Program-made: the position numbers and the translations under genes
Assembly: GCA_012522955.1 (NCBI GenBank)
Contig: JAAYJK010000014.1
Coordinates: 1-53,381 of the forward strand
Direction: 5' to 3'
Length of the DNA stretch: 53,381 bases
DNA from: Syntrophomonadaceae bacterium
Lineage (GTDB): Bacteria; Bacillota; Syntrophomonadia; Syntrophomonadales; Syntrophomonadaceae
Notes under the pieces: generated by a model
Databases searched by the model: none
Seen by the model: only the letters and a program-made list of their open reading frames with translations
Told to the model about the DNA's origin: nothing
Part shown: positions 1-53,381 of the stretch, one piece after another
Layout of the letters: each line of letters opens with the position of its first letter
How positions within the stretch are numbered: the stretch's first letter is position 1

Positions 1-293
1 AAAAGTGGGGACGGCTATATCCCGACGCAGGATATGGCGGCAGGTTTGGAAGTTGGATTCACTCTGGTGACCGTAAGCCCTACAATTCTTGGGGTAACGG
101 TTCGGCGATGAGGGTTTCACCTTGCGCGGAATATGCCTTCAAAAGCCAGTACCCTGGTGACCGACCTGAAAACAGTATTGCTGAAGCCGCCTATGGTATT
201 CCTGATTGGATTAAGGATAAGGCTTTAGGTTACCTTGATGAACCGCTGAGAGGTGTCTATGATCGGTGGGAAACATATATAAAGAACAACTAA
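1..293 (+). pseudogene. ADP-ribosylglycohydrolase (DraG family) remnant, 5' end outside window
   Basis: Read in frame from base 3, the sequence encodes about 96 residues ending at TAA 291-293. The first part carries PYNSWGNGSAMRVSP, a hallmark of the ADP-ribosylglycohydrolase family, which removes ADP-ribose from proteins or small molecules using a binuclear Mg centre. The last part, IAEAAYGIPDWIKDKAL followed by YLDEPL, matches the usual C-terminus of the same family. In full-length members these two blocks lie roughly 100 or more residues apart and the stretch between them holds the metal-binding Asp residues. Here only about 15 residues separate them, so the core is missing although the frame is open. 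The protein is therefore probably inactive. The 10-mer CTGGTGACCG occurs at 64-73 and again at 154-163 near the junction. The beginning of the gene lies outside the window. The family call rests on remembered motifs. Confidence 0.72.
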
Positions 294-589
294 AACCAGG
301 GGTGTGCAAAAGCGGTGCAAATTTTAACGATTTTATTTGAGCGGTGCATTTTATCTATAGTTAGTGCCTTTGCCAGAATATCTACCATCTATTAATAAAA
401 AGGATTTGGGTTTATCTTTCTTTCAATTCAATAAAACCTTGGGCACTATTTTGGGCACAAAGGGTATAAAAATAAGCCTAAAAAGAAACAAATGTTCGCA
501 AAACAAAAAATATAAAAGCCCAATATAATGGGTGTTTGCAAAGCGGAGTCAAATAGAAATTAGCGCTTTTCTACTCTGACACGGAAGAA
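294..589. other. Non-coding accessory segment with short direct repeats
   Basis: No credible gene lies between the glycohydrolase remnant and the tRNA fragment. The stretch is AT-rich and has two kinds of direct repeat. AGCGGTGCAAATTTTA at 311-326 resembles GAGCGGTGCATTTTAT at 340-355, and TTGGGCAC occurs at 439-446 and 452-459. Short direct repeats next to a tRNA 3' end are the usual layout of integrase arm-binding sites. That role is inferred from position, since no integrase gene is in view. Confidence 0.4.
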
Positions 590-620
590 GTCACAAGTTC
601 AAATCTTGTACGGCCCACCA
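590..620 (+). other. Detached tRNA 3' end (tRNA-Lys-like), probable att site
   Basis: This 31-base piece has the 3' third of a tRNA: GTC, a T stem ACAAG (593-597) pairing with CTTGT (605-609), a seven-base T loop TTCAAAT, the 3' acceptor strand ACGGCCC, discriminator A and an encoded CCA (618-620). The order and the acceptor strand resemble bacterial tRNA-Lys. No matching 5' half (D arm or GGGCCGT acceptor strand) is seen upstream. A tRNA 3' end without its 5' part is what tyrosine-recombinase islands and prophages leave at one junction, because they integrate into tRNA 3' ends. Confidence 0.7.
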
Positions 621-635
621 TAGAAAGTAAGTGAT

Positions 636-664
636 AGCGGGGTTTTGAAGCCCCGCTTGTTTTT
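636..664 (+). terminator. Rho-independent terminator after the tRNA 3' fragment
   Basis: Stem AGCGGGG (636-642) pairs with CCCCGCT (651-657) around an 8-base loop and is followed by TGTTTTT. It probably terminated the original tRNA gene, which implies that the host side of the junction lies to the right. Confidence 0.85.
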
Positions 665-765
665 ATGACGGCAGATAAAATAGGTTTTTTGTCGACCAAG
701 ATAGCCAAAGTATCCTAAACAACTGAGGATCTGTAAACATCAATAATAAGGCGGACCTATTTTCA

Positions 766-2049
766 CTAATCCTTCAAAATCTCGATAAATGCTTCAATTC
801 GGGTGCGCAGCTGTTCAGAATCCTGTTCGCTGTAATCAGTCTCTATATGCAGGAAGGGGAGCCCCTCTTTTTTCATGGCTTTCCTAAGCAGATAACTCTC
901 AGTAGAATACAAGCCGCAGAACTGCAGAGTATAGTCAATAACCCCATCTGCCTGGTATTCCTTGACATAACGAAGAATGTCATCGGTACGAGCCTGGTTG
1001 GGGGTGAAACAGGCGCAGTTGGTTTCCATATAACGCCGGGCCAGAGCCATAATCTGTTCTTCCAGATCCTGGCTGTTTTCATCCACCAAATTCTCAAAGT
1101 AACGAGTGCCGGTACAGGACTCCTCACATACTACCACTGCCCCCGAGGTCTCGATCAGGTGATGAAGTTTCCAGTTAGGAAGAGCCATGGGAGTTCCCGT
1201 CACTATTATACGAGGGGGTTGGTTCGGAAAAGGACCTTGCTTTTGGCCTATTCTTTCCTCCAATTCATCACAAAGGATATTGGCCATTTGAGCAAAACGA
1301 ACGGGATCGTCATAAAAGGCTACCTGAATCACCATCAAGGCATCTTTACCGCTGATGGGAACCGGTGAGGATTGACGGGCGGAATTCAGTCGCTGCAAAG
1401 CCCTGCGTTTGTTATTGATAGTAATAATACTCTGGGCCAGAGTCTCGTAGCTTAACTTGTTTCCAGTAACTTCCTGGGCTTTCTCAGCTAAGTGCCATAT
1501 CTCTTCTGCAAAGCGCTGGATATCCTGTTCTCTTTTCATCTGAGGTACTTCCATGATATGCATGGGAACATCCTGGGCCAATATCTCCCAGGCCTTTTTC
1601 TTACCATCGCAGGTAGCTTCACCGATAAACATATCTGCCACCTGGCAGAAAGGACTGGTCCTATCCAGGCGAGAACCCATAGAGGATTTAATCAGGGGAC
1701 AGGTATTAGCAGGCAGGTATTTCTCGCCTCCGGGTACCCAAAATTGGTCACCTCCGCAAAGTCCGGTACTAACCCCGTTTAATGCTAGGAGAACTTCATC
1801 AGGAACGTATACGCAATAGGTACCGAATACCTTGCCGCCTTTTTGCTTGTGTTGGAAAAGTTCATAAGGTCGGCGCCCATGGACGCTAGTAACAACCTTG
1901 TTAAAATAATCCATATTATCAGGTCTGCCTTCCTGAGGTTGAATAATGCGCTTGTAAACGCCAGGGAAGGAATTTAAAAATTCATCATGTTTCTCCAGGT
2001 TCATACCAATATCGGACCACATCTGTCTTATTTCCTGGTAGCTGGCCAA
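766..2049 (-). CDS. Double-cubane-cluster-type anaerobic reductase (HgdB/FldB/C family)
   Basis: This 427-residue protein belongs to the 2-hydroxyacyl-CoA dehydratase D-component superfamily (HgdB, BcrC, FldB/C) and looks most like the single-subunit YjiM/double-cubane branch. It has many cysteines, including C79, C98 (GLCGGDQFWVPGG), C117 (NTCPL), C135 and C147, which are candidate cluster ligands, and VVVCEESCTGTRYFENL is typical of the C-terminal half. Known members take electrons from an ATP-hydrolysing activase to perform low-potential reductions of small substrates. The start is TTG at 2049: GGAGGTG (58-64 of the 2001-2100 block, read on the minus strand) lies 8 bases upstream and no ATG fits. 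The matching activase gene is divergent, about 340 bp away. No acyl-CoA transferase or alpha/beta dehydratase partner is adjacent, which argues against a classical hydroxyacyl-CoA dehydratase. The substrate is unknown. Confidence 0.85.
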   Translation of the reverse strand: MASYQEIRQMWSDIGMNLEKHDEFLNSFPGVYKRIIQPQEGRPDNMDYFNKVVTSVHGRRPYELFQHKQKGGKVFGTYCVYVPDEVLLALNGVSTGLCGGDQFWVPGGEKYLPANTCPLIKSSMGSRLDRTSPFCQVADMFIGEATCDGKKKAWEILAQDVPMHIMEVPQMKREQDIQRFAEEIWHLAEKAQEVTGNKLSYETLAQSIITINNKRRALQRLNSARQSSPVPISGKDALMVIQVAFYDDPVRFAQMANILCDELEERIGQKQGPFPNQPPRIIVTGTPMALPNWKLHHLIETSGAVVVCEESCTGTRYFENLVDENSQDLEEQIMALARRYMETNCACFTPNQARTDDILRYVKEYQADGVIDYTLQFCGLYSTESYLLRKAMKKEGLPFLHIETDYSEQDSEQLRTRIEAFIEILKD

Positions 2050-2386
2050 TGCTTTTACACCTCCATTTTCGAATCAAGAAATAGCATCGATAAATACAAT
2101 AATATTCTACCAATCGACAGATAAAATAACAATAAGATAATATATGTATAACTAATAGTTGACTATGAATCGTGGGGCTGGGAGGCATGTAATAGGGCCA
2201 GCAGCAAAAATGAATGGAAAATCAACCCATGTGGAAGGGGCGGAAATGGAAGGGATAAAGCGAATAAGCTATCTATAGGATATCAATAAATTATGGTATA
2301 ATAGTTGTGCTATTCATAATATAAGGTATAAAAATAAGTAATAACATTAAAGATGTGGCAGCATTCTATAACAGGAGTTGATAAAT
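2050..2386. promoter_or_regulatory. Divergent promoter region between reductase and activase
   Basis: This 337-bp AT-rich spacer separates the divergent reductase and activase genes. On the plus strand an extended -10 element, TGGTATAAT (2294-2302), would serve the activase, without a convincing -35. The activase ribosome site is AGGAG at 2373-2377. On the minus strand GGAGGTG precedes the TTG start of the reductase, and no clear -35/-10 pair was found. No clear palindromic operator was seen. Confidence 0.5.
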
Positions 2387-3151
2387 ATGGCTGGAATTGG
2401 ATTGGATATAGGATCTACGGCATCAAAAGGAGTGCTGATTTTGGAGGATAATCAGCAGTACCGGGAAATACTTGCTACTGGTTGGAGTCCCCGGGAAGCA
2501 GCAGCTGGCCTGGTAGAAAAACTACTGGACAATGCCGGTATAAATCGAAATGATGTTGAGCGCATATATGCTACTGGTTATGGCCGAATAGCCATAAGCC
2601 AGGCAGATAAAACTATTACCGAAATCAAATGTCATGCTAAAGGAGTGTCTCAATTATTACCCGAGGTTCGCACCATTATTGACATTGGTGGACAAGACAG
2701 CAAAGTAATCAGGGTTAATCAGTATGGACAGGTAATAGATTTTGCTATGAACGATAAATGCGCTGCAGGTACCGGGCGATTTCTGCAAGTAACCGCAACC
2801 GCTTTGGGTATGGATGTCAGCGAATTGGCCCTGGCAGAGGACAGAAGCCAAATGGTTAGCGTAAATAGTATGTGTACGGTGTTTGCGGAGTCCGAGATAA
2901 TAGGCCTGATTGCAGGTGGTACTTCAAGAACTGGAGTCATTGCTGGTCTGCATCAATCAGTAGGTAAGCGGGTAGCGGCCATGGCTCGAAGGCTGGGGGT
3001 GAAAGATAAGGTGGCCTTTACTGGAGGAGTAGCTATTAATCAGGGAGTTAGAAGAGTTTTATCAGAAGAACTGGGTTGTGAGATCATAGTGCCAGAAATG
3101 TGCCAATTTACTGGAGCCCTGGGAGCAGCATTACTGGCTATGGAAATGTAA
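2387..3151 (+). CDS. CoA-substrate-specific enzyme activase (HgdC/YjiL type, ATP-driven electron donor)
   Basis: This 254-residue BadF/BadG/HgdC-family ATPase hydrolyses ATP to drive electron transfer from a single [4Fe-4S] cluster to its partner reductase. Visible motifs are the phosphate-1 loop GLDIGSTASKG (residues 5-15), DIGGQDSK (about 99-106), cluster ligands C125 (NDKCAAGTGRFL) and C163 (SMCTVFAESE), and the adenosine motif FTGGVAINQG (about 211-220). The homodimer is expected to bridge the cluster with two Cys from each subunit. I chose ATG 2387, which sits 9 bases after AGGAG; an in-frame TTG at 2378 abuts the same site too closely. The gene is divergent from the double-cubane-type reductase, and that pairing matches the known DCCP plus DCCP-reductase arrangement. 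Confidence 0.9.
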   Translation: MAGIGLDIGSTASKGVLILEDNQQYREILATGWSPREAAAGLVEKLLDNAGINRNDVERIYATGYGRIAISQADKTITEIKCHAKGVSQLLPEVRTIIDIGGQDSKVIRVNQYGQVIDFAMNDKCAAGTGRFLQVTATALGMDVSELALAEDRSQMVSVNSMCTVFAESEIIGLIAGGTSRTGVIAGLHQSVGKRVAAMARRLGVKDKVAFTGGVAINQGVRRVLSEELGCEIIVPEMCQFTGALGAALLAMEM

Positions 3152-3411
3152 CCCGGGACAGTCATCTGCTGGATAATACAAGTCCTTGGCCCATCATAGA
3201 GGGCAGTTGCTTAGTATTTTATATTTCGAAAAACCCCTTGCTATGGTATTATAAAATAACCTTTATTCATTAAACACTCAATAGTTTTCGGAGTGGGATA
3301 CTGATAACCATTAGTAGGGAGGGTGGTAGCTTTATTTCAATCTTTATACTATAAAAATATGGTAACAAGGAAATGTCTTTGGTCACCGGTTTAGGAGGGG
3401 GATTAAATCAG

Positions 3412-3594
3412 GTGTTTCGAAATAAATTAACCTTGGTACTGGTATTGATAGCCGTAGTGATAATGTTTTTACTTCCTATAGCCAAATCTAACCCTTATTT
3501 ATCATTTGTCCTATGGTTTTTAGGTTTAGGAATGATAATTATGGCTTTTATTCAAGCCCTGATTAATCAAATTAAATCAAATAGAATTCAATAA
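3412..3594 (+). CDS. Small two-helix membrane protein, unknown
   Basis: From GTG 3412 this encodes 60 residues with two hydrophobic segments (about residues 6-22, LTLVLVLIAVVIMFLLP, and about 29-50) and a short polar C-terminus ending in KSNRIQ. AGGAGGGG at 3393-3400 lies 11-13 bases before the GTG and favours this start. An ATG at 3373 in the same frame has AAGGA almost touching it and would put the strong ribosome site inside the gene. I do not recognise the family. It stands alone, followed by a terminator at 3655. Confidence 0.55.
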   Translation: MFRNKLTLVLVLIAVVIMFLLPIAKSNPYLSFVLWFLGLGMIIMAFIQALINQIKSNRIQ

Positions 3595-3654
3595 CTATGT
3601 TATCAAGGTAATAGGGTTAATATTTTTAGCCAGATATATGACGTCATAATCTTG

Positions 3655-3677
3655 ACAGGCCGATAAGGCCTGTTTTT
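3655..3677 (+). terminator. Rho-independent terminator
   Basis: ACAGGCC (3655-3661), loop GATAA, GGCCTGT (3667-3673), then TTTTT. It ends the small membrane-protein transcript. Confidence 0.88.
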
Positions 3678-4042
3678 CTTGCCCTTTGCTTACACCAAGG
3701 GTTAGCAAGAAAGCATATCACTGAATTGCCAGGATAAGCAAGGCCTGGGGCTAAATAGCCCGGAGTAAACTATGGGGGGCAGAGGACTGCAAATATCCTG
3801 ATTTCATCCAGAGCTCACTAACACCATGATAGAGAGAGAACACTTCCAAGCAGAATTGATTATATTGTAACAGGATCTTGTTGTCAGGCCTAATGCCTCA
3901 AATAGTCACTGACTGCTGTAGTATTACTCTGCTTTTTTATTGAAAATATACCGGAAATAGCAGGATTTTCAGGGCTTGTATGATTGAATAATGATTTTAA
4001 GGTAAACATATAATATATTAACTTTTCAATGGAGGCCGCATA
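3678..4042. other. Intergenic stretch upstream of ytxC
   Basis: No gene is supported in this 365-bp gap. It contains a small hairpin, GGGCTAAATAGCCC near 3751-3764. A TATAAT at 4009-4014 is a candidate -10 for ytxC, with a possible TTGAAT at 3984-3989 but an over-long 19-base spacer. GGAGG at 4031-4035 is the ytxC ribosome site. I see no known riboswitch signature. Confidence 0.4.
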
Positions 4043-4996
4043 ATGATTTATGAATTTACGATAGCAACGGCCCATAATACTGATACTTTTCTACAGGAAC
4101 TGGATAATCGTTTAAGATGGATCAAGCAGAGGGGATATGAATTGGAGACCCGGTTAATTCAGGAGCCGGCCGTATCCTGTCCTACCGAGAGCAAGCTCTT
4201 ATCTTTTCGTTTAGATGGCTGTGACCAAAGGGATTCTACTTTTAGGAATGAGGATATTGTTTATATATTCAAACATCAGTTGTCAGAGGTATTAGCTGAA
4301 CATATTGTCAATGATTGGGAGTCAAAACTGCTGTGGCGGGAAATTCATAGATCATATCGCAAGTCAAGTCCCAATGATAAACAGGTACTGCATATCAAAG
4401 CAGGTGATTTCTTGCGTCGATGTCACCAAAATGAAAGCTTGAATTTGCTTATGAATTTTGGACGTAAGAATCGTATATCTCATCGCATATTGGAGCATAT
4501 CAACGAAAACGAATTTCTGGCGGTGGAAGGATTTATAAACTTTTGTATGAAAGACTATCTTACGGAGATTAAATTTGCGGTAGAGGTAGCAGCGGAGGAA
4601 CTGAAAAATGAAAAAGAATACAACGACTTCGTCAATCTACTGCGCTATTTTGTGGATACTCAGGCACCTCGTATAAAAGAAGTAAATCTGCTATTAGGTA
4701 GTAATGGATTATTTTACTTGTGGGATCATACTGGATGTAAAATTGAAGAGCAGTATATGCAACACTATCTGGATGACCTGCTACTGGATGATGTGAGCCT
4801 GGATGATTTGCTGGTAAGCATTCTGATTACCATTGCTCCTAGAAGGATAATAATCCATAATGCCCAGGAATTGCCCCATAATGAATCAGTGGAGATCATA
4901 AAACAGGTATTTGAGGATAGGATTGTGTTCTGCCGCGGCTGTAAGAGGTGTGCCCGATTTTTGTGTGAAATAGAGCCAGGTGGCAAACGGAAATAA
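4043..4996 (+). CDS. ytxC: Putative sporulation protein YtxC
   Basis: This 317-residue soluble protein matches the YtxC family, an uncharacterised group found in endospore-forming Firmicutes, often just before thrS as here. Supporting features are a helical middle with FLAVEGFINFCMKDY and LTEIKFAVEVAAEEL, and the C-terminal RRIIIHNAQELPHNE followed by a short Cys-rich tail (FCRGCKRCARFLCE). The tail has four cysteines within about 12 residues and could bind metal, which is inference. There is no signal peptide or membrane segment. GGAGG lies 7 bases before the ATG. A terminator at 5027 separates it from the next gene. The family call is from memory of sequence and synteny; the function is not known. 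Confidence 0.8.
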   Translation: MIYEFTIATAHNTDTFLQELDNRLRWIKQRGYELETRLIQEPAVSCPTESKLLSFRLDGCDQRDSTFRNEDIVYIFKHQLSEVLAEHIVNDWESKLLWREIHRSYRKSSPNDKQVLHIKAGDFLRRCHQNESLNLLMNFGRKNRISHRILEHINENEFLAVEGFINFCMKDYLTEIKFAVEVAAEELKNEKEYNDFVNLLRYFVDTQAPRIKEVNLLLGSNGLFYLWDHTGCKIEEQYMQHYLDDLLLDDVSLDDLLVSILITIAPRRIIIHNAQELPHNESVEIIKQVFEDRIVFCRGCKRCARFLCEIEPGGKRK

Positions 4997-5026
4997 CCCA
5001 GACTTGACAAAATACTGGTCCTGCCT

Positions 5027-5052
5027 TCCCCTTGCTTGGCAAGGGGATTTTT
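5027..5052 (+). terminator. Rho-independent terminator after ytxC
   Basis: CCCCTTGC (5028-5035), loop TTG, GCAAGGGG (5039-5046), then ATTTTT. Confidence 0.88.
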
Positions 5053-5132
5053 CTTGCCTTACTCCAACTATCGGTTTGCGGTTAGTGCTAAAGTTTGATA
5101 TATTTTTCCTAATAGAAAACCAGGGGAATAAA

Positions 5133-5729
5133 ATGTATCAAATAATAGCTATTCCAATAATCAGTGCATTTATCGGATATATTACCAATGTGGTAGCTAT
5201 CAAACTTCTTTTTTGGCCACGCCAACCCATTAACTGCCTGGCTTTTGAATTGTATGGGCTATTGCCCAAGCGGCGAAAAGATCTGGCCAGCAGCATTGGT
5301 GCCATTGTAGAAGAAGAGCTTTTGTCATTGGAAGATATTTTTACCCAAATTGATACTCCTCAGGTACGGGAATCCCTGGTGGATAAGATAATGGAGATTA
5401 TCAAAACCCGGGTAGCCGATGCTGTACCAGGTTTTGTTCCGGGTAAAATTGCACATTTGGTAGGAAATAGTGTGGATCGGGTACTACGACAGGAAGCGCA
5501 AGACATTATCACTCAGGTAATGAAAGCCAGTAAGCTCTATTTGAGCGAAGAAATAAAGATTAAAAGTATAGTGGAAGAGAAGATCAATCAGCTTGATATT
5601 GGGCAGTTGGAAGATATGCTTAGAAAGGTCTCCTCCAGTGAGTTGAAATTCATAGAGATACTCGGGGGAGTATTAGGTTTTCTGATTGGTATTATTCAAA
5701 TCACCATACTATTATTATTTCCCTTTTAA
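5133..5729 (+). CDS. DUF445 family membrane protein
   Basis: This 198-residue protein begins with a hydrophobic segment (IIAIPIISAFIGYITNVVAI), has the motif KLLFWPRQP soon after, a helical amphipathic middle (VDKIMEIIKTRVADAVPG, VEEKINQLDIGQLEDMLRK), and ends in a second hydrophobic segment (FLIGIIQITILLLFPF). This helix-loop-helix layout with terminal membrane anchors is the short form of DUF445 (YheB-like) proteins, whose function is unknown. The start is ATG 5133, preceded by AGGGGA at 5122-5127; an upstream extension of the frame runs through the ytxC terminator and is not credible. Only about 29 bp separate it from thrS, so the two may be co-transcribed. Confidence 0.8.
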   Translation: MYQIIAIPIISAFIGYITNVVAIKLLFWPRQPINCLAFELYGLLPKRRKDLASSIGAIVEEELLSLEDIFTQIDTPQVRESLVDKIMEIIKTRVADAVPGFVPGKIAHLVGNSVDRVLRQEAQDIITQVMKASKLYLSEEIKIKSIVEEKINQLDIGQLEDMLRKVSSSELKFIEILGGVLGFLIGIIQITILLLFPF

Positions 5730-5758
5730 GATTAAGATAGATTCAGGAGGTAATGGAA

Positions 5759-7669
5759 ATGGTAACAATTAAACTAAAAGATGGTGGCCAGCGTCAGTAT
5801 TCGGAAGGAACTACCTTGCTGCAGGTAGCTGAAGACATAAGCAAGAAACTGGCTCAAAATGCTGTAGTGGCTAGATTTAACGGGCAAATAACCGACCTTA
5901 ATACTGAGATCACCGAAGACGGCACGCTGGAACTCCTGGATTTTACTGACCCTGAAGCTAGGGCAGCTTATCGGCATTCTTCTTCTCATGTTATGGCTCA
6001 GGCAGTACAAAGATTATGGCCCGGAACCCAATTAGCTATAGGTCCGGCTATAGATAAGGGTTTCTACTACGACTTTGATAGTGAACATACCTTTACCCCG
6101 GATGATTTTGCGGTTATCGAGGCAGAGATGCAGAAGATCATCAAGGCTGATTATCCAATTATCAGAAAGGAACTCAGCCGGGAGGAGGCATTGAACTTCT
6201 TTAAGGAACACAATGAACCCTATAAAGTAGAACTGATTCATGACTTGCCGGAGGATGCGGTGATAAGTCTTTACCAGCAGGGGGAATTTGTTGATCTCTG
6301 CGCTGGACCCCATCTGCCCTCTACCGCACGTCTGAAGGCCATTAAACTAATGAGCCTGGCCGGGGCTTACTGGCGGGGCAGTGAAGATCGGCAGATGCTG
6401 CAGAGACTCTATGCTACCTCCTTTCCTAAAAAGAGTATGTTGGATGATTATTTGCATAAATTGGAAGAAGCTAAGAAACGAGATCATCGTCGATTGGGCC
6501 GGGAATTGGGTTTGTTCGTGGTTTTGGATGAGGGACCGGGCTTCCCCTTCTTCTTGCCCAAGGGTATGATTCTACGCAACGAATTGGAGAAGTTCTGGCG
6601 GGAAGAACATGCCCGGGCTGGATATCAGGAAATCAGAACTCCCATGATACTTAACCGTCAATTGTGGGAAGAGTCCGGCCACTGGGATCATTATAAGGAA
6701 AATATGTATTTTACCGAAATTGATGGAGCCGACTATTCCATCAAGCCTATGAACTGCCCGGGAGGGATGTTGGTTTATAAACAGGGCATCCACAGTTATC
6801 GGGACCTTCCTTTGAGAATGGGAGAAATGGGACTGGTTCACCGGCATGAGATGTCAGGAGTTTTACACGGCTTAATGCGGGTGAGAGCCTTTACTCAGGA
6901 TGATGCCCATATCTTCATGCTGCCGGAGCAAATTATCGGTGAGATAAAAGGGGTTATCAATTTGGTGGATCGCTTTTATTCCCTGTTTGGTTTCCCCTAC
7001 CATGTGGAATTATCCACCAAACCCGAAAAGGCCATGGGGTCGGATGAGATGTGGGATCTGGCTACCAATGCCTTGAAGCAGGCCATGGATGAAAAAGGTA
7101 TGGAATATCGGATAAATGAAGGAGATGGCGCCTTTTATGGGCCTAAAATAGACTTTCATCTCCAGGATTCCCTAGATCGGACCTGGCAATGCGGTACTAT
7201 TCAACTGGATTTCCAAATGCCGGAGAAGTTTGATCTCTTTTATGTAGGCGAAGATGGGGAGAAACACCGTCCGGCCATGATACACCGGGTTATTTACGGT
7301 AGCATTGAAAGATTTATCGGCATACTCACCGAACATTTTGCGGGCGCCTTCCCAGCCTGGCTGGCGCCGATACAAGTTAGGGTTTTGCCCATAACTGATC
7401 GCAATCATGACTATGCCCGGGAGGTAGTGGAAGAGCTAAAAACAGAAGGAATTCGGGCTGAGGCCGATCTGCGCAGTGAGAAAACCGGGTACAAGATAAG
7501 GGACGGGCAGATGCAGAAGATTCCCTATCTGCTAGTAGTAGGAGATAAGGAAGCAGAGGCCGGTACAGTATCGGTAAGGCATCGGCGGGAAGGAGATTTG
7601 GGACCCACTGGCCGCGCCGATTTTAAAGTCCAGCTGCTGGCTGAAATCAGAGAAAAGCTTAATCGATAA
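5759..7669 (+). CDS. thrS: Threonyl-tRNA synthetase
   Basis: This 636-residue class II synthetase charges tRNA-Thr. In order it has an N-terminal TGS domain (1-60), the editing domain with HSSSHVMAQAV (HxxxH near 70) and LCAGPHLP, the catalytic core with MNCPGG (zinc-binding Cys), motif 2 VHRHEMSGVLHGL, and motif 3 GSIERFIGILTEHFAG, and a C-terminal anticodon-binding domain (from about 535). Length is normal. AGGAGG at 5745-5750 lies only 2 bases before an ATG at 5753 but 8 bases before ATG 5759, so I prefer 5759. There is no room for a T-box leader in the 29-bp gap upstream, unlike thrS in many Firmicutes; a promoter or leader would have to lie before the DUF445 gene. Confidence 0.97.
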   Translation: MVTIKLKDGGQRQYSEGTTLLQVAEDISKKLAQNAVVARFNGQITDLNTEITEDGTLELLDFTDPEARAAYRHSSSHVMAQAVQRLWPGTQLAIGPAIDKGFYYDFDSEHTFTPDDFAVIEAEMQKIIKADYPIIRKELSREEALNFFKEHNEPYKVELIHDLPEDAVISLYQQGEFVDLCAGPHLPSTARLKAIKLMSLAGAYWRGSEDRQMLQRLYATSFPKKSMLDDYLHKLEEAKKRDHRRLGRELGLFVVLDEGPGFPFFLPKGMILRNELEKFWREEHARAGYQEIRTPMILNRQLWEESGHWDHYKENMYFTEIDGADYSIKPMNCPGGMLVYKQGIHSYRDLPLRMGEMGLVHRHEMSGVLHGLMRVRAFTQDDAHIFMLPEQIIGEIKGVINLVDRFYSLFGFPYHVELSTKPEKAMGSDEMWDLATNALKQAMDEKGMEYRINEGDGAFYGPKIDFHLQDSLDRTWQCGTIQLDFQMPEKFDLFYVGEDGEKHRPAMIHRVIYGSIERFIGILTEHFAGAFPAWLAPIQVRVLPITDRNHDYAREVVEELKTEGIRAEADLRSEKTGYKIRDGQMQKIPYLLVVGDKEAEAGTVSVRHRREGDLGPTGRADFKVQLLAEIREKLNR

Positions 7670-7671
7670 GA

Positions 7672-7700
7672 TTGCATACCGGGATTATTTATGCTATACT
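7672..7700 (+). promoter_or_regulatory. SigmaA-type promoter for infC-rpmI-rplT
   Basis: -35 TTGCAT (7672-7677), 17-base spacer, -10 TATACT (7695-7700). It begins directly after the thrS stop and drives the leader below. Confidence 0.75.
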
Positions 7701-7706
7701 CCTAAA

Positions 7707-7856
7707 TGTACTAAGCAGGAGCTTGGCTTCTCACCTTGCAGCGCATGTTGTCAAGGTATTGATTTAACTCGACCAGGGTTATAGTATTTAATATCCTATT
7801 CTGGCTAGTTGTTAATGATTTGGAAGCAGGCTTTACAGCCTGCTTTTATATTTTTC
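7707..7856 (+). promoter_or_regulatory. Structured leader with attenuator before infC (L20-leader type)
   Basis: About 150 untranslated bases lie between the promoter and infC. ACCTTG (near 7733) can pair with CAAGGT (near 7752). The region ends in a strong terminator: AGCAGGC (7825-7831), loop TTTACA, GCCTGCT (7838-7844), then TTTTATATTTTT. In Bacillus the same operon is controlled by L20 binding to such a leader, leading to premature termination. Assignment to the L20 class is by position and terminator; I have not matched the covariance model. Confidence 0.7.
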
Positions 7857-7872
7857 GGGAGGTGAACTTCTT

Positions 7873-8421
7873 ATCAGCAAAGATTGGAGAGTTAACGAGG
7901 AGATTCGAGCCAGGGAAGTCCGGTTAATTGGCGAAACGGGTGAGCAATTGGGGATTGTACCCCTTCGTGAAGCGTTGGAATTATCTGAACAAAAGCAGAT
8001 GGATCTGGTGGAGATAGCCCCATCGGCCAAACCGCCGGTATGTCGCTTAATGGATTATGGTAAATTCAAATTTGAGCAGGGTAAAAGGGAAAAGGAATCC
8101 CGTAAAAAGCAGAAAATTGTTTCGATCAAGGAAGTTAAAATGCGGCCTAATATTGAGGAACATGATTTTCAGGTTAAAGCCAAGAATGCTAGAAAATTCC
8201 TGAGCGCAGGGGATAAAGTCAAGGTAACCATCATGTTCCGAGGTCGGCAGATTACTCATCCGGAACTGGGTGAGCGCTTATGTATAAAATTAGCCGAGCA
8301 GATGTCGGATATTTCCTCGGTGGAAAAACATCCAAAAATTGAGGGAAGAAATATGGTGTCTATACTGGTGCCTAAACTGGAACCCGAAAAGAGCAAAAAG
8401 GAGGAAGAAACAGATGCCTAA
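7873..8421 (+). CDS. infC: Translation initiation factor IF-3 (ATC start)
   Basis: IF-3 binds the 30S subunit and proofreads the initiator tRNA and start codon. From the proposed start the protein is 182 residues and begins (M)[19 protein letters not shown], aligning residue for residue with the start of Bacillus IF-3. It also has [19 protein letters not shown], the linker, and the C-terminal domain with [13 protein letters not shown] and KIEGRNM. No ATG, GTG or TTG lies in frame near this point, the first being TTG 7948, which would cut off a conserved segment. GGGAGGTG at 7857-7864 sits 8 bases before ATC 7873. Rare AUU/AUC-type starts in infC are a known autoregulatory device, because IF-3 represses initiation at non-standard codons. 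It overlaps rpmI by 8 bases. Confidence 0.93.
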
Positions 8422-8605
8422 AATGAAATCCCATCGCGGTGCTGCCAAAAGATTTAAAAAAACCGGCAGCGGTAAGATAAAAAGAGCCAAAGCCTATGCC
8501 AGTCATCTCTTGGGGGGCAAGAGCCCAAAGAGAAAGAGAAAACTGCGTAAAGCTGGCCTGGTTAGCGAGCAGGAAAACAAACGTATTGCTAATTTGATTC
8601 AGTAA
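8414..8605 (+). CDS. rpmI: 50S ribosomal protein L35
   Basis: This 63-residue, very basic protein starts [20 protein letters not shown] and contains [20 protein letters not shown], both diagnostic of bL35, a component of the large subunit. The start ATG 8414 lies inside the last codons of infC (8-base overlap), 9 bases after AGGAGG at 8399-8404, so translation is probably coupled to infC. Length is typical (63-66). Confidence 0.97.
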
Positions 8606-8627
8606 AATATAGTGGGAGGTAGTTAGG

Positions 8628-8987
8628 ATGCCAAGGGTTAAACGTGGCGTGACTTCACATAGAAGACACAAAAAGATATTGAAAATGGCTAAAGGTTACC
8701 GGGGGGCCAAATCCAAGCTTTACCGGGTAGCCAACCAGCAAGTTATGAAATCCGGACAATATGCCTATATTCATCGCAAACTAAAAAAACGGGATTTTCG
8801 TAAGCTGTGGATAGCCCGGATAAATGCAGCAGCTAGAGATAACGGCACTACTTACAGCCGTATGGTACATGGACTTAAAGTAGCCGGGGTGGACATTAAT
8901 CGGAAAATGCTGGCCGAACTGGCTATCAGCGATCCGCAGGGTTTTACTCAATTGGCTGAACTTTCCAAACACGCGGTAAATAATTAA
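8628..8987 (+). CDS. rplT: 50S ribosomal protein L20
   Basis: This 119-residue basic protein has the bL20 hallmarks [38 protein letters not shown] and [19 protein letters not shown]20 is an early assembly protein binding 23S rRNA and, in Bacillus, the repressor of its own infC-rpmI-rplT operon through the leader upstream. GGGAGG precedes the ATG. It is the last gene of the operon; a terminator follows at 8998. Confidence 0.98.
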
Positions 8988-8997
8988 TCGAGTATAG

Positions 8998-9031
8998 AAA
9001 AAGTATGGTAGTTTAACCATACTTTTTGTTT
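8998..9031 (+). terminator. Rho-independent terminator after rplT
   Basis: AAAAGTATGGT (8999-9009), loop AGTTTA, ACCATACTTTTT (9016-9027), continuing GTTTT. The A-rich 5' arm could also allow termination on the other strand. Confidence 0.88.
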
Positions 9032-9050
9032 TAATCAGGGGATTAAGAGT

Positions 9051-9833
9051 ATGAAGGAAATAAAATCCAGGGATAACCAGAAAATACGTGAGGCTGCCCG
9101 CTTGAAGGATAATAAGTACCGACAGCGGGAGAAGTTGTTTTTAATAGAGGGCAGAACCCTGTTTGCAGAAGCAGTACAAAGAGGGCAAGAATTGTTGCGT
9201 GTTTTTGTGGATACAGACAGAGTTGAACAATACCTTGATGAATACCGGAAAAGCAGAAATGCAGAGTGGATAAAAGTTGATTCCGGATTAATCAAGTATA
9301 TATGTGACACTCAAACCCCCCAGGGTATAGTAGCGGTTGCCCGGATTCCCCAATGGGATTTTGAGCCCTGGCTTCAGAAATCAGGATTATTGATTTATTT
9401 GGATGGATTGGCTGATCCAGGTAATCTGGGCACCATTCTGCGTACTGCCTGGGCTTTCGGAGTTAGTGGGGTTATGTTGGGCCCGGGCTGTGTAGATCCC
9501 TTCAATCCTAAAGTGGTAAGGTCCAGTATGGGGGCAGTATTTAGTGTTCCGATAGTGTTTGAGGTTTCCGCTGAAGCATTGGCTCAAAGCAAGGAAACTG
9601 GCTATCGATTGATGGCCAGTTCATTAAACACTGATATTAGCATAAGTGAGGTTGACTTTACCGGAGCAGTGGTAATAATTATTGGCAACGAAGCCCGGGG
9701 AATTAGCAGCAAAGTATTAAAGCTCTGTGACAGTTCTTTTAAAATTCCAATATTTACACCAGTAGATTCTTTAAATGCTGCTGTAGCCTGTGGTATAATA
9801 TTATACGAGGCAAGAAAACACAGAGGAACTTAA
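9051..9833 (+). CDS. SpoU-family (TrmH/RlmB-like) rRNA 2'-O-methyltransferase
   Basis: This 260-residue protein has an N-terminal SpoU substrate-binding domain (about 1-95, KEIKSRDNQKIREAARLKD) and a C-terminal SPOUT catalytic domain. Three family motifs are visible: motif 1 DPGNLGTILRTA (Asn and Arg), motif 2 IGNEARGIS and motif 3 VDSLNAAVACGIILYEA, which build the knotted SAM-binding site. It methylates a ribose 2'-OH in RNA, most likely 23S rRNA; the exact nucleotide cannot be told from sequence. In many Firmicutes this gene sits between rplT and pheS, as here. Its ATG follows GGGGATTAAGAGT, a modest ribosome site. It may be read through from the ribosomal operon despite the terminator at 8998. 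Confidence 0.9.
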   Translation: MKEIKSRDNQKIREAARLKDNKYRQREKLFLIEGRTLFAEAVQRGQELLRVFVDTDRVEQYLDEYRKSRNAEWIKVDSGLIKYICDTQTPQGIVAVARIPQWDFEPWLQKSGLLIYLDGLADPGNLGTILRTAWAFGVSGVMLGPGCVDPFNPKVVRSSMGAVFSVPIVFEVSAEALAQSKETGYRLMASSLNTDISISEVDFTGAVVIIIGNEARGISSKVLKLCDSSFKIPIFTPVDSLNAAVACGIILYEARKHRGT

Positions 9834-9937
9834 TTGCATGGTCAATGGGGATGGATACGGGATAGAGTAGAGGCATGTAATGAGAGCGGAGGGTCAACCC
9901 ATGATGATAGCTCAAACTGATTTATACTGGCAGCTAT

Positions 9938-9966
9938 TTGAAACATCTGGATGCATCGCCTATTAT
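9938..9966 (+). promoter_or_regulatory. SigmaA-type promoter for the Phe T-box/pheST transcript
   Basis: -35 TTGAAA (9938-9943), 17-base spacer, -10 TATTAT (9961-9966). It lies about 40 bases before the T-box stem I. Confidence 0.7.
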
Positions 9967-10003
9967 TTATTGTATAAAATGCTGCTTACCCAGTAGCAAT
10001 ATA

Positions 10004-10247
10004 AGAAATGCGATGAACAGGACAAGTAAACTGTATGGACTTTCCCTTCAGGGAGGCGGTATCAGCGACTGGAAGTACGGCCAGGGAAAACACAGGAGAA
10101 TTCACCTGGGAGCAGTGGATTGAAATAGCAGTAGATCTTATCGGTGGCTACCGTTAAAAGTCAAGAGAGAATCAGGCCATCAGAGTCTGATTAATTTGGG
10201 TGGTACCGCGGAACCAGGCTTTCGTCCCTTAAGGACAAAGCTTTTTT
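10004..10247 (+). promoter_or_regulatory. T-box riboswitch, tRNA-Phe specific, upstream of pheST
   Basis: Stem I begins near GAAATGCGATGAACAGGAC and includes the apical conserved segments. The specifier region reads GAATTCACCTGGGAGC (10099-10114); the codon before ACC is TTC at 10101-10103, which pairs with tRNA-Phe. The antiterminator T-box sequence GGGTGGTACCGCGG lies at 10198-10211. The competing terminator is formed by AGGCTTTCGTCC and GGACAAAGC followed by TTTTTTT (to 10247). Uncharged tRNA-Phe is expected to stabilise the antiterminator and turn on pheST. Confidence 0.95.
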
Positions 10248-10276
10248 TATTTTCTGCCAGGAAGGATGTTATAAGT

Positions 10277-11299
10277 ATGTTAAGCAAGCTTAGTGAAATT
10301 AAGGACCGGGCTGAGAAAATACTGCAAGAGGCAGACAGTATGGAGAAACTAAATGAACTCCGGGTTAAGACTTTGGGGAGAAAGGGAGAGATCACGGTTC
10401 TGCTCCGAACCTTGAAAGACTTGAGTCCGGAAATCAAAGCTCAAATGGGTCAGGCCGCCAATCAATTCAAAATGCAGCTGGAAGAGATGATTAATCAGAA
10501 AAGCGAGGAATTGAAGCAGGAGCAGTTGCAGCAGCGTTTGAATGCAGAGAAAATTGATGTTACCCTGCCGGGAATGCCTTTTATGAGAGGCAGTAAACAT
10601 CCCTTGACCCGGGTTTCTGAAGAAATACGGGATGTATTTATTGGCATGGGATTCAATGTGGCTGAAGGGCCGGAGATAGAACTGGATTATTACAACTTCG
10701 AAGCCCTGAATATGCCGAGGAATCATCCAGCTCGGGATATGCAGGACACCTTTTATATAAATGATGATGTGGTGGTGCGTACCCATACCTCCCCGGTGCA
10801 GGTACGCACCATGGAGAAAATGTCTCCTCACTTACCTATACGAATTATTGTACCAGGCAAAGTCTATCGCAAGGATGATGATGCTACCCACTCACCCATG
10901 TTCCAACAGGTAGAAGGGCTGGTGCTGGATGAAAGAATTACCTTGGCTGATCTTAAGGGTACTTTAATGAACTTTGCCCGGGAGATATTCGAAGCTGATT
11001 TGAAGGTACGCTTTAGACCCAGCTATTTCCCCTTCACCGAACCCAGTGCGGAGATGGATATTTCTTGTGTTAACTGCCGTGGTGTGGGCTGCCGGGTATG
11101 CTCCCATACCGGATGGCTGGAAATACTGGGGGCCGGCATGGTAAATCCAAGAGTTCTTGAATACGGTGGTTATGATCCGGAAAAAGTAACCGGCTTTGCA
11201 TTCGGCATGGGTATCGAGAGGATAGCCATGCTCAAATACGGCATCAACGATTTGCGTCTGTTTTTTGACAATGACCGCAGGTTCTTGCAGCAGTTTTAG
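10277..11299 (+). CDS. pheS: Phenylalanyl-tRNA synthetase alpha subunit
   Basis: This 340-residue alpha subunit carries the active site of the alpha2-beta2 enzyme. An N-terminal coiled coil (about 1-85, rich in Leu, Lys and Glu) for tRNA contact is followed by the class II core with [28 protein letters not shown] (motif 1/2 region), [12 protein letters not shown] (motif 2), [17 protein letters not shown] and the motif 3 region [17 protein letters not shown]. Length is normal. ATG 10277 follows AAGGA by about 10 bases; the open frame extends upstream into the T-box, which cannot be coding. It is controlled by the T-box and lies 10 bp before pheT. Confidence 0.97.
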
Positions 11300-11309
11300 G
11301 AGGTAGGGT

Positions 11310-13361
11310 ATGGGAGTATCGATTAATTGGCTAAAACAATATGTGGATATAGAATGGACGCCGGAGGAATTAGCCCACCGTCTGACCATGGCTGGAATAG
11401 CCATTGAAGGGGTGGAAGAGTCAGATTCGGATTACATCATGGATCTTGATTTGACTCCTAACCGGGGAGATTGCCTGGGGATGATAAATCTGGCCCGAGA
11501 GGTAGCGGCCATAAATGGAAAGGAACTGAGGATACCCCAGGTTACAATAAAGGAAAATCGGGAAAATATTAATGATTTTATCAAGGTTGAAATAGCGGCC
11601 CCTGATTTATGCCCTCGTTATGCCGCTCGGCTGATTAAGAACGTAGAGATTAAACCATCACCGGAATGGATGCAAAAGGTCCTTTTGAGTTCCGGAATTC
11701 GTCCTATCAGTAATATAGTTGACGTTACCAATTATGTTATGCTGGAAAGCAATCAGCCTCTGCATGCCTTTGATTATGATTTACTGAGCCCGGCCAAGAC
11801 CATATTGGTGCGCAAAGCAGAATACGGGGAAAACTTTACTACCCTGGATGAAGTGGAAAGAGAACTGGATTTGGATAGTCTGGTTATAACCGATAGTATC
11901 AGACCGGTAGCTTTGGCTGGTATTATGGGCGGGTTGGACAGCGAAATCAAAGACCACACTCGGAACGTTTTGATTGAATCGGCCAACTTCTTAAACACCA
12001 ATATCAGGCGGACCTCAAAGAAACAGGGACTAAGGAGTGACTCCTCGGTCCGATTCGAAAAAGGGGTTGATCCCAATGGGGTTATCTATGGGGTTAATCG
12101 GGCAGCTCAGCTTATGCAGGAGCTAGCCGGGGGCGAAGTAGTAAAAGGCATTTGTGATGTGTATCCGGGTCAAAAAGATCCTTTGATTATTCCCTTGCGT
12201 TTTGATCGGGTCAATTATCTATTGGGAACCCAATTAAACCCCCAGGAAATAAAAGATTTTTTAGTTCAGTTGCAATTCAAAATTAAGGATAAAAAAGGAT
12301 ATTTAGAGGTAGAAATCCCTAGTTACAGGCCGGATATCTCCATGGAAGCGGATTTAATCGAAGAGGTAGCCCGTCTCTATGGTTATGATAAGGTTCCGGA
12401 CACTCTGCCCGGGAGCATTAATTGTGGAGGGCTTACCGATTATCAGCGTTTCCGGGACCGGATCAAAGAAGTGATGGCAGCCTATCTCTACGAGGTGATA
12501 AACTATAGTTTTATCAGTCCCCAGCTTTATGATCGCTTAATGTTGCCCACTGATAGTGGTTTACGTAATTTTATCCAACTGGCTAATCCTTTGTCCGAGG
12601 AACAAAGTGTTATGCGTACCTTGCTGTTGCCTGGCCTATTGGAGAATATCAGTAAAAACTTGGCCCGGCGCAACCAGAATTTGAATTTCTTCGAAATGGG
12701 GGCCGTATATTATCCTACGTCGGAAAGCTTGCCCAGAGAAGAATTGAAGCTGGGGGCCATAGTGGCCGGTAGGGTGGAGCTGAACTGGTTAAAGAATGAA
12801 GTTCCCATGGATTTTTATTATCTCAAAGGTATAGTAGAAATGCTATTCCAGGAATTGGGGATTAGGGATTGTGTTTTTACAGCGGTCCAAGAGCCATCAT
12901 ATCATCCGGGGCGAACTGCCCGCATAATGTGTCAGGGTAAGAAAATTGGGGTTATAGGGGAAGTACACCCCTTGGTTTTGGACAAATTTGATATAAGCGA
13001 AAAGGTCTGTGCTTTTGAGTTGGATGTAAATACCCTGTTTAAGCTAAAAGAGAAGAAAAACATGATGGAACAGATTGCCAAATATCCTGTCATCGAGAGA
13101 GATATTGCGGTACTGTTAAAACAAGAGACCAAAGCCTCGGAAGCTATTAAGGTAATAAAAGATGCGGCATCCCAACTGCTACAGGAAGTAATTGTATTTG
13201 ACATTTATACCGGTGAGCAGGTGCCGGAAGGATACAAGAGCGTTGCTTTCAGATTAACCTTTCAATCCATGGACAGGACCTTGAAGGAAAAGGAGATTAA
13301 CAGCCTAATCGAAGGCATCCTAGGCAGTTTGGATCAAGAGCTAAAAGCCCAGCTCAGATAA
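11310..13361 (+). CDS. pheT: Phenylalanyl-tRNA synthetase beta subunit lacking the tRNA-binding OB (B2) domain
   Basis: This 683-residue beta subunit has B1 (GVSINWLKQYVDIEWTPEEL), B3/B4 editing domain (NYVMLESNQPLHAFDYD, RFEKGVDPNGVIYG), B5 (EIPSYRPDISMEADLIEEV), the class II-like fold and the C-terminal anticodon-binding FDX-ACB domain (YPVIERDIAVLL to end). Typical bacterial PheT is about 800 residues. The difference is at one place: IEGVEESDSDYIMDLDLTPN runs straight from B1 strand to the DLTPNRGDCL segment, with none of the HPNADKL...CGAPN...SEGML motifs of the EMAP-like B2 insert. The frame is intact and both flanks are well conserved, so this looks like a clean domain absence and not a decay. 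Catalysis sits in PheS and should be preserved. AGGAGG lies just upstream. Confidence 0.96.
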   Translation: MGVSINWLKQYVDIEWTPEELAHRLTMAGIAIEGVEESDSDYIMDLDLTPNRGDCLGMINLAREVAAINGKELRIPQVTIKENRENINDFIKVEIAAPDLCPRYAARLIKNVEIKPSPEWMQKVLLSSGIRPISNIVDVTNYVMLESNQPLHAFDYDLLSPAKTILVRKAEYGENFTTLDEVERELDLDSLVITDSIRPVALAGIMGGLDSEIKDHTRNVLIESANFLNTNIRRTSKKQGLRSDSSVRFEKGVDPNGVIYGVNRAAQLMQELAGGEVVKGICDVYPGQKDPLIIPLRFDRVNYLLGTQLNPQEIKDFLVQLQFKIKDKKGYLEVEIPSYRPDISMEADLIEEVARLYGYDKVPDTLPGSINCGGLTDYQRFRDRIKEVMAAYLYEVINYSFISPQLYDRLMLPTDSGLRNFIQLANPLSEEQSVMRTLLLPGLLENISKNLARRNQNLNFFEMGAVYYPTSESLPREELKLGAIVAGRVELNWLKNEVPMDFYYLKGIVEMLFQELGIRDCVFTAVQEPSYHPGRTARIMCQGKKIGVIGEVHPLVLDKFDISEKVCAFELDVNTLFKLKEKKNMMEQIAKYPVIERDIAVLLKQETKASEAIKVIKDAASQLLQEVIVFDIYTGEQVPEGYKSVAFRLTFQSMDRTLKEKEINSLIEGILGSLDQELKAQLR

Positions 13362-13385
13362 AACCAGGATTATTAGGTTTGCTAT

Positions 13386-13432
13386 AAACCTCTGGTCTCA
13401 AGTTGGAGACCGGAGGTTTTCTGTTTTTTTTT
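13386..13432 (+). terminator. Rho-independent terminator after pheT
   Basis: A 13-bp stem with one mismatch: AAACCTC-T-GGTCTC (13386-13399) pairs with GAGACC-G-GAGGTTT (13406-13419) around AAGTTG, then TCTGTTTTTTTTT. Confidence 0.92.
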
Positions 13433-13463
13433 AACCGTTCGTATTATGGATAACAGGCAATAA

Positions 13464-13610
13464 CGGGCGGTCAAAGACCGCCCCTACCAGGGTCATACAC
13501 TTGTGGTGGTCAGTCGGGTACACCGTATGTGCAGCCCCAACAACTGGGTTCCCAACACGTGGTCGAAAATATGACCTATACGCCTGTAGGGGCGACCTGT
13601 GGTCGCCCGC
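13464..13610. repeat. Palindromic repeat element, copy A
   Basis: The segment is bounded by two 24-25-base palindromic units facing each other: CGGGCGGTCAAAGACCGCCC plus CTAC at 13464-13487, and GTAGGGGCGACC...GGTCGCCCGC at 13586-13610. Each unit folds on itself and the two form imperfect terminal inverted repeats (CGGGCG outside, CCCCTAC inside). Related units recur at 20616-20858 and 40617-40898. No transposase is encoded. It looks like a non-autonomous, REP- or MITE-like element. Confidence 0.75.
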
Positions 13611-14271
13611 ATTATATAGTTTAAGGCAGGTATATACTAGCCTCCGGCATCATAGATATGCTAAAAGACAATCTTTATTCGACTGGGAGGAAAAAGTCAT
13701 AGACCAGGCTTGTATAATACTGCGCCAGGCTCTTTGTCCGGTAGCTACTGGCACCGGCAGTATAGTAATAGAAAAAATTCTGATAGATGGCCAGGGCCAG
13801 GACAAAATAAGGCTGGCTCATAAAGAAAACAACAGCCCCAGTCTTTCTCATAGGTCCGCCAAACCTTTGGAGCTGGTGGAAGATGACTTTTATGAACTAA
13901 TAAAACAGGGCCTGGAAAGGCAGGTTATATCACAAGTATTACAGGCGGGTCTTAAAACCGTAATCAGGGGTGTAGATGCTCCATCCCTAGCCACCAAGCC
14001 TTATCGTTCCAGCCCCTACTGTGAGGTCTATGCCCGGGGAGAATTGTGTAATGCCAATGATATTATCTGTATGGAGCGCATATTCTTTCCGGGTTTAAAC
14101 CTTTATTGCATCCGCTTGGCCATGGGGAAAAAGAATGAACAGGGTCTCCGGAGTATACAGTTGAGTCCACCCTGTATGGGTGAAGAAGAATTTCTTTATT
14201 TGTTTAAACATGCTCTGGAGAATGGTGTTTTTAGCAAAGTATTCATAAATGCGCTTTTAGCCTTGTTGTAA
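13501..14271 (+). CDS. Hypothetical protein; N-terminus derived from repeat A, true start unclear
   Basis: The frame is open from TTG 13501 to 14271 (256 residues), but residues 1 to about 37 are translated from repeat element A and are unlikely to be real. Between the repeat and the well-behaved part of the protein (from FDWEEKVIDQACIILRQAL, near 13678) the frame has no ATG, GTG or TTG. An ATG at 13658 is out of frame and stops after 14 codons. GGGAGG at 13685-13690 precedes only GTC-ATA. The rest looks like normal coding sequence with no membrane segment or motif I recognise; a few cysteines are scattered (SPYCEVYARGELCNANDIIC). The gene may have lost its 5' end to the repeat, carry a frameshift near 13660, or use a rare start. 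Confidence 0.45.
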   Translation: MWWSVGYTVCAAPTTGFPTRGRKYDLYACRGDLWSPALYSLRQVYTSLRHHRYAKRQSLFDWEEKVIDQACIILRQALCPVATGTGSIVIEKILIDGQGQDKIRLAHKENNSPSLSHRSAKPLELVEDDFYELIKQGLERQVISQVLQAGLKTVIRGVDAPSLATKPYRSSPYCEVYARGELCNANDIICMERIFFPGLNLYCIRLAMGKKNEQGLRSIQLSPPCMGEEEFLYLFKHALENGVFSKVFINALLALL

Positions 14272-14362
14272 GCAAGGATGGGCTCAAGTGATTTACATAA
14301 TGTCTGGTGGGCAAAGCATACTAAGATCAAATACTATGGCCAGGGTAGGAGTGCTTTATTTG

Positions 14363-15034
14363 ATGGGCTCAAGAAAAAGGCTTAAGGGCAGAACAATATT
14401 ATCGCTATTAATAGTATTTATTATTGCCATTATTATAGTCTTGCTCTGGTCCTGGGAATTAGCGGTTCACAGTCCGGGTCTCAGTACCGAGATGGTAGAT
14501 CTACAGGAGTACATACCAGGAATAATCGTTGATTTAAAATATGCCAGGAAAGATAATGTCTTTGGACAATCATTATACTCAATCGATAAAGCCTACTTAA
14601 GACGAGGAACCGCAGAAAAACTCAAAAAGGTTCAGGAAGAGCTCCAAACTCAAAACCTGGGTCTTAAGGTATGGGATGCCTATCGTCCCCCGGCAGCCCA
14701 GTTCAGACTATGGAATATAATGCCTGATAGACGTTTCGTGGTAAACCCTTATGAAGGTTTTTCTTATCATAGCAGGGGAGTAGCGGTAGATCTTACCCTG
14801 GTCAATCAGAAGGGGGAAGAACTGTTGATGCCCAGTGGATTTGATGATTTTTCATCTAAGGCTGATCGAGACTATAGTGATGTCAGTAGCCAGCAGCAGT
14901 ATAATGCCCAGCTATTGGAAGAAATCATGCTAAAACATGGCTTTATGAGCATTCACTATGAATGGTGGCACTTTGCCGACGAAAAGCGAGATGATTTTTC
15001 CGTAGTACCGGAAGAAGAACTATCGGGCAGATAA
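14363..15034 (+). CDS. D-alanyl-D-alanine dipeptidase (VanX/DdpX family), membrane-anchored
   Basis: This zinc dipeptidase splits D-Ala-D-Ala. With the ATG at 14363 the protein is 223 residues: a short basic N-terminus (GSRKRLKGR), one hydrophobic anchor (ILSLLIVFIIAIIIVLLW, about 11-28), then an external catalytic domain. Family signatures are EYIPGIIVDLKYARKDN, KVWDAYRPPAAQ, the zinc motif SYHSRGVAVDLTL (His and Asp) and HYEWWHF (catalytic Glu and third zinc His). AGGAG at 14347-14351 fits ATG 14363 or TTG 14360; earlier in-frame starts from 14288 have no ribosome site. No vanH/vanA ligase is adjacent, so a cell-wall recycling or nutrient role is more likely than glycopeptide resistance; that is inference. 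Confidence 0.9.
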   Translation: MGSRKRLKGRTILSLLIVFIIAIIIVLLWSWELAVHSPGLSTEMVDLQEYIPGIIVDLKYARKDNVFGQSLYSIDKAYLRRGTAEKLKKVQEELQTQNLGLKVWDAYRPPAAQFRLWNIMPDRRFVVNPYEGFSYHSRGVAVDLTLVNQKGEELLMPSGFDDFSSKADRDYSDVSSQQQYNAQLLEEIMLKHGFMSIHYEWWHFADEKRDDFSVVPEEELSGR

Positions 15035-15150
15035 TGTGACAGTGGGGGCTGTTCTAGTGTGACAGCATGGTCAGACTGTCTTATTGTAATAATTTCCACC
15101 AGGAATACTTTTTCCGATTGTCGAATATTCTGTAGTAACAAGGTAAAGGC

Positions 15151-15209
15151 ACGGATTTAAGGACTTTGGTCCATCCGTAAAAGAGGGCGAGAGGCCCTCT
15201 TCTATTTTG
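15151..15209 (+). terminator. Nested hairpin followed by a Rho-independent terminator
   Basis: ACGGAT (15151-15156) pairs with ATCCGT (15173-15178), enclosing GGAC-TTTG-GTCC (15161-15172). Directly after it AAGAGGGC (15181-15188) pairs with GCCCTCTT (15194-15201) across GAGAG, followed by CTATTTT. The second hairpin is a terminator for the dipeptidase transcript. The first could be the 3' end of a small RNA, but there is no other evidence for that. Confidence 0.75.
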
Positions 15210-15322
15210 GGGATCTATAGGAAAGAAGTTAGGATTAATGCTCACCTTGACCAAGAATCTGATATTAATAAGGCAATTATATTATATAATGATATATACA
15301 CGGGGTTTTAGGAGGTTTATTT

Positions 15323-16993
15323 ATGAGTATTTCTTTAGAAGAGAGTAAATTGCAAATAAATATTAAAGGCCGGGGTTATTATTCAGTAGAAATGAACAGT
15401 CCGGCCTATGATTTGGTCAAAGCAATTCAAGGTGACTTGCCTTATCAGGTGGTAGCCTTGTCAGTGAACAATGATTTAAAAGACCTGGACTATGTATTCA
15501 CCAAGCCTTGCCAGGTGGAATTGCTGGATTTAAGTACTGAAATAGGATTTCGGGTTTACCGACGGGGAGTGGTTTTTCTGCTTATAAAAGCCTGTCGGGA
15601 ACTATATCCGGAAACCCAGATGCTGGTTAAACATTCTCTATCCAATGGACTATATTGCGAGTTGCTGGATAAGGTCTTGGAGGATCAGGAAGTAGCCCAG
15701 ATACAGAAGCGAATGAGGGAATTGGCAGTACTGGATTTGCCCATCAAAAAAGTCTTATTACATCGGGACCAGGCAGCCCATATCTACGAAAAGCAAGGCA
15801 TGATGGACAAGATTAAACTGCTGCAGTTCAGAGATAAAGAACTGGTCCATATGTACGAATTGGATGGTTTTTACGAGTATTTCTATGGACATATGGTGCC
15901 CAATACCGGGATGCTGAGTAATTTTAGATTGATAAACTATCCTCCAGGTATAATACTCCAGACTCCGGAAAGAAACAGTCCCAATATTATTGAACCTTTT
16001 GTTGATCAGAGAAAGATTTTCACTATATACTCGGAAGCCAAGGAATGGGGAGAAATGATGGATACTCCTCATGTAGCAGCATTGAACGATATCGTTGAAA
16101 ACCAGGATATTATAGATTTGATCAGGATCAACGAAGCTTTACATGAGAAAAAGATTGCATCCATTGCTGATATGATCTGCCAAAATAGAAAGATACGGCT
16201 GATACTGATAGCCGGACCATCATCCTCGGGTAAAACCACTTTTGCCCAAAGATTGATGATACAATTGCGAGTAAATGGTCTTAAACCGGTTATGATATCC
16301 ATGGACGATTATTTTGTGGATCGGGAGGATACCCCCCGGGATGAATTCGGCGATTATGATTTTGAATCCATAAACGCCTTAAAGCTGGATCTTTTCAACG
16401 ATCATTTGACCAGATTGATCAGGGGTGAAGAGGTGGAGGTTCCTCTTTTCAACTTTAAATCCGGTCGTTGTGAGGACTGTGGAGTATTAATGAAAATCCC
16501 AGTGAGTGAGCCCATAATTGTAGAAGGAATACATGGATTAAATGATCAATTGACCTGGAGTATACCGGCAGAACAAAAGTTTAAGATCTATATCAGTGCC
16601 TTAACCCAGTTGAATATAGACTTTTCCAATAGGATTCCTACTACCGATTGCCGTTTGTTGCGAAGAATTATAAGAGATGCTCGCACCAGGGGACATGGAA
16701 CCAGGGAAACATTAAACCGATGGCCTTCGGTAAGAAGAGGGGAGTTAAAGAACATTTTTCCTTTTCAAGAAAACGCCGATGTTATGTTTAATTCTTCCTT
16801 GGTGTATGAACTCGGAGTGGTAAAAAAATATGCAGCCCCACTATTAATGGATATTGGACCCGGAGAACCCGAATATATTGAAGCCAAGCGCTTGAGCAAA
16901 TTCCTGAGCTACTTCCGGGAAATACCCTCAGAGCACATTCCGCCCAACTCTATACTGAGGGAATTTATTGGCGGCAGTTGGTTCCACCACTAA
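15323..16993 (+). CDS. TGS-domain nucleoside (uridine-type) kinase
   Basis: This 556-residue fusion has an N-terminal TGS-like segment (about 1-65), a region resembling the second ThrRS/AlaRS additional domain (about 65-180), a linker, and a C-terminal phosphoribulokinase/uridine kinase domain from about 285. The kinase has Walker A LIAGPSSSGKTTFAQRL, the base-binding SMDDYFVDREDTPRDE and IIVEGIHGLND (Walker B region), plus the lid-like RLLRRIIRDARTRGH. Such fusions are common in clostridia and Thermotogales and are usually annotated as nucleoside kinase; phosphorylation of uridine/cytidine is the likely activity but unproven. AGGAGG lies 8 bases before the ATG. It is probably monocistronic. 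Confidence 0.85.
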   Translation: MSISLEESKLQINIKGRGYYSVEMNSPAYDLVKAIQGDLPYQVVALSVNNDLKDLDYVFTKPCQVELLDLSTEIGFRVYRRGVVFLLIKACRELYPETQMLVKHSLSNGLYCELLDKVLEDQEVAQIQKRMRELAVLDLPIKKVLLHRDQAAHIYEKQGMMDKIKLLQFRDKELVHMYELDGFYEYFYGHMVPNTGMLSNFRLINYPPGIILQTPERNSPNIIEPFVDQRKIFTIYSEAKEWGEMMDTPHVAALNDIVENQDIIDLIRINEALHEKKIASIADMICQNRKIRLILIAGPSSSGKTTFAQRLMIQLRVNGLKPVMISMDDYFVDREDTPRDEFGDYDFESINALKLDLFNDHLTRLIRGEEVEVPLFNFKSGRCEDCGVLMKIPVSEPIIVEGIHGLNDQLTWSIPAEQKFKIYISALTQLNIDFSNRIPTTDCRLLRRIIRDARTRGHGTRETLNRWPSVRRGELKNIFPFQENADVMFNSSLVYELGVVKKYAAPLLMDIGPGEPEYIEAKRLSKFLSYFREIPSEHIPPNSILREFIGGSWFHH

Positions 16994-17103
16994 ACGGAGA
17001 TGGAGAGAAAAGGTGTAGTCTCTGTAAAATTTATGTAATAGGTATTTATATTGAGGCTATTAAGGATTAACATATTTATAATACCTGATTAAGAGGTGAA
17101 ACC

Positions 17104-17799
17104 ATGAAAAGAAAAATACTGGTAGTAGACGATGAAGAAGCACTGGTACGTTTGATCACCTATAATCTTAATAAAGAAGGCTTTAACACTATTTATGCCT
17201 ACGATGGAAGCCAAGTGGCCCGGATAATTGAGCAGGAAAATCCGGATTTGCTTATTCTGGATTTAATGCTGCCGGAAAAAGGCGGTTTGGAAGTCTGCCG
17301 GGAGATTAGAAGCAGCGGCAGCCAAATTCCTATTATTATGCTAACCGCTCGGGATGAGGAGTTGGACCGGGTGCTGGGACTGGAATTAGGTGCGGATGAT
17401 TATGTAACTAAACCTTTTAGTGTCAGGGAGCTGGTAGCCCGAGTAAAAGCAGTCTTAAGACGCCACCCGGGGACAAGAGAAGAAGAGAGTAAAGCCACCT
17501 CTTTAAAGGTTGGTCCCTTCCTGGTCAAACCAGAGAGCTATGAAATCTATTTTAATGATGAGCTCTTGGACCTTACCTTAAAAGAATACGAATTATTAGA
17601 GGTATTGATTCGCAATCGGGGCAGGGTATTGAAGCGGGAGTATCTGCTGGAATTGCTGTGGGAATACTCGGAAGGCGTAAATACCAGGGTGTTGGATGTT
17701 CATATTAGTAAAATTAGAGATAAGGTTGAGCAGGATTCCAAAAATCCTAGATATATAAAAACGGCCAGAGGTTTAGGCTACAAGTTGGAGGCGGATTAG
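17104..17799 (+). CDS. phoP: Phosphate regulon response regulator PhoP/PhoB (OmpR family)
   Basis: This 231-residue response regulator has a receiver domain with acidic pocket DDEE, phosphoacceptor Asp near residue 53 (LLILDLMLPEKGG), Thr (IIMLTARD) and Lys (YVTKPFS), then an OmpR-type winged helix DNA-binding domain (about 130-229) with LTLKEYELLEVLI and VLDVHISKIRDKV. Its stop is directly followed by the kinase start, and pstS-pstCAB-phoU follow, so the phosphate assignment is strong. It should bind the 11-bp-periodic boxes at 19602 and 21489. AAGAGGTG precedes the ATG. Confidence 0.93.
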   Translation: MKRKILVVDDEEALVRLITYNLNKEGFNTIYAYDGSQVARIIEQENPDLLILDLMLPEKGGLEVCREIRSSGSQIPIIMLTARDEELDRVLGLELGADDYVTKPFSVRELVARVKAVLRRHPGTREEESKATSLKVGPFLVKPESYEIYFNDELLDLTLKEYELLEVLIRNRGRVLKREYLLELLWEYSEGVNTRVLDVHISKIRDKVEQDSKNPRYIKTARGLGYKLEAD

Positions 17800-19575
17800 G
17801 TGAATCGATCAATCGGAAAACAACTAATCGGGAACTATTTGTTAATAATACTGCTTATTCTCCTGGCTACCGGAGCCATATTAAGTGTGAGTTTGAAGCA
17901 GTATTATCTTGATACTGTCAAGAATAACCTGGAACGGGAAACCAGATTAGCTGCTTCCATGATTGAAGATTATCTGCAGATAAATGGTGCTGATGATGCA
18001 TATTTGGGTAAAATAGGCAGAATTCTGGCTGAGAATATTGAAGCTAGAGTAACTGTCGTTGATACTGCCGGCATGGTTGTGGCTGATTCTGAATACGATG
18101 TAGGTGAACTAGGTCCCCATGGTGGCAGGCCCGAAATATACCATGCCCTGCAGGGGGAAACTGGAATATCTACCCGCTACAGTGATACCGAAGGGCAGCA
18201 AATGCTATACGTGGCCATTGCCTTTGACCAAGAAGATGCACATGGGGTGGTGAGGCTGGCCCGGTCCCTGGAAGAAGTGGAAGCAGTGCATTATCAAGTG
18301 CTACTGCTTATTCTGCTGGCCATTATTCTTATAGGGGTCATCGCCTTTATGCTGAGCACCCGGCTGGCTGCTAATTTTTCCCGTCCCATCAGTGAATTGA
18401 CCACTGCCGTGGGGGAAATAGCCCATGGGAACCTGAACAAGAGGATATCCTATTGGTCCGATGATGAACTGGGACTATTGGCTTCAGCGGTTAATGATAT
18501 GGCTGGCAAGATGGATAAGACCTTAACTGAAATATCAGCCGTTAAAGACCAATTGGAAATAGTGTTGAACAATACGGTAAATGGAATATTTATGGTGGAT
18601 CTTGATGCCAGAATAAGCTATGCCAACCCTAAAGCGGTTAAGCTTTTAGCTTTAGGTGATGATTACCAGGGAAGAAAACACGTAGAACTAATCAACAATT
18701 ATGATTTGTTGCAGACTATCGATGAAGTTAGGAGAATGCTGCAACCTGTACGTCGCGAGATACAGTTATATACTCCGGCGGAAAAACAGATAGAAGCTAA
18801 TGTATTACCCATTTGCAAAAATCTACCCCAAAAACTGGGCGGGGTTTTAGTAGTACTCAATGATATAAGCGAATTGAAGCGCCTGGAAAGGGTGCGTCGG
18901 GACTTTGTGGCCAACGTTTCCCATGAACTGAAAACCCCAGTAGCTAGCATAAGCGGCTTTGCTGAAACCCTTATGAACGAGAGTGATCCCCGTAATGTAA
19001 AAGAATTTTCCAAAACCATATATGATGAAGCTATTAGATTGAGCAAGTTAATTAACCGTCTTTTGGAACTCTCCCGCCTGGAATCAGGGAAATCCGGGCT
19101 AAATATCAGGAATGTGGACATGGTTCGTTTAATCGAGGATACAGTTGAGTTGATCAAGCATGATAGCCGAGCTTCCCAGATCAACTTAATCAAACCTGCC
19201 GGGCAGGTGCTGGTTGAATGCGATAAGGATTTAATTGTTCAAATATTGCTGAATTTGCTGGATAATGCCCTGACCTACAGTCCAAAAGACGAAATAGTCA
19301 CTGTCTCCCTTATGGATGAGGGAGATAGAGTGCGGATACAGGTAATTGATCAAGGTGAAGGTATACCGGAAAATGAAGCGGATCGAGTATTCGAGCGCTT
19401 TTACCGGGTAGATAAGGCCCGCTCCCGGAAAACTGGGGGGACTGGACTGGGCCTCTCCATAGTTAAACACCTGGTAGAAAACCACAACGGCATTACTGGA
19501 GTAGAAAGCTTCCCTGGCAAGGGGGCGGCCTTCTATTTTGTGATACCTAAAAAGCAAAACAAAAAGCAAAAATAA
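17800..19575 (+). CDS. phoR: Phosphate regulon sensor histidine kinase PhoR
   Basis: This 591-residue membrane kinase starts with GTG immediately after the phoP stop. Domains in order are TM1 (about 11-31), an external sensor domain (about 32-165), TM2 (about 166-188), HAMP (about 190-240), PAS (about 250-355), HisKA with the phosphorylated His in FVANVSHELKTPVASISGFA (about 370-390), and HATPase with N box NLLDNALTYSP, DQGEGIP, FERFYRVDKAR and GTGLGLSIVKHL. It passes phosphate to PhoP when phosphate is low; in other bacteria its PAS domain contacts PhoU and the Pst transporter. All catalytic motifs look intact. Confidence 0.93.
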   Translation: MNRSIGKQLIGNYLLIILLILLATGAILSVSLKQYYLDTVKNNLERETRLAASMIEDYLQINGADDAYLGKIGRILAENIEARVTVVDTAGMVVADSEYDVGELGPHGGRPEIYHALQGETGISTRYSDTEGQQMLYVAIAFDQEDAHGVVRLARSLEEVEAVHYQVLLLILLAIILIGVIAFMLSTRLAANFSRPISELTTAVGEIAHGNLNKRISYWSDDELGLLASAVNDMAGKMDKTLTEISAVKDQLEIVLNNTVNGIFMVDLDARISYANPKAVKLLALGDDYQGRKHVELINNYDLLQTIDEVRRMLQPVRREIQLYTPAEKQIEANVLPICKNLPQKLGGVLVVLNDISELKRLERVRRDFVANVSHELKTPVASISGFAETLMNESDPRNVKEFSKTIYDEAIRLSKLINRLLELSRLESGKSGLNIRNVDMVRLIEDTVELIKHDSRASQINLIKPAGQVLVECDKDLIVQILLNLLDNALTYSPKDEIVTVSLMDEGDRVRIQVIDQGEGIPENEADRVFERFYRVDKARSRKTGGTGLGLSIVKHLVENHNGITGVESFPGKGAAFYFVIPKKQNKKQK

Positions 19576-19601
19576 ACTTAAGACCTCCTATTCTATTCAC
19601 T

Positions 19602-19640
19602 TTTACATTTCTTTAACCGAAAGAATACCTCATTTTTACC
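19602..19640 (+). promoter_or_regulatory. Pho box upstream of pstS
   Basis: Four hexamers repeat at exactly 11 bp: TTTACA (19602), TTAACC (19613), AATACC (19624) and TTTACC (19635). This matches the Bacillus PhoP consensus TT(A/T/C)ACA with 5-bp gaps. A plausible -10, TAACTT (19653-19658), sits at the usual distance after the last repeat. Confidence 0.8.
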
Positions 19641-19727
19641 AGCTAGAAAAAGTAACTTAAAGATCCGGTGTTATATTTGCTGTAGCGGATAGAAAAATAA
19701 AAGGATAATAAAAAGGAGGAAAAATCT

Positions 19728-20594
19728 ATGTTTATTGAAGCAAGAAAGATTATAAGTTTACTTATAGCCGGAATTATGCTGTTGGCCACTATAATGGTGG
19801 CAGGTTGTGGCAATACTGAGGAAATTAAGGAACCCGGGAATGAGAACACTCAGGAACTTAGCGGGAAGTTAACCATTGCTGGATCTACTTCGGTACAACC
19901 TTTCAGTGAAGTATTAGCTGAGGAATTTATGCTTATCAACCCTCAGGCAGATATTAGTGTACAGGGCGGGGGATCCAGCCAGGGAGTCAAGGCAGCTATA
20001 TCCGGAGTAGCTGATATAGGGGCTGCATCCAGGGAGCTGAAAGAAGAAGAAATGACAGAAAATCCTGATCTGCTAGTTGCTCGAATCGCTATGGATGGAG
20101 TTGCGGTAGTGGTCCACCCTTCTAATTCGGTTCAGGATATTAGCCAGGAAGAGGTTAAAAATATTTATGCGGGTAATATTAAAAATTGGAAAGAATTAGG
20201 AGGAGTCGATGCTGCTATTACTGTAGTGAGCCGTGAAGATGGCTCAGGTACCAGAGATGCTTTTGTTTCAGTGGTAATGGATGAGGAAGATATAGTTGCC
20301 AGTGCCATTATACAGAATTCCAATGGAGCAGTGAAAACAGCAGTAGTTGGAGATCCCAATGCCATAGGCTATGTATCGCTAGCTGTAGTAGACAGCGATA
20401 TCAAAGCCTTGAATATTGAAGGAGCAGCTCCTAGCGTAGAAAATATTAAAGCCGGCACTTACAAAATATCCAGGTCCTTCAACTATATCACCAAAGGTGA
20501 ACCAACGGGTCTTACCCAGGCTTTTATAGAATTTGTGCTCAGTGAAGAAGGGCAAGGGATTATAGTTGAAGAAGGGGCTATCAGTGTAAAATAA
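19728..20594 (+). CDS. pstS: Phosphate ABC transporter substrate-binding lipoprotein PstS
   Basis: This 288-residue protein captures phosphate outside the cell for PstCAB. The N-terminus is a lipoprotein signal (ISLLIAGIMLLATIMVAGC) with the lipidated Cys near residue 27. The mature part has the PstS features KLTIAGSTSVQPFSEVLAE, SVQGGGSSQGVKAAISGVADIG, VVSREDGSGTRDAF and a NAIGYVSLAV segment, which bind phosphate through Ser, Thr, Arg and Asp. AAAGGAGG precedes the ATG. Unlike most pst operons, pstS is cut off from pstC by about 1 kb holding a repeat and a marR gene, and each half has its own Pho box. Confidence 0.94.
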   Translation: MFIEARKIISLLIAGIMLLATIMVAGCGNTEEIKEPGNENTQELSGKLTIAGSTSVQPFSEVLAEEFMLINPQADISVQGGGSSQGVKAAISGVADIGAASRELKEEEMTENPDLLVARIAMDGVAVVVHPSNSVQDISQEEVKNIYAGNIKNWKELGGVDAAITVVSREDGSGTRDAFVSVVMDEEDIVASAIIQNSNGAVKTAVVGDPNAIGYVSLAVVDSDIKALNIEGAAPSVENIKAGTYKISRSFNYITKGEPTGLTQAFIEFVLSEEGQGIIVEEGAISVK

Positions 20595-20904
20595 AGTTCA
20601 CTCTAAAATGAATTGTGCGCCGAAAAATTGGTAATCATTGCGGGCGACCACAGGTCGCCCTACAGGCTCGCACCGTTGAGTATGGATTTCAGGCGGCCTA
20701 TATGGGGAAAGAATAAGTTCCCACCAATTAAGTATAGATCTGAGGCGGAACTATGTGTCCATGCCCCTCGAAGGTATTATCAACCTCCATGATCAGGGAA
20801 CACAGCCGAGTATGAAACCTTTGAGCTATCCGGGCGGGCGGTCAAAGTCCGCCCCTACATTGCCATGACCCCCTTTTCATTGGGGACGATTTTCCTGCTA
20901 AAGC
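20595..20904. repeat. Palindromic repeat units, copy B
   Basis: The gap between pstS and marR has no gene. It contains an uninterrupted unit at 20616-20684: TGCGCCGAAAAATTGGTAAT, then the palindrome CGGGCGACCACAGGTCGCCC and TACAGGCTCGCACCGTTGAG. A second unit, CGGGCGGTCAAAGTCCGCCC plus CTAC, is at 20835-20858. Unit one is closely related to sequence flanking 40664-40898 and shows what that site looked like before its insertion. The intervening 150 bp holds no recognised signal. Confidence 0.75.
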
Positions 20905-20938
20905 TTGACAAAGAATTAAAAATACTATTAAGTATAAT
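20905..20938 (+). promoter_or_regulatory. marR promoter with candidate operator
   Basis: TTGACA lies at 20905-20910. TATAAT (20933-20938) is 22 bases downstream, too far for an ideal pair; TTAAGT at 17-base spacing is an alternative -10. A perfect inverted repeat ATACT-ATTA-AGTAT (20922-20935) overlaps the -10 region and would suit autorepression by the MarR protein; this is inference. Confidence 0.5.
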
Positions 20939-20965
20939 TGAAATCTTAATAAGGGAAGAGATCAT

Positions 20966-21388
20966 ATGGATAGATTTACAGATTTCTGGTGTTTTAGATT
21001 AAATGTATTATCCAGAAAAATAAGCCGCAAGTATAACAGCAAATGTCTGGAATATGGCATTACAGCGCCCCAGTCCTTTGTATTGTTTGATTTGCTGGAT
21101 CATGAAGGAAGCAATGTAAAGGATATAGCAACCCGGGTGCAATTGGATAGTTCAGCTGTTACCGGAGTAATCGACCGCTTATATAAAGAAGAACTGGTTA
21201 TAAGAGAGGAAGACCCCTCTGATCGCAGGAGCTTGAATATCTATCTTACTCATACAGGACGTAAATTGGCAGAAGGGCTGTTTCCCATTGGGAGAGAATT
21301 TAATTTGTATTTAAGAAGTTTACTGGATGAAGATAAAGCAGAGACCTTTGAAGAGCTGTTAAAAGCTATCGATGATAAGGTGCAATAA
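20966..21388 (+). CDS. MarR family transcriptional regulator
   Basis: This 140-residue winged-helix dimeric regulator has GITAPQSFVLFDLLDHEG (helix before the reader), NVKDIATRVQLDSSAVTGVIDRL (helix-turn-helix) and the wing motif EEDPSDRRSLNIYLTHTG with the conserved Asp-Arg-Arg. There is one cysteine near the N-terminus (WCFRL) and one in NSKCLEYG, which could allow redox sensing, unproven. It sits alone between pstS and pstC, has its own promoter and a strong terminator, and need not regulate phosphate genes. The target is unknown. Confidence 0.88.
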   Translation: MDRFTDFWCFRLNVLSRKISRKYNSKCLEYGITAPQSFVLFDLLDHEGSNVKDIATRVQLDSSAVTGVIDRLYKEELVIREEDPSDRRSLNIYLTHTGRKLAEGLFPIGREFNLYLRSLLDEDKAETFEELLKAIDDKVQ

Positions 21389-21426
21389 TTATTTGACTAC
21401 TTAGTTTATTGAGGTCTGGTTTTAAG

Positions 21427-21474
21427 AAGAGGCATCCTCAAAATCCAAAATGGATTGAGGATAGCCTCTTTTGA
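21427..21474 (+). terminator. Long Rho-independent terminator after marR
   Basis: AAGAGGC-ATCCTCA-...-ATCC pairs with GGAT-TGAGGAT-GCCTCTT in a stem of about 18 bp with small bulges, followed by TTTGATT. It isolates marR from the pstC promoter. Confidence 0.85.
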
Positions 21475-21488
21475 TTATTTACCGCGAG

Positions 21489-21527
21489 TTTACATTCTTT
21501 TAATAAAGTCTAAGCAAGGTGTTAACA
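21489..21527 (+). promoter_or_regulatory. Pho box upstream of pstCAB-phoU
   Basis: Four hexamers at exact 11-bp steps: TTTACA (21489), TTAATA (21500), TAAGCA (21511) and TTAACA (21522). TATCTT at 21537-21542 is a candidate -10 at the expected distance. The architecture matches the box at 19602, so pstS and pstCAB are probably co-regulated from separate promoters. Confidence 0.8.
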
Positions 21528-21587
21528 AAGTCATGTTATCTTCAAATAGAAAATAGGAAAAGGAACTAATATTAGAGGAGCAATGAT

Positions 21588-22538
21588 ATGGATAAATATG
21601 CAGGAAACAGCTTAACTGCAGGGGCACTCAGGTACCGAAGCGAATCCCCGAAAAAAGCCGGAGGGTGGTTGGGATCCGGATCAAGACAGATGGAAACCGG
21701 GATAGAGTTCCTGCTAAAACTTAGTGCATTTATAGGAATACTGGCCATAATACTAATCAGCCTGTTCATTTTTGCTCAGGGTGTCCCTCTAATATTCAAG
21801 ATCGGTTGGCTGGATTTCATTTTCAGCCTGAAATGGAGTCCTTCCCAGGGTAGTTACGGGATAGGGGCTATGCTGGTGGGTACCCTAGTGCTTACCATAT
21901 CCAGCCTGGCCTGGGCGGTGCCTCTGGGGATATCCACCGCTGTTTTTATGGCTGAAATAGCCCCGGCCAGAATAGGCAGTATTCTAGGTCGGATGATTGA
22001 ACTGTTGGCAGGTATCCCCTCAGTGGTATTTGGTTTTTTTGGTTTAATAATAGTAGTACCCTTTATAAGGAATTACTTGGGTGGTAATGGTATGAGCGTG
22101 CTAGCCGGAGCTATAATATTGGGAATAATGATCCTGCCTACTATTATCAGTATATCCCGGGATTCCATACTGGCAGTGCCTAAAGAGTATAAAGAAGGTT
22201 CACTGGCCCTGGGGGCTACTCATATGCAGAGCATTAAGGGAGTTATTCTGCCAGCTGCTAAATCAGGCATTATTACTGCGGTTATTCTGGGTATGGGAAG
22301 GGCTATTGGAGAAACCATGGCCGTGGTTATGGTAACCGGCAATTCTACCATGATACCAGGCAGCATGTTGGATCCCTTAAGGACTATGACCAGCAATATT
22401 GTTCTGGAAATGGGGTATGCCGCTGGGGATCACCAAGCCGCCCTATTTGCTACCGGAGCAGTTCTGTTTGTATTTATTGTGATACTGAATCTGGTGGTAA
22501 GTCTATCGATAAAGGAAGGTAAAAACTATGCTGAATAG
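21588..22538 (+). CDS. pstC: Phosphate ABC transporter permease PstC
   Basis: This 316-residue inner-membrane permease has about six membrane helices, a cytoplasmic N-terminal stretch of about 45 residues, and the permease signature near GREAIGETMAVVMVTGN (here GMGRAIGETMAVVMV) preceded by the EAA-loop EYKEGSLALGATHMQSIKGV that docks on PstB. It pairs with PstA to form the phosphate channel. AGAGGAG sits 7 bases before the ATG. It overlaps pstA by 11 bases, indicating translational coupling. Confidence 0.94.
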   Translation: MDKYAGNSLTAGALRYRSESPKKAGGWLGSGSRQMETGIEFLLKLSAFIGILAIILISLFIFAQGVPLIFKIGWLDFIFSLKWSPSQGSYGIGAMLVGTLVLTISSLAWAVPLGISTAVFMAEIAPARIGSILGRMIELLAGIPSVVFGFFGLIIVVPFIRNYLGGNGMSVLAGAIILGIMILPTIISISRDSILAVPKEYKEGSLALGATHMQSIKGVILPAAKSGIITAVILGMGRAIGETMAVVMVTGNSTMIPGSMLDPLRTMTSNIVLEMGYAAGDHQAALFATGAVLFVFIVILNLVVSLSIKEGKNYAE

Positions 22539-23370
22539 TAATATTCAAGATCGTGTAATTCGTGGTTTAATGTGGCTGTCCGGACTCCTGGTAGTTGCTA
22601 TTCTATTCATAATCATTGCCTATATAAGCCTAAAAGGTATTTCTGCCATAAATCTGGACTTTATTTTTGATCTTCCGCATCGGGCCGGTAAAGAGGGAGG
22701 CATATTTTCTACCATTATAAGTACCATCTATTTAACCCTGGCCTCTCTTATTATAGCAGTCCCCCTGGGAGTAGGCAGCGCCATACATTTGGAAGAATAT
22801 GCCCGGCGCGACTCTTTTTTTGCCCGATTAGTTAACCTGGCCGCCGAAACTCTGGCTGGGATTCCATCCATAGTTTTTGGACTTTTTGGATTTGTCTTTT
22901 TTGTAATCTATTTAAATCTGGGTTGGTCAGTTTTATCCGGATCCTTAACCATGGCCATAATGATACTGCCCACTATAACCAGAACCTCACAGGAAGCCAT
23001 ACTGTCAGTTCCGGCTGAATATAGGGAAAACAGCCTGGCTCTTGGGGCTAGTAAATGGCAGACTATAAGCAAGGTAGTTCTTCCCTCTGCTCTGCCTGGC
23101 ATAATAACCGGTGTCATACTGTCTATCGGACGTGCCATTGGCGAGACGGCTGCTTTAATACTGACTGCCGGCAGTTCCCTGGGAATGCCGGCAGGATTAC
23201 TGGATCCTGCTCGTACTATGTCGGTACATCTGTATATTCTGGCTATGGAAGGTATATCCATGGAACGAGCCTTTGGAACTGCCTTTTTAATCATTGTTTT
23301 AATAGTGATTATTAATTATTTAGCTAACCTGAGCTTGCGTAGGATGTCACCTGCCGGCAGACTACAATAA
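22528..23370 (+). CDS. pstA: Phosphate ABC transporter permease PstA
   Basis: This 280-residue partner permease of PstC has about six membrane helices, the EAA loop [20 protein letters not shown] and the following [17 protein letters not shown] segment. It begins inside the end of pstC (AACTATGCTGAATAG, ATG at 22528) and ends 11 bp before pstB. Length and motifs are typical, with no sign of damage. Confidence 0.94.
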
Positions 23371-23381
23371 GGGGAATTATT

Positions 23382-24140
23382 ATGGATAATTTAAAACTAA
23401 AAAGCGAAAGCATTAAGGTCTATTATAAGGATTTTCAGGCCTTACATGGAGTTTATATGAATATTCAGGCCAATCGGGTTACTGCTTTGATAGGTCCATC
23501 AGGCTGCGGGAAATCCACCTTCTTGCGAACCATCAATCGCCTGAATGAATTAATTGCCGGGACCCGTACCGAGGGTCAGATATATCTTGATGACAAGCCT
23601 ATTTATGATAAGGATCTTGATGTGGTAGAGTTGAGAAAAGAAATTGGGATGGTTTTCCAGAAACCCTCGGTTTTTCCTATGTCCATCTATGAAAACGTAG
23701 CCTATGGACCCAGAATACATGGTATTAAAAAACGATCCCAATTGAGTGAAATAGTAGAAAAGAGTCTTAAAGCGGCTAATTTGTGGAATGAGGTTAATGA
23801 TCGTTTGAATTCTCCTGCCGCCCGTTTGTCAGGGGGTCAGCAACAACGGCTAGTTATTGCTCGGGTGTTGGCAGTGGAACCCCAGGTAATACTCATGGAT
23901 GAGCCCGCTTCGGCCCTGGACCCCATATCTACCTCCAGGCTGGAAGAGTTAATCAGTGAATTAAAAAAGCACTATACTATAGTGATAGTTACCCATAATA
24001 TGCAGCAGGCGGCTAGAATATCAGATTATACCGGATTTTTCTTAAATGGTGATTTGGTTGAATTCAACCGCACCGATGAACTGTTTGTAAATCCGCGGGA
24101 TAAACGCACTGAGGACTATATTACCGGAAGATTTGGTTAA
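23382..24140 (+). CDS. pstB: Phosphate ABC transporter ATP-binding protein PstB
   Basis: This 252-residue ATPase powers phosphate import. Motifs are Walker [22 protein letters not shown] loop [21 protein letters not shown], signature [17 protein letters not shown], Walker [14 protein letters not shown] and the H loop [18 protein letters not shown] followed by FLRTINRLN and the FPMSIYENV segment are typical of PstB rather than other ABC ATPases. It is part of pstCAB-phoU. Confidence 0.96.
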
Positions 24141-24157
24141 AGTAGAGGAGGGATAGG

Positions 24158-24826
24158 GTGATTAATGAATCTTTAAGTCATGAAATCCAGCAGCTGCAGG
24201 ACGATCTCTTAAAAATGGGCCGATTGCTGGAGGAACAGATCAGCAAAGCTGTAAAGTCCCTGGTTGAAAAAGATATTGATCTGGCCCGGGAAGTAATTGC
24301 CAAAGATGATATAATTGATGGAATGGAATTGGATATTGAAAAAAACTGCCTTAGAATTATTGCACTTAAACAGCCAATGGCCAAAGACCTGCGTTTTATC
24401 GCCACCACTCTAAGAATAATTGTGGATATTGAAAGAATGGCAGATCATGCGGAAGATATAAGCGAAATATGTATTCAGCTGTATCATGAAAAATATATCA
24501 AGCCATTAATAGATATTCCTCGTATGGCCAATATTGTAAGTGCTATGGTGGAGCAGGCTTTGCAGGCCCTGATTAAACAGGATATTGCCATGGCCATGGG
24601 AATAGTGCCCATGGAAAGGGAAATCGATGCCCTCTATCAACAAGTATTTCGCGAACTGCTGTCCTATATGATGCAGGACCCTAAAAACATTCCCCAGGCC
24701 GCCTCCCTATTGTTGGTAGCAGGCCATTTGGAGCGTATAGGTGACCATGCCACTAATATTGCGGAAATGGTTATTTATGTAGTTGAAGGCCGGCGCATAG
24801 ATTTAAATGAAGTGGCACGCCAGTAA
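24158..24826 (+). CDS. phoU: Phosphate signalling regulator PhoU
   Basis: This 222-residue all-helical protein is built of two similar three-helix bundles. Metal-binding signatures are visible as DDIIDGMELDIEK and RFIATTLRIIVDIERMADHAEDI in the first repeat, and MEREIDALYQQVF with LLVAGHLERIGDHATNIAEMV in the second. PhoU links Pst activity to PhoR and damps the regulon when phosphate is ample. The start is GTG 24158, about 6 bases after GGAGGGATA; no better ATG fits. It closes the operon before a terminator at 24841. Confidence 0.94.
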   Translation: MINESLSHEIQQLQDDLLKMGRLLEEQISKAVKSLVEKDIDLAREVIAKDDIIDGMELDIEKNCLRIIALKQPMAKDLRFIATTLRIIVDIERMADHAEDISEICIQLYHEKYIKPLIDIPRMANIVSAMVEQALQALIKQDIAMAMGIVPMEREIDALYQQVFRELLSYMMQDPKNIPQAASLLLVAGHLERIGDHATNIAEMVIYVVEGRRIDLNEVARQ

Positions 24827-24840
24827 TCAGAATAAAACTT

Positions 24841-24887
24841 AAGGACCTTCTTCTTTGTTCCTGGCCGGGGAAAGACGAAGGTCTTTT
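24841..24887 (+). terminator. Rho-independent terminator after phoU
   Basis: GACCTTC (24844-24850) pairs with GAAGGTC (24877-24883) over a 26-base interior that can form a smaller hairpin, then TTTTCC. Confidence 0.75.
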
Positions 24888-25067
24888 CCTTATAATCCTC
24901 AATCTATCCAGTCCAAGGTTTCTTTAGCCCTCCTGGCAATAAACAAATTTTTAGCCATGGTAATGCTATTGCAGAAGATCTAAGCTTTGACTACGGTATG
25001 TATTGGCAGGAAAAAACAGTATAATAATAGAAGTATTTATTTTGTTGATGTAAAGGAGGCATGCTAA

Positions 25068-25346
25068 GTGCAGAACAAAAAAGATCAAGTAAATCGGGTT
25101 ACAGTAGAAATCTATAATGAAGAATACGTTGTAAAAGGAGAAGAGAATTCCGATTATATTCAAATGCTGGCTGCCTATGTGGATAGAAGAATGAAAATGG
25201 TCAAGCAGCGCAATTCTAACCTCAGTAATCAGCGAGTAGCGGTATTGACTGCTTTAAACCTGGCTGATGAACTTAACAAGCTGCAGGAAGACTATGATCA
25301 ATTAATAAGAAAAATGGAAGAAGATAAGAAAAACAGGATGGGTTAA
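25068..25346 (+). CDS. zapA: Cell division protein ZapA
   Basis: This 92-residue protein promotes FtsZ bundling at the division ring. It has an N-terminal beta domain (NRVTVEIYNEEYVVKGEEN), the conserved YIQMLAAYVDRRMKMV helix and a C-terminal coiled coil (LADELNKLQEDYDQLIRKMEED). The start is GTG 25068, 8 bases after AAAGGAGG (25052-25059). The gene sits directly before polX (1-bp gap), the same synteny as in Bacillus, where zapA follows pheT and precedes polX and mutS2; here the Pho genes intervene. Confidence 0.9.
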   Translation: MQNKKDQVNRVTVEIYNEEYVVKGEENSDYIQMLAAYVDRRMKMVKQRNSNLSNQRVAVLTALNLADELNKLQEDYDQLIRKMEEDKKNRMG

Positions 25347-25347
25347 G

Positions 25348-27018
25348 ATGACTAATCGTGAAGTAGCATGGATATTAAATGTCATGGCTGATATGCTGGA
25401 ATTAAAGAACGATAATCCTTATCGGGTCAAGGCATACCGCAAAGCTGCTCGCACGGTCTATCACCTGGACGAAGATTTAAGAGATGTCTACTTAAGGAAT
25501 GCAGTTGGAGAGATACCGGGTATTGGCAGCAGGATGCGAGATCAGATTGAGGAAATGCTGGAAACCGGGAGCTGCAATTTATTTGCACAACTTCGACATG
25601 AGGTGCCTCAAGGATTATTGGATATGCTGTCAATTCCCGGCTTGGGGCATAAGACCATTAGAAATTTATACCAAGAATTAGGAATCGACAATCTAGAAGA
25701 ACTGGCCGCAGCAGCTGAAGCTGGACAGATTCGGACAGTACCCGGGATGGGTGCTAAAACTGAATCCAATATTCTAAAGGGCATTGATTTACTTAAGCAG
25801 AGCAGGGAGAAAACCACTCTAGGTTTGGCTGCTCCTGCGGCCGAAGACTTTTCCCGGCATATAAGACGAGCACCGGGGATAGTTGCTATCAGCCCGGTTG
25901 GCAGTGTAAGAAGGGGAAAGCCTCTGGTAGGGGATATTGATATATTGGTGGCAGCTGAAGATTTCAATAATGTACGGGCTCAGGTGGTATCTTATGGCCA
26001 GGTTCAAGATATAAGCCGGGTAGGGATAGACTATATTCAAGGTCTGCTCCAGCATAATATGAAATTCGAAGTGATTATGGTCAAGCCGGAAGACTATTAC
26101 CATAGTCTAACCTGGACCACGGGGTCTAAAGAGTTTAGAGAACTAGTCTTTAGGGGCAGGGATAGAAATCATTTGCAGGGTATGGAATCGGAGGAAGAAG
26201 TATTCGAACATTTGGGACTGCAGTATATCCCGCCTGAAATGAGGGAAAATAGGGGGGAAATAGAGAAGGCCAGGATAAATGGCTTGCCGGTACTGCTTAA
26301 GCCCTCCGATATTATTGGTGAATTGCATGTTCATACTGATTGGAGTGATGGAGCTCATAACCTGCAGGATATGGCGTCCATGGCTCAAAAAATGGGCTAT
26401 TGTTTTCTGGCCATAACTGATCACTCCCAGTCCCTTCATATCAGTGGGGGCTTATCTCCCAAACGATTGAGAGATCAGGGGCAGGCCATAGACGAGCTCA
26501 ACCAAGAATTTAAAGAATTTACTCTGTTAAAGGGCAGCGAAGTAGATATATTAAAAGATGGAAATCTGGATTACCACGACGATATTCTGCAAAGCCTGGA
26601 TCTGGTTATTGCTTCCGTCCACAGTCATTTTAAGCTTGATGCCAAGCAGCAAACAGCTCGCATTATTAAAGCTATTGAGAACCCCTATGTGCACATAATC
26701 GGTCATTTAACCGGTCGACTTTTAAATCGCCGTCCTCCTTATGAGCTATATGTAGATCAAATACTGGCTGCGGCCTATGAACATCAGAAGGTGCTGGAGA
26801 TAAATGCTCATCCGGACCGACTTGACATAGATGAGGATATTGCCAGAAAAGCTGCTCAAATGGGAATTAAGATAGCCATAAACAGCGATGCGCACGATGG
26901 GAAAGGTTTACAATTGCTTAAATATGGGATAATGACTGCCAGGAGAGCCTGGTTAAGGGAAAAGGACGTAATAAATACCTGGGAGCTGGATCGGATTTTA
27001 GATTATTTCCACCACTAG
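25348..27018 (+). CDS. polX: DNA polymerase/3'-5' exonuclease PolX
   Basis: This 556-residue repair enzyme fuses an X-family polymerase to a PHP nuclease. The N-terminal 8-kDa region contains KNDNPYRVKAYRKAARTVY and helix-hairpin-helix segments (EIPGIGSRMRDQIEEML, SIPGLGHKTIRNLYQELG, TVPGMGAKTESNI). The palm has GSVRRGKPLVGDIDILVA with catalytic Asp residues. The C-terminal PHP domain has GELHVHTDWSDGAHNL, LAITDHSQSL, KGSEVDILKDG, VIASVHSHF, HIIGHLTGRLLNRRPPYE and NSDAHDGKGLQLLKYG, the metal-binding set. Length is near the usual 570. It is transcribed with zapA. Confidence 0.95.
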   Translation: MTNREVAWILNVMADMLELKNDNPYRVKAYRKAARTVYHLDEDLRDVYLRNAVGEIPGIGSRMRDQIEEMLETGSCNLFAQLRHEVPQGLLDMLSIPGLGHKTIRNLYQELGIDNLEELAAAAEAGQIRTVPGMGAKTESNILKGIDLLKQSREKTTLGLAAPAAEDFSRHIRRAPGIVAISPVGSVRRGKPLVGDIDILVAAEDFNNVRAQVVSYGQVQDISRVGIDYIQGLLQHNMKFEVIMVKPEDYYHSLTWTTGSKEFRELVFRGRDRNHLQGMESEEEVFEHLGLQYIPPEMRENRGEIEKARINGLPVLLKPSDIIGELHVHTDWSDGAHNLQDMASMAQKMGYCFLAITDHSQSLHISGGLSPKRLRDQGQAIDELNQEFKEFTLLKGSEVDILKDGNLDYHDDILQSLDLVIASVHSHFKLDAKQQTARIIKAIENPYVHIIGHLTGRLLNRRPPYELYVDQILAAAYEHQKVLEINAHPDRLDIDEDIARKAAQMGIKIAINSDAHDGKGLQLLKYGIMTARRAWLREKDVINTWELDRILDYFHH

Positions 27019-27067
27019 GGCAAGGGAAAAGCGCCCAGTGCTATTTTTGTCAGAGGGAGAAATAGGG

Positions 27068-28744
27068 ATGTTCAAGTACGATACCAATGCTATCCGCCGT
27101 TTCTTCACCGTTATTAGATTATTTGTAAATATTGCGTTGGCCTTCTATACCCTCAGGTTTAAAAAATATCTGCACCGGCCTGGATGGCTACAGACGAAGA
27201 GGGAAGAATTATATATATCCCAAGCTCGGCTTTTTCGTGAAACGGCGGTAAGAATGGGTGGTTTATTGATTAAGCTGGGACAATTTGTAAGCACCCGGGT
27301 AGATTTACTACCCGGTTCCTCTATTAGGGAATTATCCGGTTTACAGGATGAAGTCCAGGCAGTTGAATTTAAGGCCATTGAGAGTATAATCTGCTCAGAG
27401 CTGGAAAGACCTTGGCAGGAAATATACTCTCATCTGGACGCCATTCCAGTTGCAGCTGCTTCCCTGGGGCAGGTCCACTTTGGCATACTGATGGACGGTG
27501 GGGAAGTGGCGGTTAAGGTAATGCGTCCCGGCATAGAAGAACTGATTACAATTGATCTGAAGGCTATAAAGCAGGTAGTTAAATTTATTAAAGTATTTAC
27601 CGATTGGAAGAAATTCATTGACCTGGATGCCATTTATCAGGAATTTGAGGAAACCCTGCGCGATGAACTGGATTACATCAAGGAAGGTCATAATGCCGAG
27701 ACTATAGCCACCAACAGTAAGGAAGACCAAGATCTCTTAATACCCCAAATAGTATGGGAATATACCCGAACCCGGGTCCTTACCATGGAATATATGCGGG
27801 GCATTAAAATTACCAACTATGAAGAAATTGAAGCCGCTGGAATAAACCGGAAGAAGCTGGCTGCACATTTATTAAGCATATATGTGAGGCAAATATTGAT
27901 CGATGGATTTTACCATGCTGATCCACATCCGGGCAACCTATTTGTTACTGATCAGGGTAAACTCATCATGGTGGATTTCGGTATGGTTGGAGCTATATCT
28001 TTAGAACTGCGTACGGAACTCATCCATATGGTCAAGGCTATCGTCCGCCGTGACTATAATACCGTAGTGGAGTACCTTATGCGATTGGGCTTTATCCATT
28101 ATGGAGCCGACAAAAATACCATAACCCGAGCGGTATCTCTATTCCTGGACCATACTTTGGGAGATGCCCAGGCCATTTCCGATACTGATATCAACCGCTT
28201 TCTTCAGGATCTGGAACAGCTGCTATATGAACAACCTTTTCAGGTGCCGGCCCGTTTTACTTTTCTGGGACGGGCTCTGGGCACTCTCTACGGTATCTGT
28301 GTGGGCCTGGACTCCAATATAAATTTCCTGCAGGTAGCCAGACCATATGTAGATGAAATGCTGGGGGATGGCGGCGGCTTGTTCCAAGTGATAAAAGAAA
28401 AGGCAGAAGCTTGGGGAACGGCATTTATAGAAGTGCCTCCTCTTTTGGAAAGAGTATTGCAAAAAGCCGAGCGGGGAGATCTGGTACTTAGAATACCCCA
28501 GCAGGAAATTAACCGCCATATGAGCAATAATACCCGTAGTATAAAAGCCTTAACCTGGGCGGTAGCTTTTGGCTTTACCCTCCTGACCGCTGCCTATTTG
28601 AGAGTCAACCAATTTCATACCGAATCCTGCTGGGGATTTGCCTTAGCCGGCATATTCCTACTTTTAGTCCTCAGCAACTCCAAAACCCGATCTGACCGCC
28701 GAAGAGCTCCCCATCCACCGGTAATAGTGAAGAGAGATAAATAG
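27068..28744 (+). CDS. AarF/UbiB/ABC1-type atypical protein kinase
   Basis: This 558-residue protein has the UbiB/ADCK fold: the KxGQ motif in GLLIKLGQFVSTRVDLLP, the Ala-rich loop AAASLGQVHFG, catalytic Lys in VAVKVMRPG, the E-rich EFEETLRDELDYIKEGHNAE, HADPHPGNLFV and metal-binding VDFGMVGAIS. Two hydrophobic helices lie at the C-terminus (about 505-545), followed by a basic tail. Family members support isoprenoid-quinone or lipid metabolism through ATPase activity. There are no ubiquinone genes nearby and the host looks strictly anaerobic, so the substrate is open. ATG 27068 follows GAGGGAG by about 9 bases; a GTG 30 bases upstream lacks a ribosome site. Confidence 0.9.
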   Translation: MFKYDTNAIRRFFTVIRLFVNIALAFYTLRFKKYLHRPGWLQTKREELYISQARLFRETAVRMGGLLIKLGQFVSTRVDLLPGSSIRELSGLQDEVQAVEFKAIESIICSELERPWQEIYSHLDAIPVAAASLGQVHFGILMDGGEVAVKVMRPGIEELITIDLKAIKQVVKFIKVFTDWKKFIDLDAIYQEFEETLRDELDYIKEGHNAETIATNSKEDQDLLIPQIVWEYTRTRVLTMEYMRGIKITNYEEIEAAGINRKKLAAHLLSIYVRQILIDGFYHADPHPGNLFVTDQGKLIMVDFGMVGAISLELRTELIHMVKAIVRRDYNTVVEYLMRLGFIHYGADKNTITRAVSLFLDHTLGDAQAISDTDINRFLQDLEQLLYEQPFQVPARFTFLGRALGTLYGICVGLDSNINFLQVARPYVDEMLGDGGGLFQVIKEKAEAWGTAFIEVPPLLERVLQKAERGDLVLRIPQQEINRHMSNNTRSIKALTWAVAFGFTLLTAAYLRVNQFHTESCWGFALAGIFLLLVLSNSKTRSDRRRAPHPPVIVKRDK

Positions 28745-28859
28745 TATATCCCTGGTATAAAGCAGGTGAATCAGGTACAAAACTAAGACAGACAAAGCCT
28801 CCAAGCAGTAGACCATTGGTACTGACAAACTCCAAGGCTTATGAAAGGGCGTGGGGATA

Positions 28860-29543
28860 ATGTTGAGTTTTGTACTCAAAGCGGCTGTTATGTATTTTAT
28901 GGCTCTGGTTATGATAAGGTTTCTGGGTAAAAGAGCCCTGGGAGAACTGGGGCCCTTTGATTTTGTGGTTATGACCGGAGTAGGGCATACGGTAGTCTCA
29001 GTAGCATTGGATAAAAGTATTCCCTTTTGGGAAGGAGTGGTGATATTGGCCACCCTGGCTGCCCTGGAATACCTGATGGGTTATTTGGCTTTGAAAAACC
29101 AAGCACTGGCTAACCTCATAACCGGTAAGCCGGTAGTATTAATTAAGGATGGCAGAATTGTTAAAGAGAATTTGAAAAAGGAGAAATTCAACGTAGATGA
29201 TTTGATGCAGGAATTACGCAAACAGGGAATAAGGGATCTGGATGAAGTAGACATAGGTATATTGGAGTCCTGTGGGGGGTTTAGTGTGCTGCTGAAGGAG
29301 GAAGATGAACCCATTAGTAGAAGGGATTTGGGCTTAAAACCTCTGGGACGGAGTCAGGTCTTGACTATACAGCCCGTTAGTAGGAGTGATTTCTTTCATT
29401 ATGAAGAGCGGGAGAGTTGGAATGAAGCGGCTCCCCTTTCAGTAATTGAAGCCCTGCTGCATATAGAGCAGCGCCTGCAAACAATTGGCCAGCAAGTGGA
29501 CATAATCATGGAAGGGCTTAATTCCAGGCAACCCTCTTTATGA
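28860..29543 (+). CDS. DUF421 (YetF/YcaP) membrane protein
   Basis: This 227-residue protein has three N-terminal hydrophobic helices (about 1-85), the family signature IRFLGKRALGELGPFDFVVM, then a cytoplasmic DUF421 domain with GKPVVLIKDGRIVKENLKKE and DDLMQELRKQGIRDLDEVDI, and a C-terminal helical tail. In Bacillus relatives (YetF, YdfR, SpoVA-linked paralogs) roles are in spores or envelope, poorly known. The start is uncertain: ATG 28860 has AAAGGG about 11 bases upstream, while GTG 28851 adds three residues. Confidence 0.88.
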   Translation: MLSFVLKAAVMYFMALVMIRFLGKRALGELGPFDFVVMTGVGHTVVSVALDKSIPFWEGVVILATLAALEYLMGYLALKNQALANLITGKPVVLIKDGRIVKENLKKEKFNVDDLMQELRKQGIRDLDEVDIGILESCGGFSVLLKEEDEPISRRDLGLKPLGRSQVLTIQPVSRSDFFHYEERESWNEAAPLSVIEALLHIEQRLQTIGQQVDIIMEGLNSRQPSL

Positions 29544-29588
29544 TATAATATTGGTGGCAAAATATCTTCTTGGGCAGGCGATGGATTG

Positions 29589-30494
29589 ATGAAAGTTCTG
29601 ATGTTTTTTATAGATGGTTTTGGGTTGGGAGCCAAGGGAGAAGATAACCCATATTTTTTTGCCCGAACTCCCTTTTTTGATCAGCTCTTAGGGGGACATG
29701 CATTATATGGAGATAGCCTGGTAGTACAGGGTGACCGTGCGGTTATGATACCTACCGATGCTTGTTTGGGAGTACCGGGTATACCTCAGTCTGCCACCGG
29801 GCAGACTACTCTTTGGACCGGAGTCAATGCGGCGCAAGCGGTTGGGCGTCATATAAATGCTTATCCCCCCCACAGTCTACAGGAGATTATACAGAGGTTC
29901 AGCATTATGAAAGTACTGGCAGGGAGGGGCAAAAAGGTAACCTTTGCCAATGCTTATCGCCAGGAATACTTTGACTTGGTAGAAAAGAGAAAGGCCCGTC
30001 ACTCTACTTCTACCTGGGTAGCCTTAAGTTCAGGAAGGGCTCTGCGTACTATAGAGGATCTTAAGTTGAGCAATGCGGTTTACCAGGATTTTACCAACCG
30101 CATGTTAATCGACTGGGGATATGCAGTCCAGGAGCTTACTCCCGAGCAAGCAGGGCAAAACTTGGCTCAATTAGCCGGGCAACATGATTTTACTCTTTAT
30201 GAGTATTTTTTAAGCGATAGAATTGGTCATGCCCAGGATATGGCCCGGGCCATAGAAGTTTATCAGAACTTGGATAGAATGATAGCCACGTGTGCAGAGA
30301 ATTTGAACTTGTATGATACCGTGTTGATCTTAGTGAGTGATCATGGGAATCTGGAGGACATTAATCGCAAGAGCCACACCCTTAACCGGGTGCCGACTAT
30401 TATCGTTAATGAAAATTATCAGGAAACCGGCTTTGAAAGGATTGCTTCCCTAATAGATGTAACCCCGTATGTGCTAGACTTACTGGGAAGCTAA
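29589..30494 (+). CDS. Metalloenzyme of the alkaline phosphatase / iPGM superfamily
   Basis: This 301-residue protein resembles cofactor-independent phosphoglycerate mutase but is much shorter (iPGM is about 510). Metal-site motifs are MFFIDGFGLGA at the N-terminus, QSATGQTTLWTG where the nucleophile (Ser or Thr) should lie, LSDRIGHAQDMARAIEVYQNLDRMI, and SDHGNLEDINRKSHT with the Asp-His pair. The iPGM transferase insert is missing, so it is a hydrolase-like or related metalloenzyme of unknown substrate. ATG 29589 (TTG 29586 also possible) has only a weak ribosome site. It is about 40 bp downstream of the DUF421 gene and 38 bp before the NIF3-like gene. Confidence 0.8.
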   Translation: MKVLMFFIDGFGLGAKGEDNPYFFARTPFFDQLLGGHALYGDSLVVQGDRAVMIPTDACLGVPGIPQSATGQTTLWTGVNAAQAVGRHINAYPPHSLQEIIQRFSIMKVLAGRGKKVTFANAYRQEYFDLVEKRKARHSTSTWVALSSGRALRTIEDLKLSNAVYQDFTNRMLIDWGYAVQELTPEQAGQNLAQLAGQHDFTLYEYFLSDRIGHAQDMARAIEVYQNLDRMIATCAENLNLYDTVLILVSDHGNLEDINRKSHTLNRVPTIIVNENYQETGFERIASLIDVTPYVLDLLGS

Positions 30495-30531
30495 CTATAG
30501 GCATAATTAAAATTTAGGAGGCGAAAAAGCA

Positions 30532-31503
30532 ATGAAATTGAAAGAAATATATCAATTAGCAGTTGAAATGGGTAAGAATTTTGACCCTCGGGGGGACGAA
30601 GTAAATCGACTGCTGGAAGACAGACAGAAGGAATACGAAAAAATGAGTGAGGATGATCGGTCCTTTTTCGATATAGAGAATCTTAGCAATCCTTATAACG
30701 ATACTCGTATACTCTATGGATTGGGGGAAGAAAAGGTAAACTCCCTGATCTGCGGTATAGACATGGAGACCCCTGAAATTATTCTGGCTGATCGATTAAG
30801 GGAAAAAGGCCGCCGAATAGATCTGGTAATGGCACATCATCCGGAGGGTTCAGCCCAGGCTGATTTACACAACGTTATGCAAGTACAGTCGGATATGATG
30901 GCCGGGATCGGGGTTCCCATCAACATAGCTGAGGGAATAATGGAAGACCGTATAGCGGAGGTTAAAAGAGCTTTTATGCCTCTCAACCATCAGCGAGCTA
31001 TAGATGCGGCCAGGCTCCTGGACATTCCATTTATGTGTGTACATTCACCGGCCGACAATCTGGTTGGCCATTATCTGGAAAGCACCTTGGCCAGGACTCC
31101 ATATAGAACCGTTCAGGATGTGCTGGATATACTAATGGGTATACCTGAGTATCAGCAGGCTAAAAAACTTAAGGCTGGGCCTACTATAGTAGCTGGAGAT
31201 AAAAATAGAAGGGCTGGAAAAATATTTATCAAAATGACTGGAGGAACTGGGGGTTCTCCTAAGTCTTATGAGAAACTGGCTGCAGCGGGGGTGGGTACCA
31301 TTATAGGAATGCACATGGCAGACAACCATCGCAAGGCAGCTCGGGAAAGTCACCTTAATGTAATAATTGCCGGCCATATGGCCAGTGACTCTCTGGGCCT
31401 AAATTTGTTTTTAGACGAATTGGAGAAAAGAGGATTGGAGATAATTCCTGCCGGAGGATTAATAAGAGTTAAAAGAGATGCTACCTACAGCCTTAAAGGA
31501 TAA
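30532..31503 (+). CDS. NIF3-like (NGG1p-interacting factor 3) family protein
   Basis: This 323-residue protein has an N-terminal helical extension (about 1-60, charged) and then NIF3-type features: LICGIDMETPEIILAD, LVMAHHPEGSAQADLH with the metal-binding His pair, IPFMCVHSPADNL, and near the C-terminus IIAGHMASDSLGLNLFLDE, which supplies further His/Asp ligands. Family members bind two metal ions and form toroidal hexamers; the biochemical role is not settled. AGGAGG lies about 8 bases before the ATG. It may be co-transcribed with the phosphatase-like gene. Confidence 0.85.
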   Translation: MKLKEIYQLAVEMGKNFDPRGDEVNRLLEDRQKEYEKMSEDDRSFFDIENLSNPYNDTRILYGLGEEKVNSLICGIDMETPEIILADRLREKGRRIDLVMAHHPEGSAQADLHNVMQVQSDMMAGIGVPINIAEGIMEDRIAEVKRAFMPLNHQRAIDAARLLDIPFMCVHSPADNLVGHYLESTLARTPYRTVQDVLDILMGIPEYQQAKKLKAGPTIVAGDKNRRAGKIFIKMTGGTGGSPKSYEKLAAAGVGTIIGMHMADNHRKAARESHLNVIIAGHMASDSLGLNLFLDELEKRGLEIIPAGGLIRVKRDATYSLKG

Positions 31504-31651
31504 GAGCTGAAACCAAAATCAAATCAGCAGTTTACATTATACCAAAGGGCAGAGTAGTATAATCTTGAGTTCCGGTCTTGGCCGATCTTTGCCTGGCGGA
31601 ATAAAAATAGCTGTAAACCTTGGCTGGCAATTAAGGAGGAAAAATATTTTA

Positions 31652-34138
31652 ATGGAGCTATTAGCACCGGCTGGCAACCGGGAGGCTTTACATGCGGCTA
31701 TTGAGAATGGAGCCGATGCTGTTTACCTGGGAGGGAAGAGTTTCTCCGCCCGGCAGTCAGCAGCGAACTTCAGTGACGAAGAAATAGTTCGGGCGCTGGA
31801 ATATGCCCATCTAAAGCAGCGTAAAATTTATGTAACTTTAAATACCCTCATCGATCAGGAAGAGTTCAGAGTCGCTCTGGATTATGCCTGGAGTTTGTAT
31901 AATATTGGGATTGACGCCCTTATCGTCCAAGATCTAGGCCTTATGAAGGCGCTTCGGCAACTACTGCCAGGCCTAAGACTGCATGCCAGCACCCAGATGA
32001 CCGTACATAATCTCGAAGGCATAAAATTCCTGGAGCAACAGGGCATAAAACGAGTAGTTCTAGCTCGGGAAATGAGTCTGCAGGAAATACAGGAGATTAA
32101 AGGGGCGGCCAAGGATCTGGAAATAGAAGTATTTGTTCATGGTGCCCTGTGTTTGTCTTATTCAGGGCAATGTCTATTTAGCAGTATGGTAGGAGGAAGA
32201 AGCGGGAACCGTGGTCGATGTGCTCAACCTTGCCGGATGCCCTATGAGCTTCATTCCCTTGATTCGGGTAAAGCTTTTCATACTCCGGATGCCGGCCCAT
32301 ATATACTTAGCCCCTCTGATTTATGCTTGATTGATTATCTGCCAGAACTACAGAGCATAGGAGTTAACTCCTTAAAGATCGAAGGGAGGATGAAAAGACC
32401 GGAGTATGTTGCCGTGGTAACCAGAGCTTATCGGGAAGTACTGGACTTGACCCGGGAAAAGGACAGCTTTCGGCCAGGGCCAGCAGTAAGGGAAAGACTG
32501 TTGAAAATATTTAACCGCAGTTTTTCCAGTGGATATTTTGTCTTTGACCGCAATAAATTTTTAAGCAGCAAACGTCCAAACAATAGGGGGGTATATGCGG
32601 GCCGGGTTACCGCTCAGGATCAAAACCTGATTACCTCAGTAAAGCTTAGTGACCGGATAGCTCTGGGAGATGGACTGGAGTTTTGGGTTAAACACGGGAA
32701 AAATCCGAGTTGTACCGTTAAGAATATGATGGTTGGAGGAGTGCCGGTAACTTTTGCCCAGGCTGGGGAGATGGTGGAGCTTAAATTGGATCAGCGGGTA
32801 TATCCTCATGATCGGGTTTTCAAGACTCATGATGAAGAGATTATTGCCGAAGCCCAGAGTACCATGGGAAGAGCTGAGAGCAATAAAATACGGGTAGACG
32901 TCAAGGCAGTGCTAAAAGCAGGGAAGCCTTTAAAACTAATCATGAGAGATGAAAAGGGCCAGGAAGTTATAGAATATGGTCAGAGTCCAGCCCAACCGGC
33001 CAAAAACCAACCTTTGGATGAGGGCCTGCTTAAGGATAAAATAGATCGTCTGGGCAACACTCCATTTTATCTGGGGAGTTTTGAACTCCAGGCTGATGCC
33101 GACTTGATAGTGCCTTTCAGTGAAATCAACGAGACCAGGCGACTGGCAGTAGAATCATTAAAGACCATAAGCTTGAACCTTAATCGACCAAGCGGGGAGG
33201 AAGCGGATTCTTTCCGTCAGGGTCGGGGGCGACTCTTGGCTTTGGGCCCCGGCGTTAAGAACCATGCCAAGCCCCAATTAAGTATAGCCCTTAGTGGCTT
33301 GGATCAAGCTTATGCGGCAGCCAAAAACGGCGCCGATATAATTTATCTGGATCTGGCCGGAATAGGGCCACAGCCCAGAATTACCACCCAAGGATTGAAA
33401 CAGATAAAAGAATATGCCCAGAGCTATGGCTGCCAACTGATTCCTGCCTTACCCAGAATTCAAAAAACTAGTGAATTCCAGGATTTTAAAGAACTCAAAA
33501 CAGCAGGTTTTGAAGAAATACTGGCTGGTAACCTGGGATCCATGTATTGGGCTTGGAATCATGAGCTGAAGGTTAGAGCAGATTATAGTATGAATATTTT
33601 TAACCCTTATACCCTGGGTTTTCTACAAGAACTGGGGGTAGAAAAGGCCTGTATATCGCCGGAACTAAACTATAATCGATTAAAAGCTATGCCCGACCTG
33701 AGTGGTGCAGAATTAATAGTTCATGGAGAAGTGATATTAATGACCTCCCAATATTGTGTCTTACAGGGCCTATTAAGCTCAGGACTTGGAGGCTGCACAG
33801 GGCTCTGTCATCAGGACCGCTATGCCATAAAAGATCAAAGGGGGTACATTTTTCCCATTGCTACTGACCGCTATTGCAGATTTTATGTATTTAATTCTCG
33901 TACTTTGTGCATGATCGATGACCTGGATAAGATTATGTCTCTGGGGGCGGGCGGAATTAGAATAGAAGCCCGTCGCAGCAGAGAAGAAGAAGTGGTACAG
34001 GTGATTACGTTATATCGTCAAGCCCTGGAAGATCTAGTTAGCAATAGTAATAAACAGCTGCACGCATATCGGGAAGAACTGGAGCGAAGTGCCTCTTCAC
34101 CCTTTACCCGAGGCCATTATTATAGGGGAGTAATATGA
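31652..34138 (+). CDS. U32 family peptidase-like protein with two U32 modules
   Basis: This 828-residue protein begins with a full U32 domain (MELLAPAGNREALHAAIENG, ADAVYLGGKSFSARQSA) and its Cys cluster (HGALCLSYSGQCLFSS and GRCAQPCRMPYEL), which binds [4Fe-4S] in U32 relatives. A DUF3656-like middle follows (about 330-480). The last third repeats the U32 pattern (SIALSGLDQAYAAAKNGADI, IVHGEVILMTSQYC, GGCTGLCHQDRY). The layout resembles RlhA/YdcP, which hydroxylates C2501 of 23S rRNA, but extended by the second module. ATG 31652 is 12 bases after AGGAGG (31634-31639); earlier in-frame TTG 31565 is unlikely. Confidence 0.87.
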   Translation: MELLAPAGNREALHAAIENGADAVYLGGKSFSARQSAANFSDEEIVRALEYAHLKQRKIYVTLNTLIDQEEFRVALDYAWSLYNIGIDALIVQDLGLMKALRQLLPGLRLHASTQMTVHNLEGIKFLEQQGIKRVVLAREMSLQEIQEIKGAAKDLEIEVFVHGALCLSYSGQCLFSSMVGGRSGNRGRCAQPCRMPYELHSLDSGKAFHTPDAGPYILSPSDLCLIDYLPELQSIGVNSLKIEGRMKRPEYVAVVTRAYREVLDLTREKDSFRPGPAVRERLLKIFNRSFSSGYFVFDRNKFLSSKRPNNRGVYAGRVTAQDQNLITSVKLSDRIALGDGLEFWVKHGKNPSCTVKNMMVGGVPVTFAQAGEMVELKLDQRVYPHDRVFKTHDEEIIAEAQSTMGRAESNKIRVDVKAVLKAGKPLKLIMRDEKGQEVIEYGQSPAQPAKNQPLDEGLLKDKIDRLGNTPFYLGSFELQADADLIVPFSEINETRRLAVESLKTISLNLNRPSGEEADSFRQGRGRLLALGPGVKNHAKPQLSIALSGLDQAYAAAKNGADIIYLDLAGIGPQPRITTQGLKQIKEYAQSYGCQLIPALPRIQKTSEFQDFKELKTAGFEEILAGNLGSMYWAWNHELKVRADYSMNIFNPYTLGFLQELGVEKACISPELNYNRLKAMPDLSGAELIVHGEVILMTSQYCVLQGLLSSGLGGCTGLCHQDRYAIKDQRGYIFPIATDRYCRFYVFNSRTLCMIDDLDKIMSLGAGGIRIEARRSREEEVVQVITLYRQALEDLVSNSNKQLHAYREELERSASSPFTRGHYYRGVI

Positions 34139-34169
34139 TGGTGCAAGTGTTATCAAAGGATGAGTATAT

Positions 34170-36512
34170 ATGATAGAAAAAAAAGTGCTGGATAAACTGG
34201 AGTATTATAAGATTCAGGATATGTTGGCCGATTTGGCCTTTTTTGAGGGGGGAGCAGGCAGGGCTTATGCCATGACTCCTACCAATAACTTCGAAGCCGT
34301 TAACCGGCGATTGGATGAGACGGGAGAAGCCATGGAAAGAATGCGCTTTGGTGAGCCCAGCTTTCTAAGCGGGCTCAAGATCCTGGATCATTTACTGGCT
34401 AAAAGCAGGATGGGAGGAATGCTTATCTCTCCGGAACTCAGGGAGATATACCGGTTGCTCTATGCATCGCGTATGGCTAAAAGGTATGTAGGGGAGGGCA
34501 AATATCCTCTCTTATCCGAGCTGCTAGCTGGATTAGTGGAGGACCGGGAATTGGAGCACAGAATAGATCGGGCAGTAGGAGAAGATGGACATCTTAGAGA
34601 TGATGCCTCTCCCGAACTAAGGAACATCAGGAACCAGATTAATACTGTCCGTAATCGCACCAGAGAATACCTGCAGAATTTTATTCGTTCCAGCGAGAAT
34701 CAGAAGATTCTGCAGGAAGCCCTGGTAACTGAAAGAGATGGCCGATATGTGGTGCCAGTGAAACAAGAGCATAAAGCTGTGGTCAAGGGTATAGTCCATG
34801 ATGAATCTGCCAGCGGCGCTACCGTTTATATAGAACCATTGCCGGTGGTGGAATTGAATAATCGCATGCGTACCCTGCAGATGGAAGAAAAAAGAGAAGT
34901 AGAGCGGATACTAAGAGAGCTTTCCAATCTGGTGGGATCCACCTCACAGGAGCTGGCAAGAAACCAGGACCTCTTAGCCTTGTTAGATTTTATTTTTGCT
35001 CGGGCTCGCCTGGCTTACAAAATGTATTCATTTCGCCCTATTATCAACATGAGGGGTATATTGCAAATGTACCGGGGGAAGCATCCGCTGTTGGGGGAAG
35101 AAGCGGTTCCAGTAGATGTGGAACTGGGACTGGATTTCGATGTCTTGGTTATAACTGGGCCTAACACCGGGGGGAAGACAGTTACCTTAAAGACTATAGG
35201 ATTACTGGTCTTAATGACTATGAGCGGTTTGTATATTCCGGCCCGGGAAAAAAGCCGGATACCGATCTTTGATTCGGTTTATGTTGACATTGGAGACGAA
35301 CAGAGTATTGAACAGTCCCTGAGTACCTTTTCCTCTCATATGAGCAATATAATTCGCATACTTAAAGGCGCAGATCGAAGATCACTGGTGCTCTTGGATG
35401 AATTAGGTGCTGGTACCGATCCGGTAGAGGGAGCTGCTTTGGGACATGTAATTCTAGAGCAATTACGGATCAAAGGAAGTAAAGTAGTAGTAACCACTCA
35501 TCAGAGCGAATTAAAGAATTATGCTTACAGCACTCAACGGGTGGAAAATGCCTGTGTAGAGTTTGACCCGGTAAGTCTTCAGCCAACTTACGAACTTACT
35601 ACCGGTATGCCTGGTCAGAGCAATGCTTTTGAGATAGCTACCAGGTTGGGTATGGATAAAAGCCTGGTCCAAAAAGCTCGGGAACTGGTTCCACAGCGAG
35701 AGAAGGAAGTGGGCAATATGATTCGTCAGTTAAAGGAAAGCCACTATACCTTGGATCGCGAGAGTAGAGAGGTTATTCGGATAAAAGAAGAATTGATGAA
35801 AGACCAAGAGAAGTTGGATATAGCCAGGAAGGAGTTGGAGCAGGAAAGACTGGAAGTAATCAACCGGGCTAGGGAAGAAGGTCAGCGAGAGTTGAGGCGG
35901 GTTAAGCAGGAGGCGGCCGAGGCTTTGCTGGAATTCAAGGAACTACTGAAAGGTAAAGATAAAACTCCTAAATGGCATGAGATTGAAGAAAAAAGAAAGA
36001 AAATCAAGGAAATCCAGGCCCATCAAGGCCTAGAATGGATGGAAGCAGAAGAGCAGGAAGGTAGCATAGGAGAAGGAGATTATGTACTTATAAAAAACGT
36101 TAAGCAAAAAGGGTATGTCTTGGGCAGTCATGGAGCCCAGGGGGAACTCAGTGTTCAGGTAGGCAGTATGAAGTTCAATGTACGGCCTGAAAATCTGATC
36201 AAATTGGCCCAACCTGTCCTTGCTGAAAAACCCTGGCGGGGAGAAAGCTTCCTGCATAAAGCCCAGAGCATATCCAAAGAAATTGATGTAAGAGGCAAAT
36301 TATCTGAAGATGCAGTAGTGGAGATTGATAAATACCTGGCTGATGCTCTGCTGGTGGGTTTGGATTCAGTGCGGCTTATTCATGGCAAAGGGACCGGAGC
36401 CTTACGGAGTGCAGTGCAAAAGTATCTAAAAACTCACCCTCAAGTAAAAACCTTCAGAGATGGATTCCCAGAAGAGGGAGGACATGGAGTAACCGTAGTT
36501 GAATTTAAATAG
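34170..36512 (+). CDS. mutS2: MutS2 (RqcU) ribosome-associated ATPase/endonuclease
   Basis: This 780-residue protein has the MutS2 N-terminal core, clamp coiled coils, the ATPase with Walker A ITGPNTGGKTVTLKTIG, FSSHMSNIIRIL, Walker B LVLLDELGAGTDPVEGAALG and switch VVTTHQSELKNYAY, a long coiled coil (about 505-610), a KOW-like linker and the C-terminal Smr domain (IDVRGKLSEDAVVEIDKYL, LIHGKGTGALRSAV). It lacks the MutS mismatch domain. In Bacillus MutS2 senses collided ribosomes; suppression of recombination has also been proposed. AAGGATGAG precedes the ATG, and a terminator lies at 36688. Confidence 0.95.
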   Translation: MIEKKVLDKLEYYKIQDMLADLAFFEGGAGRAYAMTPTNNFEAVNRRLDETGEAMERMRFGEPSFLSGLKILDHLLAKSRMGGMLISPELREIYRLLYASRMAKRYVGEGKYPLLSELLAGLVEDRELEHRIDRAVGEDGHLRDDASPELRNIRNQINTVRNRTREYLQNFIRSSENQKILQEALVTERDGRYVVPVKQEHKAVVKGIVHDESASGATVYIEPLPVVELNNRMRTLQMEEKREVERILRELSNLVGSTSQELARNQDLLALLDFIFARARLAYKMYSFRPIINMRGILQMYRGKHPLLGEEAVPVDVELGLDFDVLVITGPNTGGKTVTLKTIGLLVLMTMSGLYIPAREKSRIPIFDSVYVDIGDEQSIEQSLSTFSSHMSNIIRILKGADRRSLVLLDELGAGTDPVEGAALGHVILEQLRIKGSKVVVTTHQSELKNYAYSTQRVENACVEFDPVSLQPTYELTTGMPGQSNAFEIATRLGMDKSLVQKARELVPQREKEVGNMIRQLKESHYTLDRESREVIRIKEELMKDQEKLDIARKELEQERLEVINRAREEGQRELRRVKQEAAEALLEFKELLKGKDKTPKWHEIEEKRKKIKEIQAHQGLEWMEAEEQEGSIGEGDYVLIKNVKQKGYVLGSHGAQGELSVQVGSMKFNVRPENLIKLAQPVLAEKPWRGESFLHKAQSISKEIDVRGKLSEDAVVEIDKYLADALLVGLDSVRLIHGKGTGALRSAVQKYLKTHPQVKTFRDGFPEEGGHGVTVVEFK

Positions 36513-36524
36513 TCCATATAAGGA

Positions 36525-36563
36525 AAAGACAAGGGGACGGTACCGTACCGTCCCCTTGTCTTT
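36525..36563. repeat. Perfect 19-bp palindrome (bidirectional hairpin)
   Basis: A 19-base arm AAAGACAAGGGGACGGTAC (36525-36543) and its exact complement (36545-36563) flank a single C. The hairpin is followed by GGTTTTATT, so it can help terminate mutS2, but its perfection and length exceed a normal terminator. GGGGACGGT-containing repeats are widespread in clostridia; that comparison is from memory. Confidence 0.8.
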
Positions 36564-36687
36564 GGTTTTATTAAACATAGCTGGTAAAAATTTAAGGTCT
36601 TAGAAGGGATGGACATAAGTATAATAATACTACCGTTAATACGTCCTCATGGAGCCAGACTGATAAAGCTGATTTCCTCCTCCTCAT

Positions 36688-36735
36688 CTAAGACCCAGGC
36701 TAAATCCTGGGTCTTAGACTGTTTTTGTTTTATTA
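36688..36735 (+). terminator. Rho-independent terminator between mutS2 and PBP
   Basis: CTAAGACCCAGG (36688-36699), loop CTAAAT, CCTGGGTCTTAG (36706-36717), then ACTGTTTTTGTTTTATT on the plus strand. Its T-run abuts the stop of the convergent PBP gene. The minus strand has no T-run after the hairpin. Confidence 0.85.
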
Positions 36736-36737
36736 TA

Positions 36738-39161
36738 TTAATCCTGATCAATTAAATCCTGAATAACTTCTCCGGCTTTCTTTTTACTGGTCTGGTGATC
36801 TTTGATAGGGCAGTGAGGCAGAGTTTGCCCGGGTTGCAGGGTTATCTTGTCCAGATACTCCTCCGGACAACCTCCGATTTCCATAGCCCCAGGAACATTA
36901 GCCTGGTAGAGTTTACCTTCATGACTGGGGTCACGGCACACATATACCTCGTGGGTGAACAGGCCTGGAAGAGTGGGGTGAGTATGGATGTCACAGGTTT
37001 CTTTGGCGCTATTATTGACCATTGAGCGCATTTCCACTTGGGGGCAATGGGGCCCGGCTAATTTTCCGGATTCTGTGCATACAGATACCAATTGGTGTAA
37101 ATCACAGGTTTGACTAGGTACCTTATCTTTCAAACAATATTCACTAATGATTCTATCCTTCGGGCAGGCTTCACTAGGCCGTTTGCCCGAAACCGAGCAA
37201 AACGAAACATTTACTATGCCCCCGGGCATGGGCAGAGGGGCAGGCTTGTAATTTTGGTGAGCATGGTTCAATATGGCTGAAAAGGCCCGGGCCGGGAAAT
37301 TACCTCCATAAGCAGTCTCAGATGGATACTGAGGAGGATAGTTGCGCATAGTATATTCCTTGTCAAAGCCCATCCATACTGCCATGGAATAAGCAGGGGT
37401 AAAGCCGCAGAACCATGAATCCATATATTCTTCAGAAGTTCCGGTTTTACCAGCAGTAACCACCCCTGAAACTCTGGCATTGGTACCGGTACCAGATTCA
37501 ACCACAGTACGCATCATACTAGTCATCAGCCAAGAGGCCTGTTCACTTATGGCCCGATGCGACTTGGGCTGGTAGCGATACAATTCACCCCCATCTTCAT
37601 CCACTATTCGGGTTATAAAGTGAGGATTTTGGTAGAGCCCTCCGTTGGCAATGGCGCCATAGGCACTTGCCATTTGTACCGGTGTAACTCCTCGGGTTAA
37701 GCCCCCTAGTGCCAAAGGAGCCAAGCCCAGGTCATTAGTACCTGGTTTGTCTATCAGCTCCAAACCGAGATTTAAGCCATAGTCATAACCATTACGAATG
37801 CCAACCTTATCCAATAATTGTACTGCATAGGTATTAACCGAGTATTTAACCGCTGTTCGCATAGTAATGTATCCCCGGTAGGTTCCATCATGGTTACTGG
37901 GCTGCCAGACTCCATTACTAACCTTGTAAGACAGGGGAGAGTCATTCAAGGTATAAAAAGGCATATAACCATCTTCTAGAGCAGGTAAGTATACAGTTAA
38001 GGGTTTTATAGCCGAACCGGGTTGACGGTAGGCATCAGTGGCGCGATTAAATCCTCGCTTTTGTTCATATGTTCTACCACCCATAACAGCTTTAATGCCA
38101 CCGGTTTGATGGTCAAATATGGCCATAGCTGCTTGTACCGGTTCCCCCTGTTCATTTTTCTGCTGTAAGAAGTGAGATGAATCAGCAAAATAATCTTCCG
38201 CAAATTTTTGCATATCGGCATTCATAGTAGTGTAGATCTTTAAACCGGTTCTATAAAAAGCATACTCGGGATCATTATATATTTCCTTGGCGCTGAGAAT
38301 GTCAATGGATTCGTCTATAACAGCGTCGATATAGTATCCATACTGGCTATTGGAGGGATGGGTTTGCTTGAACTCCAGCTCCACCGCATAAGCCTCATCA
38401 GCCGTGGCCCGGTCAATATATCCGGCTTCAACCATATTATCCAGTACTACTTTTTGTCGTGTTTTTGACCATTCATAATTCTGGAAAGGGTTTAGAGAAG
38501 GAGCGTTAGGGACTCCGGCCAGCATGGAGCACTGGGCCAGACTCAATTCGCTAACATCTTTATCAAAATAGGTTTCGGCTGCTGCCTGAACCCCGTAGGC
38601 GCCAGATCCAAAGTTGATAAGGTTTAAATACATGGTAAGTATTTCATCTTTGGAATAGGCTGACTCAATCTTAAAGGCCAGCAGAATTTCTTTGATTTTG
38701 CGTTCCCATTTTTTTTCAAAAGACAAAAAGGCATTCTTGGCTAACTGCTGAGTAATGGTGCTGGCGCCCTGCCCTTTCAAGTCTCCCGAAGTGATATTGT
38801 TAAGCAAGGAACGAGCAATTCCTCGATAATTGATACCATGATGTTCATAAAAACCTCTATCCTCAGTAGCGATAAAGGCATCAATAAAATCTTGAGGAAT
38901 TTGGTCCAAACTTACTTCAGTTCTGTTTTCCCCTGCATGCAATCCGGCTGCATATTCCTGCTCATCATCATAAATGATGGTGGTTTTGGCACCAGACAGC
39001 AGTTCAGGATCCCACTCGGGCAAATCGTAGGCGGCTACCGCAAATACTCCTATTAGTCCAACTAAACCAACTATAGCCATAATAAGGAAAAACGTAATTA
39101 ATCTTCTGATAAATATCTTCCATCTAGGATCTTTCTTGTTTGATTTTTTGCTTTGACTCAT
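36738..39161 (-). CDS. Class A penicillin-binding protein (PBP1a-type)
   Basis: This 807-residue bifunctional peptidoglycan synthase has a basic cytoplasmic N-terminus, one membrane anchor (about 21-43), a GT51 transglycosylase domain with ATEDRGFYEHHGINYRGIAR and GASTITQQLAKN, then a transpeptidase domain with SxxK in GSAIKPLTVYL, SxN in SVNTYAVQ and KTG in AGKTGTSEEY. The last about 150 residues are Cys-rich, in pairs such as CSVSGKRPSEACP and CTESGKLAGPHCP. ATG 39161 follows AGGAGGATTAAT; an in-frame ATG 33 bases upstream is less likely. It is divergent from tyrS. Confidence 0.93.
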   Translation of the reverse strand: MSQSKKSNKKDPRWKIFIRRLITFFLIMAIVGLVGLIGVFAVAAYDLPEWDPELLSGAKTTIIYDDEQEYAAGLHAGENRTEVSLDQIPQDFIDAFIATEDRGFYEHHGINYRGIARSLLNNITSGDLKGQGASTITQQLAKNAFLSFEKKWERKIKEILLAFKIESAYSKDEILTMYLNLINFGSGAYGVQAAAETYFDKDVSELSLAQCSMLAGVPNAPSLNPFQNYEWSKTRQKVVLDNMVEAGYIDRATADEAYAVELEFKQTHPSNSQYGYYIDAVIDESIDILSAKEIYNDPEYAFYRTGLKIYTTMNADMQKFAEDYFADSSHFLQQKNEQGEPVQAAMAIFDHQTGGIKAVMGGRTYEQKRGFNRATDAYRQPGSAIKPLTVYLPALEDGYMPFYTLNDSPLSYKVSNGVWQPSNHDGTYRGYITMRTAVKYSVNTYAVQLLDKVGIRNGYDYGLNLGLELIDKPGTNDLGLAPLALGGLTRGVTPVQMASAYGAIANGGLYQNPHFITRIVDEDGGELYRYQPKSHRAISEQASWLMTSMMRTVVESGTGTNARVSGVVTAGKTGTSEEYMDSWFCGFTPAYSMAVWMGFDKEYTMRNYPPQYPSETAYGGNFPARAFSAILNHAHQNYKPAPLPMPGGIVNVSFCSVSGKRPSEACPKDRIISEYCLKDKVPSQTCDLHQLVSVCTESGKLAGPHCPQVEMRSMVNNSAKETCDIHTHPTLPGLFTHEVYVCRDPSHEGKLYQANVPGAMEIGGCPEEYLDKITLQPGQTLPHCPIKDHQTSKKKAGEVIQDLIDQD

Positions 39162-39279
39162 ATTAATCCTCCTGGACTTAGTATAATTAATCATTAGACA
39201 GGAACAGCACTTTCTCCTGCCCTAACCCTCACGGAATATAATCATCCCTGCAGGTAATACATGTATATTCGTCTAATTA

Positions 39280-39309
39280 TTGCACATACTTCGGATATTG
39301 TGCTATGAT
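39280..39309 (+). promoter_or_regulatory. SigmaA-type promoter for tyrS
   Basis: -35 TTGCAC (39280-39285), 18-base spacer, -10 TATGAT (39304-39309), extended by TGC just before it. There is no space for a T-box leader before the GTG start at 39333. Confidence 0.6.
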
Positions 39310-39332
39310 TTTTTCGACAAGGAGGTAATTAT

Positions 39333-40550
39333 GTGGATAATACAATAATGCAGCAGGTAGATGAACAACTGGCCATAATACGCCGTGGGGTTGCAGAAAT
39401 CGTACCTGAGGAAGAGCTCAAACAAAAGCTGTATAGATCTATAAAGGAAAAGAAACCTCTTAGGGCTAAGTTAGGGCTGGATCCTACTGCTCCAGATATC
39501 CATCTGGGTCATACTGTAGTTCTAAATAAATTGAGACAATTTCAAGACCTGGGGCACGAAGTTCACCTTATTATCGGAGATGCCACTGGTCGTATTGGTG
39601 ATCCCAGCGGCAAATCTGAGACTCGAAAACAGCTGAGTGAAGAAGAGATCAAATTAAATGCCGCTACTTATCAGGAACAAATTTTTAAAGTATTGGACCC
39701 ACAAAAAACCATTGTCCATTTTAATAGCAAGTGGCTTATGGATATGAATTTGGAGGCGGTACTCAGGCTGGCCGGAAAGTATACCGTAGCCCGTATGCTG
39801 GAAAGAGATGATTTTGATAATAGATATAAAGAAGGTCTTCCTATAGGAGTGCACGAATTTCTCTATCCATTAATGCAGGGTTATGATTCGGTGGTGTTGG
39901 AAGCTGATATAGAATTAGGTGGTACCGATCAGAAATTTAATCTTTTAGTTGGCCGTCATCTCTTGCGGGAATATGGCTATGAACCGCAAATTGCCTTAAT
40001 GATGCCCATACTCGAAGGTTTGGACGGGGTTCAGAAAATGAGTAAAAGTCTGGGTAATTATATCGGAGTTAATGATGATGCTTATGAGATGTTTGGTAAA
40101 ACTATGTCCATCAGCGATAAACTAATTAGCAGATATTTCGAACTACTTACTCGAATACCCATGAACCAGATTGAAGCCACCCAGGCCAAAATGGATCAAG
40201 GTGCAATCAATCCCCGGGATGCTAAAATCAGTTTGGCCAAAGAACTGATCACCATGTATCATGACGCCGAGGCAGCAGAAAAGGCTGAAGCCAGGTTTAA
40301 ACTGGTTTATTCCCAAGGAGATATACCCCAGGATATACCAGAGGTACAAATTCCAGCCCAAGAAGTGTGGCTGCCTAAATTCTTGCAGGAAAACAATATG
40401 GTTAGTTCTAGCAGTGATGGACGCCGTATGCTGCAACAGGGTGCCGTCAGGGTTGATGGGGAAAAATTTGAAGAAGAAAACCTGCAGATAAAAGACGGCA
40501 TTGTAGTACAAGTAGGCAAAAGGAAGTTTATTAGGATACGAATTAGCTAA
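39333..40550 (+). CDS. tyrS: Tyrosyl-tRNA synthetase (TyrZ-like long form)
   Basis: This 405-residue class I synthetase has the HIGH-like motif in [34 protein letters not shown], the tyrosine pocket region [23 protein letters not shown] in [10 protein letters not shown], and a C-terminal S4 RNA-binding domain ([20 protein letters not shown]). The [11 protein letters not shown] and [12 protein letters not shown] patterns place it with the TyrZ/TyrS2 group. GTG 39333 lies 7 bases after AAGGAGG; an ATG at 39331 is in another frame and stops at once. A repeat region follows; no clear terminator was found. Confidence 0.95.
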
Positions 40551-40616
40551 GAAGGCAGGGGTTTACACGAAAATGGTTTATCCCCATTTACTCAATCTTT
40601 CTAATCTCCAAATTTT

Positions 40617-40898
40617 GTAGGGGCGGTCTTTGACCGCCCGCCGTTACCTATATATCAATAATATGCACCGAAAAACTAGTAATCGTTGCGGGCCAGACTG
40701 TCGGAAAACTATTGTACAGTTTACAATCGTCCCACTTGATGCTGCTTATTTGCCATATTAAGGGCTGGAGGCTTATTTGTGGCCCTGAAATACTACATTA
40801 TCCTCCACTTTGGCGACCCAACTTGCACTTTTTAAGACTTTTCGTACCGTCTCGGGCGACCACAGGTCGCCCCTACAGACTCGCCACCGTTAAGTATG
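40617..40898. repeat. Palindromic repeat units, copy C, interrupted by an insertion
   Basis: Unit one, GTAGGGGCGGTCTTTGACCG plus CCCG, is at 40617-40640. Unit two begins TGCACCGAAAAACTAGTAAT at 40664, matches copy B up to CGGGC (40689-40693), is broken for about 160 bp, and resumes at CGGGC (40853-40857) with GACCACAGGTCGCCCCTACA through 40898. The two halves joined give a sequence closely matching 20616-20684. Confidence 0.8.
40694..40852. mobile_element. MITE-like insertion (159 bp) with imperfect inverted ends and CGGGC duplication
   Basis: The insert starts (after one C) with AGACTGTCGGAAAACTATT and ends with AAGACTTTTCGTACCGTCT, whose complement is AGACGGTACGAAAAGTCTT; 14 of 19 positions match by my count. 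CGGGC flanks both sides, consistent with a 5-bp target duplication, and the uninterrupted copy B at 20616-20684 has a single CGGGC there. It has no coding capacity and is probably mobilised by a transposase elsewhere. Confidence 0.7.
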
Positions 40899-40900
40899 TA

Positions 40901-41155
40901 CTAATTAACTGACCTTTCAACACTTCTGAGCGCTCTGCCCATTTCGTCCAAATGTCCCTCAAAAAAGATCGCTTTTCCTCTAATGTTTGGGTATTCAGGT
41001 GACGTCAAGTTTATAAAGGTAAACCCTAAACCCTCCAGTTCAGACCAATCAGTGTTGCGAATAATTCTCATCTGTTGTTCGCTGACCTTGTTAGTTGAGC
41101 AGAAAACATTTTTTCCTTTAGAATTAGGCATCATAGTAGCTACCAGTGTTCTCAT
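40901..41155 (-). CDS. Hypothetical protein (84 residues)
   Basis: From ATG 41155 the protein starts MRTLVATMMPNSKGKNVFCS and contains LEGLGFTFINLTSPEYPNIRG and a C-terminal EGHLDEMGRALRSVERSVN helix. A ribosome site (AGGAG, then TGAAAAA) precedes this ATG; an in-frame ATG seven codons earlier (41176) lacks one. The coding end touches the repeat element at 40898, so the C-terminus may have been altered. I recognise no domain, and there is no membrane segment. It is convergent with nothing obvious and its role is unknown. Confidence 0.5.
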   Translation of the reverse strand: MRTLVATMMPNSKGKNVFCSTNKVSEQQMRIIRNTDWSELEGLGFTFINLTSPEYPNIRGKAIFFEGHLDEMGRALRSVERSVN

Positions 41156-41914
41156 TTTTTCACTCCTGTCTTTCAAAACAAAACGCTCCTGTGCTTATAT
41201 CAATGACACATAACACCACACTATTGTAACCTGCCGGCAGCATCCAGGTAAAGAACTTATTGTTATTATTTGCTGTTGCCTAAATTTTAATGACAGGCAC
41301 TAACGGGTAATAGGGGCAGATCATCATCTATGAGCAAATGATGCAATAATGTATTGACTGCCAGCTGTGAATAAAAAGCGTGGCTTAGCTATCCGGCAGC
41401 TTATAGTTGGCTAAAATCAAGGGAAAAAAAGATACGGGATTCAAGAATGAATCACAAAACAATACAAAAATGAATTAAAGGTAGGAAGAAGCTTAGGTTC
41501 AGGAATGAAACAAAGCTCGAAATTTGGGCATTATGGGCAAAATTACTACAAGTTTGTCTTGCTGGCATGTTTATTGCTTTAATAATAGATTAGATGCGCA
41601 ACATAACTATATCATAATCCCATTAACACATTTTCTCATATTATTATCTACTGTTATAGAGCGGTCATGCCCCTTTACCACTCATACCCTTTTATTCGCT
41701 ATATAACAGTAGACCCCCTCTTTTTCTGATCAGGCAATCTTGGATCTGTTCAAAAGAAAAGAGGATATCTAATGGAAAATAGCCAATCGCATATTTCCTA
41801 TTATATTTATATAAAATGCAAATCGAGAGGAGGGGAGACGGAGAAGGAATTCCAACCATAGTCGGGTTAAGCCGGCTAAGTTATTTTGGAGATATTGTTA
41901 GAGGGGGGAGGTTT
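41156..41914. promoter_or_regulatory. Long upstream region of the butyrate cluster
   Basis: This region of about 760 bp has no supported gene. It holds the sigma-54 promoter at 41562, a candidate activator site CATCAT-N10-ATGATG (41322-41343) about 220 bp upstream of it, and an untranslated region of about 330 bases before the crotonase ATG. A frame open from 41816 enters the crotonase in phase but lacks conserved residues and a good ribosome site, so it is probably leader. I found no recognised riboswitch. Confidence 0.55.
41562..41578 (+). promoter_or_regulatory. Sigma-54 (-24/-12) promoter
   Basis: CTGGCATGTTTATTGCT: the invariant GG (41564-41565) and GC (41576-41577) are exactly 10 bases apart, and flanks match the consensus TGGCACG-N4-TTGCW at nearly every position. 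The expected start of transcription is near 41589. Such promoters need an AAA+ activator; one is encoded at 49176-51947. Confidence 0.82.
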
Positions 41915-42697
41915 ATGACCTACGAGAATCTGTTGCTTGAAACAGAAGATAGAATAGCAACACTGTACATTAACAGACCCAAGGCGCTTAATGCTCTCAA
42001 TCAGGATACTCTGTTGGAGCTGAAAGAAGCTATTGGAGCAATTGCCCAGGACGATTCCATAGATGTGCTGATTATTACTGGTGCCGGTGATAAGGCTTTC
42101 GTGGCTGGAGCCGACATAGCCTATATGCAAAATCTGTCGGCCATGGAAGCCAGGAGTTTTGCCGCATTGGGTCAGCAAGTATTTATGATGATCGAAACCA
42201 TGGAAAAACCTGTGATTGCTGCGGTCAATGGATTTGCTCTTGGTGGTGGCTGCGAACTGGCCATGTGCTGCGATTTTCGCGTTGCATCAAGCAATGCCAA
42301 ATTTGGACAACCAGAAGTAGGTTTAGGAATTATACCTGGTTTTGGTGGAACTCAGCGCTTGACTCGTTTGATTGGAGCCGGTATGGCCAAGCAGCTTCTC
42401 TATACGGCCGATGTCATCGGAGCCGATGAAGCTTGCCGGGTGGGCCTGGTTAATTCCGTACAGGCACCGGAGGAACTGATGGGAGTGGTCAAGGCTACTG
42501 CCAAGCGGATCCTGGCCAAGGGTCAGGTAGCGGTTAGACTGTGTAAAGCCGCTGCTAATGAAGGTCTGCAAACCGATATTAATCGCGGTATGACTATAGA
42601 GGCTGATGCCTTCGGCCTTTGTTTTGCTACTGCAGACCAGAGAGAGGGAATGAGCGCTTTTATTGAGAAGCGCAAATCTAATTTCACCGGTAGATAA
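41915..42697 (+). CDS. crt: Enoyl-CoA hydratase / crotonase
   Basis: This 260-residue crotonase-fold enzyme hydrates crotonyl-CoA to 3-hydroxybutyryl-CoA. Key features are KALNALNQDTLLELK, the oxyanion-hole segment AFVAGADIAYMQ, AAVNGFALGGGCELAMCCDF with the catalytic Glu, and FGQPEVGLGIIPGFGGTQRL with the second Glu. ATG 41915 follows a very strong GGGGGGAGG at 41903-41911 by 4 bases. It is the first gene after the sigma-54 promoter. Order crt-hbd-thl-acd matches butyrate oxidation, run in the degradative direction in syntrophs. Confidence 0.95.
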   Translation: MTYENLLLETEDRIATLYINRPKALNALNQDTLLELKEAIGAIAQDDSIDVLIITGAGDKAFVAGADIAYMQNLSAMEARSFAALGQQVFMMIETMEKPVIAAVNGFALGGGCELAMCCDFRVASSNAKFGQPEVGLGIIPGFGGTQRLTRLIGAGMAKQLLYTADVIGADEACRVGLVNSVQAPEELMGVVKATAKRILAKGQVAVRLCKAAANEGLQTDINRGMTIEADAFGLCFATADQREGMSAFIEKRKSNFTGR

Positions 42698-42739
42698 TAG
42701 ATACAAAAGAAGGATTATATTCCAATAGGGGGTATTTAG

Positions 42740-43582
42740 ATGAAAATAATGGTACTTGGTGCAGGCACTATGGGAGCAGGTATTGTTCAGACCGCTGCCC
42801 AGGCCGGCTTCGAAGTAATTGTACGCGATATCAAGCAGGAATTTGTTGACCGGGGTATAGCGGGAATTGACAAGCTCCTGGGCAAGAACGTTGACAAAGG
42901 CAGAATGAGTGCTGAAGACAAAGCAGCTATTATGGGACGGATTTCAGGTACCGTAGACATGGCAGCTGCAGCTGACTGTGATCTGGTAATTGAAGCAGCT
43001 CTGGAAGTAATGGATATCAAGAAAACCATCTTTAAAGAACTGGACTCTATTTGCAAACCCGAATGTATTCTGGCCTCCAACACCTCAGCTTTGAGTGTTA
43101 CCGAGATTGCTGCCGCCACCGGCAGAGCCGATAAAGTAATCGGAATGCATTTCTTTAACCCGGTACCAGCTATGAAACTGGTGGAAATAATTCGGGGAGC
43201 TAATACCAGCCAGGCCACTTATGATGCCATCAAGGAACTATCAGAAAAAATGGGCAAGGCTCCGGTAGAAATCAATGAAGCTCCAGGTTTTGTAGTTAAC
43301 CGCCTACTGATTCCCATGTTAAATGAAGGCATGTATGCCTTAATGGAAGGGGTAGCCAATGCTGCTGATATAGATACTTCCATGAAATTTGGAGCAGGGC
43401 ATCCTATGGGTCCTTTGGCTTTAGCTGATATGATTGGACTGGATATCTGCCTCAGTATTATGGAAACACTATATAAAGAGTTTGGCGATCCCAAATATCG
43501 TCCCTGTCCCTTGCTGGTAAAGATGGTTCGGGCCGGTAAACTGGGACGTAAGACCGGAGAAGGATTTTTTAGCTATAAGTAG
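42740..43582 (+). CDS. hbd: 3-hydroxybutyryl-CoA dehydrogenase
   Basis: This 280-residue NAD(P)-dependent dehydrogenase interconverts 3-hydroxybutyryl-CoA and acetoacetyl-CoA. It has the Rossmann loop [32 protein letters not shown], the catalytic His in [21 protein letters not shown] and [17 protein letters not shown]. The C-terminal helical dimer domain is complete and ends [12 protein letters not shown], the family's usual end. AGGGGG lies upstream of the ATG. It sits between crt and thiolase, 42 and 69 bp away. Confidence 0.96.
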
Positions 43583-43651
43583 ATTCGCTAACTAGCCGGA
43601 CTACTGATTTTACTTAAAATAACCAAATGATTAGAGAGGGTGAAGATATTT

Positions 43652-44839
43652 ATGTCAAAAGAAGTTGTAATCGTAAGTGCATGTCGTACCCCGGTGGCTT
43701 CCTTTAATGGAGCTCTGAAAGATACCTCATCACATATTCTTGGAGCTCTAGTAATGGAAGAAGCTATCAAGAGAGCCGGCATTGCTGCCGATGCAGTTGA
43801 AGAAGTAATCTTCGGTTGTGTTCTGCAGGCCGGATTAGGACAAAACATTGCACGTCAGTGCGCCATCAAAGCTGGTATCCCTGATACCAGTACAGCTTTT
43901 ACCATCAATAAAGTCTGTGGTTCTGGTTTGAGAGCCGTTAGCCTAGCGGCCCAGTTGATCAAGGCCGGTGACGTGGATGTGGTGTTAGCCGGTGGTGTTG
44001 AAAATATGTGCATGGCTCCATTTGCACTGCCCAGCGCCCGCTATGGATACAGAATGAACAACGGCACCCTGATTGACCTCATGATCAAAGATGGTCTGTG
44101 GGAAGCTTTTAACAACTACCATATGGGGATTACCGCAGAAAACGTTAACGAATTATATGGAATTACCCGGGCAGAACAGGATGAATTTGCCCTGAGAAGC
44201 CAGCAGAGAGCTCTAGCTGCCATTAAAGAGGGCCGGTTCAAAGACGAAATCGTGCCGGTTGTGGTAAAACAAAAGAAAAAAGAAATCGTTTTTGATACCG
44301 ATGAAGATCCTCGTGAAAGCACCCCAGAATCCCTGGGCAAACTGGGACCCGCATTTAAACGGGATGGTGGCAGCGTAACTGCCGGCAATGCATCCGGGAT
44401 CAATGATGGCGCAGCTGCATTTGTAGTTATGTCTGCTGATAAAGCCAAAGAATTGGGAGTTAAACCCTTGTTCAGAATCGTAAGCTATGCTTCCGGTGGT
44501 GTTAATCCCAACATCATGGGTGTGGGACCTGTTCCAGCCAGTCAAAAAGCTCTGGCCAAAGCCGGACTGACCGTTGCTGATCTGGACCTCATCGAAGCCA
44601 ACGAAGCATTTGCTGCCCAGTCTATTGCAGTAGGCCGCGACATGGGATGGGGCGACATGGAGAAAGTAAACGTCAACGGCGGTGCAGTAGCCATTGGTCA
44701 TCCCATCGGTGCATCCGGAGCTAGAATACTAGTAACTCTTTGTTATGAAATGATGAAGAGAAAATCCAAATACGGTCTGGCTACCCTGTGTATCGGCGGC
44801 GGCATGGGCACAACTGTGATTATTGAACAGGTACTTTAA
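43652..44839 (+). CDS. thlA: Acetyl-CoA acetyltransferase (thiolase)
   Basis: This 395-residue thiolase cleaves acetoacetyl-CoA to two acetyl-CoA. Active-site Cys89 is in [12 protein letters not shown], with the His in [18 protein letters not shown] and the second Cys in [12 protein letters not shown] near the C-terminus; EANEAFAAQ is also present. ATG 43652 lies after AGAGGGTGAAG; an in-frame GTG at 43640 would add four residues. Length and motifs are typical of the degradative/biosynthetic tetramer type. It is followed by an acyl-CoA dehydrogenase. Confidence 0.96.
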
Positions 44840-44948
44840 ACCTGTTTAGCAGTCTTGTACGCAAAATTATTGGGAACCCGTTGGCTGATTTATCTTTCCC
44901 AGCGGGTCCAATTTCTGAAAAAAACAATAAAAAATGAGGGGGATTATA

Positions 44949-46781
44949 ATGCCGCATAACAATTTTCTGATGAATACCCGTGATATTAAGTTCGTTGTAA
45001 AAGAATGGCTGGATATGAATAAGCTTCTGTCCCTGGATGCTTACAAAGAATATTATGGAATCGATGATATCGATAGTTTCCTGGATGTTAACTATAAGGT
45101 CTGCCGTGACGTTATGTGCCCGGCCAACAAAGATGCCGACGAAATTGGAGCTACCTTTGTAGGTGGCGACGAGCATGCTGTTGAAACTCCTGATTCATTC
45201 AAGAATGTGTACAAAACGGTTATGGATGCTGAGTTAGGACCCCAGTTCGGATTCCGAGGCGATGGCAAGATACCCCTGGCCTGGTATGCTCCCATTCTGG
45301 AGATGCAATCTGCCGCATCTGCAGCCATAGTCATGTTCTGGTGTCTGACCCAGGGTGCTACTACTGTGCTCCAGGACTATGGTACCCAAAGGCAAAAGGA
45401 TATGTTTCTGCCCAAGATGTTCACCGGTGAATGGGGCGGAACCATGGGCCTGACCGAACCGGGTGCAGGATCCGAGGTGGGCGCAGTTCAAAGTAAGGCA
45501 TTCCCAACCGATACTCCCGGCCTGTATAAGCTTAAAGGACAGAAGTGCTTTATCACCTCCGGTGACCATGACCTGGCAGAGAATATTGTCCACCTGATGT
45601 TGGCCAAGACCCCAGGAGCTAAAGACGGTACCGCTGGTATCTCCCTGTTTATCGTACCCAAATTCTGGGTTAACGAAGATGGCTCCTTGGGCAAATGGAA
45701 CGATGTAACTTCCGTTAATATTGAGCACAAGATGGGTATCCATGGTTCTTCTACTCTTACACTGGCCATGGGTGAAAACGACAATTGCTATGGCTGGATG
45801 GTAGGAGAAAAAGAACCGGTAGATGGACGCGGCAAAGGAATGTCACAGATGTTTGCCTATATGAACGAAGAGCGCCTGAACACCGGTTTGTTCACCCTGG
45901 GCTGCATAACTTCTGCTTACTACGCAGCTCTGGATTACACCAAAATTAGGGTACAGAGCAAGCATTCCACCAACCCCAAGGGACCCAGCGTTCGGATTAT
46001 TGAGCACGAAGACGTACGCCGCATGCTGATGTTCCAGAAATCCGGTATGGAAGCCCTCCGGGCTTTGATTTATACTTCCTATCTCTTCCGCGATCTGGAA
46101 GTAGATGCTGCTACCCCGGAAGAGAGAGAATACTATGGTGACATGTTCGCCATCAACAACCCGCTGTGCAAGGCCTATTCATCTGACATGGCCAGGATCC
46201 TGACCGGGGAAGCTATCCAGTGTCACGGCGGTTATGGTTTCATGGAAGAGTATGCTCCCGCTTCACTGTACCGGGACTGCGTCATTCACGGCATCTGGGA
46301 AGGAACCAACTTTATTCAGTCCCAGGACTATACCGGACGCAAATTCACCATGAAAGACGGTGCACCGTTTAGAAAATGGGTAGCAGAAATCGATGAGTTT
46401 GTAGCCAATGAAAAGACTGATGAATTCGCAGCTGAATTTGATATGATGGCAGAAGCCATGAGCTCTTTCAAAAACATCGTGGAAATGAATGCAGCCTGGA
46501 CCGCCGGCGATAAGCAGATGAAACAGCTCTTCTCCACCCGGACCATGCATTCAGGGGCCAGAGTCTACTGCGGCAAACTCTTGCTTTCCCAGGCCATCCT
46601 GGCAGCCAAGAAACTGGCTGAACTGGGTGATGACCACTTCGACGCCGATTTCTACAAGGGCAAAATCGCCAGCGCCAAGTTCTATATCATGAACCATGTT
46701 ACCGACGTCTTTGGATTCGAGAAGTCCATGAAAGCAGGCGACAGAAGTGCCATTGACGTACCGGAAACGGCGTTATTGTAA
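44949..46781 (+). CDS. Long-form acyl-CoA dehydrogenase (butyryl-CoA type)
   Basis: This 610-residue flavoprotein belongs to the long acyl-CoA dehydrogenase branch that includes DmdC-like enzymes; ordinary short-chain forms are about 380. It has GGTMGLTEPGAGSEVGAVQ, KCFITSGDHD, MGIHGSSTLTL, HGGYGFMEEYAPASLYRD and IWEGTNFIQSQDYTGRK, the last with the region of the catalytic base, plus a C-terminal extension of about 130 residues. Context points to butyryl-CoA to crotonyl-CoA oxidation, an uphill step in syntrophs. No etfAB lie adjacent. GAGGGGG is 6 bases before ATG 44949. C-ending codons are frequent, suggesting high expression. Confidence 0.94.
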   Translation: MPHNNFLMNTRDIKFVVKEWLDMNKLLSLDAYKEYYGIDDIDSFLDVNYKVCRDVMCPANKDADEIGATFVGGDEHAVETPDSFKNVYKTVMDAELGPQFGFRGDGKIPLAWYAPILEMQSAASAAIVMFWCLTQGATTVLQDYGTQRQKDMFLPKMFTGEWGGTMGLTEPGAGSEVGAVQSKAFPTDTPGLYKLKGQKCFITSGDHDLAENIVHLMLAKTPGAKDGTAGISLFIVPKFWVNEDGSLGKWNDVTSVNIEHKMGIHGSSTLTLAMGENDNCYGWMVGEKEPVDGRGKGMSQMFAYMNEERLNTGLFTLGCITSAYYAALDYTKIRVQSKHSTNPKGPSVRIIEHEDVRRMLMFQKSGMEALRALIYTSYLFRDLEVDAATPEEREYYGDMFAINNPLCKAYSSDMARILTGEAIQCHGGYGFMEEYAPASLYRDCVIHGIWEGTNFIQSQDYTGRKFTMKDGAPFRKWVAEIDEFVANEKTDEFAAEFDMMAEAMSSFKNIVEMNAAWTAGDKQMKQLFSTRTMHSGARVYCGKLLLSQAILAAKKLAELGDDHFDADFYKGKIASAKFYIMNHVTDVFGFEKSMKAGDRSAIDVPETALL

Positions 46782-46990
46782 ATTGATAAAGAATCTGTTC
46801 CGGTTGAATAATCTATGCCGGAGAAAAATGATGCGATTAAGGGATGGGGGATCAGCGGATGACTTTATAATCTTAATCCATCATAAATAATGGGAAGTAA
46901 AAAGACATTATGAGGGTGGGACAGTTTGGTTCCACCCCCAATAAGAAAAACCTTAGCTCAAACGGTTATATTAATGGAGGTAGCTTAGAA

Positions 46991-47638
46991 ATGATCTTGA
47001 AATACACAGATGAATACGCCCGAAAATTTACTTTTGCCGAAGAAGCAGTTAAAGTAGTCAAGTCTGGTGATCGGGTGATCTATGCTTTTGGAATATGCAG
47101 TATAAATGAACTTGATCGTGCTCTGGCTATGCGAAAAAATGAGCTGATCAGAGTCGAGATAATCTGTAATGACATTACCTGCGGGTATTACGCTATGGAT
47201 GCTGACTTCAGCGAGGAGCATTTCAAGTTTTATGAGGGTATGAATCTAAGGAAAAGGGAAAGAGAAAAGGTTCATGAAGGGGGAACAAAAGGGAGAAGCT
47301 ATCCTAAATTGGACCATTCTCCAAAACAGGATAGCTCCGCCCCTATTTTTCTGGCTACCGTCAGTCCCATGGATAAAGATGGATACTTTTGGTTTGACAG
47401 CAACCTTTCTCAGAAGAATCATTTCAGGCCATATTACGAAAGGGCTGAGTACGTGATTCTGGAAATAAATGAGCGTATTCTGGAAGGCAACAAGAAGAAC
47501 CAAGAATGTATTCATATATCCCAGACGGATATGATTGTAGGCAGCAATAATGACGAGTTATTACAACGAGTAAATGTACCGGGGAAAAACCCTCTATACG
47601 ACGAGCAAAGCATTATAACAAGAAGTTGGGCGGTATAA
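46991..47638 (+). CDS. Truncated CoA-transferase (N-terminal domain only)
   Basis: This 215-residue protein matches the first half of the full CoA-transferase downstream: FAEEAVKVVKSGDRVIYAFG, AMRKNELIRVEI, FLATVSPMDKDGYFWF and NQECIHISQTDMIVGSNNDE parallel TADEAAKLVKSGDWVEYGFG, VIQVSSMDKHGYFNF and NQECVHVTQVDYIMESRNE. It then ends after a short unrelated tail, so the C-terminal half with the catalytic Glu is missing, and a basic stretch (RKREREKVHEGGTKGR) is inserted. There is an intact ATG (46991) 10 bases after GGAGG. It may be a decaying duplicate or a regulatory fragment; activity as a transferase alone is unlikely. Confidence 0.82.
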   Translation: MILKYTDEYARKFTFAEEAVKVVKSGDRVIYAFGICSINELDRALAMRKNELIRVEIICNDITCGYYAMDADFSEEHFKFYEGMNLRKREREKVHEGGTKGRSYPKLDHSPKQDSSAPIFLATVSPMDKDGYFWFDSNLSQKNHFRPYYERAEYVILEINERILEGNKKNQECIHISQTDMIVGSNNDELLQRVNVPGKNPLYDEQSIITRSWAV

Positions 47639-47686
47639 AGCTCTTCGTTAAGGAGAATCTATTATTACCATGAAGGGGGAAAGCGC

Positions 47687-49042
47687 ATGTATCAAAAGTG
47701 GTTAGAAGAATATAAAAGCAAACTGGTAACTGCTGATGAAGCGGCCAAGTTAGTTAAATCGGGAGATTGGGTGGAATATGGTTTTGGCATTAACTGTGCA
47801 CGGGATTTCGATGAAGCACTTGCTAAAAGGAAAGATGAATTATGGGATGTGAACATACGCTGCGATATAGGTGCTTATCAGCATTTCACGTCAGAAGCTG
47901 ATCCTAGCGGGGAACATTTCACCTGGAACAGCTGGCATGTAGCAGGTCATGATAAACAATTTATTGGTAAAAATCTATATTATATCCCCATGAAATTTCA
48001 TGAAAATCCTATGATGACCAGGAAAGACTGTACGCCTGACAATGTGGCAGTTATTCAGGTAAGTTCTATGGACAAACATGGATATTTCAACTTTGGCGGA
48101 AGTGCTGTAAACAACTGGGCAATGATGGAAACGGCTGAAATAACCATACTGGAAGTTAACAATAAGATGCCCCGCTGCCTGGGAGGAAATCAGGAATGTG
48201 TCCATGTTACGCAGGTAGATTATATAATGGAAAGCAGAAATGAGCCAATAATGGTATTGGGATCAGCTAAGCCTTCTGAGGTTGAAACCAAGATAGCCGA
48301 GCATATTATCGGACGCTTATATGATGGCAACTGTATTCAGCTGGGTATCGGTGGTACTCCTAATGCGGTAGGAAACATGGTGGCAGCATCTGATTTGAAG
48401 AATCTGGGTGTGCATACAGAAATGTATGTGGATGCATATTTGGAGATGTACAAAGCCGGTAAAATTACGGGAGCTTGTAAAAATATCGACCGGTACAAAC
48501 AGGTATATTCTTTCGCTATGGGCAGTCAGGAACTATATGATTATTTAGACGACAATCCAGGACTGGCTTCATTTTCAGTCGATTACACTAATAATCCTTT
48601 TGTAGTTGCTCAAATTGATGACTTTGTATCCATAAATGCTTGTATCGAAGTAGATTTATTTGGGCAAGTATGTGCAGAGAGCGTAGGCACCAGGCATATA
48701 AGCGGAACCGGTGGGCAATTAGACTTTGTTGAAGGAGCCTATAAATCTAAGGGCGGTCAGAGCTTTGTTTGTTTGCCTTCTACTATCAGTGCTAAAGGTG
48801 AAGTTAAATCCAGGATTCGTCCTATATTAAGTCCAGGAGCCATTGTAACTGATCCCAGAACTGCTACTCATATGCTGGTTACCGAATATGGTATAGCTAA
48901 CATGAAAGGGATGAGTACCTGGCAGAGAGCCGAGGCTCTGATTGAAATAGCCCATCCAGATTTTAGAGATGAACTGATCAAAGAAGCTGAGAAGATGAAT
49001 ATCTGGCGCAAAATCAACAAAAAGGTATTAGCTGGAGTATAA
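47687..49042 (+). CDS. Butyryl-CoA:acetate-type CoA-transferase (family I)
   Basis: This 451-residue enzyme swaps CoA between acyl-CoA and acetate (or butyrate), likely activating butyrate without spending ATP. N-terminal domain: KSGDWVEYGFGINCARDFDE; C-terminal domain: IQLGIGGTPNAVG and the catalytic Glu245 in GVHTEMYVDAYLEMY, followed by GTGGQLDFVEGAY, LSPGAIVTDPRTATHMLVTE and HPDFRDEL. These fit the acetyl-CoA hydrolase/4-hydroxybutyrate CoA-transferase group. ATG 47687 follows GGGGGAAAGCGC. Acyl preference is inferred from the neighbouring beta-oxidation genes. A hairpin at 49072 follows. Confidence 0.9.
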   Translation: MYQKWLEEYKSKLVTADEAAKLVKSGDWVEYGFGINCARDFDEALAKRKDELWDVNIRCDIGAYQHFTSEADPSGEHFTWNSWHVAGHDKQFIGKNLYYIPMKFHENPMMTRKDCTPDNVAVIQVSSMDKHGYFNFGGSAVNNWAMMETAEITILEVNNKMPRCLGGNQECVHVTQVDYIMESRNEPIMVLGSAKPSEVETKIAEHIIGRLYDGNCIQLGIGGTPNAVGNMVAASDLKNLGVHTEMYVDAYLEMYKAGKITGACKNIDRYKQVYSFAMGSQELYDYLDDNPGLASFSVDYTNNPFVVAQIDDFVSINACIEVDLFGQVCAESVGTRHISGTGGQLDFVEGAYKSKGGQSFVCLPSTISAKGEVKSRIRPILSPGAIVTDPRTATHMLVTEYGIANMKGMSTWQRAEALIEIAHPDFRDELIKEAEKMNIWRKINKKVLAGV

Positions 49043-49071
49043 GAAAATAGTTGTTTCAAGCAGTGTTGCGA

Positions 49072-49106
49072 ATAAGGAAGCTGGCAAGTAATGCCGGCTT
49101 CCTTAT
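49072..49106. terminator. Hairpin between convergent CoA-transferase and regulator genes
   Basis: A 15-bp stem with one G-T pair: ATAAGGAAGCTGGCA (49072-49086) with TGCCGGCTTCCTTAT (49092-49106), loop AGTAA. It lacks a good T-run on either strand, so it may act as a bidirectional barrier or processing site rather than an efficient terminator. Confidence 0.6.
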
Positions 49107-49175
49107 GTTGCCCATAGCTAATAACTTAAATATGTCCAGTTTCATCATTATAATTAATAAGCCCGGCTGGGATCA

Positions 49176-51947
49176 TTATTTGGGCTTAACAATTCCATAT
49201 TTGGCCGCCTTACGTACTACGGTAGGTTGGCTAACCCCCAATGCCCGAGCTATAGCGTAGGTGGAATTATATAAGGTAAAAGCTTCCTGCAACAAGCTGC
49301 GTTCAGTATTCTCCACAGCAGTATTTAAAGGCACAATCTCGACTCGGTGTCTGGAAGTAGATTCCAATTCTGACCAAGCTGACAAGTCATCAAGACTGAT
49401 TATATCATGTTGGGTGGTTACCACCAGGCGTTCAATCAGGTTTTCCAATTCTCTTACATTACCTGGCCAATCATAGGAGATAAAATTCTTCAATACTTCA
49501 GCTGATAGCCGCTTATTCATACCATGCCTGCGGTTGAATCTTTCCATGAAATGTTTGCTCAAAACAGGTATGTCTTCTCGGCGTTCCCGCAGGGGAGGCA
49601 CAAAGATCGGCACCACATTAAGACGATAATACAAATCCTTGCGGAACAGTTGGTCCGCCACCATATTCTGCAGATTGCGATTGGTGCCGGCGATAATTCT
49701 TACATCCACTGCTATTTCCCTGGTTCCTCCAATACGCATTATCTTACTGTCCTGCAATACGCGCAAAAGCTTGACTTGCAGATCCAGAGGCATTTCCGCT
49801 ATCTCATCCAAAAACAGAATACCCTCATCGGCCAGTTCAAACATACCTGCCTTGCCACTCTTACTGGCTCCGGTAAAGGCTCCTGGTTCGTAGCCAAATA
49901 ATTCTGACTCCAGTAAATTTCCAGGGATGGCACCGCAATTAACCTTAATAAAGGGTTTATTGGCCCTGGGACTGCTGGCATGCAGGATATCCGTAACAAC
50001 TTCTTTTCCTACTCCCGATTCGCCTAAGATAAGAACGGTGGAGTCAACCGTTGATACATGATTGACCATTTTCAATAGTTTTCTCATCTTATCAGAGTGC
50101 AATATACAGCTTTTTGAGCTTTTCAATTGATTGAGTTGTACCTGATACATACGGCTCAATCCTTCTAATTGTTCAACTTTGCCCTGCAGCTCATTCAGTT
50201 CAGTGATATCACGTACGTTGGTAACTACCAGTATAATTTGCCCGTCCTCATCAAAAATGGGGTTACTGGTAACCAGGGCGCTTTTGCCAGTTTTGGACTG
50301 TAAAGTTATAGTTGCTGTTTGTCCGGATTTGATAGCCAAGAGGGTCCCGGAACGGGTAAATACGCCCTCCTGTACCAGTTCAGCCATATTACGTCCTACG
50401 CATTCCTCAGAGGTAACTCCCATTATGCGCTCAAAAGCTTGGTTGAGTCGCAGGGTGTTGCCATCTCCATCGGTAATATACAGACCATCATAGGAAGAGT
50501 CAATAATGGCATCCAGTTCTTTGCGCCTTAATCCTTCAACTTGCTCTAGTTGATGTTCTAAAGCCTTTAATTCCGTCATGTCTCTCACATTGGTAACTAC
50601 CATCATTATTTGTCCATTGTTATCGAAAATGGGGGTGCTGGTAACCAGTATGTCTTTTTTGTTGGCCTTGAGAGGAACCGTAACCGTTTCCCTTTTTTCT
50701 ATAGCCAGCAAACTGCCGGAATCCGTATAAACCCCATCTCTGATCAAATCTTGCATATAGCGTCCGCTTATTTCTTCGTTCATTATTCCGGTAATGCGTT
50801 CAAAACCTTTATTTACCCGCAGGGTTTTGCCCTGTCCATCGGTAATATATAAGCCATCGAAGGAAGATGCCAAAATAGCTTCAAATTCCCGTTCTCTTAA
50901 TACCTTGACATCTTCCAGCTCTTGTTCCAGTTTAATCAAGTCAGTCAAATCACGTACATTGGTAACTATTAGAACGATATTGCCCTCATCATCCATAATT
51001 GGGTTGCTGGTAACCAGAGCATTTTTTCCAGTTTTGGATTGTAACGGTATAGTTACTGAGTGCCTTCTTTCCAGTACCAGCAGGGTGCCAGATCTAGTAA
51101 AATAACCTTCCTTAACCAAATCAGCCATGTTGCGTCCTACACACTCTCTGGAAAAAACTCCCATAATGCGCTCAAAGGCCTTATTCAAGCGCAGGGTTTT
51201 ACCTTCCCCATCAGTTATGTATAAACCATCGTAGGAGGATTCGAAAATAGCATCCAACTGCTGATTGAGTTTCCTGGTTACTTCCAGTTCTTCTACAACG
51301 CTTTCTAATTCAGATATGTCCTGTAAACAAGCCACGGCACCGGTAATCTTGCCATCCACTGTAATAGGCCCTCGATTGGACAGAAGGGTTTTCCCCTGGT
51401 ATTTAATTTTTTGCAGTTTTTCTTTCTCTCCACTTTTGATAATCTTACCCAATCCACTCATATCAAAGACTTCGCTTATCTGTTTCCCATAAGCATCTTG
51501 AGCAGATATGCCCGAAACATCTTCCAAGGATCGGTTGAATAGGGTGATTCGTTCGTTATCATCTACCGCTACCAGGGGGTTATATATAGAGTTTAGACAA
51601 ACATCCCATTCCTGTTGTTTCTTCTGGAGAATATCAAAGAAAGAGATAGTCAGGTTGTACAAAGCTCGGTTGTCCTCTTCTGGTCTATAATCCTCATCGC
51701 TATCAACAGAATATTGCAATTCGTCCAGGATGCGCAGACTTTCTCTGTCCTGGGACATTATGGTATGAATGGGTGTATCATAAGGCAGGCCAGCTGAGAT
51801 TACTTTCAGCAGGTGGTTCCAATTGATCAAGCCTAGTACCTCATAATTATCGTCAACTACTCTTACCCCGTCTAGCTGATGTTGAAGTAAAAAATCTGAA
51901 GCCTGGGCGGCGGTAGAATCACAGTGAAGCACAAGAGGTGCAGTCAT
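49176..51947 (-). CDS. Sigma-54-dependent activator with CBS-like and four PAS domains
   Basis: This 923-residue regulator has an N-terminal CBS-like half (about 1-65), PAS A (112-212), three mutually similar PAS domains B, C and D (about 231-336, 356-461, 479-584), the AAA+ domain with Walker A ILGESGVGKEVV (about 640-650), GAFTGA (689-694), Walker B GILFLDEIAEM (709-719) and FRKDLYYRLNVVP, and a C-terminal helix-turn-helix (YAIARALGVSQPTVVRKAA). GAFTGA is the loop that contacts sigma-54. It is convergent with the butyrate cluster and is the natural candidate to fire the promoter at 41562. No receiver domain is present, so the signal is likely sensed through PAS or CBS parts. Confidence 0.94.
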   Translation of the reverse strand: MTAPLVLHCDSTAAQASDFLLQHQLDGVRVVDDNYEVLGLINWNHLLKVISAGLPYDTPIHTIMSQDRESLRILDELQYSVDSDEDYRPEEDNRALYNLTISFFDILQKKQQEWDVCLNSIYNPLVAVDDNERITLFNRSLEDVSGISAQDAYGKQISEVFDMSGLGKIIKSGEKEKLQKIKYQGKTLLSNRGPITVDGKITGAVACLQDISELESVVEELEVTRKLNQQLDAIFESSYDGLYITDGEGKTLRLNKAFERIMGVFSRECVGRNMADLVKEGYFTRSGTLLVLERRHSVTIPLQSKTGKNALVTSNPIMDDEGNIVLIVTNVRDLTDLIKLEQELEDVKVLREREFEAILASSFDGLYITDGQGKTLRVNKGFERITGIMNEEISGRYMQDLIRDGVYTDSGSLLAIEKRETVTVPLKANKKDILVTSTPIFDNNGQIMMVVTNVRDMTELKALEHQLEQVEGLRRKELDAIIDSSYDGLYITDGDGNTLRLNQAFERIMGVTSEECVGRNMAELVQEGVFTRSGTLLAIKSGQTATITLQSKTGKSALVTSNPIFDEDGQIILVVTNVRDITELNELQGKVEQLEGLSRMYQVQLNQLKSSKSCILHSDKMRKLLKMVNHVSTVDSTVLILGESGVGKEVVTDILHASSPRANKPFIKVNCGAIPGNLLESELFGYEPGAFTGASKSGKAGMFELADEGILFLDEIAEMPLDLQVKLLRVLQDSKIMRIGGTREIAVDVRIIAGTNRNLQNMVADQLFRKDLYYRLNVVPIFVPPLRERREDIPVLSKHFMERFNRRHGMNKRLSAEVLKNFISYDWPGNVRELENLIERLVVTTQHDIISLDDLSAWSELESTSRHRVEIVPLNTAVENTERSLLQEAFTLYNSTYAIARALGVSQPTVVRKAAKYGIVKPK
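50196..51257 (-). repeat. Three tandem PAS-coding repeats within the sigma-54 activator
   Basis: PAS domains B, C and D repeat with a period of 124 and 123 residues (about 370 bp), each with (S)S(Y/F)DGLYITDG and VTNVRD(L/M/I)T(D/E)L at matching positions. B and D are closer to each other (both have VGRNMA and TLQSKTGK- or PLQSKTGK-type segments, RSGTLL) than either is to C. This suggests duplication events within the gene. Confidence 0.8.
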
Positions 51948-52000
51948 TTCCCCATATTCCCCCCCATATTATAAATTCCGATAATCCATCTCTAATTTTC

Positions 52001-52009
52001 ATTATAGCA
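52001..52009 (-). promoter_or_regulatory. Candidate extended -10 promoter for the sigma-54 activator
   Basis: On the minus strand TGCTATAAT lies about 55 bases before the activator ATG. No convincing -35 was seen, which fits an extended -10 type. Just upstream of the ATG the minus strand has a G-rich stretch, GGGGGGGAATATGGGGAA, serving as the ribosome site. Confidence 0.45.
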
Positions 52010-52147
52010 CTCAATAAAAGTTTTGGGATATTTGCTTGGCAGCAGTTGTAAAACACACAAAAGGACAGTTCCGGCATATATTACTAAAGAGGGAGTTCCG
52101 GTCGAGGGCTGGCTAAGCAACTCCCAAGTAGTAAGAGAGGGGCAATT

Positions 52148-52795
52148 ATGCAAATACTTGATGCCAAACTCCTGTTTAAGGGCAGCTTCCAAGTAAGATC
52201 AAAAACGGAGAAAATAGTAATTCATCATTCAGCCAGTGACATTAATACTAGCATAAACGATGTTCATAGGTGGCATCAGAACAGAGGATGGATAGGCATA
52301 GGTTACCATTATCTTATTTATCATAATGGAGATGTCTATAAAGGTAGGCCGGAATGGGCGGTAGGCGCACACGCTTACCAGGATGCAGCTCACGAAGCCA
52401 ACAGTAATGGGATAGGTATCTGCCTTATCGGCAATTTTGATTACCAAAGGCCTAGTGATGCTCAGATGAAGGAGCTGCTGACTCTGATCCTAAATATCAG
52501 AAAAAGATATCCCAATCTGCCGGTTATAGGCCACAAAGACCTTATGGCTACAGAATGTCCAGGCCAGAATTTCCCCTGGTCCGATCTATACGCAAAACTA
52601 CAAAAGGAAGTGATAGAAGTGGACTTGGAAAAATGGATGATTGAAGAGGGCCAAACAGCCTTGAAAGAATTGACTCAAAAAGGTTTAGTAAACAACCCGG
52701 AGCAATGGCAGAGTGAGGAAAAGCTGGTCCAAGCCGTGCCTCTATACTTGTTGTGGATAATGATCAATAGACTTAGCAGCTATAAGGGGGATTAA
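52148..52795 (+). CDS. N-acetylmuramoyl-L-alanine amidase (amidase_2/PGRP)
   Basis: This 215-residue zinc amidase cuts the bond between MurNAc and the peptide stem of peptidoglycan. Zinc-site features are IVIHHSASD (first His), WIGIGYHYLIYHNGDVYKGR, VGAHA and NGIGICLIGNFD, and GHKDLMATECPGQNFPW with the second His and Cys. There is no signal peptide, so export probably depends on a holin. The C-terminal 50 residues (EEGQTALKELTQKGLVNNPE) resemble a small helical binding segment. It sits 5 bp before a holin-like gene, a phage lysis-cassette order. The start ATG 52148 follows GAGAGGGGC. Confidence 0.92.
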   Translation: MQILDAKLLFKGSFQVRSKTEKIVIHHSASDINTSINDVHRWHQNRGWIGIGYHYLIYHNGDVYKGRPEWAVGAHAYQDAAHEANSNGIGICLIGNFDYQRPSDAQMKELLTLILNIRKRYPNLPVIGHKDLMATECPGQNFPWSDLYAKLQKEVIEVDLEKWMIEEGQTALKELTQKGLVNNPEQWQSEEKLVQAVPLYLLWIMINRLSSYKGD

Positions 52796-52799
52796 AAAA

Positions 52800-53021
52800 G
52801 TGAAAATAGACTGGGCTAAAAAACTCTCCAGCCGGAAGTTCTGGGCCTTGTTAGCCGGACTGACCACCTCTGCCCTAGTTCTGGCCAAGGTTCCGGAGAA
52901 CACTATTGCCCAGGTGGCCGCCATGATAGGCGCCTTTGGGTCTATAATCGCTTACATGTTTGCTGAGGCTTATGTTGATGGTCAGGCGGTAAACACTATT
53001 AAAAATGAGGATCTTAAATGA
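52800..53021 (+). CDS. Holin-like membrane protein
   Basis: This 73-residue protein starts at GTG 52800 after GGGGG with a 10-base gap, directly after the amidase stop. A basic amphipathic start (KIDWAKKLSSRKFW) leads into a hydrophobic helix (ALLAGLTTSALVLAKV) and a second (IAQVAAMIGAFGSIIAYMFA), with a polar tail. This two-helix layout next to an amidase fits the small holins that release endolysin. In sporulating clostridia such pairs can be domesticated. The holin class is not certain. Confidence 0.78.
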   Translation: MKIDWAKKLSSRKFWALLAGLTTSALVLAKVPENTIAQVAAMIGAFGSIIAYMFAEAYVDGQAVNTIKNEDLK

Positions 53022-53151
53022 CTAGCTATACTAGAGAACCAGCGTAAAGCCTATTATATACACATTACTGACTGGTTTATTAATCAGGTTTATACTTCCA
53101 GAATTTCTTGCAAACAAATATTAACATGGTTAATAAGGAATAATATGAAAG

Positions 53152-53176
53152 CAAAAAGCCGGGGTCATGCCCGGCT
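53152..53176 (-). terminator. Rho-independent terminator of the tRNA unit
   Basis: On the minus strand AGCCGGG, loop CATGAC, CCCGGCT, then TTTTTGC. It lies just downstream of tRNA-Glu in transcription direction. Confidence 0.85.
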
Positions 53177-53210
53177 AATATATTTGGATGCTAGAAGTTC
53201 CGAATAAGAT

Positions 53211-53286
53211 TGGTAGCCCCAAGGGGAGTCGAACCCCTGTCTCCGCCGTGAGAGGGCGGCATCCTAGGCCACTAGACGATGGGGCC
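53211..53286 (-). tRNA. tRNA-Glu (anticodon CTC)
   Basis: This 76-base gene includes an encoded CCA. The acceptor GGCCCCA pairs with TGGGGCT, the discriminator is A. Anticodon stem CCGCC and GGCGG enclose the loop CTCTCAC, giving anticodon CTC. The T arm is AGGGG-TTCGACT-CCCCT. It is transcribed with tRNA-Gln. Confidence 0.95.
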
Positions 53287-53297
53287 AGAAATATAAA

Positions 53298-53372
53298 TGG
53301 CTGCCGGTCAAGGATTCGAACCCTGGCGAACTGATCCAGAGTCAGTCGTGCTACCACTTACACCAACCGGCA
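53298..53372 (-). tRNA. tRNA-Gln (anticodon CTG)
   Basis: This 75-base gene includes an encoded CCA. Acceptor TGCCGGT pairs with ACCGGCA, the discriminator is G. Anticodon stem ACTGA and TCAGT enclose CTCTGGA, giving CTG. The T loop is TTCGAAT. It is separated by 11 bases from tRNA-Glu, so the two are processed from one transcript. Confidence 0.95.
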
Positions 53373-53381
53373 GCAATGGGT

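Follow-up and report, generated by a model that had tools for sequence, protein, structure and literature searches.

The repeat copy at positions 40664-40898 of the window, by which is meant the whole 53,381-nt stretch of Syntrophomonadaceae DNA analysed here, is interrupted by a 160-bp MITE that carries no transposase gene. The element is very probably (at roughly 85%) an IS1182-type MITE that is mobilised in trans and targets the feet of REP palindromes. It provides a clean natural case of nested mobile DNA, a MITE within a REP-bearing repeat, for which both orthologous and paralogous empty sites are available.

The inserted element

The interrupted repeat, termed copy C, is made up of a left part (40664-40693, plus strand) and a right part (40858-40898, plus strand), with 159-160 bp set between two CGGGC motifs at 40689-40693 and 40853-40857, the spacing of which is exactly 159 bp. 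As the original prediction had claimed, an empty version of the repeat is found in the same window, since copy B (20616-20684, plus strand) is an uninterrupted paralogue with a single CGGGC, its GGGC lying at 20642-20645 and its REP at 20642-20663. The prediction had gone on to propose a transposition event with a 5-bp target duplication. The event itself stands, but a duplication of 4 bp fits better when the frames are compared over 18 copies of the element. The 4-bp frame (GGGC/GCCC, leaving a single S base at either end of the element) fits exactly in 11/18 and holds with at most one mismatch in 14/18, whereas the best 5-bp frame is exact in just 7/18 and was rejected; in copy C alone the two lengths are indistinguishable. 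With all frames tried, the flanks of the 18 copies comprise 11 exact 4-bp duplications, three with three of the four bases, three that are inverted rather than direct (L002, L005 and L087) and one that is unresolved (L071).

The more likely arrangement in copy C is thus a 4-bp duplication, GGGC at 40690-40693 and 40854-40857 (both on the plus strand, the right one forming the first four bases of a REP), around a 160-bp element at 40694-40853 on the plus strand. Within this element one S base lies beyond the AGAC that starts at 40695 and another beyond the GTCT that ends at 40852. The imperfect 19-bp inverted ends that had been noticed earlier are present, the left terminal inverted repeat AGACTGTCGGAAAACTATT (40695-40713, plus strand) agreeing with the right one, AGACGGTACGAAAAGTCTT in its minus-strand reading (40834-40852), at 14 of 19 positions. 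An Rfam scan returned a T-box and two tRNAs only, with nothing at the element, and the RNA fold of the element is unremarkable (z = -1.75); therefore no RNA function is claimed for it.

A family of MITEs in two congeners

The insert belongs to a repeat family. A BLAST search with it across its whole genome (G000; 2.53 Mb in 137 contigs) hit five additional places (75-82% identity), of which one is truncated at one end, so that six copies are known there with copy C included. These five matches (E = 6e-40 to 3e-20), along with 28/28 uninterrupted junctions of the host repeat, place the insert beyond chance. The original prediction had held that a lack of other copies would speak against a mobile element; copies are found both in its own genome and, among 60 relatives, in a single congener, G004, where BLAST and end-motif searches revealed about 15. 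The element was found only in these two of the five genus members, which are also the two that have the REPs described below.

Copies with both ends whole are 155-161 bp long and their ends are conserved. The end sequence is SAGACWGTCSGAAAA, given as CAGACTGTCSGAAAA in the end comparison, and the subterminal sequence is CTATTGTACAGTTT / TCTTAAAAAGTGC. The family has the features by which MITEs are recognised, being short (below about 500 bp), devoid of a transposase gene and present in multiple copies, with a target site duplication of 4 bp that is exact in most copies. Its terminal inverted repeats are imperfect in copy C but better elsewhere, as in L074, which has AGACAGTCCGAAAACTAT at both ends.

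Relationship to IS1182 elements

Members of the same taxonomic family carry IS1182-family transposases (NF033551, scoring up to 429 bits) between ends of the form CAGACTGTGTGAAAA, which occur with minor variants in L131, L146, L147, L150, L157, L159 and L174 and match those of the MITE. Exact 4-bp duplications flank L147 (ACGT), L174 (CCGT) and L157 (ACGT), and three of four bases match at L131, L146 and L159, while L150 has inverted flanks. These full-length-type elements also sit at palindromic sequences. It is because of the ends, the target type and the duplication length that the MITE is assigned to IS1182. One of the elements, L131 (G002:C24), is 1077 bp long, has an internally deleted transposase (298 aa) and occupies one of two adjacent GGGGACGGTTCTGTTGTTAC-type palindromes, the intact twin of which adjoins it.

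The search for a transposase with the same ends, which the original prediction had named as a check, thus had a divided outcome: near-identical ends are found on IS1182 elements of other genera and of one congener (L131), but no intact element has them in the window's own genome. No IS1182 transposase was detected in G000, and there was no match to PF01609, PF13751 or DDE_Tnp_1. In G004 there is a single IS1182-like gene, and this is a decayed one that has two in-frame stops and of which just the right end can be recognised (AGACTGTCCAAGAAGT). Where a single end motif was matched in G000, G002, G003, G004, G047, G027 and G030, no transposase ORF was recognised alongside on reading the ORFs. 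What the MITE has in common with the nearest full-length elements is confined to about 13-18 terminal bases, and in place of its GTCSG those elements read GTGTG.

The MITE insertion could be real and yet be the work of a transposase outside IS1182, for instance one from an IS5-like family whose GAGACTGTC ends are similar. The shortness of the shared end motif and the absence of an intact partner from G000 would both allow this. Moreover, a Chloroflexaceae MAG contains MITE-like pairs of AGACTGTCTGAAAAG ends 171-176 bp apart (L114, L116, L120, L121 and L122), flanked mostly by 3-bp TCA/TAA duplications (TNA), unlike the 4-bp ones of the present element. Such TNA duplications look IS5-like, and the end motif alone may hence not be exclusive to IS1182. 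Against this, those elements of the same taxonomic family that have these ends code for IS1182 transposases, have 4-bp duplications and occupy palindromic targets, and the protein encoded by the G004 relic, which has the right end AGACTGTCC.., is IS1182-like. A transposase from another family is consequently an outside chance. In a distant phylum, similar MITE-like elements are seen in Sphingomonas (L111 and L118), where paired AGACYGTCCGAAAACTC ends are separated by 157-158 bp and the 4-bp duplications are GAAC and CATC.

REP feet as the insertion target

The palindrome GGGCGRYCANAGRYCGCCCCTAC, counted with at most 3 mismatches, occurs 182 times in G000 and 275 times in G004 but is absent (0) from G001-G003, and a reversed control pattern gave 0 in both G000 and G004. 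It is a palindrome within the 20-40 bp range of GTAG REPs, with GTAG at one end and a high copy number, and, judged from sequence, it fits the GTAG REP super-family (PMC3733652), which likewise consists of short, high-copy palindromes with GTAG at one end, often in facing pairs. The main text of PMC3733652 makes no mention of Syntroph- or Clostridia. At copy C the GTAG-tagged palindrome GGGCGACCACAGGTCGCCCCTAC lies at 40854-40876 on the minus strand, and its foot, the end away from GTAG, is the target. A second REP-like palindrome in the intergenic region, GTAGGGGCGGTCTTTGACCGCCC (40617-40639, plus strand), is uninterrupted.

In 16/19 assessable copies the element directly adjoins a REP at its foot, on the side opposite GTAG. 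This is the palindromic target expected of an IS1182-derived element; from the REP counts, such exact placement would arise by chance with a probability of about 9e-5 per insertion. The host repeat is on this account a REP-bearing unit used as the target. The interpretation put forward in the original prediction is thereby upheld overall, with the qualification that the element entered a preferred target rather than an arbitrary repeat.

Since a REP adjoins most copies, it might be supposed that MITE and REP form a composite unit and move together, for example by means of a RAYT-type enzyme, such enzymes being thought to mobilise REPs (PMC3733652); CGGGC would then be the REP end and there would be no target duplication. 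At the site of copy L003 the congener G004 does miss REP and element jointly. However, G000 has some 180 REPs and only 6 elements, the REP lies at either the left or the right element end depending on the copy, three assessable copies have no REP, and the tyrS site of G004 has a REP without the element. Joint movement is accordingly very unlikely, and insertion of a separate MITE at REP feet is preferred.

Order of events

Copies B and C belong to a host repeat unit about 85-150 bp long, most examples of which contain two facing palindromes, and this unit is uninterrupted at the junction in all 28 aligned G000 loci, copy B among them. The tyrosyl-tRNA synthetase gene (tyrS, 39333-40550, plus strand), the product of which is 90% identical between G000 and G004, served as the syntenic anchor for an orthologous site. 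Downstream of tyrS in G004 this repeat is present but lacks the element (ATTGCGGGTGACACAGGTCGCCCC), and when the joined flanks of the occupied site were aligned with this empty-site sequence (ATTGCGGGTGACACAGGTCGCC) the flanking bases matched up on both sides. G001-G003 have tyrS, and also the conserved stretch that comes after it, but not the repeat block. With an empty orthologue in G004 and three congeners without the repeat block, the interruption in copy C is derived, a nested insertion. This is the opposite of the ancestral interrupted form that the original prediction had named as a refuting result. The most economical reading of these comparisons is that the REP-bearing unit would have arrived first, and that the element then inserted in the window's lineage. 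The structure of copy B could also result from an exact deletion from one CGGGC repeat to the other, but the 28 uninterrupted paralogues at different loci and the REP-only site of G004 would each need such a deletion, by which an ancestral interrupted form is in effect refuted.

Other sites are less instructive. The L003 site is uninformative on order because G004 lacks both REP and element there. Copy L004 of G000 has no empty counterpart in G004, where the same intergenic region contains another copy of the element, decayed, oppositely oriented and next to a REP (L180, G004:C99); the L004/L180 region is a case of recurrent insertion at a REP-rich spot. In one host-repeat copy, L028 (G000:C58), CCGCCCGAGACCGTCCGACATAGCC follows the second REP where others have CCGCCCGTCGGGCATAGCC. 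The extra AGACCG(TC) resembles an element end and could be an excision footprint.

Proposed mechanism and relation to known systems

An IS1182-type DDE transposase supplied in trans would bind the SAGACWGTCSGAAAA ends and either cut the element out or copy it. The element would then be inserted, with a stagger of 4 bp, where the REP palindrome has its foot (GGGC | REP stem), so that GGGC is duplicated and the REP stem survives whole on one side. At a facing pair of inverted repeats, the product may have inverted instead of direct flanks, resembling the outcome in which IS1272 replaces inverted repeats.

IS1272, a member of IS1182, is reported to target stem-loops and to take their place with no duplication (PMC5678879, PMC4923244). 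The present element resembles IS1272 and TnSha1 in its preference for hairpins or inverted repeats (PMC5678879, PMC4923244) and in having some copies with inverted-repeat flanks and no direct duplication, and it resembles the IS1182 family in the transposases of the full-length elements with matching ends. It differs in being 160 bp long and without a transposase, and in that it mostly makes a 4-bp direct duplication and keeps the palindrome intact, whereas IS1272 is reported to replace or partly delete the stem-loop. REPs are also published targets of other IS families, namely IS1397, ISKpn1, IS621, ISRm22 and ISPpu9 (PMC1525189, PMC8450116), and in those cases, as here, one particular mobile element has its hot spots at the palindromes. 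Those elements are autonomous and of other families, in contrast to a MITE at the REP foot, and ISRm22 inserts at the palindrome axis.

Since the literature already describes the targeting of hairpins by IS1182 as well as that of REPs by insertion sequences, the element is of a known kind. No description of an IS1182-type MITE was found in the open-licence literature, and a MITE of this type that is strongly specific for REP feet has apparently not been reported from syntrophic Firmicutes. That 4-bp duplications and inverted flanks occur side by side is relevant to hairpin recognition by IS1182 transposases, for which the literature found describes IS1272-type elements only, and may add a mechanistic twist. 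Rather speculatively, a single IS1182-type system might have two outcomes that depend on the geometry of the target: at a lone REP hairpin the element would enter the foot by 4-bp staggered insertion, and between facing inverted repeats it would replace the spacer. If so, the reports of 'no duplication' for IS1272 would be reconciled with ordinary staggered cutting, and REP density would control the spread of the MITE.

Elsewhere in the window, at 50418-51260, three 102-nt repeats are spaced by about 370 bp within a minus-strand ORF of 923 aa.
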